Origin: Sphingomonas sp. AP4-R1
Lineage (GTDB): Bacteria; Pseudomonadota; Alphaproteobacteria; Sphingomonadales; Sphingomonadaceae
Direction of reading: 5' to 3'
Assembly (NCBI RefSeq): GCF_013113735.1
Contig: NZ_CP053346.1
Span: 806,001 to 870,000, forward strand
DNA length: 64,000 nt
Within the stretch, counting starts at the first letter, position 1. Each line of letters opens with the position of its first letter. Positions 1 through 64,000 of the stretch are shown piece by piece. The translations under genes were made by a program, and so were the position numbers. Below the pieces are notes generated by a model, which did no database searches, was not told the origin of the DNA, and saw only the letters and a program-made list of their open reading frames with translations.

Positions 1-41
1 GAATTGTCGGCGACGTCCAGGTTGGACTGCATCTGGATCAT
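1..41 (-). CDS. rplN: 50S ribosomal protein L14, N-terminal fragment
   Basis: Only the first 13 codons are inside the window and the gene runs off the left edge. They read MIQMQSNLDVADN, the near-invariant start of bacterial L14. A strong ribosome-binding site (AAGGAAGGA) sits about 8 bases before the ATG. The gene begins 15 bases after the rpsQ stop, which is the standard S17-L14 order of the S10/spc cluster. Confidence 0.9.
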   Translation of the reverse strand, partial: MIQMQSNLDVADN

Positions 42-56
42 GGTTCAGTCCTTCCT

Positions 57-317
57 TTATGCGTGGTTGGGGGTGGCGTGGGTGTCCACGGCGCCGACAA
101 CAGTCCAGGTCTTCAGCTTCGAGATCGGTGCGCACTCTTCGATGCGGACCGTCTGGCCTTCCTTGAACGTGTTGCCCTCGTCATGGGCATGATACTTCTT
201 CGACCGCTTGATGATCTTGCCGTAGAGCGGGTGCTTGACCCGGCGCTCCACGAGCACGACGATCGTCTTGTCGGTCTTGTCGGACACCACAGTGCCCGTC
301 AGCACGCGCTTCGGCAT
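57..317 (-). CDS. rpsQ: 30S ribosomal protein S17
   Basis: This 86-residue protein is the primary 16S rRNA-binding protein S17, an OB-fold protein of the small subunit body. The N-terminus [18 protein letters not shown] and the motif [12 protein letters not shown] are characteristic, and the length is normal for alphaproteobacteria. It lies between rpmC (11 bases upstream) and rplN in the S10 operon and should be co-transcribed with them. The C-terminal tail after the OB core is slightly long, as is usual in this class. Confidence 0.97.
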
Positions 318-328
318 CGTGTGGCTCC

Positions 329-532
329 TTACTTGGCAGCCGAGCGGGTGCGCTCGGTCTGCAGCGTCTTGATCTGCGCGATCGTGCGACGGACTTCCTT
401 CACCCGGCTCGGCTTTTCGAGCTGGTTGGTGGCCGCCTGAAAGCGCAGGTTGAACTGCTCGCGCTTCAGCTCGGAGAGCTGGGTCGAGAGCTGGTCGTCG
501 GTCGCGACCTTGAGATCCGAAATCTTCGCCAT
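329..532 (-). CDS. rpmC: 50S ribosomal protein L29
   Basis: This 67-residue, two-helix ribosomal protein sits near the polypeptide exit tunnel, where L23/L29 form the docking site for SRP and trigger factor. The signature [11 protein letters not shown] and the basic C-terminal helix identify it. It begins 3 bases after the rplP stop and ends 11 bases before rpsQ, as in the conserved L16-L29-S17 order. Confidence 0.96.
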
Positions 533-535
533 GAC

Positions 536-967
536 TTACACAGCCTCGTGCACGGACTCGCCCAGACGGGCGACGACCTTGGTCTTGATCGGCAGCTTCT
601 CCATCGCGCGCTCGAAAGCGACGCGGGCGAGCGGGCCGGGAACGCCGTCCAGCTCGAACAGGATGCGGCCGGGCTTTACGCGGGCGGCCCAGAATTCCGG
701 CGCACCCTTACCGGAGCCCATGCGGACTTCGGCGGGCTTCGACGAAACGGGCACATCCGGGAAGATGCGGATCCAGAGGCGACCCTGGCGCTTGATGTGA
801 CGCGTGATCGCGCGGCGAGCCGCCTCGATCTGACGGGCCGTGATGCGATCCGGCTCCATGGCCTTCAGGCCGAAGGCGCCGAAATTGAGCGCGGTTCCGC
901 CCTTGGCGTCGCCGTGGATGCGGCCCTTGTGGGCCTTGCGGAACTTGGTGCGCTTCGGTTGCAGCAT
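536..967 (-). CDS. rplP: 50S ribosomal protein L16
   Basis: This 143-residue protein organises the A site and peptidyl-transferase region of the 50S subunit. The N-terminus [11 protein letters not shown], the loop MGSGKG (the arginine-bearing loop near the tRNA) and the RPGRILFE-type segment are visible. Length is typical. There is a 65-base gap to rpsC upstream, the largest spacing in this half of the operon; I see no terminator in it. Confidence 0.97.
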
Positions 968-1032
968 GTTCTCTAACCTTCAAACACCGCCCGTCTCGCG
1001 GGCGGCCGATAAGGCGGCAGGGCTTTTCAGCC

Positions 1033-1728
1033 TCAGCGCGCCGGACGAACTCCGGAAGTCTGCGCTTCCATCATCAGGCGGTCCTGCGCGAGCGGATCAT
1101 GGCCGAGGATCTCACCCTTGAAGATCCAGACCTTGACGCCGCAGACGCCGTAGGCGGTGTGCGCTTCGGCTTCCGCATAATCGACGTTCGCGCGCAGCGT
1201 GTGCAGCGGAACGCGACCCTCGCGATACCATTCGGTCCGCGCGATCTCAGCGCCGCCCAGACGGCCGGCGCAGGTGATGCGGATGCCCTCGGCGCCGAGG
1301 CGCAGAGCGGACTGAACGGCGCGCTTCATGGCGCGACGGAAAGCGATACGGCGCTCGAGCTGGTCGGCGACGCCCTGAGCGACGAGCTTGCTGTCGATCT
1401 CCGGCTTGCGGATCTCGACGATGTTCAGGCTCACGTCCGAACCGGTCATCTTGCCGAGCGTCTTGCGCAGCTTCTCGATGTCCGCGCCCTTTTTGCCGAT
1501 GATCACGCCGGGGCGTGCGGCATAGATGGAGATGCGGCACAGCTTGGCCGGACGCTCGATCACCACCTTCGAGATCGCTGCCGAGGGCAGGTTCTTGAAG
1601 ATGTAGGCGCGGATCTTGAGATCCTCGAGCAGAAGGCGGCCATAGGCCTCGCCTTCGGCGAACCAGCGGCTGTCCCAGGTGCGGTTGATCTGCAACCGCA
1701 TGCCGATCGGGTTGGACTTCTGACCCAT
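1033..1728 (-). CDS. rpsC: 30S ribosomal protein S3
   Basis: This 231-residue protein belongs to the small-subunit head and lines the mRNA entry channel. It starts [12 protein letters not shown]. The KH domain with the loop [15 protein letters not shown] lies at about residues 75-90, and the C-terminal S3 domain carries [10 protein letters not shown]. The start ATG shares one base with the rplV stop, so the two genes are probably translationally coupled. Confidence 0.97.
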
Positions 1729-2105
1729 TATGCTTCTTCCTGCTCGCGCACGACGACGCGGATCCGGCTGAACGGCTTCACGATCCGGGCCGAGCGGCCG
1801 CGGGCGCGGGTGGCGAAGCGCTTCATGACGAGGCCCTTGCCGACCGATGCTTCCTGCACGACGAGCGCGTCCACATCGAGATTGTGGTTGTTCTCGGCAT
1901 TGGCGATCGCGCTGGCGAGCGTCTTGCGGACTTCCACAGCCATCGCCTTCTTCGAGAAGGTGAGGATGTTGAGCGCGTCGCCGGCCTTCTTGCCGCGGAT
2001 CAGGCCCGCGACCAGATTGAGCTTGTACGGCGAACCGCGCACGGAGGTGTTGACGGCAAGGGCTTCCTTGTCGCCCACCTTGCGGGGGGATGCAGGCTTC
2101 GACAT
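1728..2105 (-). CDS. rplV: 50S ribosomal protein L22
   Basis: This 125-residue protein has a globular domain on the 50S surface and a beta-hairpin reaching into the exit tunnel. The [14 protein letters not shown] segment and the C-terminal hairpin with RARGRSARI are visible. It overlaps rpsC by one base at its 3' end and rpsS by one base at its 5' end (TAATG/TGATG-type junctions), a sign of tight coupling in the S10 operon. Confidence 0.97.
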
Positions 2106-2380
2106 CAGCGCTTGCCCTTCTTGTCCGCGGCGTGGCCGGGGAAGTAGCGCGTCGGCGCGAACTCGCCGAGCTTGTGCCCGACCATGTCCTCGTTGACGGC
2201 GATGGGAACGAACTTGCGGCCGTTATAGAGGCTGAAGGTCAGCCCCACGAACTGCGGCAGGATCGTCGACCGGCGCGACCAGGTCTTGATCGGCGCACGC
2301 GCACCGGATTCCTGGGCGGATTCGGCCTTCTTGAGCAGGCTCAGTTCGACGAACGGGCCCTTCCAGACTGAACGAGCCAT
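2105..2380 (-). CDS. rpsS: 30S ribosomal protein S19
   Basis: This 91-residue small-subunit head protein contacts S13 and the A-site finger. The motifs RSVWKGPFV near the start, [11 protein letters not shown] in the middle and [11 protein letters not shown] near the end are classic. It lies 3 bases downstream of rplB and overlaps rplV by one base. Confidence 0.97.
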
Positions 2381-2383
2381 GGT

Positions 2384-3223
2384 TTAGCCCTTCCTCTTCG
2401 TCGAATGACGCGACCGGATGATCATCTTGTCGGTCGACTTGTTGTGACGGGTACGATGACCCTTGGTCGGCTTGCCCCACGGGGTGACCGGATGACGGCC
2501 GCCCGAGGTCCGGCCTTCACCACCGCCGTGCGGATGGTCGACCGGGTTCTTGGCGACGCCGCGGGTCAGCGGGCGCTTGCCGAGCCAGCGGGTGCGGCCG
2601 GCCTTGGCGAGATAGGTGTTGGCGTTGTCGGGGTTCGACACCGCGCCCACCGTGCACATGCAATCCGCGCGGATGTAGCGCTGCTCGCCCGAGTTCAGGC
2701 GAACCATCACCATGCCCTTGTCGCGGCCGACGATCTGAGCGTACGTGCCGGCGGCGCGTGCGATCTGACCACCCTTGCCGGGCTTCATCTCGACATTGTG
2801 GACGATCGTGCCGACCGGAGCCTGGCCGATTTCCATCGCGTTGCCGGGCTTCACGTCCGTCTTCTTCGCGGCGACGACGACGTCACCGGCGGCGAGACGC
2901 TGCGGCGCCAGGATGTAGGCCAGTTCGCCGTCCTCATACTTCACCAGAGCGATGAAGGCCGAACGGTTGGGATCGTACTCGAGACGCTCGACGGTCGCGG
3001 GCTGATCCCACTTCCGGCGCTTGAAATCGACGTAGCGATACTTCTGCTTGTGGCCGCCCGCGATGCCGCGCGCCGTGGCGTGACCCATGTTGTTGCGGCC
3101 GCCGGACTTGCGCTTGCCCTCGACGAGCGCCTTGACCGGCTTGCCCTTCCACAGGCCCGACTTGTCGACGAGCACCAGGCCGCGACGGGCCGGGCTGGTC
3201 GGGTTATAATGCTTGAGTGCCAT
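2384..3223 (-). CDS. rplB: 50S ribosomal protein L2
   Basis: This 279-residue protein supports the peptidyl-transferase centre and subunit joining. The N-terminus [15 protein letters not shown], the RNA-binding OB and SH3-like domains, and the C-terminal [13 protein letters not shown] motif with the functionally important histidine are all present. Length is typical (about 275). It lies 4 bases downstream of rplW. Confidence 0.98.
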
Positions 3224-3227
3224 GGAC

Positions 3228-3542
3228 TCAGATCCCCGTCGTCACGTCGATGGACTGGCCGTCCGCCAGCGTCACGATCGCCTTCTTGCTGTCGGAACGC
3301 TTGTAGGCTTCGCCCTTCCAGCGCTTCGTCTTGCCCTTCGACACGATCGTGTTGACGCCGGTGACGGTCACACCGAACAGCGCCTCGACGGCCGCCTTGA
3401 TCTCGGGCTTGGTAGCCTTCTCGGCGACCTTGAACACGACCGCATTATGCTCGGAGAGCAGGGTCGACTTCTCGGTGATGTGCGGAGCGAGCACCACGTC
3501 GTAATGACGGATGTCGATCGCGCCCTTCTGCTGCTTAGCCAT
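3228..3542 (-). CDS. rplW: 50S ribosomal protein L23
   Basis: This 104-residue exit-tunnel protein is the docking site for trigger factor and SRP. The sequence [15 protein letters not shown] near the start and [16 protein letters not shown] in the loop region are diagnostic. It overlaps the 3' end of rplD by 8 bases, which suggests translational coupling. Confidence 0.97.
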
Positions 3543-4161
3543 TGAAGCGCGCCTCCAGCTTCTCGACCGCGGCGCGCGTCAGCACCAGCGTGTCATGCTT
3601 CAGGATGTCATAGACGTTGGCACCGATCGCGGGCAGCAGGTTGATGCCCTTGAGGTTCGACGAAGCCCGCGCGAACGAGATGTTCAGCGCCTCGCCGTCG
3701 ATCACCAGCGTCTTCGTGCCGAAGCCGAGCGTCGCCAGCTTGGCCGACAGCGCCTTGGTCTTGCCCTCGGCGACGTCCAGACCATCGATGATGATCAGGT
3801 TGCCGTCCTTGGCCTTCGACGACAGGGCCATCTTCAGGCCCAGCGCGCGGACCTTCTTGTTGAGGCCTGGGTTGAAATCACGGACGCGGGCGCCGTGCGC
3901 CTTGCCGCCGCCGATGAACACCGGAGCGCGACGATCGCCGTGACGGGCGGAACCGCCGCCCTTCTGGTTGCCGAGCTTCTTGCCCGACCGCGCGACGTCC
4001 GCACGCTCGCGGGTGCCGCGGGCGGTGCCGCGACGCTTCTCGAGCTGCCACGTCACGACGCGGTGCAGGATGTCCGCGCGCGGCTCGAGGCCGAACACGT
4101 CGTCGTTGAGCTCGATGTCGCCAGCCGATGCGGCGTCGAGGTTCTTGACCTGAATCTTCAT
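3535..4161 (-). CDS. rplD: 50S ribosomal protein L4
   Basis: This 208-residue protein has a globular domain and a long loop that reaches the exit tunnel ([13 protein letters not shown] and [13 protein letters not shown] region, about residues 45-85). In E. coli L4 also represses its own operon; no equivalent leader is obvious here. It starts 2 bases after rplC and overlaps rplW by 8 bases. Confidence 0.97.
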
Positions 4162-4163
4162 GA

Positions 4164-4901
4164 TCAGCCCTCCTGGCCTTCGGCGGCTTCGGGCGTCTCG
4201 ACGACCGGAGCGGGGTTGCTGTTGGCGGCGACCTTCAGGCCGGCCGGCTTCGGAGCATCCTTGTGGGCGGGCTCCTTCACGGCATCCTTCACGAGGAGCC
4301 AGCCACCCTTCGAGCCCGGAACCGAACCCTTGATGAAGAGCAGGCCGCGCTCGGCGTCCGTGCGGACGATCTCGAGATTCTGCTGCGTGCGGTTACGGTC
4401 GCCCATGTGGCCGGCCATCTTCTTGTTCTTGAAGACCTTGCCCGGATCCTGGCGCTGACCGGTCGAACCGAGCGAACGGTGCGAGACCGAAACGCCGTGC
4501 GTCGCGCGCAGACCGCCGAAGCCCCAGCGCTTCATACCGCCCTGGAAGCCCTTACCCTGGGTACGACCCTGGATATCGACATACTGGCCGGCGACGAAAT
4601 GCTCGGCCGAAAGCTCGGCGCCAACGTCGAGGAGGTTATCCTCGGAGACGCGGAACTCGGCGACGAACGCCTTGGGCTCGACCTCGGCCTTGCCGAAGTG
4701 GCCGCGCTGCGGCTTGGCGACATTCTTCGCCTTCGCGGTGCCGGCGCCCAGCTGAACGGCCACATAACCGTCCGACTCGACTTCCTTGCGCGCGACGACC
4801 TGGACGCTTTCCAGCTGCAGGACGGTGACGGGCACATGACGCCCATCGTCCTGGAACAGCCGGGTCATCCCAACCTTCTTCGCGATCACGCCTGTACGCA
4901 T
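4164..4901 (-). CDS. rplC: 50S ribosomal protein L3
   Basis: This protein of about 245 residues lies close to the peptidyl-transferase centre and is an early assembly protein. The reading frame stays open 76 codons further upstream, but the true start is the ATG giving [16 protein letters not shown]: it matches the family N-terminus and has a GGAAGGA ribosome-binding site 8 bases upstream. The motif [20 protein letters not shown] is diagnostic. After the normal family end (about WLLVKDAVK) there is a 36-residue Ala/Pro/Glu-rich tail, a type of extension seen in alphaproteobacterial L3. Confidence 0.96.
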
Positions 4902-5216
4902 GATCCATTCCTTCCAACAACAGAGGCCCAACCCGATCCCTCGGGCAGGGCTTGCCAACGAAAAGGGCCCCGCATCGCTGCGAAGCCCGGCCCGGTGAAA
5001 CTGCGTGCCCCGCCAGGGCCATATCCAACAGACAGGCGATCCTTCGCCCGAATGTCGAAAGCGGGGACGCAGGCAACGGACGCTCCCTTGCGGAACCGGC
5101 CGTTCGGTATCCTTGCTTTCTACTTCCACCGCAGCGGCGGACCCGAAGGTCGACGACGAGAGCGGGAAGCTAAAAGCGCCGGAAAGGGAATCACCCGATC
5201 CGGCGGTGCTGGCGCC
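4902..5216 (-). other. rpsJ-rplC intergenic region (315 bp)
   Basis: No gene is supported here: the rplC frame stays open through part of it, but there is no family similarity and no ribosome-binding site. Just after the rpsJ stop, the minus strand holds a hairpin followed by a short T-run, listed separately. I could not identify a convincing -35/-10 pair before rplC. The gap is unusually long for these two genes, which suggests an attenuator, a processing site or an internal promoter. Confidence 0.6.
5171..5205 (-). terminator. Possible attenuator/weak terminator after rpsJ
   Basis: On the minus strand an outer stem CGCCGG/CCGGCG (5200-5205 with 5177-5182) encloses an inner GGG/CCC pair and is followed by CTTTTA. 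The stem is short and the T-run has only four bases. It lies 11 bases past the rpsJ stop, inside what is normally one operon, so partial termination or RNA processing is more likely than full termination. Confidence 0.4.
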
Positions 5217-5525
5217 TTACGCCAACTTGATCTCGACATCAACACCTGCGGCGAGATCGAGCTTCATCAGCGCGTCGACCGTCTGCGGGGTGGGCTGCAC
5301 GATGTCGAGGAGGCGCTTGTAGGTGCGCACCTCGAACTGCTCGCGGCTCTTCTTGTCGATGTGGGGGCCACGGTTGACCGTGAACTTCTCGATGCGCGTC
5401 GGCAGGGGAATCGGGCCACGGGTCAGCGCGCCGGTGCGGCGAGCGGTGTCGGCGATCTCGCCGGTCGCCTGGTCGAGAATGCGATGGTCGAACGCCTTCA
5501 GGCGAATGCGGATGTTGCTGTCCAT
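5217..5525 (-). CDS. rpsJ: 30S ribosomal protein S10 (NusE)
   Basis: This 102-residue protein is a small-subunit head protein and, as NusE, a transcription antitermination factor that links NusG to the ribosome. The sequence [19 protein letters not shown] at the start, [14 protein letters not shown] in the middle and the C-terminal GVDVEIKLA are classic, and length is normal. It is the first gene of the S10 operon. It is separated from tuf by a strong terminator, so it probably has its own promoter in the 69 bases between that terminator and its start. Confidence 0.97.
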
Positions 5526-5594
5526 GGGATTCCTACCAATGCGAAAGAGCCTGGGCCGATGCCCCGCCCTCGTGGGCGGCGGAACGACCTCTCA

Positions 5595-5635
5595 TTAAAA
5601 GCAAACCGGCCGACTCTCCGAAGAGAATCGGCCGG
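5595..5635 (-). terminator. Rho-independent terminator of tuf
   Basis: Reading the minus strand, a 13-bp stem (CCGGCCGATTCTC with GAGAGTCGGCCGG, one G-T wobble) is closed by a TTCG tetraloop and followed by TTTGCTTTT. This is a textbook intrinsic terminator. It starts 22 bases after the tuf stop and separates the str operon from the S10 operon. Confidence 0.93.
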
Positions 5636-5657
5636 CTCATTGAGGCTGACGCCTATA

Positions 5658-6848
5658 TTACGCGGTGATCGACGCGACAACCCCGGCGCCGACGGTGCGG
5701 CCGCCTTCACGGATCGAGAAGCGCAGGCCCTCTTCCATCGCGATCGGTGCGATCAGCTTCACGCCGAGCTGCACGTTGTCGCCGGGCATCACCATCTCGG
5801 TGCCCTCCGGCAGAACCACTTCGCCCGTCACGTCGGTCGTGCGGAAGTAGAACTGCGGACGGTAGTTCGCGAAGAACGGCGTGTGACGGCCGCCTTCTTC
5901 CTTCGAGAGGACATAGACCTCCGAAGAGAACTGGGTGTGCGGCTTGATCGAGCCCGGCTTGCAGAGAACCTGGCCGCGCTCGACGTCCTCACGGCCGACG
6001 CCGCGGAGCAGCGCGCCGATGTTGTCGCCGGCCTGGCCCGAGTCGAGCAGCTTGCGGAACATCTCGACGCCCGTGACGGTGGTCTTGCGGGTGTCCTTGA
6101 GGCCGACGATCTCGACTTCCTCGCCAACCTTGACGATGCCGGTCTCGACGCGGCCGGTGACGACCGTGCCGCGACCCGAGATCGAGAACACGTCTTCGAT
6201 CGGCATCAGGAACGGCTTGTCCAGCGGACGCTCCGGCTGCGGGATGTAGCTGTCGACAGCCTGCATCAGCTTCAGAACGGCGTCATGGCCGATCTCGGGC
6301 TGCTTGTCCTCGAGGGCGCACACGGCCGAACCCGGAATGACGGGGATGTCGTCGCCCGGGAAGTCGTAGGACGAGAGCAGCTCGCGGATCTCGAGCTCGA
6401 CAAGCTCCAGGATCTCGGCGTCGTCGACCAGATCGACCTTGTTCATGAACACGACCAGAGCCGGCACGCCGACCTGACGGGCGAGCAGGATGTGCTCGCG
6501 GGTCTGCGGCATCGGGCCGTCGGTCGCGGACACGACGAGGATGCCGCCGTCCATCTGCGCGGCGCCGGTGATCATGTTCTTCACATAATCGGCGTGGCCC
6601 GGGCAATCGACGTGCGCATAGTGGCGCTGCTCGGTCTCATACTCGACGTGCGCGGTCGAGATGGTGATGCCGCGCTCGCGCTCCTCGGGAGCCTTGTCGA
6701 TGTTGGCATAGCTGGTGAAGGTCGCGCCGCCGGTTTCGGCGAGGACCTTGGTGATGGCGGCCGTGAGGGACGTCTTGCCGTGATCGACGTGCCCGATGGT
6801 GCCGATGTTGCAGTGCGGCTTCGTCCGCTCGAATTTCGCCTTCGCCAT
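5658..6848 (-). CDS. tuf: Elongation factor Tu
   Basis: This 396-residue GTPase delivers aminoacyl-tRNA to the ribosomal A site. The G1 motif [10 protein letters not shown] (about 18-27), G2 region RGITIST, G3 DCPGHADY, G4 NKVD and G5 SAVCALE are all visible, followed by the two beta-barrel domains and the terminal VGAGVVASI. It is the last gene of the str operon. An AGGA ribosome-binding site precedes the ATG, and a strong terminator follows. Confidence 0.98.
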
Positions 6849-6883
6849 GTTTCCTACCTTGCTTCGAATCTGATGGGAATGAC

Positions 6884-6910
6884 GGGCGCACCGCCAAACG
6901 GGGTGCGCCC
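6884..6910 (-). other. Hairpin in the fusA-tuf gap
   Basis: A perfect 9-bp inverted repeat (GGGCGCACC / GGTGCGCCC, 9-base loop) fills part of the 122-base gap between fusA and tuf. On the transcribed strand it is not followed by a T-run, so it is not an intrinsic terminator. It may be an RNA stability or processing structure that helps set the higher level of EF-Tu. Confidence 0.55.
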
Positions 6911-6970
6911 ATAACAGCTTTTTTGAGTTACGCCAGCCTTGCGGGAGTTCTTCCCAAAGGCAAGCGCTGC

Positions 6971-9067
<2,097 letters not shown>

Positions 9068-9090
9068 GATCGGGCTTTCCTTAAGCGTAT

Positions 9091-9115
9091 GGGGAGCCGA
9101 CGGCGCCGGCTCCCC
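9091..9115 (-). other. Hairpin in the rpsG-fusA gap
   Basis: A perfect 9-bp inverted repeat, GGGGAGCCG / CGGCTCCCC with a 7-base loop, lies in the 80-base gap before fusA. No T-run follows on the transcribed strand, so a stability or processing role is more likely than termination. Confidence 0.5.
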
Positions 9116-9147
9116 AGATGTAGGTCGTCGCTGCTAGAGCGACAATG

Positions 9148-9618
9148 TTACCAGCGGTAGTGGCTGAACGCGCGGTTCGCTTCCGCCATGCGGTGCGTGT
9201 CTTCGCGCTTCTTCACCGCGTTGCCGCGATTGTTCGCCGCATCCAGCAGCTCGCCCGAAAGGCGCGCCGACATGGTGTGCTCCGAACGGCCGCGGGCGGC
9301 GGCGATCAGCCAGCGGATCGCCAGAGCCTGCGAGCGCTCCGGGCGAACCTCGACCGGGACCTGGTAGGTCGCGCCGCCGACGCGGCGGCTGCGGACCTCG
9401 ATGCCCGGACGGATGTTGTTGAGCGCGTCATGGAACACGCCGATCGGCTCGCGCTTGGCGCGGGTCTCGACGGTTTCGAGGGCCGAATAGACGATCGTCT
9501 CGGCGACCGACTTCTTGCCGTCGAGCATGACGGAATTCATGAACTTGGAGAGAATGATATCCCCGAACTTCGGATCGGGAAGGATCTCGCGCTTCTCGGG
9601 ACGACGACGACGTGCCAT
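9148..9618 (-). CDS. rpsG: 30S ribosomal protein S7
   Basis: This 156-residue protein initiates assembly of the 30S head and contacts E-site tRNA. The N-terminus [20 protein letters not shown], the [17 protein letters not shown] segment and the C-terminal [14 protein letters not shown] are typical. It is the second gene of the str operon, 85 bases after rpsL. Confidence 0.98.
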
Positions 9619-9649
9619 CTGATTTTCCTTCTAATGCTTCAGCCTGGAT

Positions 9650-9700
9650 GATCGGACTGGCCGGCAGCCCCAGCGAAGCTGGAGGCGAACCGGGCCGATC
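9650..9700 (-). other. Nested hairpin in the rpsL-rpsG gap
   Basis: Three nested stems occur in order: GATCGG/CCGATC, CCGG/CCGG and CCAGC/GCTGG around a GAA loop. Together they form an imperfect hairpin about 50 bases long in the 85-base gap between rpsL and rpsG. It has no T-run. With the hairpins at 6884 and 9091, every gap inside the str operon is structured. Confidence 0.4.
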
Positions 9701-9703
9701 GGC

Positions 9704-10075
9704 TTACTTCGGACGCTTGGCGCCGTACTTGGAGCGGGACTGCTTGCGGTTCTTGACGCCCTGGGTGTCGAGCACGCCGCGCAGCACGTGATAGCGGACG
9801 CCGGGAAGGTCGCGAACGCGGCCGCCACGGATCAGCACCACCGAGTGCTCCTGCAGGTTATGACCCTCACCCGGAATGTACGAAATGACTTCGCGGGCAT
9901 TGGTCAGACGAACCTTGGCCACCTTGCGGAGCGCCGAGTTCGGCTTCTTCGGGGTCGTCGTATAGACGCGGGTGCAAACGCCACGCTTCTGCGGGTTCTG
10001 CTCCATCGCAGGGACCTTGGACTTGGCCTTCTGCGGCTCGCGACCCTTGCGGATCAGCTGGTTAATTGTCGGCAT
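9704..10075 (-). CDS. rpsL: 30S ribosomal protein S12 with Arg88
   Basis: This 123-residue protein monitors decoding at the A site and is the classic streptomycin target. The start [13 protein letters not shown], the [14 protein letters not shown] loop (Lys43 and Lys44 retained) and [10 protein letters not shown] are present. At the position of E. coli Lys88 the sequence reads GGRVRDLPG, so residue 88 is arginine. In other bacteria Lys88Arg causes streptomycin resistance, so this organism is probably intrinsically tolerant. It is the first gene of the str operon, behind the promoter at 10261-10289. Confidence 0.97.
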
Positions 10076-10260
10076 TGAAGCCCTTCACCTCATCTTAGGG
10101 TTACTTTACCGCGCTCGCCCCGCTTCATGTCCGAAGACACCGCAGATCGAAGAAATGCACGGAAGGCCCCAGACGATCGGTTCCGATCGCCTTGGTGCCC
10201 TGCAAGCAACGGCAATGTTCATGCATCCGGCGCCGGAGAACCGGCCTCGAACGGTGGCGG

Positions 10261-10289
10261 CCTATAGGCGGAGGGACCGATCCGGTCAA
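10261..10289 (-). promoter_or_regulatory. Sigma70-type promoter of the str operon
   Basis: On the minus strand TTGACC (10289-10284) is separated by exactly 17 bases from TATAGG (10266-10261). This is close to the sigma70 consensus in an otherwise GC-rich region. Predicted transcription would start near 10254 and give a leader of about 180 bases before rpsL. Confidence 0.75.
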
Positions 10290-10362
10290 CCTGAGTCCCC
10301 TGGGGATGCGAAAGGCGCCGAGTTCTCGCTCTTCGGCTGCCCTGCGGCTTTCAGAGATCCGC

Positions 10363-10436
10363 CGTGCTCCTGCGAACGCAGGAGCCCAGAGCTTCAAATG
10401 CGACGCCTGCTGCCCTGGAGTTTTGCGTTCGCAGGA
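10363..10436. repeat. Palindromic repeat, family B (copy 1)
   Basis: A hairpin CTCCTGCG-AA-CGCAGGAG (10367-10384) is followed by CCCAGAGC and then, about 30 bases later, by the inverted related half CCTGGAG...CGTTCGCAGGA. A second copy lies at 39444-39522. This is a short intergenic repeat of the kind common in sphingomonad genomes, with no coding capacity. Confidence 0.75.
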
Positions 10437-10464
10437 ATACGCCGGTGCGCAGGCCGCTCCGCCC

Positions 10465-11727
10465 TCAAAACGGGCTCACCGCCCCCTTCAGCTTGTTGAA
10501 CAGGCCGCCCTTCTTTTTCGACTGTTCCGGCGGCCGCTGCCCCTCGATCGCATCGCGCCCGCGATTGGATTCGTCGCCGGCCGGCCCGCTTGGCATGCCG
10601 AGAATCAGCCCCGTGGTGGACTTGTACCGCACCTTGGTGGTCCAGCTGATGTTCCACGGCACCTTGGGGTCGGCCGGGCGCGGCGGATCGGCGAAATTGG
10701 CCTCGTCGCCATAGGCGATCATCGAGACGATGCCCGAGCGCGCCTGAGTCGTCACCTCCGCAGGCACGACGCATTGCGTCGTCGCGGGCGGCATCACCAC
10801 CTTCTGATCGATCAGCCGCTTCACCTCGGCCGGCGCGAGGAAGTCGAGCAGCCCCTGATCGGCGAACACTTGCACGCCGCTGGAACTCCACATCACGATC
10901 GTCGCGCCGTCCTCGCGACCGCCCTCGGCCGCCCCGCCGAACAAGGTGGCGAAATAGCCGGTGGCGGCGGGAATCGCCTGCCAGCGCAGGATCGTGCCGC
11001 CGCCGGGGCTCTTGCCCGCGGCGTCCAGCTGCAGCGGCGGCATCCAGTCCTTGCCGGGCGGCAGGATGAAGGCGATGTCGGGCGAATAATTGCCCTTCAC
11101 CTGATGGCTGCCGAGCAGGCTCTGCGGCACCTGCTGGTCGCGCGACCTGGCGTTGGGCCAGCCGCCGAACGTGGCATAGCGGCCGACCGTCGGCGGATTC
11201 TGGTGGTGGACCGTCACATAGGGCAGGCGCGGCATGGGCTGGCCGGCCATGATCTTCGAAAGATCCAGCACGAAAGGCTGGCCGGCCGGCGCCTTCTCGC
11301 CGCAGCCCCAGTAGATCAGGATGCGCGCCTTGGGCGGTTCCTTGATGTCGGGCTGGTCGCGCGTTTCCTCCGCCTGCCGGGCGGGCGGGCCCTGCGTGGG
11401 CGTGACGAGCGGGAGCGCCGGGCCCGTGCCGGGCAGGTGATTCGCATCGGGCGCGGGCGCGGTGCGGCTGGAGCCGAGCGCCAGTTCCAGCAGATGGATC
11501 GGCCGACTTCCACCGCCGCGCATCATCGACATGATGTCGCCCATCGAAGGCTTTTTCTGGCCGGATCCGAGCCCGCCGAAGCCGAACCCGCTCGAAGTGG
11601 CGGCGCTCACCCAGTAAACGGCGACCGGCCCGGTCACCTTTTGTTGCGTGGCAGGCGGGGCAGCGATCCCCGCAAACGTGATCGCGGACGCAAAAAATGC
11701 GGATTTTCTGCCGATTTTCACAAGCAT
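10465..11727 (-). CDS. Exported protein of unknown function
   Basis: I do not recognise a named family. The 420-residue product starts with a basic stretch and a hydrophobic segment ending in small residues (about 1-28), consistent with a Sec signal peptide. A Gly/Pro-rich region follows (about 45-110), then a folded region that includes ARILIYWGCGE at about 134-144, and the protein ends with a basic tail (KKKGGLFNKLKGAVSPF). A GAGG ribosome-binding site precedes the ATG. It is divergent from the 11866 gene, so the 138 bases between them probably hold both promoters. Probably a periplasmic or cell-surface protein. Confidence 0.8.
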   Translation of the reverse strand: MLVKIGRKSAFFASAITFAGIAAPPATQQKVTGPVAVYWVSAATSSGFGFGGLGSGQKKPSMGDIMSMMRGGGSRPIHLLELALGSSRTAPAPDANHLPGTGPALPLVTPTQGPPARQAEETRDQPDIKEPPKARILIYWGCGEKAPAGQPFVLDLSKIMAGQPMPRLPYVTVHHQNPPTVGRYATFGGWPNARSRDQQVPQSLLGSHQVKGNYSPDIAFILPPGKDWMPPLQLDAAGKSPGGGTILRWQAIPAATGYFATLFGGAAEGGREDGATIVMWSSSGVQVFADQGLLDFLAPAEVKRLIDQKVVMPPATTQCVVPAEVTTQARSGIVSMIAYGDEANFADPPRPADPKVPWNISWTTKVRYKSTTGLILGMPSGPAGDESNRGRDAIEGQRPPEQSKKKGGLFNKLKGAVSPF

Positions 11728-11865
11728 TGCCCCTCAAACGCCGTGAACCTGCGCGGTGATGCCTCTTCGGGCCCGCTTTCGTCAATCGAGGAAGCGCAAA
11801 CTTGCTGCCCGCGTCACTCTGGGGCACGAAGCATTCAGAGAAGGCGACTTGGAGTTAGGGGACTC

Positions 11866-12423
11866 GTGAGATTGCTTCGCTTCACCGGTGCGTTGATCGC
11901 TCTTGTTGCCGCCGCCGAGCCGGGCGCCGCCCAGTTCGGCTCCTTCCTGCGCTCGATCACGCCGCCCTCCTCCTCCAGTTCGTCCAGCAGCGGTTCGGAT
12001 GACGGCACGTGCAAGCGCGGCCAGCGCAGCAAGGGCGCCGCGATGATGGGCCAGATGTTCGGCAACGCCACCAGCCGCGCGCTGGGCAGCACCGGCATCG
12101 CCCAGTTCGTGCCGATTCCCGAAGTCGCCGGCGTGCTGAGCGACGCGATCGCCTGCCGGCTGGATCAGGGCGAGCAGAAGCAGGCCGCCACCGCGACGCA
12201 GACGGTGGTGCGCCAGGGCGAGATCGGCACCTCCTCCGAATGGAAGAGCGAGAGTCGCGAGGGCGTCTCCGGCACCTCCACCCTCACCGCGCGCAGCGAG
12301 GAATCGGACGGCTCCAGCTGCGTGCAGGTGACCGACGTGATCATCGTCAACGGCGAGGAGACGACGGTGCCCAAGAAGATGTGCCGCGCGCGCGGCGCCT
12401 CCGGCTACACGATCGCCGCCTGA
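11866..12423 (+). CDS. Exported protein, 17-kDa surface-antigen-like C-terminus
   Basis: I place the start at a GTG with AGGGG a few bases upstream; the frame stays open much further upstream, but only from here does it give a signal peptide (RLLRFTGALIALVAAAEPGAAQ). The mature 185-residue protein has a serine-rich linker, then a region with CRLDQGEQKQAATAT and a C-terminal domain with two cysteines (SSCVQVTD, KKMCRARG). This resembles the C-terminal domain of the Rickettsia-type 17-kDa surface antigen family. Its stop overlaps the next ATG by one base (TGATG), so the two are co-translated. Confidence 0.7.
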   Translation: MRLLRFTGALIALVAAAEPGAAQFGSFLRSITPPSSSSSSSSGSDDGTCKRGQRSKGAAMMGQMFGNATSRALGSTGIAQFVPIPEVAGVLSDAIACRLDQGEQKQAATATQTVVRQGEIGTSSEWKSESREGVSGTSTLTARSEESDGSSCVQVTDVIIVNGEETTVPKKMCRARGASGYTIAA

Positions 12424-13130
12424 TGATGCGCGCGATGGCCGGCCTGCTGATGCTGCTCGCCACCGGCGCGCAGGCCCAGACGCAGATGGCCGGGCAGATG
12501 GATCCGAAGAACCCTACCTGTCCGCTCAATCCGGACTGGTCCGCCTATCCGGCGATGAAGTTCACGCCCGAGAAGAAGGACGGCCGCACGATCCTGTTCG
12601 CCGAGGGCCGGATCGATTCCGATGTCGTCGCCCGGCTGGAGGCGGCGATCGCGAAGTCGAAGCCGATCGACGAGATCGTCGTGCGCTCGCCCGGCGGCGA
12701 TGCGGAGGCGGGCAACAAGGCGGGCCTCGTCGTCCGCAAGGCGGGCATCCCCACGCGCATTCCCGCCGGCTGGGCCTGCTTCTCCGCCTGCAATTTCCTG
12801 TTCATGGGCGGGCCGATCCGCGCGGTCGAGCCGGGCGGCCTCTTCATCGTCCACATGTTCACCTTCACCGGCGACGGCGGCGTGATCGCGGCGGAGGCGC
12901 AGCGCGGCTACAAGGAGGCCGTGGGCGTGATCGGGGATGTCGAGCAGGGATCGGCGCTTCTCGCCAGCGAGGACAATGATTTCCTGATCCGGATGGGCGT
13001 CTCGCGCAAATTGCTGACTGAGGTGATGTACCGGCAGAAGGCCGTCGCCGGCGCGAGCGGCGACACCTCGACTCGGCGCTGTCTCTCGCAGGACGAGCTG
13101 TTTCGTTACAATGTAGCCAACATCCGGTGA
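12423..13130 (+). CDS. Periplasmic ClpP/crotonase-fold protein
   Basis: This 235-residue protein has a signal peptide (about 1-20, ending TGAQAQ). Its core IDEIVVRSPGGDAEAGNK, then WACFSACNFLFMGG (candidate nucleophile serine) and FIVHMF (candidate histidine), resembles the ClpP/SppA-like periplasmic proteins of COG3904 type. The order of Gly-Gly-Asp, Ser and His fits the serine-protease members of that fold, but activity is not proven by sequence alone. It is coupled to the preceding surface-antigen-like gene. Confidence 0.75.
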   Translation: MMRAMAGLLMLLATGAQAQTQMAGQMDPKNPTCPLNPDWSAYPAMKFTPEKKDGRTILFAEGRIDSDVVARLEAAIAKSKPIDEIVVRSPGGDAEAGNKAGLVVRKAGIPTRIPAGWACFSACNFLFMGGPIRAVEPGGLFIVHMFTFTGDGGVIAAEAQRGYKEAVGVIGDVEQGSALLASEDNDFLIRMGVSRKLLTEVMYRQKAVAGASGDTSTRRCLSQDELFRYNVANIR

Positions 13131-13164
13131 TCGCTGGATTTTCAGCCCGCCTCCGGATCGCCCC

Positions 13165-13183
13165 GCCCTATCGTGAATAGGGC
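13165..13183 (+). other. Short hairpin after the ClpP-like gene
   Basis: A perfect 7-bp stem, GCCCTAT/ATAGGGC with a CGTGA loop, lies 35 bases past the stop at 13130. No T-run follows, so it may end transcription only weakly or protect the 3' end of the mRNA. Confidence 0.35.
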
Positions 13184-13247
13184 CGGATCGGCTGCAACAT
13201 TCCGGCTACGTAACGCCGCATTCGGCAATCGTTAAGCAAACGGGCGC

Positions 13248-14396
13248 ATGGACATTGCGGCCATGAACGCACCGCTCCGCCTTCCGGCACGCCCTTATGC
13301 GCTTGTGGACATCCGTCCGCTGGCGCTGGCCGTCATCATCCCCACGCTCAACGAGCGCGACAATGTCGCGCCTTTGTTGCAGGCACTCGCCCGCGCGCTG
13401 GCCGGTCGCGAGTGGGAGGCGATCTTCGTCGACGACGGCTCGACCGACGGCACGCAGGAAGCGATCGAGGCGATCGCCCGCGAGCGCCGCGACGTGCGCC
13501 TGATCCGCCGCCACGGCCGCCGCGGCCTTTCCACCGCCATTCTCGAAGGCATGATGGCCACCACCGCGCCCGTCGTCGCCTCGATCGATGCGGACATGCA
13601 GCATGACGAGGCGATCCTGCCCCGCCTGCACGATGCCGTCCTCGCCGGTGCCGACGTCGCGGTCGGCACGCGCTACGCCAAGGGCGGATCGTGCGGCGAG
13701 TGGGAGGCCAGCCGCGTCCGCAAGAGCGAGTTCGCCACCCGCCTCGCCGCCGTCGTCACGAAGACGCGCGTGTCCGATCCCATGTCCGGTTTCTTCGTCG
13801 CGCGGCGCGATGCCGTGCTGGATGCCGTGCCCAACATGTCGGGCGTCGGCTTCAAGATCCTGCTCGATCTGCTCGCCTCCTCGCCCCGCCCGCTGGCCGT
13901 GGCCGAGGTGCCCTACACGTTCCGCCCCCGTCAGGCGGGCGAGAGCAAGCTCGATTCGATGGTCGCGCTGGAATATCTGCTGCTGCTGCTCGACAAGGTC
14001 ACGGGCGGCGCGATCCCGGCGCGGATGATCCTGTTCCTCGCGGTCGGCGCGGCCGGCCTGATCGTGAATCTCGGCGCGCTGGACATGCTGCTGAACGGCG
14101 TGGGCCTCGGCTTCCGCGCCGCGCAGACGATGGCGGTGGCGCTGTCGATCCTGTTCAATTTCGCGCTCAACAACTGGCTGACCTACAATGATCGCCGGCT
14201 GCGCGGTCTGGCCTGGCTGCGCGGCCTGGCGACCTTCACGCTCGTTTGCGGCATCGGCGCCATCGCCCAGGTCGGGATCAGCGAGATGGTCTATGACGAG
14301 CGGCGCGTCTGGTGGGTCGGCGGTCTGGCCGGCGCCGCCGTCGGCGCGGTCTGGAATTACGCGGCCTCCTCCTTCGTGACCTGGCGCCGGGCGTGA
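13248..14396 (+). CDS. GT2 glycosyltransferase (DPM1-like) fused to GtrA
   Basis: This 382-residue protein has an N-terminal GT-A domain (about 25-245) with IIPTLNERDN, the nucleotide-binding DDGSTDGT and the metal-binding DADMQHDE motifs. This is the pattern of polyprenyl-phosphate mannose/glucose synthases. The C-terminal third (about 255-380) has four hydrophobic segments of the GtrA family. It probably makes a polyprenyl-phosphate sugar at the inner membrane and helps flip or present it. Its stop overlaps the next gene's start (GTGA), so it should supply the donor for that membrane transferase. Confidence 0.88.
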   Translation: MDIAAMNAPLRLPARPYALVDIRPLALAVIIPTLNERDNVAPLLQALARALAGREWEAIFVDDGSTDGTQEAIEAIARERRDVRLIRRHGRRGLSTAILEGMMATTAPVVASIDADMQHDEAILPRLHDAVLAGADVAVGTRYAKGGSCGEWEASRVRKSEFATRLAAVVTKTRVSDPMSGFFVARRDAVLDAVPNMSGVGFKILLDLLASSPRPLAVAEVPYTFRPRQAGESKLDSMVALEYLLLLLDKVTGGAIPARMILFLAVGAAGLIVNLGALDMLLNGVGLGFRAAQTMAVALSILFNFALNNWLTYNDRRLRGLAWLRGLATFTLVCGIGAIAQVGISEMVYDERRVWWVGGLAGAAVGAVWNYAASSFVTWRRA

Positions 14397-15940
14397 CCCG
14401 GCCGGCTCCGGCCGGACGCCTTCCCCTGCTCCCCACGCCTGCGTGGAGCGATCGCCGCTGGCGCATCGGCCTCGTGCTGCTGGCGCTGGCTGCCTTCGGC
14501 TTGCGGAGCCTGACGTTCGGCTATCCCCTGATCGACGTGGACGAGGAATTCTACCTCCTCGTCGGCGATCGGATGCTCCACGGCGCGATCCCCTATCTCG
14601 ACATCTGGGATCGCAAGCCGCCGGGGCTGTTCGTCTTCTATGCCGCGATCCGGCTGCTCGGCGGCGACGGCATCGTCCAGTATCAGGTGGTGGCGGCCCT
14701 GTTCGCCAGCGCCACCACCGTCGTCATCGCGATTCTCGCGCGCCGGATCGCGCATCCGCTGGCGGCGCTCGCCGCGGCTCTGGCCTATATTCCCGCCGCC
14801 GCGCTGATCGGCGGGAGCGGTGGCCAGACGCCGATCTTCTACAATCTGCCCGTCACGCTGGCGGCGCTGATCGTGCTGCGCCTCGCCCTCCGCCCCGCCA
14901 CGGCCACGGCGATCCGCTGGCACGGCGCAGGCGCGATGCTGCTGATCGGCGTGGCGCTCCAGCTGAAGCCCACCGCGCTCTTCGAGGGCGTCTATTTCGG
15001 GCTGGTGCTGCTCTGGCTCGCCTATCGCGGCGGCGCGCGCCCGGCCCGGATCGCGGCGGATGCCCTTCTCTGGATCGCCATCGCGCTCGCACCCACGCTG
15101 ATCGCCTGGGGCTATTATGTCGCGATCGGCCGGAACGACGCCTTCCTCTACGCCAATGTCGGCTCGATCTTCGCGCGGGCGGACGACGCCACCGGCACGC
15201 CGCTGAAGAATCTCGGCAAGATCGCCGCGCGCATCGCGCCGTTGCTCGCGGCGCCGCTGGTGGGCGAATGGCTGCTGCGCGATCATCTCCCCTCGCGGCA
15301 ATCCTCCTCCGGGATCGCCGCGCATCGCTTTCTGCTCGGCTGGCTGATGGCGGCCCTGTTCGGCTTTGCCGTGTTCGGCACCTATTTCGAGCATTATGCG
15401 CTGCCGCTGCTGCCGCCGCTCGCCGTGATCTCGGCCGCCGCCTTCTCGCTGCGCACGCGGAATGTGGGCGTGGTGCTGGCGGGCTTCACACTGGCCCTGC
15501 TGCTCGTCCGCATGCCCATCGAGGCCCGCAAATGGCAGCACAAGCGCGGCGATGCCGCCTTCGCCCGGCGGATGGAGCAGGCGATCGCCGCGAACCTCCA
15601 CGGCGGCTGCCTCTATATCTTCTATGGCGAGCCGATCTATTATCACCTCAGCCACGCCTGCATGCCCACGCGCTGGCCCTTCCCTTTCCACCTGAGCCTC
15701 GCGCGCGAGGCGGGCGCGATCGGCGTCGATCCGGAGGCGGAGACGCGCCGCATCCTCGCCCGGCGCCCGGCCGTGATCGTCGATCGGCTGGTGGAGGATG
15801 ACGAGGTCAATGTCCGCACGCAGGCGATCCTGCGCGCGGGTCTGGCCCGCGACTACCGGCTGGTCTTTTCCGAGACGCACGACGGCAGCCGCCATGCCGA
15901 CACGGATCGGGTGTGGGCGCTGCGCGCACCCGCCCGCTGA
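14393..15940 (+). CDS. Multi-pass GT-C glycosyltransferase (GT39/ArnT-like)
   Basis: I chose the GTG that overlaps the preceding stop (GTGA) rather than upstream frame extensions, giving 515 residues. The protein has about ten hydrophobic helices. The early loop DVDEEFYLLVGDRMLHG and KPPGLF carry the acidic motif typical of GT-C enzymes that use polyprenyl-phosphate sugars. The C-terminal soluble part contains a REAGAIGVDPEAET-like stretch and no recognised domain. It probably transfers a sugar from a lipid carrier on the periplasmic face. The acceptor is unknown. Confidence 0.78.
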   Translation: MTRPAPAGRLPLLPTPAWSDRRWRIGLVLLALAAFGLRSLTFGYPLIDVDEEFYLLVGDRMLHGAIPYLDIWDRKPPGLFVFYAAIRLLGGDGIVQYQVVAALFASATTVVIAILARRIAHPLAALAAALAYIPAAALIGGSGGQTPIFYNLPVTLAALIVLRLALRPATATAIRWHGAGAMLLIGVALQLKPTALFEGVYFGLVLLWLAYRGGARPARIAADALLWIAIALAPTLIAWGYYVAIGRNDAFLYANVGSIFARADDATGTPLKNLGKIAARIAPLLAAPLVGEWLLRDHLPSRQSSSGIAAHRFLLGWLMAALFGFAVFGTYFEHYALPLLPPLAVISAAAFSLRTRNVGVVLAGFTLALLLVRMPIEARKWQHKRGDAAFARRMEQAIAANLHGGCLYIFYGEPIYYHLSHACMPTRWPFPFHLSLAREAGAIGVDPEAETRRILARRPAVIVDRLVEDDEVNVRTQAILRAGLARDYRLVFSETHDGSRHADTDRVWALRAPAR

Positions 15941-15946
15941 CGCGGC

Positions 15947-17470
15947 CTATTCGCCCTTGCGCGCCAGCGCGGCGTTCATGCCATAGTCGGCCGGGAGCGT
16001 GCCGGAGCAGCCGCCCGCGCGCACGAACAGGCACTGATCGGGCAGGAGCGGAAGAGTGCGCTGCTTTCGCCGCGCCTTGTTGCTCACATAGCAGTCGATC
16101 CGCCGATAGCCGGGACCTAGCAGCCCCACTCGATCGGATGAGGTGATCGCCGCGTTGAAGGCGCCGCCCAGCCGGCGCACATCGCGATACGCCTCGGGCT
16201 GGTCGAACACGTAGATCGGCACCGCGCGATCGAAATAGGCATAGCTCGCCTGCAGCGCATTGAGCGGCTGGACGAAGGCGAGCCCGCAAATGCCCGGCAC
16301 GTCATGCGCCGCGCGCATCAGCCGGATCACCCTCTTGTTAGAGGCCCAGGTGTCGTTGGCCGGGGCCGTCGCGATCGCCGCCGTGGTGAACAGGAGCAGC
16401 GCCACGCCACCGATCGGCAGCCAGCGGCGCGCACCCGGCCGCCGCGCGACCAGCAGCGCCAGCGCATCGCCCAGCCCCACGCCCGCCAGCAGCCACACCA
16501 AAGTAATCGAGAGGAAAAGGAAGCGATATTCCTTGTGCGGGATCACCGCATGGATCGCGACATTGGCGAGCGCGATCAGGGCCACCGCCGGCATCCGGCG
16601 CGCGCCGATCGCGGCGAGCGCCAGGATCGGGATCGTCGCCCAGCCCCACACGCGGATCTGGTTGGCGGCATACCAGAGCGGCGGCTCCACCCCGTAGAAA
16701 GCGCTCTTGTTCTCGACGAGGTTGATCCGGAAATTCTCGATCACCCAGCGGAACGGCACCGCCCCCTGCGCGAGATCGGCCAGCCCGTCGATCGCCAGAC
16801 CCGCCACCCCGCCGCCGATCAGCATCAGCCAGCGGCGCAGGTCGAGCCGGCAGCCGATCAGCGCGATGAGGCCCAGCACCGGCGCCAGTTGGAAGCGGAC
16901 GGCGAAGGCCAGCCCGAGCAGCAGGCCGCCGAGGAGGAAGCGTCGGCTCCCCTGCCCTTCGCGTGGCAGCAGCAGCCACAAAGCGGGCAGCACCAGCACC
17001 GGCGCGAGACTGTCCGACAAGGCGCGCGCGGCGAAATAGACGAGGTCGAACGCCGTCGCGAGCACCAGCCCGGCGACGAGCCCGTGCCAGCGCGAGATGC
17101 GCAGCGCGAGCGCCGTCCCGTAACCGACGATGACGAGCGACAGCAATGTCATCATCACCCGCAGCGGAAGCAGATAGTGGAGGCTCTCCGGCCACAGCAG
17201 CTTGCCCGCCGCGATCGGCCCGGTAAGGAATGTCGGGATCAGCCAGGTGCGGATCCCCACCCGATATTCCCACGGCACGATCGTCCAGCCGGTGACGAGG
17301 CCATGCGCCGGCTCCAGATATTGCCACGCCTCATCCGGGTGGTGAAACAGCTCCCAGAAGACGAGCGGCAGGCGCAACAGCAGCGCCACCGCGATCACGA
17401 TCCACAGGATGCGCCGCGAATCGAGCGCGAGCGCCGGCGGCGAGGCCGACAGCCGCGACGACCGGGTCAT
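15947..17470 (-). CDS. Alg9/GT22-like mannosyltransferase
   Basis: The start is the ATG overlapping the upstream gene's TGA (ATGA), giving 507 residues. Motifs FHHPDEAWQYLEPAH and WEYRVGIRTWLIPTF match the conserved luminal-loop motifs of the GT22 (ALG9/PIG-B) mannosyltransferase family, and HKEYRFLF matches another conserved motif. About ten transmembrane segments are visible. It likely uses polyprenyl-phosphate mannose, consistent with the GT2-GtrA gene nearby. It converges with the 14393 gene with only 6 bases between the stops. Confidence 0.85.
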   Translation of the reverse strand: MTRSSRLSASPPALALDSRRILWIVIAVALLLRLPLVFWELFHHPDEAWQYLEPAHGLVTGWTIVPWEYRVGIRTWLIPTFLTGPIAAGKLLWPESLHYLLPLRVMMTLLSLVIVGYGTALALRISRWHGLVAGLVLATAFDLVYFAARALSDSLAPVLVLPALWLLLPREGQGSRRFLLGGLLLGLAFAVRFQLAPVLGLIALIGCRLDLRRWLMLIGGGVAGLAIDGLADLAQGAVPFRWVIENFRINLVENKSAFYGVEPPLWYAANQIRVWGWATIPILALAAIGARRMPAVALIALANVAIHAVIPHKEYRFLFLSITLVWLLAGVGLGDALALLVARRPGARRWLPIGGVALLLFTTAAIATAPANDTWASNKRVIRLMRAAHDVPGICGLAFVQPLNALQASYAYFDRAVPIYVFDQPEAYRDVRRLGGAFNAAITSSDRVGLLGPGYRRIDCYVSNKARRKQRTLPLLPDQCLFVRAGGCSGTLPADYGMNAALARKGE

Positions 17471-18942
17471 GCCGCGCCCGACAGGCGGCCGAAGACCGGA
17501 TAGGGATAAGGCTCGGGCGGCAGCACCACCCGCGCCGCGATTCCGATCAGGCAGATCGCCGTCACCAGCGCCACCCCGATCCGCCACCGCCGCCGATCCA
17601 GCGCGTCTGCCGACACGAGCAGCACCAGCGCCAGCGCGGAGGCGACCATCGACCAGAGATGATAGCGCAGGTCGCTCGCGATGCTGACCACGCCGTAGCT
17701 CGCGCTCATCACGATCGCGGAGAAAGCGAGCGTCGCGCCCAGCGCGGCGACCGGCGAGCGCACCTCGCGCACCGCGCCGAGCAGGGCGATCGCCAGCGCC
17801 AGCCACGTGACCGGCCAGCCCAGCGGCGTCACCGCGACGAAGGCGGCCGCGCCCACCAGCGCCTTGCCGGCCGCGCTCGGCGGCGCGCCCAGCCCGACCT
17901 CGTTCTTCTCCGATCCGGCGGGCGGCGCGGCATCGGCTTCGCCCGTGCCGACGAGGAAGCGGATGTTCGAATTGAAGTGGCGCAGGCGATGCTCGGCCCA
18001 TGCCACCGGATGCGTCACGACGAGGCGCAGCCACAGTTTGATGATCGGGCCGCCGCTTGGATAATGGAAGGCGATGGCGTCGCCCAGCGGCTCGCACTGG
18101 CTGGGCATGCCGTACGGATTCCAGAAATAGGGCGTGTAGCAGGCCTTGCGCTCGCCCTCCCGCCACTGTCCGGGCTCCGCCCCCGGCACGTCGGGAAGCC
18201 TGGCATGATGCGCGATGCCGACGACATCATAGAGCGGCAGCGTGCGCTCCACCTTCGACGATCGCGCCTGCAGCACCCCGTGATTGATCAGCGGACCCAC
18301 CACCAGCACGGCGAGGATCGCGGCCAGCATCAGCGCGCCGCGCGTCCACCACGCCCGCACGCCCAGCCAGCCGAACAGGGCCAGCCCCAGCGGCACCGTC
18401 GCGAACACGGCATTGCCGCGCACGAGGGTAGCGTAAGCAAGGAGGACGAGGATCGCCCCTGCCGCCCAGCGCGGCAGGCCGCGCCCGGCAAAGCGGACAT
18501 GCGCGGCGAGGCCGGTCGCGGCGACGAGGCAGGAGGCGAGCTGCGCGTCCTTCAGCACCACCGTGTCCCACCCGACGAACAGCGGGAAGGCGCCGACCGC
18601 CAGCACCGCCCACGCCGCCCCGCTCCGGCCCGTGCGCGCGAGGGCCGCGGCGAGCAGGCCGAGCCCGCCCCACCACAGGGCCTGCTGCAGAATCAGGAAA
18701 GGCGGCGTGCCCGGCCAGACATGGATCAGCAGCGCCCAGGTGCGCGCCATGATCGGCGGGTGCCAATCCTCGAAATCGCCCGACAGCGCCTGCTCATATT
18801 GGGAGATGGTGTCGTACATCGCGACACCCGGCCAGCGCGCGGCCAGCGCGGCGAGACAGAGCAGCAGGGCGGCGAGCGCCACCGCCGCGGCGGAGCCGGC
18901 CCGGCCTTCCCCGGCCGGACGCGTATCGGTCATCGTCGACAT
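17467..18942 (-). CDS. Multi-pass membrane protein, probable GT-C fold
   Basis: I place the start at the ATG giving MSTMTDTRPAG; earlier in-frame starts exist (for example MGRERVARM) and the ribosome-binding site is weak, so the N-terminus is uncertain. The roughly 491-residue product has about eleven hydrophobic segments. Its first periplasmic loop, MYDTISQYEQALSG followed by DWHPPIMARTW, has the Asp/His-rich character of GT-C glycosyltransferases, but I cannot assign a family. It is translationally coupled (ATGA) to the Alg9-like gene. Confidence 0.75.
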   Translation of the reverse strand: MSTMTDTRPAGEGRAGSAAAVALAALLLCLAALAARWPGVAMYDTISQYEQALSGDFEDWHPPIMARTWALLIHVWPGTPPFLILQQALWWGGLGLLAAALARTGRSGAAWAVLAVGAFPLFVGWDTVVLKDAQLASCLVAATGLAAHVRFAGRGLPRWAAGAILVLLAYATLVRGNAVFATVPLGLALFGWLGVRAWWTRGALMLAAILAVLVVGPLINHGVLQARSSKVERTLPLYDVVGIAHHARLPDVPGAEPGQWREGERKACYTPYFWNPYGMPSQCEPLGDAIAFHYPSGGPIIKLWLRLVVTHPVAWAEHRLRHFNSNIRFLVGTGEADAAPPAGSEKNEVGLGAPPSAAGKALVGAAAFVAVTPLGWPVTWLALAIALLGAVREVRSPVAALGATLAFSAIVMSASYGVVSIASDLRYHLWSMVASALALVLLVSADALDRRRWRIGVALVTAICLIGIAARVVLPPEPYPYPVFGRLSGAA

Positions 18943-19073
18943 TCGTGCCACCCGCTCTCGCCCCATCTCGCCCCGCCCCGTCGACCGCGCTCCGGACGGG
19001 CGCGTTTCGGGGCCGTCGGGCAGCACGGCAGCGAGCGCGGATATTGCGTCCGGGAGAATCCCGCAATGGCCAC

Positions 19074-19103
19074 GAAAAAGGGAGGGGAATTGCGTCCCCT
19101 CCC
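19074..19103 (-). terminator. Rho-independent terminator of lpdA
   Basis: On the minus strand a perfect 8-bp stem (GGGAGGGG / CCCCTCCC, 8-base loop) is followed at once by TTTTTCG. It begins 32 bases after the lpdA stop and closes the dehydrogenase gene group. Confidence 0.92.
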
Positions 19104-19134
19104 TCTCGATATCACCGGCCCTTCCGGGCCCCGA

Positions 19135-20547
19135 TCACATGTGCAGCTGGCGACCGTATGCGGCCAGAACCGCCTCATGCATCGTCTCGCTGATCGTCGG
19201 ATGCGGGAAGACGGTTTCCATCAGCTCCGTCTCGGTTGTCTCCAGCGTCTTGCCGATCGTGTAGCCCTGGATCATCTCGGTCACTTCCGCGCCGATCATG
19301 TGCGCGCCCAGCAGCTCGCCGGTCTTCGCGTCGAACACGGTCTTCACGAAGCCTTCCGGCTCGCCCAGCGCGATCGCCTTGCCGTTGCCGATGAAGGGGA
19401 AGTTGCCGACCTTCACCTCATAGCCGGCTTCCTTCGCCTTCGCCTCGGTCAGGCCGACGGAGGCGACCTGCGGGTGGCAATAGGTGCAGCCCGGAATGTT
19501 GCGGACGTCCATCGCATGCGGATGCTTGCCCGCAATCGCCTCGACCGCGATCACGCCCTCGTGGCTCGCCTTGTGCGCGAGGAACGGCGGCGCGGTGACG
19601 TCGCCGATCGCGTAGAGGCCGTCCACGTTGGTCTTGCACGAGGCGTCGGTCACGATGTGGCCGCGCTCCATCTTCACGCCGAGCGTCTCCAGGCCGACAT
19701 TCTCGGTGTTCGGCGCGATGCCGACCGCCACGATCACATGGCTGAAATCCTCGACGGTGACCTTGCCGTCCTTGCCCTTGATCGAGGCCTTGATGCCGGT
19801 GGCCGTCGTCTCGATCTTCTCGACGCCGGTGGACGTCAGGATCGTCATGCCCTGCTTCTTGAACGCCTTCTCCAGATGCGCGGAGACGTCCTTGTCCTCC
19901 ACCGGCACGATCCGGTCGAGCATCTCCACAATGGTGACCTTGGCGCCCATGTCGTTGTAGAAGCTGGCGAACTCCACGCCGATCGCGCCCGATCCGATCA
20001 CGAGCAGCTTGGTCGGCATCTCCGGCGGAGTCATCGCGGTGCGATAGGTCCAGATGCGCTTGCCGTCCGCCTTGGCGAAGGGCAGGTCGCGCGCCCGCGC
20101 GCCGGTGGCGACGATGATGTTCTTGGCTTCGAGGTCGGTCTTCTTGCCGTCCTCGGCCGTCACCGTCAGCTTGCCCTTGGCCGTGAGGACTCCGGTGCCC
20201 ATGAAGACGGTGATCTTGTTCTTCTTCATCAGGTGCGTGACGCCCTGATTCAGCTGCTTGGCGACGCCGCGCGAGCGCTTCACCACCGCCGCGATGTCCG
20301 CGCTGATCGCGTCGGCGGCGAGGCCGTAATCCTTCGCATGCTGCATGTAGTGATAGATTTCGGCCGAGCGCAGCAGCGCCTTGGTCGGGATGCAGCCCCA
20401 GTTGAGGCAGATGCCGCCGAGCAGCTCGCGCTCGACAATGGCGGTCTTGAGGCCCAGCTGGGCCGCGCGGATGGCCGCGACATAGCCGCCGGGGCCGGAA
20501 CCGAGGACGATGAGATCGAAGGCGTCGGCCACTTTACTGTGCTCCAT
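19135..20547 (-). CDS. lpdA: Dihydrolipoyl dehydrogenase (E3)
   Basis: This 470-residue FAD-dependent enzyme re-oxidises the lipoyl groups of pyruvate and other 2-oxo acid dehydrogenases, passing electrons to NAD+. The FAD Rossmann motif GSGPGGYVAAIRAAQLG lies near residue 15. The redox-active disulfide is in GGICLNWGCIPTKALL, the NAD-binding motif is VIGSGAIGVEFAS, and the catalytic His-Glu is in FPHPTISETMHEA. Length is typical. It lies 29 bases after the thioesterase gene and near pdhC, so it probably serves the pyruvate dehydrogenase complex. A strong terminator follows. Confidence 0.96.
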   Translation of the reverse strand: MEHSKVADAFDLIVLGSGPGGYVAAIRAAQLGLKTAIVERELLGGICLNWGCIPTKALLRSAEIYHYMQHAKDYGLAADAISADIAAVVKRSRGVAKQLNQGVTHLMKKNKITVFMGTGVLTAKGKLTVTAEDGKKTDLEAKNIIVATGARARDLPFAKADGKRIWTYRTAMTPPEMPTKLLVIGSGAIGVEFASFYNDMGAKVTIVEMLDRIVPVEDKDVSAHLEKAFKKQGMTILTSTGVEKIETTATGIKASIKGKDGKVTVEDFSHVIVAVGIAPNTENVGLETLGVKMERGHIVTDASCKTNVDGLYAIGDVTAPPFLAHKASHEGVIAVEAIAGKHPHAMDVRNIPGCTYCHPQVASVGLTEAKAKEAGYEVKVGNFPFIGNGKAIALGEPEGFVKTVFDAKTGELLGAHMIGAEVTEMIQGYTIGKTLETTETELMETVFPHPTISETMHEAVLAAYGRQLHM

Positions 20548-20576
20548 CAGTCTTGAGCGGACGGGGGTCGCCCGTC

Positions 20577-20969
20577 CTAGTCAGCCAGCGGGCGCGGGCG
20601 CCCGTCATTGTCGATCGCGACGAAGGTGAAGGTCGCATGCGTCACGCGATATGTGTCTTCGGAGGCGCGCTTGCGAGCCCAGGCGGAGACATCGATCTTC
20701 ATCGAGCTGCGCCCCTGCGCCACCACCTCGGCATAGACCGAGATGACGTCGCCCACCTTCACCGGCTTGTGAAAGGTCATCCCGTCGAGGGCGATCGTCA
20801 CCGCACGACCCTGGCTGTGCAGGGCGGCGACGGTGCCGGCGGCCGAGTCCATCTGGCTCAGCAACCAGCCACCGAAGATGTCGCCATAGGGATTGGTGTC
20901 GGCCGGCATCGCCACCACCCGGACAGCGGGCTGTCCGGGCGGGGGGATTTCGGCCTCGGCCTGGCTCAA
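20577..20969 (-). CDS. YciA-type acyl-CoA thioesterase
   Basis: This 130-residue hot-dog-fold protein has the YciA/BFIT-like features [20 protein letters not shown] (conserved Asn-Asp region) and [13 protein letters not shown] near the end. The family hydrolyses a broad range of acyl-CoAs. The start ATG overlaps the pdhC stop by 4 bases (ATGA). Coupling to pyruvate dehydrogenase E2 suggests a role in balancing acetyl-CoA or acyl-CoA and free CoA, which is an inference from context. Confidence 0.88.
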
Positions 20970-22249
20970 GCCAGCATGCCCAGCGGCGCCTCGACCAGGC
21001 GCTTGAAGGCGGCCATGAACTTGGCGCCGTCCGCCCCGTCGATCGCGCGGTGATCGAAGCTGCCGGTGGCGCTCATGATCGTGGCGATCTGGACAGCGTC
21101 ATTGACGATGTACGGCCGCTTCTCGCCCGCGCCGATCGCCAGGATCATCGCCTGGGGCGGATTGATCACGGCCTCGAACTGCTTGATGCCGAACATGCCC
21201 ATGTTGGACAGGCTGGCCGTGCCGCCCTGATATTCGTGCGGCTGCAGCTTGCCGTCGCGCGCACGCTCGGCAAGATCCTTCATCTCGGTCGCGATCAGCG
21301 AGACGGGCTTGGTGTCCGCGCCCGTAATGATCGGCGTGATCAGACCGCCCGGAATCGACACCGCCACCGAAATGTCGGCGCGCTTGAACGAGGTCAGCGT
21401 GTCGCCACCGAACATCACGTTGCAGGCGGGCACTTCCATCAGCGCCACGGCCTGCGCCTTGATCAGCAGATCGTTGACCGAAAGCTTGATGCCGCGCGAG
21501 GCGAGGCCCGCATTCAGCTGCTCGCGCAGCTTCAGCAGCGCGTCCAGATTGATGTCCACCGTCAGGTAGATGTGCGGAACGGTCTGCTTCGATTCGGTCA
21601 GACGGCGCGCGATCGTCTTGCGCATGTTCGACAGCTTGGACGTCTCGGCGGGGATGCCCTCGGGCGCCACGGCCGGAGCCGCGACGGTGGCCGGCGCGGA
21701 CGCTGCGGCGGCAGGAGCGGCAGCGGCGGGCGCCGCGCCGCTCTTGCCGGCCAGATCGGCCTTCACGATTCGGCCGTTCGGGCCGGAGCCGGCGACGGCG
21801 CCGAGATCCACGCCCTGCTGCTCGGCCAGGCGGCGGGCGAGCGGGCTCGCCTTCACGCGGGAGCCGTCGCTGGCGGGCGGCGGCGCGGCCTTGGGCGCAT
21901 CCGCCTTGGCGGGTGCGGCCTCGGCCTTGGCCGGGACCGGATCGGCCTTGGGGGCGGCGGCGGGCTCGGCCGCCTTGGCGGCCGGGGCGGAGGCGTCCTC
22001 GCCCTCGGCCGCGATGATGGCGATGACAGCGCCGACCTTCACGCCGTCCGTGCCTTCGGCGACGAGCAGCTTGGTGACGGTGCCTTCGTCGATGGTTTCA
22101 AACTCCATCGTCGCCTTGTCGGTCTCGATCTCGGCGAGGATATCGCCGGACGAAACCGTATCCCCTTCCTTGACCAGCCACTTGGCGAGAGTGCCTTCCT
22201 CCATCGTCGGAGAAAGGGCGGGCATCTTGATCTCGATCGGCATCGGCAA
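20966..22249 (-). CDS. pdhC: Pyruvate dehydrogenase E2, dihydrolipoamide acetyltransferase
   Basis: This 427-residue E2 has one N-terminal lipoyl domain with the lipoylated lysine in ETDKATME (about residue 43). An Ala/Pro-rich linker follows, then a peripheral subunit-binding domain ([20 protein letters not shown], about 130-165), a second Ala-rich linker and the catalytic core ending with the HxxxDG motif ([14 protein letters not shown]). It transfers acetyl groups to CoA in the pyruvate dehydrogenase complex. The E1 genes are not adjacent; dapD lies upstream instead, with a 94-base gap. Confidence 0.95.
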
Positions 22250-22343
22250 ACCTTGGATGGGGAAGGGCTTGGCGGAAGGGGCCTGTCTTTCGGATTTCAG
22301 CGCAGGCGGGTCAAGGGTAACCGGTGTCGGTCACCACAATCTC

Positions 22344-23165
22344 TCAATCGCGCAACAATTCGTTTATCCCGGTTTTCGAACGGGTCTGCGCATCGACGCG
22401 CTTCACGATCACCGCGCAATAGAGGCCGGGGCCGCCCTTCGGATCGGGCAGGGTGCCCGGCACGACCACCGAATAAGCCGGCACGCGGCCGCGAGTCACT
22501 TCGCCGGTCGCGCGATCGACGATCTTGGTGGAGGCGCCGAGATAGACGCCCATCGAGACGACGGCGCCCTCTTCCACGATCACGCCCTCGGCCACTTCGC
22601 TGCGCGCGCCGATGAAGCAATTGTCCTCGATGATGACGGGATCGGCCTGCAGCGGCTCCAGCACGCCGCCGATGCCGACGCCGCCCGAAAGATGCACGTT
22701 GCGGCCGATCTGCGCGCAGGAGCCCACGGTCGACCAGGTATCGACCATCGTGCCCTCGCCCACATAGGCGCCGATATTCACGAAGCTGGGCATCAGCACG
22801 CAGCCCTTGGACACATAAGCGCCCTTGCGGACGACGGCGCCCGGAACGGCGCGGAAGCCGGCGGCGCGGTGCGCGGCCTCGTCCCAGCCCGCCCACTTCA
22901 ACGGCACCTTGTCGAAGGCCGGGCCGCCCTGCTCGGCACCGATCACCATATTGTCGTTCAGGCGGAAGGAGAGCAGCACCGCCTTCTTCAGCCACTGATT
23001 CACCGTCCAGCCGGCGTCGCCCTTCTCGGCCACGCGATAGGCGCCCGAATCGAGACCCGCGATCGCCGTGTCCACCGCATCCCGCACTTCGCCCCTGGTG
23101 GCGAAGGAAAGGGTGTCGCGCGCCTCCCAGGCGGCGTCGATGGCCGCGGCCAGTTCGATCGTCAT
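22344..23165 (-). CDS. dapD: Tetrahydrodipicolinate N-succinyltransferase
   Basis: This 273-residue cytoplasmic enzyme succinylates tetrahydrodipicolinate in the succinylase branch of lysine/diaminopimelate synthesis. A left-handed beta-helix of hexapeptide repeats is evident (about 100-210: [20 protein letters not shown] and [19 protein letters not shown]). The C-terminal [20 protein letters not shown] is typical of the family. It begins 7 bases after the HAD gene stop, so the two are co-transcribed. dapF of the same pathway lies at 44.4 kb. Confidence 0.95.
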
Positions 23166-23172
23166 ATTGGTG

Positions 23173-23838
23173 TCAGTCCTTCACTATTGCGGCGAGCCAG
23201 GCGCCGAGATCGCCGGTCCGATAGTCGATCCAGTCGCCCGCGCCCAGTTCCCCCACCTGCTCCGATCCATTGTCGATCCAGAGGGTGGTGATGCCGTGGT
23301 CCTTGGCCGGTTTCAGGTTGCGCGCCATGTCGTCCGCGAACAGCGCGCGGGTGGGATCCACGCCGAACGACTCGATCATCGACGCGTAGGAATGGGCGCT
23401 CGGCTTGGGCTGATAGGCGCAGGCGTGAATGTCGTGGATCGCCTCGAACGTTTCCGACAGGCCGATTCGCTCGAGCACGCGGCGCGCATAAGGCGCATCG
23501 CCGTTCGTGAAGATCAGCTTGCGGCCGGGCAGCGCCGCGAGCGACTCGATCAGCCGGCGATCCTCCGCCAGCACGTCCATCTCGATCGCGTGGACATCCT
23601 CCAGGAAGTGATGCGGATCCACTTCGTGGAGCGTCATCAGGCCCGAGAGCGTCGTGCCATGCTCGCGAAACAGCTTTTTCTGGAGCTGGTAGGCCGCCTC
23701 GCGATCGAGGCCGGCGGTGCGCGCCACATAATCGGTCATGCGCTGGTCGATCAGGCCGAACAGGTCACACGTCGCCGGATACAGCGTGTTGTCCAGATCG
23801 AAGATCCAGGCGTCGATATGGTCGAGGGCGGGCAGCAT
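23173..23838 (-). CDS. HAD-family hydrolase, pyrimidine 5'-nucleotidase type
   Basis: The frame is open far upstream, but the protein begins at the ATG giving [21 protein letters not shown], where the HAD motif I (DLDNT) appears at its usual place. Motif II is IFTNGD, motif III lysine lies in CAYQPKPS and motif IV in LFADDMARN. The 221-residue length and the capping helices fit the SDT1-like pyrimidine 5'-nucleotidase group of soluble HAD phosphatases. It sits directly upstream of dapD, an arrangement I recall in related genomes. The physiological substrate cannot be read from sequence. Confidence 0.87.
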
Positions 23839-23925
23839 CGGGAGGCGCGTTGCTAACCCTCTCGCAATACTCACGCAATATGAAGCGGCTTCGTTGTCAT
23901 GGTAAACGGGGCATTGAGGGTAAAG

Positions 23926-26271
23926 ATGGTGGTGCGGGGGAACAGGGCGCGTTGGTGTCTGGCGGCGGCTCCGCTTGCGTTGCTCGCCGGCTGCGGCGGT
24001 GGCGGCGGCTCGGTCAGTTCGACCCCGACGCCCACGACGACGCCGACAACGACCACGACCACGACTCCCACGACGACCGTCACCACGACGCCGACGACAA
24101 CGAACACCACCCCGACGACGACACCGACGCCGACCGTCATCAATCCGGTCGCCTCGCCCACGGCGCCTGCCGCCAATTACAACGATTCCCAATATCAGAT
24201 CTCGAACGCCGCGACCGACATCAGCGCGATCACGGCCTATAATGCGGGCGTGAACGGCAATGGCGTGACGCTGGCCGTGGTCGACAGCGGCCTTACGGCG
24301 GTGGGCACCGAATTCACCGGGCGCATCTCCAGCGCCAGCCGCGCGTTCGGCGGCAACACCACGATCGACGATACGGACGGGCACGGCACCGCGATCAGCG
24401 CCATCGCCATCGCCGCGCGCAACGGCAGCGACATTCAGGGCATCGCCTGGGGCGCGAGCGTATTGGCGTTGCGCGCCGACACGGCGGGCACCTGCGGCAC
24501 CACCGACGGCTGCAAGTTCGCGGACAGCACGCTGGCGACGGCGGTGGATTATGCGCGCACCAACGGCGCCAAGGTGATCAACCTTTCGCTCGGCGGCTCC
24601 TCGCCCAGCGGGCAGCTGGCGCAGGCCATCCAGCGCGCCACCTCGGCCGGGATCATCGTCGTCGTCGCCGCCGGCAATGACGGCACGGCCAGCCCCGACG
24701 CCTTCGCCCAGATCGCCTCGTCGACCGCCGCCAACGGCCTCGTCATCATCGCCGGATCGCACGACGCCACCGGCGCCATCTCGTCCTTCTCGGACAAGGC
24801 CGGCACGTTCGGCCAATATTATCTGACGGCGCTGGGCGAACGCGTGCGCTCGTTCAACCAGAGCGGGCAGGACTTCCTCTATTCGGGCACCAGTTTCGCC
24901 GCCCCCGCCATCGCGGCGGCCGTCGTGCTGCTGGAGCAGGCGTTCCCGACGCTCACCCCGGCGCAGATCATCGATATCCTCTACAAGAGCGCCACCGATG
25001 CCGGCGCGACCGGCACGGACGACGTCTATGGCCGGGGCCTGCTCAATCTCGCCAAGGCCTTCCAGCCGATCGGCACGGCCAGCCTCGCCGGCAGCGCCGT
25101 TCCCGTCACCACCGCCGATGCGAGCGTCATGTCGTCCGCGATGGGCGATTCGAATCTCACGACCAGTTCGGTCGGCTCCGCGATCATCCTCGACAGCTAT
25201 GGCCGCGCGTTCAACATGCCGCTCGCCACGCGCACCTACCGCGCCGGCGGCGGCCGTCCGCTGCGCGAGGGCCTGCGCAGCGATCTGATGACGCGCAACA
25301 CCGATCTCGGCCCCGTCTCCGTCTCGACGACGATGGCCCCGCGATTCGACGACGCGCCGTGGCAGGGCTTCGGCCAGCGCGGATTCGCCGCCAACGAGGA
25401 GCGCGTCCGCCCCACGTCGGGCACGATCATCAGCCGCTTCTCGCCCGGCTTCGTCACCGGCATGGCGTTCGGCGAGGGCGCCGCCTCGCTCTCGTCGCGC
25501 ATGGGCGACACCGGTGGACAGGGCAGCTTCCTCTCCGCCCGCGCGCCCGCTTACGGCACCGATATGGCCCGCCGTCCGCAATTCGCGCTGGCGATGCGCC
25601 GCACCGACGGCGGCCTCGATTTCCACATGGAGGCCGAGCAGGGCCGCCTCGCCCGCCTGCTTCCCACCGATACGCTGGAGCCCGCCTACAGCCAGATGCG
25701 CGTCGGCGTCGGCCGCAGGCTCGGTCGCCTCGCGATGACCGCCTATCTCGGCACGCTGCGCGAGGCGCACAGCCTGCTCGGCGCGCGGCTGGCCCCCGCG
25801 CTCGGCTCGGGCGGCGCCATGACGCGCTTCATCGACATGGATGCGCGCCTCGATCTGGGCGATGGCTGGTCCGCCAATGGCAGCGTGCGGCGCGGCTGGA
25901 CGCAGGGCCAGAGCGGCGGGATCCTCGCCTCGGCCGATCTGCGCAGCATGGCCGCCTCGCTCGGGCTGGTGCGCGAGCGCGCCAGCAACCGCATCGGCCT
26001 GCGCTTCGCCTTGCCGACGCGCGTGACCGGCGGCGGCCTCGGTCTGATCGTGCCGACCAGCTACGATTATGAAACCGGCGCGGTCGGCTATGACAGCCGC
26101 TTCGTCAGCCTCGCCCCGCAGGGTCGCGAGAGCGACATGGAGGCCAATGCCGGCCTGCGCGTCGGCGACGGCTGGCTGGAGACGAACCTGTTCTGGCGCC
26201 GCCAGCCCGGCAACATCGCCGCCGCCCCGGACGATATGGGTGCGGGCCTGCGTTACAATCTGCAGTTCTGA
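23926..26271 (+). CDS. Subtilisin-family (S8) lipoprotein autotransporter
   Basis: I start at the second in-frame ATG because GAGGG lies 5 bases before it; an ATG 27 bases upstream is an alternative. The 781-residue protein has a lipoprotein-type signal (LALLAGC), a Thr/Pro-rich linker (about 31-71) and a subtilisin domain. The catalytic triad is Asp in AVVDSG, His in DGHGTAIS and Ser in SGTSFAAP. The last 280 residues or so look like an outer-membrane beta-barrel with alternating residues and a C-terminal phenylalanine (RYNLQF). This matches secreted proteases of the SphB1/NalP kind that are anchored or released at the cell surface. Confidence 0.88.
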   Translation: MVVRGNRARWCLAAAPLALLAGCGGGGGSVSSTPTPTTTPTTTTTTTPTTTVTTTPTTTNTTPTTTPTPTVINPVASPTAPAANYNDSQYQISNAATDISAITAYNAGVNGNGVTLAVVDSGLTAVGTEFTGRISSASRAFGGNTTIDDTDGHGTAISAIAIAARNGSDIQGIAWGASVLALRADTAGTCGTTDGCKFADSTLATAVDYARTNGAKVINLSLGGSSPSGQLAQAIQRATSAGIIVVVAAGNDGTASPDAFAQIASSTAANGLVIIAGSHDATGAISSFSDKAGTFGQYYLTALGERVRSFNQSGQDFLYSGTSFAAPAIAAAVVLLEQAFPTLTPAQIIDILYKSATDAGATGTDDVYGRGLLNLAKAFQPIGTASLAGSAVPVTTADASVMSSAMGDSNLTTSSVGSAIILDSYGRAFNMPLATRTYRAGGGRPLREGLRSDLMTRNTDLGPVSVSTTMAPRFDDAPWQGFGQRGFAANEERVRPTSGTIISRFSPGFVTGMAFGEGAASLSSRMGDTGGQGSFLSARAPAYGTDMARRPQFALAMRRTDGGLDFHMEAEQGRLARLLPTDTLEPAYSQMRVGVGRRLGRLAMTAYLGTLREAHSLLGARLAPALGSGGAMTRFIDMDARLDLGDGWSANGSVRRGWTQGQSGGILASADLRSMAASLGLVRERASNRIGLRFALPTRVTGGGLGLIVPTSYDYETGAVGYDSRFVSLAPQGRESDMEANAGLRVGDGWLETNLFWRRQPGNIAAAPDDMGAGLRYNLQF
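24019..24141 (+). repeat. ACG/ACC-rich microsatellite-like coding repeat
   Basis: A run of degenerate trinucleotides (ACG, ACC, CCG, ACA) encodes a Thr/Pro linker of about 40 residues between the lipoprotein signal and the protease domain. Such low-complexity tracts are prone to length change by slippage. It is a flexible spacer, not a CRISPR array. Confidence 0.8.
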
Positions 26272-26282
26272 GCCATAAAGCG

Positions 26283-26303
26283 CGGCCGGGAGTCACCCGG
26301 CCG
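26283..26303 (+). terminator. Possible terminator hairpin after the S8 gene
   Basis: A perfect 8-bp stem CGGCCGGG/CCCGGCCG with loop AGTCA starts 12 bases past the protease stop. No T-run follows, so this is a candidate only; it could act as a 3' stabiliser. Confidence 0.4.
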
Positions 26304-26388
26304 TCATGCAGCACCGTTAACATCTTGGTAAGGATCGGTTTTCGTTTCGGAAACATAACGTTTCCGGCCGGTCCCATGGGGTGCCTGC

Positions 26389-26964
26389 ATGAAATGGAAG
26401 TCGCTCGTCGCGTTCGCCGCTCTGTTCGGTGGCGCCCACGCCGCTGATGCCGCGCTGCTGCTGTATCAGCTCGAGGGCACGGTCCCCGGCAAATATACCG
26501 CCTCGTTCACGCTCGATACGGATCGCGTGCCCAGCATTTCGATTCCGAACAATTCGGTCCGCTACAATGGCGTGCCGATCACGTTCACGCGCCCGAACAG
26601 CACGGTGGTGGAAACCGCCGCGTACAGCAATTCGGGCCCGACCTTCTCGGTCCTGACCAGCCAGGGCGGTGTGTTCCTCGGTTATCTCGGCGGTTTCCCG
26701 ACCCAGTTTTCCGTCTATGGCCCGCAGCTCTTCACGGGCACCACGACGGCCCCCGTTTTCCTGACCGGCACGTTCGGTCTGTCGGACATTCCGCGCAACC
26801 GCACGACCGATCCGATCCAGGTCAATTACACGCTGACCGTCACCGACATTTCCAGCGCGGTGCCCGAGCCCGCGACCTGGGCGATGATGCTCGTCGGCTT
26901 CGGCGGCATCGGCACGGCCATCCGCCGCCGCACGATCACGACGCGCGTCTCCTCCGCCGCCTGA
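26389..26964 (+). CDS. PEP-CTERM sorting domain protein
   Basis: This 191-residue secreted protein has a signal peptide (about 1-20, ending HAADA), a central region rich in Thr, Ser and Asn without a recognised domain, and a C-terminal anchor. The anchor is the motif VPEPATW, a hydrophobic helix containing MMLVGFGGIG, then basic residues (RRR). The family is sorted and cleaved by exosortase and often linked to exopolysaccharide export. A second PEP-CTERM protein is encoded at 51.1 kb. A 10-bp stem-loop follows the gene. Confidence 0.88.
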   Translation: MKWKSLVAFAALFGGAHAADAALLLYQLEGTVPGKYTASFTLDTDRVPSISIPNNSVRYNGVPITFTRPNSTVVETAAYSNSGPTFSVLTSQGGVFLGYLGGFPTQFSVYGPQLFTGTTTAPVFLTGTFGLSDIPRNRTTDPIQVNYTLTVTDISSAVPEPATWAMMLVGFGGIGTAIRRRTITTRVSSAA

Positions 26965-26973
26965 TCGACACCA

Positions 26974-27003
26974 GCCCCGGAGCGATCCCAGCCGCTCCGG
27001 GGC
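26974..27003 (+). terminator. Hairpin after the PEP-CTERM gene
   Basis: A perfect 10-bp inverted repeat GCCCCGGAGC/GCTCCGGGGC with a 10-base loop starts 9 bases past the stop. It lacks a T-run, so it is either a GC-type terminator or an mRNA-end stabiliser. Confidence 0.5.
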
Positions 27004-27045
27004 CTATCGACAGCGCGCCTGAGGCGCGTCGCGGCACCGGCTATC

Positions 27046-27071
27046 CGAAATGCGATCTTCCTCGCATTTCG
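27046..27071 (-). terminator. Hairpin after sufA
   Basis: A perfect 10-bp stem CGAAATGCGA/TCGCATTTCG with a 6-base loop lies 8 bases past the sufA stop. On the minus strand the run of T residues comes before the hairpin rather than after it, so classic intrinsic termination is doubtful. Confidence 0.45.
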
Positions 27072-27079
27072 CAAAAAAC

Positions 27080-27433
27080 TTATACCGTGAAGCTCTCGCC
27101 GCAGCCGCAACTGCCCTTGGCGTTGGGATTCTGGAAGACGAAGCCGGCGGTGAAATCGTCTTCCACCCAGTCCATCGTCGATCCGATCAGATAGAGGATC
27201 GAGGCGCCGTCGACATAGAAGTCGCCGCCGGGCGTCACGATCTTCTCGTCGAACGGATCGGCCGCCGTCACATAATCCACCGAATAAGCGAGGCCCGAGC
27301 AGCCGCGCCGCGGCGTGGAGAGCTTCACGCCCACCGCACCCTCGGGCGCCTGCGCCATGAGCGCGGCGATGCGTCCCTCGGCCGAAGGCGTGAGGTTCAG
27401 GGCCGCAGGGCGGGGACGGGCAATGGTCGCCAT
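27080..27433 (-). CDS. sufA: A-type Fe-S carrier protein SufA
   Basis: This 117-residue protein delivers Fe-S clusters to target enzymes. The three conserved cysteines are in RGCSG and GSCGCGE, with the usual DFYVDGAS stretch between. The frame extends upstream into a palindromic repeat (27445-27573); the real start is the ATG giving MATIARPRP. It is the last gene of the suf operon, separated from sufT by 190 bases that hold the repeat, so expression may be uncoupled from the rest. Confidence 0.92.
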   Translation of the reverse strand: MATIARPRPAALNLTPSAEGRIAALMAQAPEGAVGVKLSTPRRGCSGLAYSVDYVTAADPFDEKIVTPGGDFYVDGASILYLIGSTMDWVEDDFTAGFVFQNPNAKGSCGCGESFTV

Positions 27434-27444
27434 CTCATCAAACT

Positions 27445-27573
27445 CCGTTCGTGCTGAGCGAAGTCGAAGCACGGGCTTCGAACGATTCACCTGCAGCACG
27501 TCCTTCGACGTAGTTTACCCTGAGCAACGCCGCAGGCGGCGTCGAAGGGCTCAGGACGAACGGGATATAATCC
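27445..27573. repeat. Palindromic repeat, family A (129-bp variant)
   Basis: The ends are CCGTTCGTGCTGAGCGAAGT and, inverted, AGGGCTCAGGACGAACGG; each half is itself partly palindromic (TTCG/CGAA). This copy is longer than the 83-bp form seen three times elsewhere because of extra internal sequence (GTTTACCCTGAGCAACGCCG). It lies between sufT and sufA. Confidence 0.8.
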
Positions 27574-27623
27574 CGATCGCCTCATTTTCATCCGGGCCAA
27601 AGTACTACTTTGGCCCGATCATA

Positions 27624-28109
27624 TCACAGCATTCCGAGTTCGAGCTTGGCCTCGTCGGACATCTTCTGCGGATCCCACGGCGGATCCCAGACGAGGTTCA
27701 CCTCGGCCGATCCGACCCCCGGCACCGCGCCGACGCGCAATTCCACCTCGCCCGGCATCGATTCCGCCACCGGGCAATGCGGCGTCGTCAGCGTCATCGT
27801 CACCACGGCATGCGCGTCCGCGATCTCGACACCATAGATCAGGCCGAGATCGTAGATGTTCACCGGAATCTCGGGATCGAAGATTTCCTTCAACGCCTCG
27901 ATCACGCCTTCGTATAGCGCGCCGCCCGGCTCGCCGCCCGACAGCGGCACCGGCTTTTCCGCGAGGAAACCGCTCAGATAATCGCGCGGGCGCTCCGCCC
28001 CAGTCTCCGCCGGCGTATCCGCCTCGGCCGCATCGTCGACGCGCGCCTTGGGCGGCGGCGCCACCGAGGCGACCTCCTCGATCTGGAAGGGGGTGTTGTC
28101 GTCGCTCAT
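27624..28109 (-). CDS. sufT: SufT, DUF59/MIP18-type Fe-S assembly factor
   Basis: This 161-residue protein has a variable acidic N-terminus (about 1-65) and a DUF59 domain with the family motif DPEIPVNIYDLGLIY and TTPHCPVAESMPGEV (conserved cysteine). SufT-type proteins help Fe-S maturation under high demand. The start overlaps the sufS stop by 4 bases, so it is co-translated with the cysteine desulfurase. Confidence 0.92.
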   Translation of the reverse strand: MSDDNTPFQIEEVASVAPPPKARVDDAAEADTPAETGAERPRDYLSGFLAEKPVPLSGGEPGGALYEGVIEALKEIFDPEIPVNIYDLGLIYGVEIADAHAVVTMTLTTPHCPVAESMPGEVELRVGAVPGVGSAEVNLVWDPPWDPQKMSDEAKLELGML

Positions 28110-29413
28110 CCGAAAATCCGCCTTACCCGTTCGATACCCTTCACCAGCGCCGCCACGTCGGCCGGGCCGTTATAGACGCCGAAGCTGGCCCGTGCCGTCG
28201 CCGGCACGCCCAGCGTCTCCATCAGCGGCTGCGCGCAATGGTGCCCCGCGCGGATCGCCACCTGCCCTTCGTCGAGGATGGTGCCGATATCGTGGGGATG
28301 AACCCCCTCGATCGCGAAGCTGACGATGCCGGCCGAATCCTCCGGCCCAAAGAGCGTGACGCTGTTGATGTCCGCCAGCGCCGCGCGCGTCGCCGTCACC
28401 AAAGCCGTCTCGTGCGCGTGGATCGCATCCAGCCCGATGCCGTCGACATAATCGATCGCCGCATGCAGCCCTAGCGCGCCGACGATATGCGGCGTGCCTG
28501 CCTCGAACCGCGTCGGCGGCGGCGCGAACGTCGTCTTGGCGAAGGTGACGCGATCGATCATCGATCCGCCGCCCTGATAAGGCGGCATCGCCTCCAGCAG
28601 TTCCGGCCGCGCCCACAGCACGCCGATGCCGGTGGGGCCATAGAGCTTGTGCCCGGAGAAGACGTAGAAATCGCAGCCGAGCGTACGGACATCAACCGCC
28701 AGCCGCGCCACCGCCTGGCACCCGTCGACCAGCAGTTTCGCGCCGACCTTGTGCGCCAGATCGGCGGCCCGCTTCACATCGAGCACCGAGCCCAGCACGT
28801 TCGAGACATGCGCCAGCGCGACGAGCTTGTGCTGCGGCGTCAGCATCGCCTCGACCGCGTCGAGATCGATCCTGTGATCGGCCGTCAGCGGCGCGACATC
28901 GATCGCCACGCCCGTCCGCTCGGCCATCAGCTGCCACGGCACGATATTGGAATGATGCTCCAGCTGGCTCAGCAGGATGCGATCGCCGGCCTTCAGCTGC
29001 GTGCCGGCCCAGCATGTCGCGACCAGATTGATCGCTTCAGTCGCACCGCGCACATAGACGATCTCGGCCGCAGAGCCCGCGCCGACGAACTTGGCCACCC
29101 GCTCGCGTGCCGCCTCATAAGCGAGCGTCATGTCCGCCGAGCGCTGATAGACGCCCCGATGCACGGTCGCGTAGGTTTCGCCATAGGCCCGCGCGATCGC
29201 GTCGATCACGGGGCGGGGCTTCTGCGCCGTTGCCGCCGTATCGAGATAAGCCCAGCCCGCCGGGATCGCCGGAAAATCGGCGAGGACGTCGAGCGGAGCC
29301 GCCCCTGTTCCACCGTTCGTCCTGAGCCTGTCGAAGGACGTGTTCCGGGCGATATCCCCTGCAGCCCGTGCTTCGACTTCGCTCAGCACGAACGGATCCG
29401 TGGGGGCACTCAC
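28106..29413 (-). CDS. sufS: SufS cysteine desulfurase with repeat-encoded N-terminus
   Basis: This PLP enzyme removes sulfur from cysteine for Fe-S assembly. The PLP lysine is in FSGHKLYGPTG, and the persulfide cysteine is in RAGHHCAQPLM. I start at the GTG overlapping the sufD stop (GTGA). Counting from there the protein has 435 residues, about 25 more than usual. The excess comes from residues of about 7-34, which are the in-frame translation of an 83-bp palindromic repeat (29313-29395); normal family sequence resumes at about DFPAIPAGWAYLDTAATAQ. If a later start were used the repeat would be leader, but none is obvious. Confidence 0.93.
   Translation of the reverse strand: MSAPTDPFVLSEVEARAAGDIARNTSFDRLRTNGGTGAAPLDVLADFPAIPAGWAYLDTAATAQKPRPVIDAIARAYGETYATVHRGVYQRSADMTLAYEAARERVAKFVGAGSAAEIVYVRGATEAINLVATCWAGTQLKAGDRILLSQLEHHSNIVPWQLMAERTGVAIDVAPLTADHRIDLDAVEAMLTPQHKLVALAHVSNVLGSVLDVKRAADLAHKVGAKLLVDGCQAVARLAVDVRTLGCDFYVFSGHKLYGPTGIGVLWARPELLEAMPPYQGGGSMIDRVTFAKTTFAPPPTRFEAGTPHIVGALGLHAAIDYVDGIGLDAIHAHETALVTATRAALADINSVTLFGPEDSAGIVSFAIEGVHPHDIGTILDEGQVAIRAGHHCAQPLMETLGVPATARASFGVYNGPADVAALVKGIERVRRIFG
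29313..29395. repeat. Palindromic repeat, family A (83 bp), inside sufS
   Basis: The ends are CCGTTCGTCCTGAGCCTGTC and, inverted, GCTTCGACTTCGCTCAGCAC plus GAACGG. It is read in frame as part of the SufS N-terminus. Length is identical to the copies at 33215 and 59362. Confidence 0.85.
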
Positions 29414-30144
29414 AGCATCGTCTCCAGCGCCTTGTCGATCGCCGCGTCGAAACGCTCCGCCTCGGGCGTGCCCTCGAACAGGCCGCCCACGAACGCGCGC
29501 AGCAGCAACGTCTTCGCCTCGGCCGGCGGCAGGCCGCGCGCGGCCAGATAGAAGAGCGCCTCGCGATCCAGCTCGCCGACGGTGGCGCCATGCGCGCACT
29601 TCACGTCGTCCGCGAAGATTTCCAGCTCGGGCTTCAGGTTCGCGGTCGCGGTGCGATCCAGCAGCATCGCCTTGGCGGACTGGGTCGCATCCGTCTTCTG
29701 CGCGCCGCGCGCGACGGCGACCTTGCCGAGATAGGAGCCCACAGCCTTGCCGCCCAGCACCGCGCGCACCGTCTGCGCGCTGGTGGCATTGGGCTCGGCA
29801 TGGGTGACGCGGGTGACGATCTCGTGCGTCTCGGCGCCACCGCCGACGATCGCGCCGGTCAGTTCCAGATGCGCACCCTCGGCCAGGGTCGCCTTCACGA
29901 ACACGCGGCCCAGCCGCCCGCCCGCAATCGCGATATGCACCGTCGCGGTCGCGCCCGCGCCGATCGCGATCTCATGGTCCTCGATCGTGACAGCGCCCTC
30001 GCCCGCATCGATCAGGATCGGCAGCGCGAACGCCTCGCCCGGCGCCACGACATGGGCGTGCGTCGCGACCGGCCACACGGTCGCGACCGCCTCCAGATCG
30101 CTGTAGCGCCATGTCTCGTCGCGCTTGGTGGGGAGCGTGGTCAC
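29410..30144 (-). CDS. sufD: SufD, Fe-S scaffold complex subunit
   Basis: This 244-residue protein belongs to the SufBCD scaffold. It is shorter than E. coli SufD (about 420), as is common in alphaproteobacteria, and keeps the beta-helix core. The C-terminal part has KCAHGATVGELDREALFYLAARGLPP-like sequence, with the conserved Cys-x-His-Gly segment (KCAHGATVG). It overlaps sufC by 4 bases and sufS by 3, so the three are translationally coupled. Confidence 0.92.
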   Translation of the reverse strand: MTTLPTKRDETWRYSDLEAVATVWPVATHAHVVAPGEAFALPILIDAGEGAVTIEDHEIAIGAGATATVHIAIAGGRLGRVFVKATLAEGAHLELTGAIVGGGAETHEIVTRVTHAEPNATSAQTVRAVLGGKAVGSYLGKVAVARGAQKTDATQSAKAMLLDRTATANLKPELEIFADDVKCAHGATVGELDREALFYLAARGLPPAEAKTLLLRAFVGGLFEGTPEAERFDAAIDKALETML

Positions 30145-30884
30145 GCCGCGATGTCCTTATAGCCCTCGCGCTCCAGCTCCAGCGCAAGCTCCGGGCCGCC
30201 CGAGCGGACGATGCGCCCGCCGGCCAGCACATGGACGAAATCCGGCCGCACATAATCCAGCAGCCGCTGATAATGGGTGATTAGCAGCACGGCCTTGTCG
30301 GGGCGGCGCATGATCCGGTTGATGCCGTCGCCCACCGCCTTCAGCGCATCGATGTCGAGGCCCGAATCCGTCTCGTCGAGGATGGCGAGCTTGGGATCGA
30401 TGATCCCCATCTGCACCATCTCGGCGCGCTTCTTCTCGCCCCCCGAAAAGCCGACATTGACGGGGCGCTTCAGCATCTCGGGATCGAGCCCGATCTCGCT
30501 CGCCTGCGCGCGCGCCACCTTCAGGAATTCGCCACCCGAAAGCGGCGCCTCGCCCCGACCCTTGCGCTGCGCATTCAGCGCCTCGCGCAGGAACTGGAGG
30601 TTGGACACGCCCGGAATCTCGACCGGATATTGGAAGCCCAAAAACAGTCCGGCGGCGGCACGCTCATGCGGCGCAAGCTCCAGCAGATCGACGCCGTCGA
30701 ACGTGGCCGAGCCTTCCGTCACCTCATAGCCCGGCCGCCCCGACAGGACATAACCGAGCGTGGACTTGCCCGCCCCGTTCGGCCCCATGATCGCATGCAC
30801 CTCGCCCGCATTCAGCGAGAGCGAGAGGCCCTTGAGGATCTGTTTGCCGTCGATTTCGGCGTGGAGGTTTTCAATTTTGAGCAT
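30141..30884 (-). CDS. sufC: SufC ATPase of the Fe-S scaffold complex
   Basis: This 247-residue cytoplasmic ABC-type ATPase has Walker A GPNGAGKST (residues 34-42), the signature FSGGEKKRAEM, and a Walker B with LAILDETDSGLD. Unlike transporters it acts on SufB/SufD to open the scaffold. Length is typical. Its start overlaps the end of the small upstream gene by 14 bases. Confidence 0.96.
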   Translation of the reverse strand: MLKIENLHAEIDGKQILKGLSLSLNAGEVHAIMGPNGAGKSTLGYVLSGRPGYEVTEGSATFDGVDLLELAPHERAAAGLFLGFQYPVEIPGVSNLQFLREALNAQRKGRGEAPLSGGEFLKVARAQASEIGLDPEMLKRPVNVGFSGGEKKRAEMVQMGIIDPKLAILDETDSGLDIDALKAVGDGINRIMRRPDKAVLLITHYQRLLDYVRPDFVHVLAGGRIVRSGGPELALELEREGYKDIAA

Positions 30885-31236
30885 TTTTATTCCGATTCCG
30901 ACGCGCGTTAATTACCTCAGCCGCCACGTCTTCCGACAAATCTCGATCCATGCCGACCAGCCGCGCATGAGGATCGTAGGTATAGTAAGGCGACTTTGGA
31001 TTATCTGCATCTGCAGCCGAATGCGCGGCAGATCCCGCTATACTCAGTTCTAAGATCAATCGATCGCTGCGGCATTCAGAGCGCGCAGCAAGCTCGATCG
31101 ACGCAACAGCCTCTCCCGTCAAAGCATTCTCTCTGGCAAAAGAGATCACGCATTCCCGAAAGGGGGCAAACGCAGTTTGGTCTTTTTCCCAAGGCCCGGG
31201 AACCTCCGCCTGGAGAGCCAGAAGAGCGAAAAACAT
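30871..31236 (-). CDS. Small protein of unknown function inside the suf operon
   Basis: I do not recognise a family. The 121-residue product starts with a short hydrophobic stretch (MFFALLALQA), which could be a weak signal peptide, and contains two cysteines (FRECVIS, RSECRSD). It ends in an Asn/Arg/Lys-rich tail. The ATG overlaps the DUF559 stop by one base (TGATG) and the gene overlaps sufC by 14 bases, so it is part of the operon and probably translated. Confidence 0.65.
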   Translation of the reverse strand: MFFALLALQAEVPGPWEKDQTAFAPFRECVISFARENALTGEAVASIELAARSECRSDRLILELSIAGSAAHSAADADNPKSPYYTYDPHARLVGMDRDLSEDVAAEVINARRNRNKNAQN

Positions 31237-31723
31237 CACCCCAAGCCCCCCTCAAAGCTCACCCCCGAAAGCCCCTCCCCTTCAGGGGAGGGGTTGGGGT
31301 GGGGCCGCGCGGCAAGCGCCACGCCGACATGGGCCAGCACGCCCTCCATATTCCGCATCACCTCGTCATTGGTGACCCGAACCACGCGATAGCCAGCCTC
31401 TCCGAGTGCGGCATCGCGCCGCGCATCAGCCGCCGGATCGACATGGGTGTCGCCATCCACCTCGACGATCAGGCGCGCAGCGGGGCAGACGAAATCGGCA
31501 ATGTAGCTGCCGATCGTGGCCTGCCGACGGAATTTCCATCCGCCGAGCTGGCCATTGCTGAGGTGGCGCCACAAACGCTTCTCGGGTTCGGTGGGATTGC
31601 GGCGCATCTCAGCGGCGCGCTCCTGCAAGTCAGCGATGCGCCCAGCCGAGAGGCCCCACCCCCGGCCCCTCCCCTGAAGGGGAGGGGTGTTGAGGCGTTT
31701 CGCATCGTCGCGCTCGGTCAGCA

Positions 31724-31724
<1 letters not shown>
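31236..31724 (-). CDS. DUF559 (Vsr-like) endonuclease-domain protein bracketed by repeats
   Basis: The 162-residue protein has a DUF559 core (about 36-125: RRNPTEPEKRLWRHLSNGQL, KFRRQATIGSYIADFVC, LIVEVDGDTH, GYRVVRVTNDEV). This has the PD-(D/E)XK/Vsr-like nuclease arrangement, with the acidic residues of DFVC and EVDGDTH. Residues of about 10-28 (NTPPLQGRGRGWGLS) and the C-terminus (about 139-158, HPNPSPEGEGL) are translations of two inverted copies of one palindromic repeat. The start shares one base with the sufB stop (TGATG). A restriction or DNA-repair role is not supported by context. Confidence 0.85.
31268..31308. repeat. Palindromic repeat, family E, left copy around DUF559
   Basis: A perfect hairpin CCCCTCCCC-TTCA-GGGGAGGGG (31272-31293) is followed by TTGGGGTGGGGCCG pointing into the gene. 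It encodes the C-terminus of the DUF559 protein. Confidence 0.85.
31652..31690. repeat. Palindromic repeat, family E, right copy around DUF559
   Basis: The inner arm GGCCCCACCCCCGG is followed by the hairpin CCCCTCCCC-TGAA-GGGGAGGGG (31666-31687). It is the inverted counterpart of the copy at 31268 and encodes the N-terminus of the DUF559 protein. In both copies the hairpin is outermost and the G/C-rich arm faces the gene. Confidence 0.85.
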
Positions 31725-33195
<1,471 letters not shown>

Positions 33196-33196
<1 letters not shown>

Positions 33197-33705
33197 TATG
33201 CGGTGACCTCCACGCCGTTCGTGCTGAGCGAAGTCGAAGCACGGGCTTCAAGCGATTCCCCCTCAGCACGTCCTTCGACTTCGCTCAGGACGAGCGGAGA
33301 GGAATGGGCACTACCCAACTTTGCCAAACTCACCTCACCTAAAGCCTTCCGCATCGCTTCATTCACAACTTCCCAGTGCGGCTTCACCTGACAATGGCGA
33401 TCCAGCCCGCAATCCTGCTTGCCCTGCTCGACGCAGGCGGTCATCGCGATCGGGCCTTCCACCGCCTCGACGATATCGGCCAGGCTGATCGCCTCGGCCG
33501 GCCGCGCGAGGCGGAAGCCGCCGCCCGTGCCGCGCGAGGACACCAGCAGACCGGCCGCCGAGAGCTTGCCGACCAGTTTCTGCGCGGTCGGCAGCGGCAC
33601 GCCCGTCTCGTCCGACAGCAAAGTCGCGGTCAGCCGTGCCTCGCCGTGGCGCACGGCGGCGGCGAGCATCACGACCGCATAATCGGCAAGGTTGGAAAGG
33701 CGCAT
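33196..33705 (-). CDS. Rrf2-family Fe-S-responsive regulator (SufR/IscR-like)
   Basis: The start is the ATG giving [14 protein letters not shown], the family N-terminus. The 169-residue protein has a winged-helix domain (about 1-80, with recognition region [18 protein letters not shown]) and three cysteines in CVEQGKQDC and CGLDRHC, likely Fe-S ligands. The family end should be near residue 140; the last 28 residues or so (LVLSEVEGR to ASTSLSTNG) are translated from an 83-bp palindromic repeat. It probably represses the suf operon through the palindrome at 33710-33736, next to its own start. Confidence 0.9.
33215..33297. repeat. Palindromic repeat, family A (83 bp), in the rrf2 3' end
   Basis: The ends are CCGTTCGTGCTGAGCGAAGT and, inverted, TCCTTCGACTTCGCTCAGGA plus CGAGCGG. 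It is read in frame as the C-terminal tail of the Rrf2 regulator, just before sufB. Confidence 0.85.
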
Positions 33706-33709
33706 GAGT

Positions 33710-33736
33710 CCAATCGGAGTGATTCGTTCCGATTGG
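33710..33736 (-). promoter_or_regulatory. Perfect 9+9 bp palindrome, likely Rrf2 operator
   Basis: CCAATCGGA and TCCGATTGG are separated by 9 bases, giving a perfect 27-bp inverted repeat that ends 5 bases before the rrf2 ATG. It overlaps the predicted transcription start of the promoter at 33738-33765. The position suits autorepression by the Rrf2 regulator. Confidence 0.8.
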
Positions 33737-33737
33737 G

Positions 33738-33765
33738 CAGATAGGCGCACGCGCCGCAGGGTCAA
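33738..33765 (-). promoter_or_regulatory. Promoter of the suf operon
   Basis: On the minus strand TTGACC (33765-33760) and TATCTG (33743-33738) are separated by 16 bases. Predicted initiation falls inside the palindrome at 33710-33736, consistent with repression by steric block. Confidence 0.7.
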
Positions 33766-33795
33766 GCGCCGAAACCGGCTTATTTGCTGGCCAAC

Positions 33796-34146
33796 CTATC
33801 TATTGGGCCGCGTCGCCATCCACGTCCCGCAGACCAGCGCCACGCCGAGCGGGATAAAGCGCCAGTGATCGTGGAGAAAGAAAAAACCCATCACGGCGCT
33901 GCCGATCAGCGCCGTGATCCCGAAGAATTTGCCTCGTCGCGAGATCGCGCCATGCTCCCGCCACGCCACGATATGCGGGCCGAAGTGCGGATGCTCGACC
34001 AGCCGCCGCTCCCATTCGGAATTGCTGCGCGCGAAGAAGAAAGCGGCGAGCAGCATGAAGGGCACCGTCGGCAGCAGCGGCACGAAGATGCCGACCGCGC
34101 CGGTCGCCACCGAAAGAATGCCCAAAACGAGATAGACATGCCGCAT
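33796..34146 (-). CDS. YbaN-family (DUF454) inner-membrane protein
   Basis: This 116-residue protein matches the small DUF454 family: GILSVATGAVGIFVPLLPTVPFMLLAAFFFARSN-type sequence near the start, HPHFGPHIVAWREHGAI in the middle and two C-terminal hydrophobic segments. Four membrane segments are likely. The start is the ATG giving MRHVYLVLG; the frame is open upstream but lies in repeat DNA. Function of the family is unknown. Confidence 0.87.
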   Translation of the reverse strand: MRHVYLVLGILSVATGAVGIFVPLLPTVPFMLLAAFFFARSNSEWERRLVEHPHFGPHIVAWREHGAISRRGKFFGITALIGSAVMGFFFLHDHWRFIPLGVALVCGTWMATRPNR

Positions 34147-34182
34147 GGATGCGACGTGGCGAGGCGAATGGCGCGACGCAAG

Positions 34183-34299
34183 CCTCCCCTCCCGCGTGCG
34201 GGAGGGGTTGGGGGTGGGCCTTTCCTCGATTAGACGGCGTCGATCCGCAGCCGACGTCGCTGCCCACCCCCCGACCCCTCCCGCAAGCGGAGGGGGGAG
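34183..34299. repeat. Paired inverted palindromic repeats, family E
   Basis: Copy one is a perfect hairpin CCCCTCCCGC-GT-GCGGGAGGGG (34186-34207) followed by TTGGGGGTGGGC. Copy two, inverted, is GCCCACCCCCCGA followed by CCCCTCCCGC-AA-GCGGAGGGG (34262-34295). The 42 bases between show no coding potential. The layout (hairpin outside, G-rich arm inside) is the same as around the DUF559 gene. The right end supplies GGGGAG, 6-7 bases before the pyrD ATG. Confidence 0.85.
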
Positions 34300-34305
34300 A
34301 TAGAC

Positions 34306-35337
34306 ATGCCCATCTTCCCGCTCGTCCGTCCCCTGCTGTTCGCGCTCGATGCCGAGCGGGCGCACCGGCTGACGATCACCGCGCTGAAGGCGCTGCCCCG
34401 GCTGCCGATGGCCGAGCCCGATCCGCGCCTCTCGGTGTTGCTCGCCAATCTCGCTTTCCCCTCGCCGGTCGGCCTCGCCGCCGGGGTCGACAAGAATGCG
34501 GAGGTGCCGGACGCCTTCCTGTCGCTGGGCTTCGGCTTCGTCGAGGTGGGCACGCTCACGCCGCTGCCGCAGGAGGGCAATCCGAAGCCGCGCCTGTTCC
34601 GCCTGCCGGAGGACCGGGCGGTCATCAACCGGATGGGCTTCAACAATGGCGGGCAGGCCGAGGCGCTGGCGCGGCTTTCCGGGCGTCCGCGTCGCGGGAT
34701 CGTCGGCGTCAATGTCGGCGCGAACAAGGACGCAACCGACCGCATCGCCGATTATGCGAAGGGCGTCGCGGCGATGGCACCCGTCGCCGATTATCTGACG
34801 ATCAACATCTCCTCCCCCAACACGCCCGGCCTGCGCGCGCTGCAGGAGGCCCAGGCGCTGGACGAATTGCTGGCCGGCGCGATCGCGGCGCGGCCGGCGG
34901 GCGGCCCGCCCATCTTCCTGAAGGTGGCGCCCGATCTGGCGCGCGCGGACGTGGATGCGATTTCGCGCGTCTGCCTCGATCGCGGGGTGGATGCGCTGAT
35001 CGTCTCCAACACCACGATCAGCCGCGACGGCCTGAAGAGCCCCCATGCCAGCGAGGCGGGCGGCCTCTCCGGCGCGCCGCTCAAGGCGCTCGCCCTCCAG
35101 CGCCTCCGCGATTTCCGCAAGGCCACCGGCGGCAAGCTGCCCCTGATCGCGGCGGGCGGCATCGCCAGCGGCGGCGACGCCTATGATCGCATCCGCGCAG
35201 GCGCCAGCCTCGTCCAGCTCTACACGGCGCTGGTGTACGAAGGCCCGTCACTCGCCCGCCGCATCGCGCAGGAGCTGTCCGCGCTGCTGGCGCTGGAGGG
35301 CTTCGCCACGATCGGCGAGGCGGTCGGCGCGGAGTAG
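34306..35337 (+). CDS. pyrD: Dihydroorotate dehydrogenase (quinone), class 2
   Basis: This 343-residue FMN enzyme oxidises dihydroorotate to orotate in pyrimidine synthesis and passes electrons to quinone at the inner membrane. The N-terminal helical extension of about 45 residues identifies class 2. GLAAGVDKNAEVPDAF, ISSPNTPGLR (catalytic serine region), VSNTT and AAGGIASGGDAYDRI match the FMN-binding and active-site motifs. Its ribosome-binding site is formed by the distal arm of a palindromic repeat. Confidence 0.95.
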   Translation: MPIFPLVRPLLFALDAERAHRLTITALKALPRLPMAEPDPRLSVLLANLAFPSPVGLAAGVDKNAEVPDAFLSLGFGFVEVGTLTPLPQEGNPKPRLFRLPEDRAVINRMGFNNGGQAEALARLSGRPRRGIVGVNVGANKDATDRIADYAKGVAAMAPVADYLTINISSPNTPGLRALQEAQALDELLAGAIAARPAGGPPIFLKVAPDLARADVDAISRVCLDRGVDALIVSNTTISRDGLKSPHASEAGGLSGAPLKALALQRLRDFRKATGGKLPLIAAGGIASGGDAYDRIRAGASLVQLYTALVYEGPSLARRIAQELSALLALEGFATIGEAVGAE

Positions 35338-35351
35338 GGCCCGGACCTCCC

Positions 35352-35438
35352 CCGTTTGCCCTGAGCCTGTCGAAGGGCCGTCCTTCTCTTCGCTACGAGG
35401 AAGAAAGGACGGTGCTTCGACAAGCTCAGCACGAACGG
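35352..35438. repeat. Palindromic repeat, family A (87-bp variant)
   Basis: The ends are CCGTTTGCCCTGAGCCTGTC and, inverted, GCTTCGACAAGCTCAGCACG plus AACGG, with an inner CCGTCCTTCTCTTCGC...GAAAGGACGG stem. It lies in the gap between convergent pyrD and the small membrane-protein gene and could act as a bidirectional transcript end. Confidence 0.8.
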
Positions 35439-35463
35439 TTTTGAAAGAGACGGCAGAGCCTGT

Positions 35464-35697
35464 TCACCCCCGCCAGCGCCAGCCGCCCTCGGTATGTCGC
35501 CGCGTGATCCCGACCAGCACCGCCACGGCCGCCGCCGTCATCACGGCCCGCAGGCCGATCGGCCGGCCATGGACCGGAAGCGCCCACAGCCCCGCCATCA
35601 CGGCCGCAAAGGCAAGGTACGTCACCCAGCCCTGCCACGTCAGCGGCAGTCCCGCGCCATATCCGTATCGCTTCGCCCGAAACCACGGCTCGTTCAT
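35464..35697 (-). CDS. Small membrane protein of unknown function
   Basis: The 77-residue product starts MNEPWFRAKRYGYGAGLPL; a longer form starting 5 codons upstream is possible. Two hydrophobic segments are visible (about 21-39 and 49-63), followed by an Arg/Trp-rich tail. I do not recognise a characterised family, but the N-terminal sequence resembles small proteins I associate with sphingomonads. It is divergent from the gamma-glutamyltransferase gene with 89 bases between starts. Confidence 0.72.
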   Translation of the reverse strand: MNEPWFRAKRYGYGAGLPLTWQGWVTYLAFAAVMAGLWALPVHGRPIGLRAVMTAAAVAVLVGITRRHTEGGWRWRG

Positions 35698-35786
35698 CGC
35701 CCGTGCCCTCACATTCGATCGCTTCGGCCGATATAGGCCATTTCTTGCCCTTGTGGGAGAGAGGGAGCGCGCTACGCTGCCCGGCG

Positions 35787-37553
35787 ATGCTCAACAAACC
35801 GCTGCTGGCGCTCGCCGCCGCCTCGCTCCTCCCCGCCTCCCTCGTCCCGGCCGCGCCCGCTTTCGCCAGACAGGCGGCGGTGAAGGCCGAACCCGGCATG
35901 GTCTCCGCCGCCGATCCGCGCGCGACCGCCGCCGGCGCCGAGATATTGCGCGCGGGCGGCAGCGCCGCCGATGCGGCCGTGGCGATCATGCTCGCGCTCG
36001 CCGTGGTGGAGCCCGGCCATTCGGGCATGGGGGGCGGCGGCTTCCTCGTCTTCCACGATGCCGCGCACAACAGGACGATCACGATCGACGGACGCGAGGC
36101 CGCGCCGAAGGCCGCCGATCCGCACTGGTTCTATGGGCCCGACGGCCAGCCGATGACCCATGCCGAGGCTGTGCCCGGCGGCCGCAGCGTCGGCGTGCCG
36201 GGCGCGCTGCGCCTGATGGCGCTGGCCCACGCCAAATATGGCAAGCTGCCCTGGGCGCGCCTGTTCGATCCCGCGATCCGGCTGGCGACGGACGGCTGGG
36301 CAATCAGCCCGCGCTTCTACAATTTCATCGCCCGCCCGATGCCCGGCCTGCTGAACGGCTGGCCGATCCAGTATCTCTACACTGCGGACGGCACGCCCAA
36401 GCCCGTCGGCACGATCCTCAAGAATCCCGAGCAGGCCGCGCTGATGAAGCAGATCGCCGCCAAAGGACCCGAGGCTTTCTATTCGGGCGCCGTCGCCAAA
36501 TCGATCGTCGAGACGGTCGACGGCGCGCCGCATAACCCCTCGAAGATGACGGAAGCGGACATCGCCGCCTATCGGGCGAAGGAGCGCCCGCCCGTCTGCG
36601 GCACCTATCGCGGCTACAGGATCTGCGGGATGGGCCCGCCCTCCGGCGGCGGCGTCGCCGTGCTGCAGATCTTGAAGCAGCTCGAACGCTTCGACATGGC
36701 CGCGCTGGGCAAGGACAATCCGGTCGCCTGGCATCTGTTCGCCGAAAGCTCGCGCCTCGCTTATGCCGATCGCGACGCCTATCTGGGCGATCCCGATCAT
36801 GTGCAGGTGCCCGTCGCGGGCCTGCTCGCGCCCGATTATATTGCGGGCCGCTCCGCCTTGATCTCCGAGACGGGCAGCATGGCGACGATCGCGGCAGGCA
36901 AGCCGGCGGGCGCGCCGCCGCGCGTGGCCGTCACCCCGGGGCCGGAGCATGGCACGACCGATCTGGTCGCGGTCGATCGCGCGGGCAACGTGGCCGAAGT
37001 GACCAACACGATCGAAAGCGTGTTCGGATCGGGCCTCACCACCAACGGCATCTTCCTGAACAACCAGCTGACCGATTTCGACATCGTACCCGATCGCAAC
37101 GGGTATCTGGCGGCGAACAGCGTGGCCGGCGGCAAGCGGCCGCGCAGCTCGATGTCGCCCACGATCGTCTACAATCCGGACGGCAGCGTCCGCATCGCGA
37201 TCGGCGCCGCAGGCGGTTCGACGATCATCGCGCAGGTGGCCAAGGCGCTGATGGGCGTGATCGACTGGCATATGAGCGCGCAGGACGCGATCGGCATGGG
37301 CCTGATCTTCTCCCCCGGCCAGACCGCCGTGGCAGAAAAGGCGACGCAGGCCGAATTGATGGTGCCCGCGCTACAGGCGCTGGGCGAGAAGATCGTCGTC
37401 GCCCCGCTGGGCCTCAAGGCCAATGCGATCGAGATGGTCGGCGGGCATTGGGTGGGCGCCGCCGATCCGCGCAGCGAGGGCGTGTCGCAGAGCGAAACCG
37501 GCGCGCCCGTCGTGCCCAGGAAGGCCGCCGCGATCGATCGCCCGTTCGATTGA
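35787..37553 (+). CDS. ggt: Gamma-glutamyltransferase
   Basis: The product has 588 residues with a signal peptide (about 1-24, ending APAFA), so it acts in the periplasm on glutathione and other gamma-glutamyl compounds. Like other members it should self-cleave before the nucleophilic threonine, here Thr390 in HGTTDLVAVD, into large and small subunits. GHSGMGGGGFLVFHD and SSMSPTIV are conserved substrate-binding parts. In the nucleophile motif the usual Thr-Thr-His is Thr-Thr-Asp. I start at the ATG giving MLNKPLLALAAAS because it gives the signal peptide. Confidence 0.92.
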   Translation: MLNKPLLALAAASLLPASLVPAAPAFARQAAVKAEPGMVSAADPRATAAGAEILRAGGSAADAAVAIMLALAVVEPGHSGMGGGGFLVFHDAAHNRTITIDGREAAPKAADPHWFYGPDGQPMTHAEAVPGGRSVGVPGALRLMALAHAKYGKLPWARLFDPAIRLATDGWAISPRFYNFIARPMPGLLNGWPIQYLYTADGTPKPVGTILKNPEQAALMKQIAAKGPEAFYSGAVAKSIVETVDGAPHNPSKMTEADIAAYRAKERPPVCGTYRGYRICGMGPPSGGGVAVLQILKQLERFDMAALGKDNPVAWHLFAESSRLAYADRDAYLGDPDHVQVPVAGLLAPDYIAGRSALISETGSMATIAAGKPAGAPPRVAVTPGPEHGTTDLVAVDRAGNVAEVTNTIESVFGSGLTTNGIFLNNQLTDFDIVPDRNGYLAANSVAGGKRPRSSMSPTIVYNPDGSVRIAIGAAGGSTIIAQVAKALMGVIDWHMSAQDAIGMGLIFSPGQTAVAEKATQAELMVPALQALGEKIVVAPLGLKANAIEMVGGHWVGAADPRSEGVSQSETGAPVVPRKAAAIDRPFD

Positions 37554-37663
37554 TCCGGCCACGCCGCCGCTGATGCCGGGCCGAGGGAAAGCTTTGCCCG
37601 CTCCGTCCGAGGGTCTATGGGCGCCCGGCGGAAGCGGCGGCCCAGCCGCGCCAAGGAGTTAGG

Positions 37664-39436
37664 ATGTCGCTGGAACCCTTCCCCAATCTGGTGGCGATGT
37701 TTTTCGCGCGCGCCAAGGCGCGGGGCGATACCCCTTTCCTGTGGCACAAGGAGAATGGTGCGTGGCGCCCGCTCTCCTGGGCCAAGGTCGCGGAGCAGGT
37801 GGCGGCCGTCGCGCAGGCGCTCCGCGCGAGCGGGCTGCAGCCCGGCGACCGGGTGATGCTCGTCTCCGAGAATCGCCCCGAATGGTGCATCGCCGATCTC
37901 GGCATCATGGCCGCCGGCTGCGTGACCGTGCCGACCTACGTGACCAACACCGAGCGGGACCACGCGCACATCGTGGAGAATAGCGGCGCGCGCGCGGCGA
38001 TCGTCTCCACCGCCAAGCTCGCGCGCACGCTTCTGCCGGCGCTCGCCCGCTCCTCCTCCTGCGATATGATGATCGCGATGGAATCGGTCGGGCTCGGCCG
38101 CGTCGGCGCGATCCGTATCCACGACTGGTCGGAACTGCTGGATCGCCAGACGCCCGACGTGGCCGCCTGCGCCGCGTCCGCCCATTTCGCGCGCGGCGAT
38201 CTCGCCTGCATCATCTACACCAGCGGCACGGGCGGCGCGCCGCGCGGCGTGCGCCAGCACCACGGCGCGATCCTGCAGAATGTGGCGGGCTGCATGGCCA
38301 TCATCGCCGAGGATTTCCACACCGGCGACGAGATCTTCCTGAGCCTGCTGCCGCTCAGCCACGCTTATGAGCATTCGGGCGGCCAGCATCTGCCGATCGG
38401 CCTCGGCGGCCAGATCTATTATGCCGAGGGGATCGACAAGCTCGCCGCCAATATCGAGGAGGTGCGCCCGACGATCATGATCGTCGTCCCCCGTCTGTTC
38501 GAACTGCTGCGTGGCCGCATCCTGAAGGCGGTGGAGAAGGAAGGCGGCGCCGGCAAATGGCTGCTGGGCAAGGCGCTGGCGCTCGGCGCGAAGGGCAGGG
38601 TGTCACTCGCGGACAAGCCGCTCGATCTGCTGCTCTCCGCCACCGTCCGCCCCAAGATCGGCAAGCGCTTCGGCGGGCGGATGAAGGCGCTCGTCTCGGG
38701 CGGCGCGCCCCTCAATCCGGAAGTGGGGCAATTCTTCTCCGCACTCGGCCTCACCATCCTGCAGGGCTATGGCCAGACCGAGGCGGGGCCGGTCATCTCC
38801 TGCAATCGCCCCAGAGCGGGGATCGATCATGCCACCGTCGGGCCACCTTTGCTGGGCACCGAGGTCCGCATCGCCGAGGATGGCGAGATCCTCGTGCGCG
38901 GCGAATGCGTGATGGCCGGCTATTGGAACAACGAGGCCGAAACCGCGCGCGTGCTGGTCGACGGCTGGCTGCACACGGGCGACATCGGCGTGATCGACGA
39001 TCGCGGCCGCATCCGCATCACCGATCGCAAGAAGGATCTGATCGTCAACGACAAGGGCGAGAATGTCGCCCCCCAGCGGATCGAGGGCATGCTGACGCTG
39101 GAGCCCGAGATCGGCCAGGCGATGGTGGCCGGCGATCGCCGCCCGCATCTGGTGGGCCTGATCGAGCCCGATCTGCAGTGGATGGCCGAATGGGCGGCGG
39201 CGAACAACGTGCCGCTGGCCGACGCGCGCCACGCCCCCGCTTTGCACCGCGCGCTGATGGCAGCGGTGGACCGGGTCAATGCGGGCCTGTCGGTGACGGA
39301 GAAGGTCCGCCGCATCCTGATCACGGACGAGCCCTTCAGCATTGAGAATGGCGAGATGACCCCCTCGCTCAAGATCCGCCGGCATGTGATCCGCGAACGC
39401 TACGGCCCACGGCTGGACGCGCTCTACAAGAGCTGA
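37664..39436 (+). CDS. Long-chain acyl-CoA synthetase (AMP-forming)
   Basis: The 590-residue AMP-binding enzyme activates a carboxylic acid, probably a long-chain fatty acid, to acyl-AMP and then acyl-CoA. Motifs: IIYTSGTGGAPRGV (P-loop, about 184-197; the usual Thr-Gly-x-Pro-Lys is Gly-Ala-Pro-Arg), GYGQTEAGPV, LHTGDIGVID and the C-terminal ITDRKKDLIV. Substrate specificity cannot be read. There is 110 bp to ggt upstream and a palindromic repeat downstream. Confidence 0.92.
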   Translation: MSLEPFPNLVAMFFARAKARGDTPFLWHKENGAWRPLSWAKVAEQVAAVAQALRASGLQPGDRVMLVSENRPEWCIADLGIMAAGCVTVPTYVTNTERDHAHIVENSGARAAIVSTAKLARTLLPALARSSSCDMMIAMESVGLGRVGAIRIHDWSELLDRQTPDVAACAASAHFARGDLACIIYTSGTGGAPRGVRQHHGAILQNVAGCMAIIAEDFHTGDEIFLSLLPLSHAYEHSGGQHLPIGLGGQIYYAEGIDKLAANIEEVRPTIMIVVPRLFELLRGRILKAVEKEGGAGKWLLGKALALGAKGRVSLADKPLDLLLSATVRPKIGKRFGGRMKALVSGGAPLNPEVGQFFSALGLTILQGYGQTEAGPVISCNRPRAGIDHATVGPPLLGTEVRIAEDGEILVRGECVMAGYWNNEAETARVLVDGWLHTGDIGVIDDRGRIRITDRKKDLIVNDKGENVAPQRIEGMLTLEPEIGQAMVAGDRRPHLVGLIEPDLQWMAEWAAANNVPLADARHAPALHRALMAAVDRVNAGLSVTEKVRRILITDEPFSIENGEMTPSLKIRRHVIRERYGPRLDALYKS

Positions 39437-39443
39437 TCCCCTC

Positions 39444-39522
39444 CGGTGCCTGCGAAAGCAGGAGCCCAGGGCCGCAAGCGCCGCGTTCGAAACTCTGGGC
39501 TCCTGCTTCCGCAGGAGCACGG
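39444..39522. repeat. Palindromic repeat, family B (copy 2)
   Basis: CCTGCGAAAGCAGGAGCCCA (39449 onward) is mirrored by CTGGGCTCCTGCTTCCGCAG, with about 25 bases between. It matches the copy at 10363. It lies between the convergent acyl-CoA synthetase and 39534 genes. Confidence 0.82.
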
Positions 39523-39533
39523 CTCGCTCGAAA

Positions 39534-39923
39534 CTACTTCGCCTTCTCGTAAGGCGTGAAGTCACCCATCACGCAGCTGCCACCCTCGATCCCGCTGACC
39601 AGATCCACGATGCGGACGATATCGCCCCGACAGAGTTGGCTTCCGGGCGTGCGCGTCACGGTGGAGGTGAAATTGGTGAGCGAGGGGCAGCCCCGGTCGA
39701 AGCGGTTCACATAGAGCGTGCGTCCGCGCTTGTAGACCAGACCGATCCCCTCGATCTTGGTGGAATCCATCGAGGGCGTGAGCGGCAGGCAGGATGCCGG
39801 CTTTCCGGCCGTATAGCCCTGCAGCATCTTCTGCAGCTTCGCCTCGCCGGTGGGCTTCGGCGCGGCGGCAGCCCCCGTCGCGAGCGTCGCCAACAGCATG
39901 GCGGACAGGGTCAACTTCAGCAT
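39534..39923 (-). CDS. Exported protein of unknown function
   Basis: The 129-residue product has a signal peptide (MLKLTLSAMLLATLATGAAAA). The mature part contains three cysteines in ASCLPLTP, RGCPSL and SQLCRGD plus one in GSCVMGDF, spaced so that two disulfides are likely in the periplasm. The phrase LYVNRFDRGCPSL and the overall size resemble small sphingomonad exported proteins, but I have no family name. Confidence 0.8.
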   Translation of the reverse strand: MLKLTLSAMLLATLATGAAAAPKPTGEAKLQKMLQGYTAGKPASCLPLTPSMDSTKIEGIGLVYKRGRTLYVNRFDRGCPSLTNFTSTVTRTPGSQLCRGDIVRIVDLVSGIEGGSCVMGDFTPYEKAK

Positions 39924-39976
39924 GGCGACTCTCCGGCGCGGGAAACCTCCGCAGACGGCGCATGCTGCGCCTTTCC

Positions 39977-41041
39977 TCACCCCGCGAAAAGCCCCGCCGT
40001 CTCGGCAATCAGGCGTCTTGCGACCATCTCGGCCGGCTCGGCCCGCGCCAGCATCGCCGCCTGCCCCGCCCACATGTTCGCGAACGCCTCGGGCGCCACG
40101 CGCCGCAATTCGGCCAGCGCCGCGCCCGCATGAGGGAAGGCTGGTGCCTCGGCACGGATCGGCCCCAGCTCACGCGTCAGTCTCGTTGCGAAGCCGCGCG
40201 CGGGACGCCCGCTGAACAGGTTGGTCATCACCGTCGGCGCCTCGGTGCCCAGCAGCGCGCGATGCTGCGGCGAGACGAGGCTTTCCGGGCAGGCGAGAAA
40301 GAGCGTGCCGATCTGCACCGCTGCCGCGCCCAGCGTCGCGGCGGCCGCCACGCCGCGCGCGTCGCCGATCCCGCCCGCCGCGATCACGGGCACGTCCAGC
40401 GCCTCCACCAGCAGCGGCACGAGCGCGAAGGTCGTCAGCCGGCTCGAAGGATCCTCGTCGAGGAAGCGCGCGCTATGCCCGCCCGCTTCCCAGCCCTGCG
40501 CGATCACCGCATCCACGCCGCGCGCCGCCAGCCAACGCCCCTCGGCCGGACTCGTCGCGCTGGAGAGGATCAGCGCGCCTGTCGCCTTGACCCGATCCAG
40601 CAGATCCGGGGCGGGCAGGCCGAAATGGAAACTGACAATCTCGGGCCGCACCCTCTCCACCAGCGCGCACGCCTCGGCATCGAAAGCGCGACGGGCGGGC
40701 GGAGGCTGATCGGGCGGGCCGACGCCATATTCGCGATAATAAGGCGCGAGCAGCGCATGCCATGGCGCCTCGTCGCCCGGTCCCGGATCGGCATGGCAGA
40801 AGAAGTTGAGGTTGATCGGGCCATCGACGGCCGCCCGCACCTCGGCCACCTGCGCCTCGATCGTCGCCGCCGGGACGGTGGCGCAGGGCAGAGCCCCTAC
40901 CGCACCGCCCCGCATCGCCGCGATCGCCAGCGCGGGCCCGCCCGCCCCCGCCATCGGCGCGAGCAGGATCGGCGCCCCGCTGCCGAGGCGCGCGATCAGC
41001 CGGCGATCGCGCCAGCCGGGCGTGTCACCACTCGCCGACAT
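39977..41041 (-). CDS. Nitronate monooxygenase
   Basis: This 354-residue FMN-binding TIM-barrel enzyme belongs to the 2-nitropropane dioxygenase family, which oxidises alkyl nitronates. Recognisable parts: PILLAPMAGAGGPALAIA near residue 24, AQGWEAGGHSARF (the conserved Gly-x-x-x-Gly-Gly-His), PVIAAGGIGDARG and GAAAVQIGTLFLACPES. The start overlaps the glyoxalase gene by 17 bases, so the two may be translationally coupled. Confidence 0.9.
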   Translation of the reverse strand: MSASGDTPGWRDRRLIARLGSGAPILLAPMAGAGGPALAIAAMRGGAVGALPCATVPAATIEAQVAEVRAAVDGPINLNFFCHADPGPGDEAPWHALLAPYYREYGVGPPDQPPPARRAFDAEACALVERVRPEIVSFHFGLPAPDLLDRVKATGALILSSATSPAEGRWLAARGVDAVIAQGWEAGGHSARFLDEDPSSRLTTFALVPLLVEALDVPVIAAGGIGDARGVAAAATLGAAAVQIGTLFLACPESLVSPQHRALLGTEAPTVMTNLFSGRPARGFATRLTRELGPIRAEAPAFPHAGAALAELRRVAPEAFANMWAGQAAMLARAEPAEMVARRLIAETAGLFAG

Positions 41042-41441
41042 TGGGCATCGACGCCCAGGGCTCGGCCGGCGCCAGATGACCGTCCTGCAGCAGCTCGATC
41101 GAGATATTGTCGGGCGTGCGGATGAACGCCATGTGCCCGTCGCGCGGCGGACGGTTGATCGTCACGCCCGCATCCATCAGCCGCTGGCAGCTTTCGTAGA
41201 TATCGTCGACCTGGAAGGCGATATGGCCGAAATTGCGGCCGCCGGCATAGCCTTCCTCGCCCCAATTGTGCGTCAGTTCCACCTGCGCGTCCTCGTCTCC
41301 CGGCGCCGCGAGATAGATGAGCGTGAAGCGCCCCTTCTCGCTCTCCATGCGCTTCACCTCGCGCAGGCCGAGGAGCGAGAAGAAGCGGATCGTCGCGTCC
41401 GGATCGGAAACCCGGATCATCGTATGGAGATATTTGGTCAT
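41025..41441 (-). CDS. gloA: Lactoylglutathione lyase (glyoxalase I)
   Basis: This 138-residue VOC-fold enzyme converts the methylglyoxal-glutathione hemithioacetal to S-lactoylglutathione. The four metal ligands are visible: His in YLHTMIRV, Glu in QVELTHNW, His in FGHIAFQV and Glu in SIELLQ. Length is typical of the short, Ni-type bacterial enzymes. It overlaps the downstream nitronate monooxygenase gene by 17 bases. Confidence 0.94.
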   Translation of the reverse strand: MTKYLHTMIRVSDPDATIRFFSLLGLREVKRMESEKGRFTLIYLAAPGDEDAQVELTHNWGEEGYAGGRNFGHIAFQVDDIYESCQRLMDAGVTINRPPRDGHMAFIRTPDNISIELLQDGHLAPAEPWASMPNVGEW

Positions 41442-41554
41442 GCGCGGGAAATAGGGCCTCCCTGCGCCAGCGTCACCCCCGAACGGGGCGAAACATCGCC
41501 TTCATGTGTCCCTTTCCCGTTTGTGCTGCGAACGGCTTTTGAAGTCCGTGGCTC

Positions 41555-42178
41555 TCAGCCCTCGGGCGGAAGCGGGGGTTCGGCCTTGGCGTCTTCCAGC
41601 ATCAGGCCGTGGCGCAGCAGCATCGGCACCTGCGCGAGCCCGAACACGATCGACGCGCTCGTCACGCCCCAGGTCTTCGCCGTCAGCCACGCATCGAAGC
41701 TCAGCTTGGCGCGCAGCACCTCGTTGCACACCGCCATCACCGCGAAGAACAGCGCCCAATTGCGCGAGAGCTTCATCCAGCCCGCCTCGTCCAGCCCCGG
41801 AAAGGCCGCCTGCAGCAGATATTTGATCGCGGGCTTCCCGATGATCAGCCCGCCGACGAGGATGATCGTGAACAGCGCATAGATGAGCGTCATCTTCAGC
41901 TGGATGAAGCTGGGATCGTGCAGATAGATGGTCAGCCCGCCGAAGCCGAGCACCAGCACCGCCGACAGCCACAGCATCGGCGAGACATGGCCGACCTTCA
42001 CCTTCGAGACGATCACCGCCAGCACGATCGCGACCATGAAGGCCGCCGTGCCCGCGAACACGCCGAGGAAGCGATTGGCGAGGAAGAAGACGATGATCGG
42101 CGCATAATCCACCGCGAGCGACCATCCGGTCGCACCGGCTTTACGCGGAGCCACCGGGGCAGGCGTGGGGGCGCTCAC
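41555..42178 (-). CDS. yciB: YciB/IspZ-family inner membrane septation protein
   Basis: The start is the GTG that overlaps the ftsY stop (GTGA), giving 207 residues. DYAPIIVFFLANRFLG, WLSAVLVLGFGGLTIYLHD and FIQLKMTLIYALF are the family's membrane segments and loops; about five to six helices. YciB affects cell-envelope integrity and septation. The position after ftsY (a membrane-targeting GTPase) is common in alphaproteobacteria. Confidence 0.92.
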   Translation of the reverse strand: MSAPTPAPVAPRKAGATGWSLAVDYAPIIVFFLANRFLGVFAGTAAFMVAIVLAVIVSKVKVGHVSPMLWLSAVLVLGFGGLTIYLHDPSFIQLKMTLIYALFTIILVGGLIIGKPAIKYLLQAAFPGLDEAGWMKLSRNWALFFAVMAVCNEVLRAKLSFDAWLTAKTWGVTSASIVFGLAQVPMLLRHGLMLEDAKAEPPLPPEG

Positions 42179-43134
42179 CGGCGGCGCTCCACCGCGATCG
42201 CCTCGATGCCCGCGATGGCACGCGCCACCTCGCGCGGATCGAACGGGCGCAGATCGTCGATCCCCTCGCCCAGCCCGATCGCGTGAATCGGCAGGCCGAA
42301 TTTCTCCGCCGCCGCCACCAGCACGCCGCCGCGCGCCGTGCCGTCCAGCTTGGTCATGACGAGGCCCGTCACGTTGGCCGTCTCCTTGAACACTTCGATC
42401 TGGTTCAACGCATTCTGGCCGGTGGTGGCATCCAGCACGAGCACCACATTGTGCGGCGCCGCCGGATTGAGCCGCCCCAGCACGCGCCGGATCTTGGCCA
42501 GCTCGTCCATCAGCCCGGCCTTGTTCTGCAGGCGACCCGCCGTATCGACGATCAGCGCGTCGATGCCCGTCGCCGTCCCCTGCTTCACGCCCTCGAACAC
42601 CAGACCCGCCGCATCCGATCCCTCGCTGCCCGCGATGATCGGCACGTGGATCCGCTCGGCCCAGACCTTGAGCTGGCCGATCGCGGCGGCGCGAAAAGTA
42701 TCGCCCGCCACCAGCATCACCGAATAATCCTCTTCGGTCAGCAGATGCGCGAGCTTGGCGATCGTCGTCGTCTTGCCCGATCCGTTCACGCCGATGACGA
42801 GCAGGACCTGCGGGCGCGGAAAGGCGTCGATCTCCAGCGGCCGGGCCGCCGGGCGCAGGATCGCCTCGATCTCCTCGGCCACGATCTCGCGCAGGCGCAG
42901 CTCCGTCAGCCCCAGCGGGAAACGCTCGCCGGCCAGACGCTCGCGGATGCGCCCCGCCGTCGCGGGGCCGAGGTCGGTCGCGATCAGCGCCTCCTCGATC
43001 TGGTCCAGCGTCTCCGCATCCAGCGCGGCCTTGCCCAGCAGCCCGCCGAGATTCTCGCCGAGCCGGTCGGACGTGCGGCGGAAGCCCCCCGCCAGACGCT
43101 CGGTCCAGGAGAGTCCGTGTTCGGGTCCGCTCAC
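42175..43134 (-). CDS. ftsY: Signal recognition particle receptor FtsY
   Basis: The start is the GTG overlapping the mtaB stop (GTGA), giving 319 residues. It has the four-helix N domain (about 1-100) and the GTPase G domain with GVNGSGKTTTIAKLA, GDTFRAAAIGQL, DTAGRLQ and TKLDGTARGG. There is only a short acidic N-terminal A region, as in many alphaproteobacteria. It receives SRP-ribosome complexes at the inner membrane. It is tightly coupled to mtaB and yciB. Confidence 0.96.
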   Translation of the reverse strand: MSGPEHGLSWTERLAGGFRRTSDRLGENLGGLLGKAALDAETLDQIEEALIATDLGPATAGRIRERLAGERFPLGLTELRLREIVAEEIEAILRPAARPLEIDAFPRPQVLLVIGVNGSGKTTTIAKLAHLLTEEDYSVMLVAGDTFRAAAIGQLKVWAERIHVPIIAGSEGSDAAGLVFEGVKQGTATGIDALIVDTAGRLQNKAGLMDELAKIRRVLGRLNPAAPHNVVLVLDATTGQNALNQIEVFKETANVTGLVMTKLDGTARGGVLVAAAEKFGLPIHAIGLGEGIDDLRPFDPREVARAIAGIEAIAVERRR

Positions 43135-44366
43135 GCAATCACTCCCACGAGATGGTCTTCCTCCAGGCCCGTGATGCGGACCCGATGCACGGCGCCCGCC
43201 GTGGCGCCCTCCGCGATCCGCACGCGGGCGAAATCCTCGGCATGGCCGGTCACGCCATCGCGCTCCACCAGCACCTGCGCGGTGCCGCCGATGCGCGCGC
43301 GCAGCCACGCCATGCGCCGCGCGGAGCCCGCCTCGCGCAGCCGTGCGGTCCGATCGCGCACCACGTCGCGCGGCAGTTGCGGCATCCGCGCGGCGGGCGT
43401 GCCCTCGCGCGGCGAGAAGGGGAAGATATGCGGATGTACGATCTCGCACTGCTCGATCAAAGCGAGGCTGTCCGCGAACATCTCTTCCGTCTCGGTCGGG
43501 AAGCCCGCGATCACGTCCGCGCCGATCGCCAGATCGGGCCGCTTCGCCTTCAGCCGCGCGACCAAAGCGATCGCCTGCGCGCGCGTATGGCGGCGCTTCA
43601 TCCGCTTCAGGATCATGTCATGCCCCGCCTGCAGCGACAGATGGAGATGCGGCATCAGCCGGGGCTCGCTCTCGAACAAGGCGATCAGCCGATCGTCCAT
43701 TTCCTGCGGATCGAGGCTGGAGAGCCGCAGCCGCGGAAGCTCCGGCACGAGCCGCAGGACGCGCTCCACCAGCATGCCCAGCGTGGGGCGGCCCGGCAGA
43801 TCCGCGCCATAAGCGGTCACGTCCACCCCGGTCAGCACCACCTCGCGCCGCCCGGCCTCGACGGCCGCGCGCACCGCCTCGACGACGGCACCGGCAGGCA
43901 GCGAGCGGCTGGGCCCGCGGCCCTGCGGGATGATGCAGAAGGTGCAAGCGTGATCGCAGCCATTCTGCACGGCGATGAAGGCACGGGCATGCGCGCCCTC
44001 CATCCCTCCACCGTCACCCCGGACTTGATCCGGGGTCCCGCTTTCTTCCGCTCCCGTCGCAAAGGTAGGGAGATACAGCGCCGGATCCGTCTTCGCCGCA
44101 TTCGCCACGACATGGCTCACCTCGGCCATGCCCTCGAACGCCGCGCGATCGATCTCCGAGGCACACCCCGTCACCACGATGCGCGCCTCCGGCCGGCGCC
44201 GCGCCGCGCGGCGGATCGCCTTGCGCGTCTCCACCACCGCCTCGTTGGTGACGGCGCAGCTGTTGACGATCACCAGATCGTCCGCCCCGCCCAGGGCCGC
44301 GCGGATCGCCTCGCTCTCCGCGATATTGAGCCGGCAGCCGAGCGTGATGAGTTCGGGCCCGCTCAC
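43131..44366 (-). CDS. mtaB: tRNA methylthiotransferase MtaB with a repeat insert
   Basis: This radical-SAM enzyme adds a methylthio group to t6A at position 37 of ANN-reading tRNAs. It has an N-terminal UPF0004 domain with Cys in LGCRLN, NSCAV and TGCASE, a radical-SAM CxxxCxxC motif in CDHACTFC, and a C-terminal TRAM-like region. I start at the GTG overlapping the dapF stop, giving 411 residues. Residues of about 107-120 (SGTPDQVRGDGG) are the translation of a palindromic repeat (44012-44041) just before the radical-SAM motif. Confidence 0.92.
   Translation of the reverse strand: MSGPELITLGCRLNIAESEAIRAALGGADDLVIVNSCAVTNEAVVETRKAIRRAARRRPEARIVVTGCASEIDRAAFEGMAEVSHVVANAAKTDPALYLPTFATGAEESGTPDQVRGDGGGMEGAHARAFIAVQNGCDHACTFCIIPQGRGPSRSLPAGAVVEAVRAAVEAGRREVVLTGVDVTAYGADLPGRPTLGMLVERVLRLVPELPRLRLSSLDPQEMDDRLIALFESEPRLMPHLHLSLQAGHDMILKRMKRRHTRAQAIALVARLKAKRPDLAIGADVIAGFPTETEEMFADSLALIEQCEIVHPHIFPFSPREGTPAARMPQLPRDVVRDRTARLREAGSARRMAWLRARIGGTAQVLVERDGVTGHAEDFARVRIAEGATAGAVHRVRITGLEEDHLVGVIA
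44012..44041. repeat. Palindromic repeat, family D, inside mtaB
   Basis: A perfect hairpin ACCCCGGA-CTTGA-TCCGGGGT (44016-44036) followed by CCCGC lies within the mtaB coding sequence and is read in frame. It matches a type of 'CCCCGGACTTGATCCGGGG' repeat that I know from sphingomonad genomes. Confidence 0.82.
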
Positions 44367-45172
44367 AGGCCGGTCGCCTCGCCTTCGTAAACGTGCGTGG
44401 CGGGGCCGGTCATGCGGATCGTGCCGCCCGGCGCCCAGTCGATCACCAGCTCGCCGCCCGGAAGCTGCACCGTGACGGGGCTCTGCACACGCCCGCTGCG
44501 GATCGCGGCGACGGCGGTGGCGCAAGCCCCGGTGCCGCAGGCGCGGGTAAGCCCCGCGCCACGCTCCCACACGCGCAGGCGCAGGCGCTGCGGCCCTTCG
44601 ACCGTCGCGACATTCACGTTCACCCGCTCCGGGAACAGCGCATCATGCTCGATGATCGGCCCCAGCCGATCCAGCGGCACCGCGTCCGTATCGGGCACGA
44701 AGAAGATCACGTGCGGATTGCCGACATTCACGGCGGCGGGCGATGCCAGTTCCTCCCACGCCACCGGCAGCGACGCGGTATCGACCGGGTAAGCGAGCGG
44801 AATGCGATCCCAATCGAAGCGCGGCGCGCCCATGTCGACGGTCGCGCCCTCGCCTTCGGCCTTGAGCGTCAGCATGCCCCCGGCCGTTTCCACCCGGCTC
44901 TCACCGCCCAGAAACTGCGCGATGCAGCGCGAGGCATTGCCGCAGCTTTCGGCGATGCTGCCGTCCGCATTGTAGAAGATGATCTTGGCGTCGGCGATGT
45001 CGGACGGCTCGATCAGCACGAGCTGGTCGAACCCGATCCCCTCGCGCCGGTCCGCAATGGCGCGCGCGCGCGCCGCATCCATCGCCACGGGCGTCACGCG
45101 CGCGTCGATCACCACGAAATCGTTGCCGAGCCCGTGCATCTTGTGAAAGCGAAAGGGGTTCGCCTGCGCCAT
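44363..45172 (-). CDS. dapF: Diaminopimelate epimerase
   Basis: This 269-residue, cofactor-free epimerase converts LL- to meso-diaminopimelate for lysine and cell wall. The two catalytic cysteines are in SCGNASRCIAQF and RACGTGACATAV. The start, FHKMHGLGNDFVV, is the family N-terminus. Its stop overlaps the mtaB start (GTGA). Transcribed from the minus strand, it probably heads the dapF-mtaB-ftsY-yciB group. Confidence 0.96.
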   Translation of the reverse strand: MAQANPFRFHKMHGLGNDFVVIDARVTPVAMDAARARAIADRREGIGFDQLVLIEPSDIADAKIIFYNADGSIAESCGNASRCIAQFLGGESRVETAGGMLTLKAEGEGATVDMGAPRFDWDRIPLAYPVDTASLPVAWEELASPAAVNVGNPHVIFFVPDTDAVPLDRLGPIIEHDALFPERVNVNVATVEGPQRLRLRVWERGAGLTRACGTGACATAVAAIRSGRVQSPVTVQLPGGELVIDWAPGGTIRMTGPATHVYEGEATGL

Positions 45173-45227
45173 GCCGCGCGATCTAGGGGCGAGGGCGCCC
45201 GAAGTCCATGCGCTGCCCTATGCCCAC

Positions 45228-45329
45228 GTCATCCTGAACTTGTTTCAGGATCCATGTCCTGCACTCTCCACGAGCGGAACACTTGCTTCCATGTCGGGTC
45301 ATGGATCCTGAAACGAGTTCAGGATGACG
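45228..45329. repeat. Palindromic repeat, family C (102 bp)
   Basis: CGTCATCCTGAACTTGTTTC (45228 onward) is mirrored by GAAACGAGTTCAGGATGACG (to 45329), and a nested pair AGGATCCATG/CATGGATCCT sits inside. It fills most of the gap between aroC and dapF. Confidence 0.82.
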
Positions 45330-45338
45330 GAGGGGAAA

Positions 45339-46412
45339 TCACCGCCCCGTCTGCGCCCGGTGCAGCAGTTTCTGATCCGCCAGCACCAGCGCCATCATCG
45401 CCTCCACCACCGGAGCCGCGCGGATGCCCACGCACGGATCATGCCGCCCCTTGGTGCGGATATCCGCCGCCTGCCCGTCGCGTCCGATCGTCTCCACCGG
45501 CGTCAGGATCGAGGAGGTGGGCTTCAGCGCCACGCGCACCACCACCGGCTGCCCGGTCGCGATGCCGCCGGCGATCCCGCCCGCATGATTGGCGAGGAAG
45601 ACGGGATTGCCATCATTACCGGGCCGCATCGGATCGGCATTGGTTTCGCCGGTCAGCCGCGCCGCCTCGAAACCGTCGCCGATCTCGACGCCCTTCACGG
45701 CATTGATGCTCATCATCGCGGAGGCCAGTTCGCTGTCGAGCTTCGCATAAAGCGGCGCGCCCCAGCCGGCCGGCACGCCTTCCGCCACGCATTCCACGAT
45801 CGCGCCCACGGACGATCCTGCCTTGCGCGCCTCGTCCACGATCTTTTCCCAGCGCGCAGCCGCCGCCGGATCGGGGCAGAAGAAGGGATTCGCGTCGATC
45901 GCCGTGTCGTCGAACGCCGCCCGATCGATCGCGTCGCCGCCCAGCTCCACCAGATAGGCGCGGATCCGCACCTCGGGGATCACCGCGCGCGCCACCGCGC
46001 CCGCCGCCACCCGCGCCGCCGTCTCCCGCGCCGAGGATCGCCCGCCGCCGCGATAGTCGCGAAAGCCATATTTGGCGTCATAGGCATAATCGGCATGGCC
46101 CGGCCGGTAGGCGAGCGCGACCTCCGAATAATCCTTCGATCGCTGGTCGACATTCTCGATCATCAGGCTGATCGGCGTGCCCGTCGTCTTCCCCTCGAAC
46201 ACGCCGGAGAGGATGCGGACCTGATCCGGCTCCTGCCTTTGCGTGGTGAAGCGCGACGTGCCGGGCCGGCGCTTGTCGAGCCACGGCTGGATATCGCCTT
46301 CCGCCAGCGCCAGCCCCGGCGGGCAGCCGTCGACGACGGCGCCCAGCGCCGGCCCATGGCTCTCCCCCCAGCTGGTGAACCGGAAGACGCGCCCGAACGT
46401 GTTGTAGCTCAT
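45339..46412 (-). CDS. aroC: Chorismate synthase
   Basis: This 357-residue, FMNH2-dependent enzyme makes chorismate, the last common step of the shikimate pathway. Conserved signatures: [56 protein letters not shown] and the C-terminal [17 protein letters not shown]. The ATG overlaps the stop of the DUF2442 gene (ATGA), so aroC translation may depend on the small genes upstream. Confidence 0.96.
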
Positions 46413-46669
46413 GCGGCTCGCGCGGAAGCCGGCGTTTCGAAGCGGCCAGCCAGCAGGCTGGCGATCGAGATGTCCTCGTCCAGCTCGTCCCAATGTAGAC
46501 CGCTGGGCGAGATGAAGCAGGCCTGTCGCGCGTCCGGGCTGCCCTTCAACAACCGAGGATACCAGGCAAGAGGCACGCCGATCGTGCGCCCGTCCTCAAG
46601 CGTCACCCACATCGAATCCTCATCGAATTCAACGTTGGTCGCTTCCGGAGAAAAAGGCGTTCCACTCAT
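46409..46669 (-). CDS. DUF2442 protein, probable antitoxin-like partner
   Basis: The 86-residue product begins [18 protein letters not shown] and has the DUF2442 pattern [22 protein letters not shown] and [18 protein letters not shown]. Pairs of DUF2442 with DUF4160 are predicted toxin-antitoxin-like modules. It overlaps the DUF4160 gene by 41 bases and aroC by 4. Upstream in-frame starts exist but fall inside the DUF4160 gene. Confidence 0.85.
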
Positions 46670-46886
46670 CTTCGATTTCCTGCCGCCGTCGCGTGACGAT
46701 CTCTTCCACGATCCGTAACTCTCGCGGAGTGAGGCGCCTGTTATAGGCAACCCTCACCTCCGGATACAGCCATAGCTTGGCGTCCCCACCGGGCCGCGCG
46801 ATATGAACGTGGACCGGCTCGCGCGGATCGCCTTCACTCGAATAGAAGTGAAAGCGGAAACCGGCCTCCCGGAAGACAAGAGGCAC
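46629..46886 (-). CDS. DUF4160 protein, probable toxin-like partner
   Basis: I start at a GTG (VPLVFREAGFRFHFYSSEGD), which matches the family N-terminus; the frame is open upstream into fabI. The 85-residue product shows the DUF4160 core: FRFHFYSSEGDPREPVHVHI, KLWLYPEVRVAYNR and LTPRELRIVEEIV. It lies 14 bases after the fabI stop with a poor ribosome-binding site, and overlaps the DUF2442 gene by 41 bases, so the two form one module. Confidence 0.83.
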   Translation of the reverse strand: MPLVFREAGFRFHFYSSEGDPREPVHVHIARPGGDAKLWLYPEVRVAYNRRLTPRELRIVEEIVTRRRQEIEDEWNAFFSGSDQR

Positions 46887-46900
46887 AGCCGGCGCCCCGC

Positions 46901-47704
46901 TTACGCCAGCGCGATGTCCGGCGCGTCCTCGGCCTTCATGCCGATCACATTGTAGCCGGCATCCACATGGTGGATCTCGCCCGTCACGCCGCCCGCCAGA
47001 TCGGAGAGCAGATAGAGCCCGGCGCCGCCCACATCCTCGATCGTCACGTTGCGGCGGAGCGGCGAGTTCAGCTCGTTCCACTTCATGATGTAATTGAAGT
47101 CGCCGATGCCGCGCGCGGCCAGCGTCTGGATCGGGCCGGCCGAGATGCCGTTCACGCGGATATTCTCCGGTCCCATGTCGACCGCGAGATATTTCACGCT
47201 CGTCTCCAGCGCGGCCTTGGCGACGCCCATCACGTTGTAATGGGGGATCACCTTCTCGGCGCCGTAATAGCTGAGCGTCAGCAGCGATCCGCCCTGCGGC
47301 ATCAGCACCCGCGCGCGCTTGGCGACGGAGACGAAGCTGTAGGCCGAAATGTGCATCGTCATCAGGAAATTATCGAGCGTGGTGTCGTAGAATTTCCCGC
47401 GCAGCTGGCTCTTGTCCGAAAAGCCGATGGCGTGGACGACGAAATCGATCGTGGGCCAGGTTTCCGCCAGCGTGGCGAAGGCCGCATCGATGCTCTCTTC
47501 CGAGGAGACGTCGCAATCCACCAGCAGCGGCACGCCCAGCGCCTGAGCCAGCGGGCGCACGCGCTTTTCCATCGCGGGGCCCTGATAGCTGAAGGCCAGC
47601 TCCGCCCCTTGCGCCGAGAGCATCTTCGCGATGCCCCACGCCAAACTCTTGTCATTGGCGAGACCCATGATCAGGCCACGCTTGCCTTCCATCAGGCCCG
47701 CCAT
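46901..47704 (-). CDS. fabI: Enoyl-[acyl-carrier-protein] reductase (NADH)
   Basis: This 267-residue SDR enzyme performs the last reduction in fatty-acid elongation and is the target of triclosan and isoniazid-type inhibitors. Motifs: GLANDKSLAWGIAK (nucleotide binding), CDVSSEESID and the catalytic Tyr-x6-Lys in HYNVMGVAKAA. I use the second ATG, which has GGAGG 4-5 bases upstream. Its start overlaps the yihY stop by one base. Confidence 0.95.
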   Translation of the reverse strand: MAGLMEGKRGLIMGLANDKSLAWGIAKMLSAQGAELAFSYQGPAMEKRVRPLAQALGVPLLVDCDVSSEESIDAAFATLAETWPTIDFVVHAIGFSDKSQLRGKFYDTTLDNFLMTMHISAYSFVSVAKRARVLMPQGGSLLTLSYYGAEKVIPHYNVMGVAKAALETSVKYLAVDMGPENIRVNGISAGPIQTLAARGIGDFNYIMKWNELNSPLRRNVTIEDVGGAGLYLLSDLAGGVTGEIHHVDAGYNVIGMKAEDAPDIALA

Positions 47705-48645
47705 CATTCCTCCGTCAAACCCGGTTGTTCGTCGCCCCTTACGCCGCTTTCCGGTCTTTCCGCCAGCGCCGCGTTCAGTTGGGCGCCGATCACGATGCCC
47801 AGACCGACCAGCCAGAAGAAGATCAGGGCCACGATCACGCCTGCCAGGCTGCCATAAGTGAGGCCATATCCGCCGACCAGACGGAGGATGGCGGGCAGCG
47901 CCATCGTCATCAGCACCCACCATCCGGCGGTGAAGGCGGCGCCCGGCCATTTGGGGCATCCGGTGTCGCGATAGCGGCTCGGCGTCAGCACGAAGAAGAT
48001 CAGATAGAGCGCCACGAACAGGGTGGCGAGCGGCGCGAGCCGGCCCCAGCCGATCCAGTTCACCAGATCGTCCGCCAGCGGGAAGAAGCGCAGGATCACC
48101 TCCTCCACGCCGGTCAGCACCAATTGGGCGAGGAAGGCCACGAACATCAGCAGCACCGCGCCCACGATCAGCGCGGACGAGATCAGCCGGTGCCGCCAGA
48201 ACAGCGGCCGCGCGGTGACGCCGTAGGCGCGGCGCAGGATATCCCGGATCGTCTCGATGAAATTGCCCGTCGTCCACAGGCCGATGAGCGCGCCGATCCA
48301 GAGCAGCGAACCCGTCCGCCGCGTCAGCACATCGGTGATCACCGGGCGCAGCATCTCGCGCACGGCGCGCGGCACGGTGCGCAGGAAGCTGTCGATCGCG
48401 ACCGTCCCGTCCGCGCCCAGACCCAGCAGATGCGCGAGCGCCGCGGTGACGATGAAGAACGGAAAGAGCGAGATCAGCGCGAGGTAAGCGAGGTTGCCGG
48501 CATGGATGAAGCCATCCGCCCACACGCCCAGCAACGTGCGCCGGGCCACCTCATAGACCCGCGCGCCCGGCCGCAGATGCGCGACGGCGCGATCGCGTCG
48601 TTTCGCGCGGCGCTCGGGCGATTCAGGGGAGATCACGTCGTCCAT
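47704..48645 (-). CDS. YihY/BrkB-family inner-membrane protein
   Basis: The 313-residue protein has about six membrane helices. Family features: GFIHAGNLAYLALISLFPFF, IGLWTTGNFIETIRDILRRAYGV, and the long C-terminal segment with GVIVALIFFWLVGLGIVIGAQLNAAL. The family is of uncertain function (formerly annotated as ribonuclease BN). It overlaps fabI by one base. Confidence 0.92.
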   Translation of the reverse strand: MDDVISPESPERRAKRRDRAVAHLRPGARVYEVARRTLLGVWADGFIHAGNLAYLALISLFPFFIVTAALAHLLGLGADGTVAIDSFLRTVPRAVREMLRPVITDVLTRRTGSLLWIGALIGLWTTGNFIETIRDILRRAYGVTARPLFWRHRLISSALIVGAVLLMFVAFLAQLVLTGVEEVILRFFPLADDLVNWIGWGRLAPLATLFVALYLIFFVLTPSRYRDTGCPKWPGAAFTAGWWVLMTMALPAILRLVGGYGLTYGSLAGVIVALIFFWLVGLGIVIGAQLNAALAERPESGVRGDEQPGLTEE

Positions 48646-48675
48646 CTCGCCCCGAATATCGCCCCTCTCGTGCGT

Positions 48676-49647
48676 CTATACGCCAAGATTCGCGCGCGGG
48701 TTCCTGTCGGCATCGCCTTTCCAGCCCTCGACGAAGGCCTTGAGCGCCGCATCGTCGGCCGGCAGATCGACCATCAGCGTCACCAGCTGATCGCCGCGCG
48801 TGCCGTCGCGCCGGTGAAAGCCGCGGCCCTTCAGGCGCAGCACCTTGCCCGACGTGGAGCCCGCCGGCACCGAGAGCATCACCGCGCCCTCCACGGTGGG
48901 CACCTTCACGCGCGCGCCCTCCACCGCCTCGTCCAGTCGCACGGGCAGATCGATGCGGACATCGTCGCCGTCGCGCTTGTAGAAGCGATGCGGGCGCACC
49001 TCGATCGTCACGAGCGCGTCGCCGGCGCCGCCCGCGCCCGCCTCGCCCTGCCCGGCCAGCTTGAGCGGCGTTCCCGCCACCGCCTCGGCCGTCAGCTTGA
49101 GGTCGACCGTCTTGCCGTTGCCCAGCGTGATGCGCTGCGGCTTGAGCGCGGCGGCATCGTCCAGATCCACCGCGAGCCGATAGGCGGCATCGGGCCCCTT
49201 CTGCGGGCGCCCCCGGCCCCCGAAGCCCGAAAAGCCGCCGAAGCCGCCGCCACCGCGCTGCTGGCGCCCGGCCGCGGCGCCCGCGCCGCCCCCGAACAGG
49301 CCTTCGAAAATATCGCCGAAATCCGCGCCGCCCGACGAGGTCTCATATTCGAAACCGCCACCGCCCGGCCGCCCGCGAAAGCCGCCGCTTTGGCCCGCGC
49401 CGCCATAGCCGAACGGCATTCTGGGATTGCCATTCTCGTCGATCTCGCCGCGATCATATTGGGCGCGCTTGTCCTTGTCGGACAGCAGATCATAGGCGCC
49501 CGTCACTTCCGAGAAGCGTGCGGCGGCAGCCGGATTGTCCTGATTGCGATCGGGATGCAGCTCCTTGGCGAGCTTGCGATAGGCTTTCTTGATCGCCGCC
49601 TCGTCGGCACCGCGCGAAAGCCCCAGGGTCGTATACGGATCAGCCAT
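48676..49647 (-). CDS. DnaJ/CbpA-type Hsp40 co-chaperone
   Basis: The start is the ATG giving MADPYTTLGLSRG with GGAGG 6 bases upstream; the frame is open upstream. The 323-residue protein has a J domain (about 1-68) with the HPD motif (ELHPDRNQ), a Gly/Phe-rich linker (about 80-155) and C-terminal substrate-binding domains. There are no zinc-finger cysteines, so it is a CbpA/DnaJ class II-like partner of DnaK. Confidence 0.93.
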   Translation of the reverse strand: MADPYTTLGLSRGADEAAIKKAYRKLAKELHPDRNQDNPAAAARFSEVTGAYDLLSDKDKRAQYDRGEIDENGNPRMPFGYGGAGQSGGFRGRPGGGGFEYETSSGGADFGDIFEGLFGGGAGAAAGRQQRGGGGFGGFSGFGGRGRPQKGPDAAYRLAVDLDDAAALKPQRITLGNGKTVDLKLTAEAVAGTPLKLAGQGEAGAGGAGDALVTIEVRPHRFYKRDGDDVRIDLPVRLDEAVEGARVKVPTVEGAVMLSVPAGSTSGKVLRLKGRGFHRRDGTRGDQLVTLMVDLPADDAALKAFVEGWKGDADRNPRANLGV

Positions 49648-49731
49648 TTCACCTCCACCTTCGCAGATGCGGAGCGGCTCCGCCATCGGCAAGAGGCACT
49701 CATATTTTGGTTCGGCTTCCGCCGAACTGGC

Positions 49732-49814
49732 GCGGCACCGGCCCGCTCCCCCACCCGGCCTCCCAAACAGAGTATCCTAGATGGGAGGCCGGGTGGGGAG
49801 CGGGCCGGTGCCGC
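49732..49814. repeat. 33-bp near-perfect inverted repeat with a 16-base centre
   Basis: The left arm (49732-49765) reads GCGGCACCGGCCCGCTCCCC..., and the right arm (49782-49814) is its complement with one unpaired C. The 16-base spacer is AACAGAGTATCCTAGA. It lies in the 254-base gap between the divergent co-chaperone and metallopeptidase genes. The rest of that gap shows no gene. Confidence 0.88.
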
Positions 49815-49901
49815 CTAGGCGCACGCCACAAACAACAACTGGCACCAATCCGGCCTCTCCGCGTTTTCACGCCCGAAATCCGACCCCGATCAGGACATTA
49901 T

Positions 49902-51011
49902 ATGCGGCCCTACGCCTGTCCCAATTGCGCGCGCCCCAACCATTTCGAGGTGCGCGTCTGCCCGAACTGCGCCTTCACGCTGGGCTATGACCCCGCCAGC
50001 GACCAACTGCTGTTCCTCGGCGACGAGGCCACCACATGGCGCGACGCGAGAGGCGAGGCGCATGCGGTGATCGTCTGCCAGAACAACAACGAATATCAGA
50101 TCTGCAACTGGCTGGTGCCGGCCGTGGGCGATCAGCCGCTCTGCCCGGCGTGCAAGCATAACCGCACCATCCCCGATCTCACCGGGCCGACCGTGCCGGA
50201 GCGCTGGGCGAAGATCGAGGCGGCCAAACGGCGCCTGTTCCACACGATCCTCCACCTGAACCTGCCGTGCGAGACGGTGACGGAAGCGGCCGAGAACGGC
50301 ACCTCGCCCGGCCTCGCCTTCGATTTCCTCTACGATCCGGTGGGCGAGGAGACGGGCACCGTCCAGATCACCACGGGCCACGATGCCGGCCTGATCACGC
50401 TCAACCTGCTGGAGGCGGACGATGTCCAGCGCGAGAAGATGCGCACCGGCCTCGGCGAACCCTATCGCACCATCCTCGGCCATTTCCGCCACGAGGTCGG
50501 CCATTATTACTGGTCGCGCCTGATCGAGGACACCGCCGAGGTCGAGAATTTCCGCGCGCTCTTCGGCGACGAGCGGGTGAGCTACGAGGAGGCGATGGAA
50601 AAGCATTACGGCGAGGGCAGCGCCGGCTGGACCACCGATTATGTCTCCTCCTACGCCACGATGCACCCGTGGGAGGATTTCGCGGAGACCTTCGCGCACC
50701 TGATGCACATCATCGATACGCTCGCCACGATCGGCGGCTTCGGCATGCGGATGATGGACTGGCCGGGCTATGAGGAGCAGCCGGCGGTGGATTTCGATCC
50801 CTATCGCGCCGAGACGCATCAGCTGGTGGCGGAATGGGGGCCCTTCGCGTTCGCGGAGAATGCGATCAACCGATCGATGGGGCAGCGCGATCTCTATCCA
50901 TTCAACCTGTCGGACACGATCGTCGCCAAGCTCGATTATATCAACCGGCTGCTGCGCCGGGCGGGAGAGGGCGACATCGCGCCGAAGCAGGCCCCGGTGG
51001 CGACGGCCTGA
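49902..51011 (+). CDS. Zinc-binding metallopeptidase with N-terminal zinc ribbon
   Basis: The 369-residue protein begins with a zinc-ribbon (two CPNC pairs, residues 6-23, and a further CPAC at about 83) and has a HEVGH motif in FRHEVGHYYWS, the hallmark of gluzincin-type metallopeptidases (Peptidase_Mx/DUF2248 family). A later Asp-Phe-Ala-Glu-Thr (DFAETFAHL) probably supplies the third zinc ligand. There is no signal peptide, so it is cytoplasmic. I start at the ATG giving MRPYACPNC. It lies 8 kb from the transglutaminase/ATP-grasp cluster. Confidence 0.85.
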   Translation: MRPYACPNCARPNHFEVRVCPNCAFTLGYDPASDQLLFLGDEATTWRDARGEAHAVIVCQNNNEYQICNWLVPAVGDQPLCPACKHNRTIPDLTGPTVPERWAKIEAAKRRLFHTILHLNLPCETVTEAAENGTSPGLAFDFLYDPVGEETGTVQITTGHDAGLITLNLLEADDVQREKMRTGLGEPYRTILGHFRHEVGHYYWSRLIEDTAEVENFRALFGDERVSYEEAMEKHYGEGSAGWTTDYVSSYATMHPWEDFAETFAHLMHIIDTLATIGGFGMRMMDWPGYEEQPAVDFDPYRAETHQLVAEWGPFAFAENAINRSMGQRDLYPFNLSDTIVAKLDYINRLLRRAGEGDIAPKQAPVATA

Positions 51012-51068
51012 TCCGGCCGATCGCGGAATGAACGGCCGGGCGCGCACGGCACCCGGCCGCTCCATCCG

Positions 51069-52130
51069 TCAGGCGTTGGCGAGCTTCGCGGCCGCCAGCG
51101 GCTTGCGACGGCGCAGCGCGAAGCCGACACCGCCGAAGCCGACGAGCATCATCATCCAGGTGCTCGCCTCCGGCACCGCCGACGAGAAGGTGTCGACCGC
51201 CGCGACGGCGAGGTCGGGATAGTTGGCGAACACGCCGTCCATGCCCATCGCCAGATAGCTGGCGAACTGCGCCGCCGCCCGCGTCGGATCGGCCTGGCTG
51301 AAGGTCCAGCCATGGACCTGCAGGCCCACCGCATGCGCCTGGGCGATATAATCGGCGGTGATCGCCGCGCTCAGCGAAAGGCCGATGCCGTCCGTGAAGC
51401 TCGCAATCTCCTGCATCGAGTAGACTCTGGTGCCCACGCGGATGGCGGCCGCGCCGGACGAGTCGGTCGTCGCATAGCCGAGCACGACCGTCGCCAGATC
51501 CATGCCCAGCGCGGCCGACTTCTCCTCGATGCTGCGGATCGTCTGATCGCTGAACGACTGGACGAACAATTTGTCGCCCGTCGTGCCATAGCCGTTGGCC
51601 TTGAGCGTGCTGATGATCGCATTCTCCATCGCCGGATCGGCCTGCTTGGCTTCCGGATAGATGCCGACGGTCCGGCCCGTCGCGGCGCTCTGCTGCTTGG
51701 CGAGATCGATCACCTCCTGGAAGGTCGGCACGCGCATCTCGGCATTGGCGGGCGTGAAGCCCGGATAGCTGGTCTGCGCGGTGCCCACTGGCTTCACGGT
51801 GAGCGTCTTGATCTCGGCGAGCGAGAAATCCTCGACGCGGTAGCCGCCGTTGCGCGGGGCGAACAAGGTGGCGACGTTGGTCGTGCGGTTCAGCGTGGCG
51901 TCGTGCATCGCGACGAGCTGGCCGTCGGAGGTGAACTGAAGATCCGGTTCGATGAAGTCGGCGCCCATGCGGACGGCGAGTTCATAGCCCGCCAGCGTAT
52001 GCTCGGGCAGATAACCGCTCGCGCCGCGATGCGCGATCACGATCGGGTCGGCCGCCTGGGCGGCCACGGGCGCAAGGCAAGCGCTGACGAGAAGGGCAGT
52101 GACACCGGCCGCAAATCGGAATGCTTTCAC
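51069..52130 (-). CDS. Glycerophosphodiester phosphodiesterase with PEP-CTERM anchor
   Basis: A GTG start is suggested because GGGAG lies 6-7 bases before it; an ATG 6 bases upstream is the alternative. The protein (about 353 residues) has a signal peptide, then a GDPD TIM-barrel domain with IAHRGASGYLPEHT, DFIEPDLQFTSDGQ, MHDATLNRTTN and HGWTFSQADP. It ends with a PEP-CTERM-type anchor (VPEAST, then a helix containing MMMLVGFGGV and basic residues). The enzyme probably cleaves glycerophosphodiesters on the cell surface; the attached sorting signal is unusual. Confidence 0.9.
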   Translation of the reverse strand: MKAFRFAAGVTALLVSACLAPVAAQAADPIVIAHRGASGYLPEHTLAGYELAVRMGADFIEPDLQFTSDGQLVAMHDATLNRTTNVATLFAPRNGGYRVEDFSLAEIKTLTVKPVGTAQTSYPGFTPANAEMRVPTFQEVIDLAKQQSAATGRTVGIYPEAKQADPAMENAIISTLKANGYGTTGDKLFVQSFSDQTIRSIEEKSAALGMDLATVVLGYATTDSSGAAAIRVGTRVYSMQEIASFTDGIGLSLSAAITADYIAQAHAVGLQVHGWTFSQADPTRAAAQFASYLAMGMDGVFANYPDLAVAAVDTFSSAVPEASTWMMMLVGFGGVGFALRRRKPLAAAKLANA

Positions 52131-52379
52131 GATCATCTCCCACGGAAGGCCCAGATTGGCCGGGGAGCGAGTTAGGTTAACGCGATGACTCGACCGTGAC
52201 TCCTGGATGAACGATATTGTCATTTTTTGGCGGATTATCGCGGAAAATAGTGAGCGGGACGCTCCAACAGAGCCCGATCCGGACGATTCCGGAGCGCCCC
52301 AATTTCGTGGTGTTAAGAAAATCGGAAGGGCAAGCGTCGCCGGGCCACCCCCACGACACCGCTGACCCGAAAACCGTCC

Positions 52380-53258
52380 CTAACCCAGCGGCTCCACGTC
52401 CACCGACACGTCGATCTTCTGGCCGTTGCGGCCGACGAACACGCCGTCGATCGGCGCGACATCGGCATAGTCGCGGCCGATCGCGGCGACGATATGGTCC
52501 GGCCCCACCGTGCAGCCGTTGGTGGGATCGAAGCCCAGCCAGCCGCGCGCGGGCCCGCACCACAGGATCACCCAGGCGTGGGTGGCGTCCGCGCCCACCA
52601 GCCGTTCCTTGCCGGGCGGCGGGATCGTGCGGAGGTAACCCGACACATAGGCCGCCGCCAGCCCCGCCGAGCGCGCGCCCGAGATCATGATCTGCGCGAA
52701 ATCCTGGCACACGCCGCGCCGCGCCGCGAAGGCCTCGGCCGGGCTGGTATCCAGTTCGGTGGCGCTGCCGTCATATTGGAAGCCCGCCCGGATCGCGCGG
52801 GCGAGCGCGAGCCCGGCCTCCACCACGCCGCGCTCCGGCCGCAGTTCCTCCGCGCACCAGGCGGCGATTTCGGGGAAGGCCGCGATCAGCGGCGAGGGAA
52901 ACAGGAAATTGGCGGGCGCCGTCCGCCCCAGATCGCGCACGTCGCGCGCCAGCCGCCCAGCCTCCGCCACCGAGAGATCGTCCGCCGCCGGCTCGGGCGC
53001 GATCCGGTCGACGGTCACGGTCGATCGGCTCTCGATCGCCAGCGCCGAGGTGCGCTTGTCCAGCACGAAGCGCTCGCCCAGCACGCAATAGCCATTGTCG
53101 CGCCCCGGCAGCAGCGGCGTCTGCGGATCGATCGTCAGCGCATATTCCTCCACGCGCTGCCCATCCCAGTCGACCGGATGCAGCCGCAGATTGCAGCGCG
53201 CGAACCGCACGGGAAATTCATAGTCGAAGCGCGTCAGATGACGGACGGTATAGCGCAT
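52380..53258 (-). CDS. Transglutaminase-like cysteine hydrolase
   Basis: The 292-residue protein has an N-terminal beta domain (about 1-110) and a transglutaminase core (about 150-260). The catalytic triad is visible: Cys in RRGVCQDFAQIM, His in DATHAWVILW and Asp in LGFDPTNG. It belongs to the DUF1796/bacterial transglutaminase-like group found next to Alpha-E and ATP-grasp genes. It starts 12 bases after the ATP-grasp/Alpha-E stop and ends its operon. Confidence 0.92.
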   Translation of the reverse strand: MRYTVRHLTRFDYEFPVRFARCNLRLHPVDWDGQRVEEYALTIDPQTPLLPGRDNGYCVLGERFVLDKRTSALAIESRSTVTVDRIAPEPAADDLSVAEAGRLARDVRDLGRTAPANFLFPSPLIAAFPEIAAWCAEELRPERGVVEAGLALARAIRAGFQYDGSATELDTSPAEAFAARRGVCQDFAQIMISGARSAGLAAAYVSGYLRTIPPPGKERLVGADATHAWVILWCGPARGWLGFDPTNGCTVGPDHIVAAIGRDYADVAPIDGVFVGRNGQKIDVSVDVEPLG

Positions 53259-53270
53259 CGCGGAGCGTCC

Positions 53271-55805
53271 TCAGGCCAGCGTCATGCCGGCGGCGCGGAT
53301 CGTCTCCGCCCCCTGCAGGAAATAGCGGCGGCCGATCGCGTCGGAGAGCGACATCAGCTTGTTCTCGACGCTGAGCAACGCCGTGCGCGCCATCGCCTCG
53401 CTCCGCATCGTCGCGATCGTGAAGCCGAGATCGGTGGCGAGCGCGACCGGCTCCTCCTCGATCCCGTCGTCGCGCAGCGAGGGAAGCGCCGCCAGATGCT
53501 CGCGCACGCGATCGATCTGGAAGGCGATCGAGCGCGGATTGTACGGATCGAGCGCGACCAGATCGCGCACCGGCACCAAAGCGAGCCCGGTGAGATAGCG
53601 CGCGCGGTAGCTGATCTGGCTGTCGCACAGATCCAGCAAGGTGGTCAGATCGTCCGACACCGCCGATTCGGAGGCGAAGGTCCGCACGCAGCGTGCCACC
53701 GTCATCGCGCGCTCGATCCGGCGCCCCATGTCGTGGAAGCGCCAGCCGGCATTGCGCCCCATATTCTCGGCGGCGAGGCCCGCCAGCGCCGCGAACCGAT
53801 CCTGCAGGCTCGCCGCACGCGCCAGCATCGCATCGGCATCCTCGATGCCGACCGTGGGCATCGGCAGATCGATCAGGCGCCACACGTCCGCCGCCAGCCG
53901 GTCGCGGATCACCTCGGCGATGCCGTGCGCCGCCGACAGGAGCGAGCGGACGCTGGCGAGGCCGGATCCGTCGAGCGCGGCGCCCGCCATCTCGGCCAGA
54001 TCGCGGATCGCGCCGCCTTCCTCGTCTTCCTCGTCCTCCTCGATCTTCGCGGCGCCGGTGGAGATGAGCAACGTCGCCAGCCGATCGAGCGTCATCGGCA
54101 CCAGGCTGGCGCCGCCATCGGCATCGATCGTGCCGCCCAGCGTCGCGCGCACCAGCCGCAGCGTCGCGTCGCCGCGCTCCAGATAGCGGCCGAGCCAGTA
54201 GAGATTGTCCGCAGCCCGGCTGGGCAGCGTGCCCGGATTGCGCCGCACCGCCACATGCTGCGGCATCAGCGACACCGGCTCCACCTGCTTCAGCGCGACG
54301 ATGCCGACATCGGCCGAGAAAGCGCCCTCGCCCATCACGGTGGCGCGCACGTCCGAATCGTCGCCCAGCCGCGCGAAGCCGCCCGGCATCACCGTCCAGC
54401 GCCCTTCGCCGTCGCGCGCGGCGAACGCGCGCAGCGTGAACGGCCGCGCGACCAGCTTGCCATCCTGCACCACCGGCATGGTCGAGAGGCGCACCACTTC
54501 GCGGCCGACATAATCCTGCGGGCGCCGCGCGATCTCCGCCTTCAGCGCGTCGCGATCCGCCCAGTCGAGGTGCGCGCCCAAGGTCGGCCCCCTGGGTAGG
54601 CCCAGCGCCGGATCGCCGAAGGCGGGCGCCACCAGCATCTCGTCCAGATTGGCCAGCATCTCCGCGCGCGGGCCGTCCTGCCCGCACCACCAGGTGGCGA
54701 TATTGGGCAGCTTCAGATCCTCGCCCAGCAGGCGCCGCGCGAGGATCGGCAGGAAGGCCGCCATGGCGGGCGCCTCCATCACGCCCGTGCCCGGCGCATT
54801 GGCGATGATCGCCTGTCCGCCCGCGATCACGTCCATCAGGCCCGGCACGCCGATGCGCGAGCTGGTGTCGAACGCCAGCGGATCGAGGAATTTGGTGTCG
54901 ATGCGCCGCCACAGCGCGTCGATCCGCTTCAGCCCCTCGATCGTGCGGACAAACAATTGGTTGTCGCGCACGGCGAGATCGTCGCCCTCCACCAGCAGGA
55001 AGCCCAGATAGCGCGCGAGATGCGCCTGCTCGGCATAGCTGGGATTGTAGCGGCCCGGCGTGAGCAGGCCGATGCGCGGATCGGAGCGGCGGCAGACGGC
55101 TGCAAGCCCCTCCCGGAAATCCGCGAAGAAAGGCGCGAGACGCTGGACGTTCAGGCGCGTCTGGAGCGGGCCCATCACGCGGCTCGCCGCCAGCCGGTTC
55201 TCCAGCGCATAGCCGGCCCCCGCCGGCGCGCGCGTATGATCGGCCAGCACGCGCCATTCGCCGTCCGGCCCGCGCCCCAGATCGACCGCGTAGATTTGCA
55301 GCCGGTGTCCGCTGGCCGGCTCCATCCCGATCATCGATCGCCAGAAATGGCGGCTGCCCGTGACGAGCGGCGCGGGCAGATAACCGTCCGTGACGAGGCT
55401 GGCCGGGCCATAGACATCGGCCAGCACGGCCTCCATCAGATCGGCACGCTGGACGATGCCGGCGGCGATCCCCTGCCACTCATCCTCGCCGATCAGCAGC
55501 GGCAGCGCGGCGGCCGGCCACGGCCGTTCGCGCGTGTCGCCGGGCAGGCGGAAGGCGGTGCCCAGTTCGTCCACCTGCCGGCCGATCCGGTCCTGCAGGC
55601 GCTGCAGCCGCCCCTCGGTGAGCGTGGCCACGCCGTCGAACAGATAATGCCACCAGCGCCCGCCGCGCCCCATGTCCCCGCGCACGACATCGCCCGCATC
55701 GGCCTGCGCGACATAGGAATCGAGCCATCCCTGCCCCCAGGACGGCATTCCCGGCAGCTGCGCCATGTTGGTCCCTCCGGCCGACATCAGCTGGCCGAGG
55801 CGCAT
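53271..55805 (-). CDS. Circularly permuted ATP-grasp and Alpha-E fusion protein
   Basis: The 844-residue protein joins two families that are often separate. Residues of about 1-480 form the circularly permuted ATP-grasp (DUF404/DUF407: GRGGRWWHYLFDGVATLTEG, NPSYAEQAHLARYLGFLLVE, GVPGLMDVIAGGQAIIANAP). Residues of about 530-840 form the Alpha-E domain (RAADNLYWLGRYLERGDATL, NAGWRFHDMGRRIERAM, with a Glu-rich stretch EEDEEDEEGG between). ATP-grasp ligases of this group are predicted to make peptide or amide bonds. It is part of a three-gene operon with two transglutaminase genes. Confidence 0.9.
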   Translation of the reverse strand: MRLGQLMSAGGTNMAQLPGMPSWGQGWLDSYVAQADAGDVVRGDMGRGGRWWHYLFDGVATLTEGRLQRLQDRIGRQVDELGTAFRLPGDTRERPWPAAALPLLIGEDEWQGIAAGIVQRADLMEAVLADVYGPASLVTDGYLPAPLVTGSRHFWRSMIGMEPASGHRLQIYAVDLGRGPDGEWRVLADHTRAPAGAGYALENRLAASRVMGPLQTRLNVQRLAPFFADFREGLAAVCRRSDPRIGLLTPGRYNPSYAEQAHLARYLGFLLVEGDDLAVRDNQLFVRTIEGLKRIDALWRRIDTKFLDPLAFDTSSRIGVPGLMDVIAGGQAIIANAPGTGVMEAPAMAAFLPILARRLLGEDLKLPNIATWWCGQDGPRAEMLANLDEMLVAPAFGDPALGLPRGPTLGAHLDWADRDALKAEIARRPQDYVGREVVRLSTMPVVQDGKLVARPFTLRAFAARDGEGRWTVMPGGFARLGDDSDVRATVMGEGAFSADVGIVALKQVEPVSLMPQHVAVRRNPGTLPSRAADNLYWLGRYLERGDATLRLVRATLGGTIDADGGASLVPMTLDRLATLLISTGAAKIEEDEEDEEGGAIRDLAEMAGAALDGSGLASVRSLLSAAHGIAEVIRDRLAADVWRLIDLPMPTVGIEDADAMLARAASLQDRFAALAGLAAENMGRNAGWRFHDMGRRIERAMTVARCVRTFASESAVSDDLTTLLDLCDSQISYRARYLTGLALVPVRDLVALDPYNPRSIAFQIDRVREHLAALPSLRDDGIEEEPVALATDLGFTIATMRSEAMARTALLSVENKLMSLSDAIGRRYFLQGAETIRAAGMTLA

Positions 55806-55851
55806 GGGGAAAGCTCCTCCCCGTTTCGGGGAGGATCAAAACGGCGGACCA

Positions 55852-58800
55852 TCACAGCCCCGCCGGCCGACGCAGATCGAGCGTCATCGGGAATTCGCCA
55901 CCCTGTTCCTCGGGCGGCATGGCGAGCTTGCCGGGCGTGTGGCCCTGCTCCTCGAAGCGCGCCTTGCGCCGCGCCTCCGCCTCATAATCGTTGATCGGCA
56001 CGCCTTCGTAGCTGCGCCCGCCCGGATGGCCGACATGATAGACGCAGCCGCCCAGCGAGCGCCCGTTCCACGTATCGAGCACGTCGAACGTCAGCGGCGC
56101 ATCCACGGGCAGGCGCGGATGGAGGCAATTGGCCGGCGCCCACGCCTTGTAGCGCACGCCGCCCACGCCCTCGCCGGGCGTGCCCGTCGCCGTCATCGGC
56201 ACGCGGCGTCCGTTGCACGTGACGATGTGGCGGCCGGGCGTGAGGCCCGTCGCGCGCACCTGCAGCCGTTCCGTCGAGCTGTCGACATAGCGCACCGTGC
56301 CACCGATCGCGCCCGTCTCGCCCAGCACCGGCCAGGGCTCCAGCGCGTGCGCGATCTCCAGCGTCACCCCGCCCGCCACGATATGGCCATGCACCGGGAA
56401 GCGGAACTGGCGCTGCGCCTCGAACCAGGCGGGATCGAAATCATAGCCCGCGCCGCGCAGGTCGCCCAGCACCTCGAGGAAATCGGCCCACACGAAATGG
56501 CCGAGCATGAAGCGGTCGTGGAGCGTCGTGCCCCAGCGCACCAGCCCGCCCGCCTGCGGCTCGCGCCAGAACCACGCGACCATCGCGCGCAGCAGCAATT
56601 GCTGGGCGAGGCTCATCTTGGGCTCGGGCGGCATCTCGAACCCGCGAAACTCGACGAGGCCGAGGCGCCCGGTCGGCCCGTCGGGCGAGAAGAGCTTGTC
56701 GATGCAGATTTCGGTGCGGTGCGTATTGCCCGTCACGTCCACCAGCAGGTTGCGGAACAGGCGATCGACCACCCAGGCCGGCGGCGTCTCGCCCCCCGCC
56801 AGCGGATTGGCGACCTGCGCCAGCGCCACTTCCAGCTCATAGAGCCCGTCATGCCGCGCCTCGTCGATGCGCGGTGCCTGGCTGGTCGGCCCGATGAACA
56901 GCCCGGAGAAGAGGTAGGAGAGCGACGGGTGGCGCTGCCAGTAGAGCACGAAGCTCTTCAGCATGTCCGGCCGGCGGATGAAGGGTGAATCCAGCACCGA
57001 TCGCCCGCCCAGCACCAGATGGTTGCCGCCACCCGTGCCCACGGAACGCCCGTCGATCAGGAACTTGTCCGCCGTCAGCCCGATCTCGCGCGCCATCTCG
57101 TAGAGCGAGGCGGTCAGATCGACCGTCTCGTCCCACGTCGCGGTGGGCTGGACGTTCACCTCGATCACGCCGGGATCGGGCGTCACCTTCAACACCTGCA
57201 GGCGCGGATCGGGCGGCGGCGCATAGCCCTCCACCCGGATCGGGATGCGCGTCGCCTCGGCGGTCGCCTCGATCGCGGCGATCAGCTCGAGATAATCCTC
57301 GAGGCGTTCGGTGGGCGGCAGGAACACCGCCAGATAGCCCGCGCGCGGCTCGACCGTCACCGCCGTCCGCACCGCGCCGTCGATCATCACCTGCTCGACG
57401 CGCTCCTGCGCGGCATTGCCCTCGCTCGCGACCGCTTCCGATCGCTGGTCGCGCACCGCGCCGTCCGTCTCTCCGGCCGCCAGCGGCTTCGCGCGGAAAT
57501 CGGGGAGCGGCGCGACCGGCTCGGTCGTGTCGCGGATATGGTGATAGGGATAATCGCTCTTGGGAACGTGCGGCAGCGATCCCAGCGGCAGGCGATAGCC
57601 GACCGCGCTGTCGCCGGGGACGAGGAAGAGTTTGCCCCGCCGCACGCGCCACTGCTCGCTGCGCCAGCGGCGCGGCTCGGGCGCGCTCGCCGCCTGCCAC
57701 GCCTGGATCGGCAGCACATAGCCGACCGGCCTGGAGAGCCCCCGCTCGAACGCGCGCACCATTCGCGCCCGCGCCTCCGGATCCTCGATCTCGGGATCGG
57801 TGGGGATCGTGTTGTCGGGAAGGTCGGCTTCCTTCAGCGACCATTCGACCGGATCCTCGTAAGCGGCCTGCACATAGTCGCCCGGCACGTCGAGCTGCGC
57901 GGCGATGCCCTTCAGGAAATCCTCGGCCGCGTCGGCCGCGAGCGGGGCCGCATCCGGCAGCGCCTCGGCCAGCAGGCTCGTGTCGCGCCACACCGGCACG
58001 CCGTCGCCGCGCCAATAGACCGAATAGCCCCAGCGCGGCAGGCTCTCGCCCGGATACCATTTGCCCTGGCCGTGATGGATCAGCCCGCCCGGCGCGAACC
58101 TGTCGCGCATCCGGCGGACGAGTTTGTCGGCATAGGCCGCCTTGGTCGGGCCGACCGCATCGGCATTCCATTCCGGCGCCTCGGGATCGTCGGCGGCAAG
58201 GAAGGTGGGCTCGCCCCCCGTCGTCAGCCGCACGTCCTGCGCGACCAGATCGGCATCCACCTTCCGCCCAAGCGCGTCCAGCGCGTGCCAGCGCGCATCG
58301 GTGAAGGGCTTGGTGATCCGCACCGCCTCGGCGATGCGCTGCACGTCCATCGCGAAGCTGAAATCGGTGTGCGCGGGCTCCAGCAGCGCACCCTCGATCG
58401 GCGTGGCCGAGCGATAATGGGGCGTCGCGCACAGCGGGATATGCCCTTCGCCCGCGAACAATCCGGAGGTGGGATCCATGCCGACCCAGCCCGCCCCCGG
58501 CACATAGGCCTCGGCCCAGGCATGCAGATCGCACACGTCCTGCGCGACGCCCTTGGGCCCGTCGACCGCGACCACGTCGGGCGTCAGCTGGATCGAGTAG
58601 CCGGAGACGAAGCGCGCGGCGAAGCCCAGCCGCCGCAGCAGATTGACGAGCAGCCACGAGGAATCGCGGCAGGAGCCCGTCCCGATGCAGAGCGTCTCCT
58701 CGGGCGTCTGCACCCCCGGCTCCATCCGGATCACATAGCCGACCGCCTCGTTCACGGCGCGGTTCAGCTCGACGAGGAAATCGATCGTCCCCATCTCGAC

Positions 58801-59205
58801 GGACTCGAACCGCCGGAACAGCGCCTCGAACAGATCGCCCTGCCCCTCGCAGTCGAAATAGGCCGACAGATCGTTGGCCAGATCGGGCGCGTAGGCGAAG
58901 GGCCGCGCGGTGGCATAGTCCTCGACGAAGAAGTCGAACGGATTGATCACCGCCAGATCGGCGATCAGGTCCACGGTCACGCGGAATTCGCTGGTCGGCT
59001 CCGGGATCACGATCCGCGCCAGCCAGTTGCCGTGCGGGTCCTGCTGCCAGTTGATGAAATGCGCCTCGGGCAGGATCTTCAGCGAATAATTGGGCACGTC
59101 GGTGCGGCTGTGCGGCGCCGGGCGCAGCCGGATCGTCTGCGGCCCGAGCATGACCGGCCGGTCATACCGATAGGAGGTCAGATGATGGAGCGCGGCCTGT
59201 ATCAC
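55852..59205 (-). CDS. DUF2126 transglutaminase-like protein
   Basis: The 1117-residue protein has an N-terminal transglutaminase-like domain: Cys in [11 protein letters not shown], His in [12 protein letters not shown], Asp in MDPTSGLF. A large DUF2126 region follows (about 300-1100) with [10 protein letters not shown] and [23 protein letters not shown] start at a GTG giving [18 protein letters not shown], the usual family N-terminus. It is the first gene of the operon that also holds the ATP-grasp/Alpha-E fusion and the smaller transglutaminase. Confidence 0.9.
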
Positions 59206-59541
59206 CCTCGCGCTTGCAGCACAGCGCCGGGGCGGGAGCAAGCGATTGCCGGTGGTTCGTTACAGATCGTGATACCGGCCGGGTGGGGCGAGGCTTGGGA
59301 TCGCCTCTCATATCGCCCGACCCGAGAGGCTGACCGGCACGTCTTCCCGATCCTCAACCCTCCGTTCGTTCTGAGCGAAGTCGAAGAACGTGCCGCAAAC
59401 GTGCCGCGTGAAGCCCGTGCTTCGACTTCGCTCAGCACGAACGGGTCAAGAGATGGCGACTGCTTTTGGCCAGAGTTTCAGAAGCAGCGGGTCTGAGACT
59501 CTCATCCCGCCCGCGCGGGTGATCGTGCACGGAGAAGCCGC
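59206..59541. other. DUF2126-apbE intergenic region (336 bp)
   Basis: No gene is supported. It holds the upstream side of DUF2126 and, at 59362-59444, a family A palindromic repeat of 83 bp. A promoter for DUF2126 is expected near 59210-59300 but I could not point to a convincing pair of boxes. Confidence 0.6.
59362..59444. repeat. Palindromic repeat, family A (83 bp)
   Basis: The ends are CCGTTCGTTCTGAGCGAAGT and, inverted, GCTTCGACTTCGCTCAGCAC plus GAACGG. It is the same 83-bp length as the copies in sufS and rrf2, here free of any gene. Confidence 0.85.
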
Positions 59542-60414
59542 TCAGTCTTCCAGCATCGCCTGCAGCGCAGGGCTCACATGCTCACGAAAACCATGCCCCT
59601 CGCGCGTCACGATCCGCGCCGCCAGCCCGCGCTCCGCCGCCCTCGCCAGCCCCCGCTCCGGCCCCAGCACGGTCAGCGCGGTCGCCCAGCCATCGGCGAG
59701 CATCGCGCTCTCATGCAGCACGCTCACCGACACGACATGCACCGGCAGCGCCTGCCCCGTCGCCGGATCGATCGTGTGCGCGCCGCGTCGATAATCGCCC
59801 GACGTGGCGACCGCCATCTCGTGGAGCGCGAGGTGGAACGGCGCCAGCGCCACGCCCGGCGGCACCTCCAGCGCCACCCACCACGGCTCGCCATCGGGGC
59901 GCAGCCCGCGCCCGACCAGCTCGCCGCCAATCTCGATCAGGAAATGGCGGATGTCCCGTGCCGTCAGCAGATCGGCCACCGCATCCACCGCATAGCCTTT
60001 GGCGATGCCCGAAAGATCCAGCCAGAGGTCTCCCGGCTGGAGCAGCCGCCGCGCGGCGGGATCGAACGCGAGCTTCCGCCAGCCCGATTCGGCCCGTGCG
60101 GCGCCGAGATCGTCATCGGCGGGAATCTCCGCGCCATAGCCCAGCAAAGCTGCCGCCCGCCCCAGCGTGGGATCGAACGCGCCGCCGCTCTCCTCCGCGA
60201 TCCGGAGCGCGCAGGCGATCACGGCCGCGAAATCGGGCGGCAGATCGGCCCAGTGCCCGGCGCCCAGACGATTGAAGCGCGAGAGATGGGAGGTCGGCTC
60301 CCACTGGCTCATCTCCGCGATGATCCCGTCGAGCCGGGCGAGGATCGCGCCGTGAAGCGCCAGAAGATCCAGCGACGGTGACGAAACCAGCCGAAGCCGC
60401 CAGTCCGTCCCCAT
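59542..60414 (-). CDS. apbE: FAD:protein FMN transferase (ApbE)
   Basis: This enzyme attaches FMN from FAD to Thr/Ser of target proteins. Motifs: MGTDWRLRL at the start, EMSQWEPTSHLSRFN, GGAFDPTLGRAAAL, LDLSGIAKGYAVDA, EIGGELVGRG and HTIDPATGQ (the metal/FAD site). From the only standard in-frame start, ATG60414, the protein has 290 residues and no signal peptide. The frame stays open upstream, but no ATG/GTG/TTG is found near the DUF4198 stop; a CTG overlapping that stop (CTGA, 60534) is possible and would add 40 residues. It ends an operon with DUF4198, DUF2271 and PepSY genes. Confidence 0.88.
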   Translation of the reverse strand: MGTDWRLRLVSSPSLDLLALHGAILARLDGIIAEMSQWEPTSHLSRFNRLGAGHWADLPPDFAAVIACALRIAEESGGAFDPTLGRAAALLGYGAEIPADDDLGAARAESGWRKLAFDPAARRLLQPGDLWLDLSGIAKGYAVDAVADLLTARDIRHFLIEIGGELVGRGLRPDGEPWWVALEVPPGVALAPFHLALHEMAVATSGDYRRGAHTIDPATGQALPVHVVSVSVLHESAMLADGWATALTVLGPERGLARAAERGLAARIVTREGHGFREHVSPALQAMLED

Positions 60415-60530
60415 CGTGGTGCCGCCGAGATCGACGATCGGCGCGAAGGGATCGCGCGCCGCGAAGGCGCCCGTCGAGACGCGGGGCGGCAGCGCGACGC
60501 GCGCCTCCCCGCTCGCGTCCCGTCCTGCGG

Positions 60531-61517
60531 TCAGGGCGTCGCCACCTCGATCGTGGCGGTATAGCCCATCCGGCGCTTCTGCGCCTTGGGCTCGGAGGGA
60601 TGCGCGTCCTCGGCAGCGGCGCCGACCCAGAACATCCCCGCCATCGGCCATGTGATCGCCGCTACGCCGTCCGCACCGGTCGTCAGCTCGATCGTGCCCG
60701 TCTCCTCGCGATAGCGATCGCCGCCGGGGATCACCGTCACCTTCACGCCCGCCGCCGGCTTGCCGTCGATCAGGAAGCGGAAGCGAGAGGTTTCGCCCGA
60801 GGCCGCTTCGTTCGGGTGCGTGATCGGCTCCAGCTCCAGCGCCTTGCCGGTCGGCTTGAACACCGTGGTGGTGGTCGCGCCCTGGGTCACGAACGTCTCG
60901 ACCGTGTTGACGATCTCGGTCAGCTTGATGTCGGTCGCCTCGGGCGGAATGTCCGCCAGCGCGATCGGAGGCAGACGGCGCGGGCCATCGGGGCCACCCG
61001 GCCCTCCGGGACCACCAGCGCCGCCCGGTCCGCCGGGACCGCCCGGTCCATCTGCTCCCCCCGGACGGCCGGCGCCGGGGCCACCCGGACCGCCAGCAGC
61101 ACCGGGCCCGCCCGGCCCACCGGGCCCGCCGGCACCCGGCGGCGGACCACCGCGCCCACCTACGCGGCGCTCCTCGCCGTTCAGCTTCAGCGTGCCCATC
61201 ACCATCATCTGCTGGCTGGCGACCTTCCAGGTGCCGGACTGTTCCAGTCGCACGTCGAAGGCGGTGCGGAGGCGGCCCGAGAAGGTCGCGGTCGGCTTGG
61301 CCTCGGTGCCGTCCGGCTTCCAGATCTTGATGCTGTCGATCCCGATCGGGCGGTGATCGAAATAGAAGACATGCTCCGATCCGGCCGCGTCGAACGTCAC
61401 GAAATTGTTGCTGCCGGAGAAGAGCGTTCCAGACGGCAGGATGAAGCTGTGATCGGCCTGCGCGGCGGCGGGCACGAGCGCGGCGGCGAGCAGCGCGGCG
61501 ACGATGCGGGCGCGCAT
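60531..61517 (-). CDS. DUF4198 periplasmic protein with a Gly/Pro-rich insert
   Basis: The 328-residue protein has a signal peptide (about 1-25, ending AAAQA). The N-terminal [21 protein letters not shown] and the C-terminal [23 protein letters not shown] match the DUF4198 family, often found with iron or metal-uptake genes. Between them, residues of about 119-178 form a collagen-like run of Gly-Gly-Pro/Gly-Pro-Gly repeats, a low-complexity spacer. The ATG overlaps the DUF2271 stop by one base. Confidence 0.86.
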
Positions 61518-61999
61518 CACTTGGCCGCCACCACGACGGCGCCCAGCTCGGTCTTGCCCGAGGCGCGACCCGCATAAGCGGGAACCGAGATCGGCACGCT
61601 CACCAGCTCGCGCCCGCCGCCCTCGCGCGCGGATTCGACGCTCAGCACATAATTGCCCGGCGCGATGTCGGTCGGCAGCGGGATCGCATAGGTGCCCGGC
61701 CCCTTGGTCGCGCCGCTGACGCCGTCGACCGGCAGCTTCAGGCTGCGGCCGCTCTTGCGCCACCAGGAGCGCAGATCCGCCAGCCACTTGTGGCCCGGCT
61801 CCGCGCCGCCCTTCTTGATGTCGTACCAGGCGAAGAGGCTGCGGGCGGCGCCGCCGCCGGCGGGCTCGATCCAGCCCGCCACGTAGGGCTTGTGATATTC
61901 GGCCACCGGGATGCGGGGGAGCGTGACGCTGACCGTACCGGCGACGGCGGCCGGAGCGACGAGCACGCCGCCGATCAGCGCGAAGGAAGCATGGCGCAT
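61517..61999 (-). CDS. DUF2271 protein with a flavinylation motif
   Basis: The 160-residue protein has a signal peptide (about 1-20, ending AAVAG) and the DUF2271 core (PYVAGWIEP, SLFAWYDIKKGG, GHKWLADLRSWWRKSGRS, NYVLSVESAREGGGRELV). Residues 92-98 read DGVSGAT, matching the D-x-x-S-G-A-T motif at which ApbE attaches FMN through the threonine (Thr98). ApbE is encoded in the same operon. It probably is a periplasmic flavoprotein; flavinylation is predicted, not shown. Confidence 0.85.
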   Translation of the reverse strand: MRHASFALIGGVLVAPAAVAGTVSVTLPRIPVAEYHKPYVAGWIEPAGGGAARSLFAWYDIKKGGAEPGHKWLADLRSWWRKSGRSLKLPVDGVSGATKGPGTYAIPLPTDIAPGNYVLSVESAREGGGRELVSVPISVPAYAGRASGKTELGAVVVAAK

Positions 62000-62011
62000 G
62001 GAATGAACCCC

Positions 62012-62665
62012 TCAGTGGATGAAGATGATAGCGATGATGAGCGGCACCGCGAAGCCCAGCCCGACGAGCGGCCACGTCTTCTTGCGATGCTTGGCGTGGA
62101 ACTGGAGCAGCAGCAGGCCGGTGCCCGTGAAGAGCAAAGCGGCGGCGGCGAACGCATCGATGAACAGGCGCCAGCCGAGCCCGGTGTTGCGCCCCTTGTG
62201 CAGATCGTTCAGCAGCGAGATCCAGCCCTGCCGGGTGACCTCCGAGCTGATCGCCCCACTCGCACGGTTGACGCTCACCCAGGCGTCACCGCCGGGGCGC
62301 GGCATCGCCACATAGACCTCGTCGTCGCTCCATTCACCCGCGCGACCGGAGGGATCGAGGCCCACCTGCCCCGCCACCGCCTGCGCCACCGGCGCCGGCA
62401 TCGGCGCGCCCTCGGCCGGCGTGGCCTTCAGCAGGCGCAGCAGCGAAAGCGGCAAAGTGCCCGATTTCTGGACGACCTGCGGATGCGCGGGGATCGAGGC
62501 GGCATGGTTGAGCGTCACGCCCGTCAGCGCGAACAGGAACATCCCGATCAGCGACACGGCCGCGCTGATCCAGTGCCATGTGTGGAGCTGCTTCAGCCAC
62601 CAGCCGCGCGTGATGCGCTTGCGCTTGACGGGAGCGGTCTTGGGGAGGGGCGGAGAGGCGTTCAC
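62012..62665 (-). CDS. PepSY-associated membrane protein
   Basis: I start at a GTG giving VNASPPLPKTAPVKRKR; an ATG 60 bases upstream falls within the Fur-box region and is unlikely. The 217-residue protein has an N-terminal membrane helix (WHWISAAVSLIGMFLFALTGVTLNHA, about 34-57), a periplasmic PepSY-like part, and two C-terminal helices. It has the HTWHWISA histidine motif typical of PepSY-TM proteins linked to ferric reduction and siderophore use. It is the first gene of the operon with DUF2271, DUF4198 and apbE. Confidence 0.86.
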   Translation of the reverse strand: MNASPPLPKTAPVKRKRITRGWWLKQLHTWHWISAAVSLIGMFLFALTGVTLNHAASIPAHPQVVQKSGTLPLSLLRLLKATPAEGAPMPAPVAQAVAGQVGLDPSGRAGEWSDDEVYVAMPRPGGDAWVSVNRASGAISSEVTRQGWISLLNDLHKGRNTGLGWRLFIDAFAAAALLFTGTGLLLLQFHAKHRKKTWPLVGLGFAVPLIIAIIFIH

Positions 62666-62681
62666 GGATATGGCCGGTAGC

Positions 62682-62725
62682 GCGAATGATTCGCATCCGC
62701 AACGCCTATTGCGAATCGTTCGCAC
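62682..62725 (-). promoter_or_regulatory. Two Fur-box-like palindromes upstream of the PepSY operon
   Basis: On the minus strand GTGCGAACGATTCGCAA (62725-62709) and GGATGCGAATCATTCGCG (62699-62682) are both imperfect inverted repeats of the Fur/iron-box kind (TGCGAA-x-x-TTCGCA). They lie 17-60 bases before the GTG start, where a repressor would block transcription. The assignment to Fur is by resemblance only. Confidence 0.65.
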
Positions 62726-62924
62726 GTCCGTCTCGCCGTTCGGCCGGCCGTCCGAATCCGCTCCCTTGGCATTGATCCCCCATTCCCGGCGATTTCCTGC
62801 GCCGGAGAAGGCCTTTTACCGATCGATCGCCGCATCTTATTTCAGGACTGAAGGATTCGATCACACCACGCGCCGATTGTCGTGAATCATCGACAGCCGC
62901 GCTCCGCTCCCATATCGTCGCCGC

Positions 62925-63341
62925 ATGCAGCTTCGGGCGATCGGCGGACGGGGACAACAGCGGGCCATGATCCTGCTGGCCGCGCTCGCCCTGATCCTGC
63001 GAATCCTGATTCCGTCGGGCTGGATGCCCGCCGCCGACCGCATCGGCCTGATGCCCTGCTTCGGCACGGTTTCGGCAGGCCATGCCGCGGCGGCGATGGA
63101 TCATGCGGGCCACCATGCCGCCCACCGTCGCGGCGATCATCCGGACGACGGCAAGAGCGACAGGCCCTGCGCCTTCGCCGGCTTCGCCTGCGCGCTGGCC
63201 GAGCCGGATGTTGTGTCCGGCCCGCCGCTCGTTCCCCTCGCCGCCCCGATCCTGCTCGGCGGCGTCGCGGCGGCGGCCCGGATCGGTGCGGGCCTCGCCG
63301 CCCCCCCGCCACCTCCGACAGGCCCACCCGTCACCCCCTGA
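62925..63341 (+). CDS. DUF2946-family protein
   Basis: The 138-residue product has a hydrophobic N-terminal segment (LLAALALILRILIPSGWM, about 17-34), a His-rich stretch (HAAAAMDHAGHHAAHRRGDH), two cysteines in PCAFAGFACAL and a Pro-rich C-terminus. This is the DUF2946 pattern, a small membrane protein often near copper or iron genes. Start uncertain: ATG62967 is an alternative and neither has a good ribosome-binding site. Confidence 0.78.
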   Translation: MQLRAIGGRGQQRAMILLAALALILRILIPSGWMPAADRIGLMPCFGTVSAGHAAAAMDHAGHHAAHRRGDHPDDGKSDRPCAFAGFACALAEPDVVSGPPLVPLAAPILLGGVAAAARIGAGLAAPPPPPTGPPVTP

Positions 63342-63412
63342 TCACCCTTCCCCGCCACCCGCTCTCCGGGTGGTCTCGGCGCGAGCCGCTCGCGCCCGAT
63401 CAGGATCGTCCC

Positions 63413-64000
63413 ATGTCGCATCTCTACCGCGCCGTCTGGCGTTGGCATTTCTACGCGGGCCTGCTGGTGCTGCCCTTCCTCGCCTGGCTGGCCGTCACCG
63501 GCGCGCTCTACCTCTACAAGGCTGAAATCGAACGGAATTTTTACGGCAGCTGGATGGTCGCCAGCCCCCACGCCGCCGCGCCAAAAATCGCGCCCCTGCT
63601 CAACGCCGTCACCTCCGCCACCGGAGGCACCGTCACCCAGATCGTGAAGCCCGCCTCCGGGGGTGAGGCATGGCGGATGAACCTGACGCTGGCGGACGGC
63701 CAGAAGCGCATGGCCTTCGTCGATCCGGCCGACGGCCGCGTGCTGGGCATGACGCGGCCGGGCGGGATCATGGGGCTGGTGAAGGATCTGCACAGCCTCG
63801 CCATCACCGGCCCGGTCGGCAATGCGCTGATCGAGATTGCGGCGGGCTGGGCGATCATCCTCGTCCTCACCGGTTTCTATCTGTGGTGGCCCCGCCGGGG
63901 CAGCCCGATCGTCGGCCTGCGCGGCGCGCCCGGCCAGCGCCTGTTCTGGCGCGATCTCCACGCCTCGCTCGGGCTGGTCGCGGGCGGGATCGTCTTGTTC
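63413..64000 (+). CDS. PepSY domain membrane protein, C-terminus cut by window end
   Basis: The first 196 codons are present. VWRWHFYAGLLVLPFLAWLAVTGALYLYKAEIE is the first membrane helix with the PepSY-TM WxWHFYAG motif, and a second helix, IIEIAAGWAIILVLTGFYLWWPRR-like, follows (about 140-165). Proteins of this family occur with TonB receptors and may reduce ferric siderophores in the inner membrane. It is on the opposite strand to the operon at 59.5-62.7 kb and follows the DUF2946 gene by 71 bases. Downstream part lies outside the window. Confidence 0.88.
   Translation, partial: MSHLYRAVWRWHFYAGLLVLPFLAWLAVTGALYLYKAEIERNFYGSWMVASPHAAAPKIAPLLNAVTSATGGTVTQIVKPASGGEAWRMNLTLADGQKRMAFVDPADGRVLGMTRPGGIMGLVKDLHSLAITGPVGNALIEIAAGWAIILVLTGFYLWWPRRGSPIVGLRGAPGQRLFWRDLHASLGLVAGGIVLF

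What the first reader, a model, noticed from the sequence alone, without database searches (positions are those of the whole stretch)
31236..31724. DUF559 nuclease gene bracketed by inverted palindromic repeats: a candidate autonomous repeat element
Seen directly: two inverted copies of one repeat (hairpin CCCCTCCCC/GGGGAGGGG plus a G-rich arm) encode both ends of a DUF559 (Vsr-like fold) protein, with the hairpin outermost on each side. A short element with the same architecture but only 42 bases between the arms lies at 34183-34299. By analogy with REP sequences and their RAYT transposases, the nuclease may mobilise or maintain the repeat family, and the short form may be its non-autonomous derivative. 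The gene is also threaded into the suf operon by TGATG junctions, as a neutral insertion would require. The mobility idea is inference.
Basis: partly seen in the sequence, partly recalled or inferred. Interest (0 to 1): 0.72.

Follow-up and report, generated by a model that had tools for sequence, protein, structure and literature searches.

The report
Nuclease gene riding inside palindromic repeats
A small gene for a DNA-cutting enzyme sits between two mirrored copies of a hairpin-forming repeat, and many related genes in other bacteria sit between their own matching repeats, which suggests an unrecognised kind of small mobile DNA element that works like a known one but uses a different enzyme.

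Summary
The DUF559 gene (31236-31727, minus) spans a 416-bp unit, 31272-31687, bounded by inverted copies of one hairpin. All eight DUF559 genes found in this genome have inverted hairpin ends. In this genome and 38 relatives, 67 of 90 scored loci have inverted flanks against 0 of 446 shifted windows; of 79 named loci of the window's lineage, 64 have both hairpins against 0 of 288. Among 91 hairpins in the first 2.06 Mb, five pairs lie 394-420 bp apart and all five enclose DUF559. Repeat type follows nuclease lineage, not host. Hairpin number follows intact DUF559 genes (rho 0.80), not RAYT-type transposases, absent from this genome. Occupied and empty sites exist. Outside sphingomonads 20 of 45 loci are flanked. 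Corrections: the short element at 34183 belongs to another subfamily, and mobility by the nuclease remains inference. Best reading: a REPIN-like element whose partner is a Vsr/homing-endonuclease-fold nuclease. No title or abstract listed by nine literature searches links DUF559 with such repeats.

The parts
31272..31687 (-). the 416-bp element: hairpin - arm - DUF559 core - arm - hairpin (subfamily A1c, loop CTTCAG read inward)
   Evidence: inverted flank score 29; same unit at the sufB-sufC junction of other species
31272..31293 (+). terminal hairpin CCCCTCCCCTTCAGGGGAGGGG, with inner G-rich arm to 31304
31666..31687 (-). inverted terminal hairpin, with inner arm 31655-31665
31236..31727 (-). 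DUF559 (PF04480) Vsr-like nuclease gene, 163 aa; motif D-E-D-H intact (D45, E56, D58, H62 of the domain piece)
34186..34296 (.). short REPIN-like element, hairpins 34186-34207 and 34275-34296; subfamily A1b (GC..GC loop), that of the DUF559 gene L001 elsewhere in the genome
55816..55834 (+). single hairpin of the same general type
31724..33196 (-). sufB, host gene upstream; its stop codon overlaps the DUF559 start
   Evidence: annotated as sufB in the same position in S. parapaucimobilis
30871..31239 (-). 122-aa ORF of unknown function between the element and sufC; no Pfam match
30141..30884 (-). sufC, downstream host gene
   Evidence: annotated in S. parapaucimobilis

Best explanation
The DUF559 gene and its terminal palindromes form one selfish unit with a division of labour like that of RAYT and REPIN: long units (416-482 bp in this genome) encode the nuclease; short units (92-148 bp among 21 read in this genome) keep only the two inverted ends and depend on it. 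Shown: the pairing, its subfamily specificity, the copy-number correlation, the link with an intact catalytic motif, and occupied/empty sites. Inferred: the nuclease recognises the hairpin ends of its own subfamily, nicks there (Vsr/EDxHD-fold hydrolysis, probably on DNA extruded or single-stranded at replication forks), and host repair then copies the hairpin-bounded segment into new intergenic sites. Where a copy has lost its ends and its motif, as in the suf operons of one sphingomonad clade, it has stopped being an element and is inherited as an ordinary (perhaps domesticated) gene.
For: Flanks: 67/90 loci vs 0/446 shifted windows; Pseudomonadota-wide 13/30 vs 1/120 and 13/21 vs 0/84; named loci 64/79 both hairpins vs 0/288. 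Scan independent of DUF559: 5 of 5 hairpin pairs at 350-450 bp enclose DUF559. Tree: all seven repeat labels need 20 changes against a shuffled mean of 52.8, 0 of 200 as low; the four main types need 8 against a shuffled mean of 30.5, lowest 26 of 100 shuffles; genome of origin needs 75 against 76.9, so it is not clustered. Subfamily C hairpin: 21, 7 and 28 copies in exactly the three genomes with nuclease subclade C, 1 and 2 in two others, 0 in 54 (p 3e-5 for 3 or more copies). Hairpins vs intact DUF559 rho 0.80; Y1_Tnp presence p 0.30. Intact motif 65/75 flanked vs 2/15 with a changed motif. L002-L004 of one genome are 441 bp each, 82-86% identical, with mostly unrelated flanks. Empty sites. 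Fold: after a gonococcal relative (3hrl) the best solved match is the homing endonuclease I-Bth0305I; Vsr is eighth.
Against: No target-site duplication or excision product was found, so no transposition step is shown. In the wider samples 25 of 51 loci lack inverted flanks, and one of 120 shifted windows scored 34.5. Four Azospirillum, one E. coli, one N. gonorrhoeae and one Lelliottia copy have none. 10 of 75 loci with an intact motif are unflanked. G017 has 187 hairpins with only two DUF559 genes, both with one motif residue changed; G033 has 12 A1c hairpins without an A1c nuclease found. The reversed control pattern also correlates with DUF559 number, rho 0.50. Spacers of short elements are mostly unlike each other (by eye). 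A hydrolytic nuclease alone is not known to join strands (recalled).
Confidence: 0.66

Rival explanations
1. Homing: the nuclease cuts the empty allele (intergenic site) of a related cell, and flanking homology copies the whole unit in, as with free-standing homing endonucleases. The hairpins are accessory (expression, protection) or acquired.
For: Closest solved fold of known biology is a homing endonuclease (3r3p, E 5.6e-5); lone nuclease; occupied and empty alleles at the same intergenic site across a genus.
Against: Does not explain the many short nuclease-free units (26 close pairs in 2.06 Mb), nor the subfamily match of ends and nuclease.
Confidence: 0.14
2. Passenger: another, unidentified enzyme moves the palindromic repeats, and DUF559 is cargo.
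For: No DNA-joining activity is known to me for DUF559; a transposase of a class not sought here could exist (only Y1_Tnp was searched).
Against: DUF559 is the only cargo in 5 of 5 long pairs; own genome has no Y1_Tnp match; repeat type follows nuclease lineage; 13 of 23 unflanked copies have a changed motif against 2 of 67 flanked ones.
Confidence: 0.12
3. Regulation or insulation: hairpins act as terminators, mRNA stabilisers or attenuators that make a toxic nuclease tolerable; mobility is incidental.
For: Hairpins lie at both gene ends and are partly translated; a Caulobacter DUF559 protein is needed for an SOS response in a mutant (PMC12907096, section 12 read).
Against: Nuclease-free pairs outnumber the genes (26 to 5 in the scanned part); both ends are inverted copies of one subfamily; single terminators would do.
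Confidence: 0.05
4. Maintenance: the nuclease is a host or selfish repair enzyme that processes extruded palindromes, so that repeats and nuclease depend on each other without moving.
For: The copy-number correlation would also follow.
Against: Does not explain why the nuclease gene itself lies between the ends at unrelated sites.
Confidence: 0.05

Closest known systems
REPIN / RAYT (TnpA-REP) systems
   Same: Short palindromic repeats in inverted pairs; an enzyme gene near inverted copies; several repeat groups in one genome, each with its own enzyme (abstract of PMC3116915)
   Different: Enzyme is a PD-(D/E)XK, Vsr-fold nuclease, not a Y1 HUH transposase; no GTAG/CGTC tag seen; own genome has no Y1_Tnp match
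EDxHD / Vsr-fold homing endonucleases (I-Bth0305I; family name recalled)
   Same: Predicted fold (3r3p, E 5.6e-5); lone nuclease gene; occupied and empty alleles
   Different: Carries hairpin ends and has nuclease-free derivatives; no intron was sought
Vsr mismatch endonuclease and Caulobacter VsrA (DUF559)
   Same: Similar fold (1vsr, E 0.011); VsrA is a DUF559 protein with a genetic DNA-damage effect (PMC12907096, section 12)
   Different: Scores 13.9 bits on the Vsr model against a cut-off of 97.85; the main text of that paper holds none of the terms palindrom, inverted repeat or REP element
MITEs with their autonomous transposons
   Same: Long coding and short non-coding units share ends
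   Different: The long units hold only DUF559, no transposase match; no target-site duplication found

Membership tests
DUF559 (PF04480) | HMM score over the curated cut-off | tested here: met
   118.5 bits vs 20.6
REPIN/RAYT | dispersed palindromic repeats in inverted pairs | tested here: met
   26 neighbour distances under 150 bp among 91 hairpins; all 21 short elements read are inverted pairs
REPIN/RAYT | Y1 HUH transposase (PF01797) associated with the repeats | tested here: not met
   0 matches in own genome; the flanked gene is DUF559
REPIN/RAYT | GTAG or CGTC tag at the palindrome (tags named in the title of PMC3733652) | tested here: not met
   Read by eye on the ends listed; most ends read CT|CCCC or AT|CCTCC, no conserved tag
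Vsr mismatch endonuclease | TIGR00632 over its cut-off | tested here: not met
   13.9 vs 97.85 bits
Homing endonuclease | occupied and empty alleles of one site | tested here: met
   sites e1 and e2
Homing endonuclease | cleaves the empty allele | not testable with these tools
   needs protein
Classical IS/MITE | target-site duplication | tested here: inconclusive
   none seen at non-suf sites of the named set (direct-repeat score at most 13); boundaries known only to a few bases
Anti-phage defence genes (PADLOC) | model match | tested here: not met
   only a 9.5-bit partial match, E 0.044, for one of two proteins

The most novel reading that the evidence does not exclude
A new class of bacterial mobile element driven by a lone Vsr/EDxHD-fold hydrolytic nuclease that reads its own hairpin ends, moves both itself and short nuclease-free derivatives, and accounts for many of the GGGAGGGG/GGGAGAGG-type palindromic repeats of Alphaproteobacteria and beyond.
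Probability: 0.4. Interest if true: 0.92.

Novelty: new variant of a known kind. Interest (0 to 1): 0.82.

Why it matters
Of the 59 genomes compared, 28 have an intact DUF559 gene and no Y1_Tnp (RAYT-type) match, with a median of 53.5 hairpins of these types, so the known REP-moving enzyme cannot explain their repeats. Here a different enzyme family, so far named 'domain of unknown function', is tied to the repeats by position, sequence subfamily, genome-wide number and integrity of its motif. That gives a candidate function to DUF559, found in 161 of 397 Pseudomonadota genomes, a candidate origin for a large class of orphan palindromic repeats, and a natural contrast (motif kept and flanked versus motif lost and unflanked) that makes the question testable.

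Tried and rejected
RAYT as the mover: rejected for this genome (no Y1_Tnp match), and across 59 genomes Y1_Tnp presence does not predict hairpin number (p 0.30). A recent insertion at sufB-sufC: rejected; 42 of 79 named loci of this lineage have sufB upstream in the same locus, though five same-genus relatives lack the gene there (the sixth, G006, has no readable junction). The junction is a variable site: seven of ten printed relatives and the window show different fillers. A general target duplication: looked for and not found, except a duplicated sufB 3' end in 14 of the 42 suf loci (35 of the 42 could be scored); in the window itself it is not detectable as DNA (score 6, reached by 437 of 500 shuffles). 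Rfam: five weak matches, none over its gathering score. My first check of the S. parapaucimobilis locus reported no flanks because the match covered the hairpins; one search corrected it. Direct-orientation flank alignment also scored 18 or more in 34 of 90, as palindromes align both ways, so the shifted windows are the main control. Left and right flanks of different loci reached 18 in 25 of 200 pairs of one genome and 75 of 795 of different genomes (strands not matched). Ends were sorted into types by my own regular expressions; 27 of 89 tree rows carry the label 'none', some of them with hairpins that the expressions missed.

Full report
What is there. The window's DUF559 gene (31236-31727, minus strand) overlaps the sufB stop codon and is followed by a 122-aa ORF and sufC. 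Its ends are read through two inverted copies of one repeat: hairpin CCCCTCCCCTTCAGGGGAGGGG outermost, then a G-rich arm. Pfam DUF559 scores 118.5 bits.

The same genome. G000 (5.27 Mb) has eight DUF559 matches. All eight have inverted flank scores of 20 or more, and within each gene the two ends share the subfamily (one end of L008 is degenerate). By eye there are five subfamilies: A1a (loop TGGAA or TGAAA; L002-L004), A1b (GCTTGC; L001), A1c (CTTCAG; the window's gene, L005), B (CCTCCCCAT and a second hairpin; L006, L007), C (CGCCAG, then TGGC; L008). The hairpin pattern occurs 167 times against 2 for its reversed control. That call lists only the first places, up to 2.06 Mb; after merging nested matches I took 91 hairpins from it. 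Of their neighbour distances, 26 are under 150 bp, none 150-350, five 394-420, and those five are the five DUF559 genes of that stretch; two distances of 1239 and 1453 bp join hairpins of unlike type. I read 21 short elements in 20 fetched stretches: each subfamily occurs among them, one element being mixed B/C and one only B-like. Loop and arm base go together: loop T..A with arm TGGGT in 12 of 12 ends, GC..GC with TGGGC in 9 of 10 (read). The short element in the window has the GC..GC loop and TGGGC at both ends, so it goes with L001 and not with the gene of the finding.

Relatives. One search found DUF559 in 44 of 59 genomes (own included). I fetched 92 loci from 41 genomes, left out the 14 rows under 50 bits, and could score 90 from 39 genomes (L030 and L034 lack a flank). 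Inverted flank score 18 or more: 67 of 90; shifted windows 0 of 446, maximum 14.5. A sample across Pseudomonadota: 161 of 397 genomes have a match. The 30 best loci, one per genome and all outside the family of G000, gave 13 flanked (controls 1 of 120, which scored 34.5). The loci of the next 19 genomes in rank plus two from G246 gave 13 of 21 (controls 0 of 84); four of those 19 genomes and G246 are of the same family, and outside it 7 of 15 are flanked, so 20 of 45 outside the family in all. These samples favour high-scoring members. Of 39 plasmid records with a match I fetched ten: a Sinorhizobium and a Deinococcus locus are flanked (in Sinorhizobium one hairpin lies 250 bp from the match), four Azospirillum, one E. 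coli, one N. gonorrhoeae and one Lelliottia locus are not, and S. parapaucimobilis is.

Named loci. Searching GTDB contigs with P0007, a close homologue, gave 110 confirmed places, of which 79 distinct loci were kept: Sphingomonas, Sphingopyxis, Sphingobium, Novosphingobium, Blastomonas, Erythrobacter and others. Both hairpins in 64, one in 12, none in 3; four are cut by contig ends. Shifted windows: both in 0, one in 17 of 288. Of the 120 listed best homologues in a protein database (2622 found), 116 carry the repeat-coded C-tail and 118 the N-tail; this set is biased, as the query has those tails.

Covariation. A quick tree of 89 DUF559 domains (few columns; 45 of 85 inner branches under 80 support) needs 20 changes for all seven repeat labels against a shuffled mean of 52.8. 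The four main types (58 rows) need 8 against a shuffled mean of 30.5, lowest 26 in 100 shuffles; genome of origin (41 genomes) needs 75 against 76.9. So nuclease lineages carry their repeat type across genomes. The subfamily C hairpin has 21, 7 and 28 copies in G000, G003 and G004, the three genomes holding nuclease subclade C; 1 in G002, 2 in G033, 0 in 54. The A1c hairpin is in 7 of 8 genomes with that nuclease lineage and 8 of 51 without. These counts include the ends of the nuclease units themselves, and the patterns were taken from G000. Hairpin number (two patterns) against intact DUF559 number: rho 0.80; median 49.5 in 36 genomes with, 2 in 23 without. The reversed control pattern gives rho 0.50. 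Y1_Tnp presence has no detectable effect (p 0.30). Genomes are related, so these p-values are not for independent points.

Motif kept or lost. In the alignment the motif is D45, E56, D58, H62 of the window's domain piece; that these are the catalytic residues is inferred from the fold family. Flanked: 65 of 75 with the motif, 2 of 15 with a changed motif. Eleven of the fifteen form one clade of the tree (support 96), none of them flanked. Ten of the eleven lie behind sufB; the eleventh (G025) lies behind sufB and a flanked copy, by the coordinates. They group with the A1c lineage (support 89). Inference: an old A1c-like insertion at sufB-sufC decayed or was domesticated in one clade.

Occupied and empty sites. 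At the window's locus the five same-genus genomes with a readable sufB-sufC junction have no DUF559 match; G001 has a short hairpin pair there. In genus g51 (151 genomes) I followed two elements of G246. Element 1: of 14 comparable loci other than the query, 10 hold an insert of 439-529 bp that begins with a hairpin and contains DUF559, and four have 18-59 bp between the same flanks and no DUF559; one of the ten (L229) shows no right hairpin. Of four more loci, G537, with flanks 92-94% identical, has 31 bp where G246 has 432; the other three hold 139-439 bp of other sequence. Element 2: 12 loci besides the query are occupied, with DUF559. Of 14 more, two are short (17 and 71 bp), one holds a short hairpin pair of another type, and eleven hold other sequence (one read from one side only); none of these fetched stretches has a DUF559 match. 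Within G000, L002, L003 and L004 are each 441 bp, 82-86% identical, with mostly unrelated flanks. This fits movement of a unit with defined ends, or an ancestral unit lost in some species; the exact boundary and any duplication could not be fixed.

Structure. AlphaFold2 on 58 sequences: mean pLDDT 82.7, high in the domain and low in the repeat-coded tails. Foldseek against PDB: 3hrl, a gonococcal putative endonuclease (NGO0050, 40% identical, E 1.1e-7); 3r3p, homing endonuclease I-Bth0305I (5.6e-5 and 8.2e-5); then weaker matches, among them mitochondrial ribosome chains, PvuRts1I and, eighth, Vsr 1vsr (0.011).

Literature. Nine library searches list no title or abstract that couples DUF559 with palindromic or inverted repeats. 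The lists were capped; those for DUF559 with REP (7 papers), palindromic (2), inverted repeat (0) and repeat (9) were complete, but of these I opened only PMC12907096. Most subscription papers and all preprints outside PMC are missing, so absence is not proof. PMC12907096 (section 12 read): a Caulobacter DUF559 protein, VsrA, is needed for the SOS response in cells lacking a cytosine methyltransferase. PMC3116915 (abstract and outline): REPINs and RAYTs. PMC3733652 (title, start of abstract, two passages): GTAG and CGTC tags. That transposases join strands while Vsr-type enzymes hydrolyse is recalled.

Mechanism. Shown: unit, ends, subfamily match, genome-wide covariation, motif link, sites with and without the unit. 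Inferred: recognition and nicking of the ends, copying by host repair, dependence of short units on the nuclease. I put about two in three on the nuclease being the mover or maintainer, with the step from cut to copy open.

Noticed in passing
L256-L263, L266, L267, L270, L285, L293, L299: The 3' end of sufB is duplicated (up to about 57 bp) directly behind the DUF559 element in 14 of 42 suf loci (35 could be scored); some DUF559 proteins end with the SufB C-terminus. It could allow clean loss by recombination.
   Followed up: partly
sufB-sufC junction, window 30885-31723 and L094-L102: The junction is a hotspot filled with different, apparently unrelated small ORFs in different sphingomonads, several starting at a TGATG- or TAATG-type overlap with sufB (by eye).
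   Followed up: partly
L074, L080, L082, L083, L086-L092: A clade of DUF559 proteins behind sufB has lost the D-E-D-H motif yet is kept in eleven genomes; perhaps a domesticated non-cutting DNA-binding protein.
   Followed up: partly
window 33209-33303: A second, unrelated inverted repeat (39-nt arms, 85% complementary) codes for part of the C-terminus of ORF 33196-33765, which stands where S. parapaucimobilis has its SUF regulator; by eye a similar peptide lies in ORF 28106-29599.
   Followed up: no
L002 and L004 outer flanks: Two of three A1a elements sit, by eye, inside a further inverted sequence GCGGAC ... GTCCGC, as if inserted in another repeat.
   Followed up: no
G036, hairpins listed: A further hairpin subfamily (loop with GTTCT/AGAAC) with its own short pairs, in a genome whose one DUF559 locus is cut by a contig end.
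   Followed up: no
G013 sufB: sufB matches in several separate pieces, one with a stop inside; G013 is 86% complete, so sequencing error is likely.
   Followed up: no
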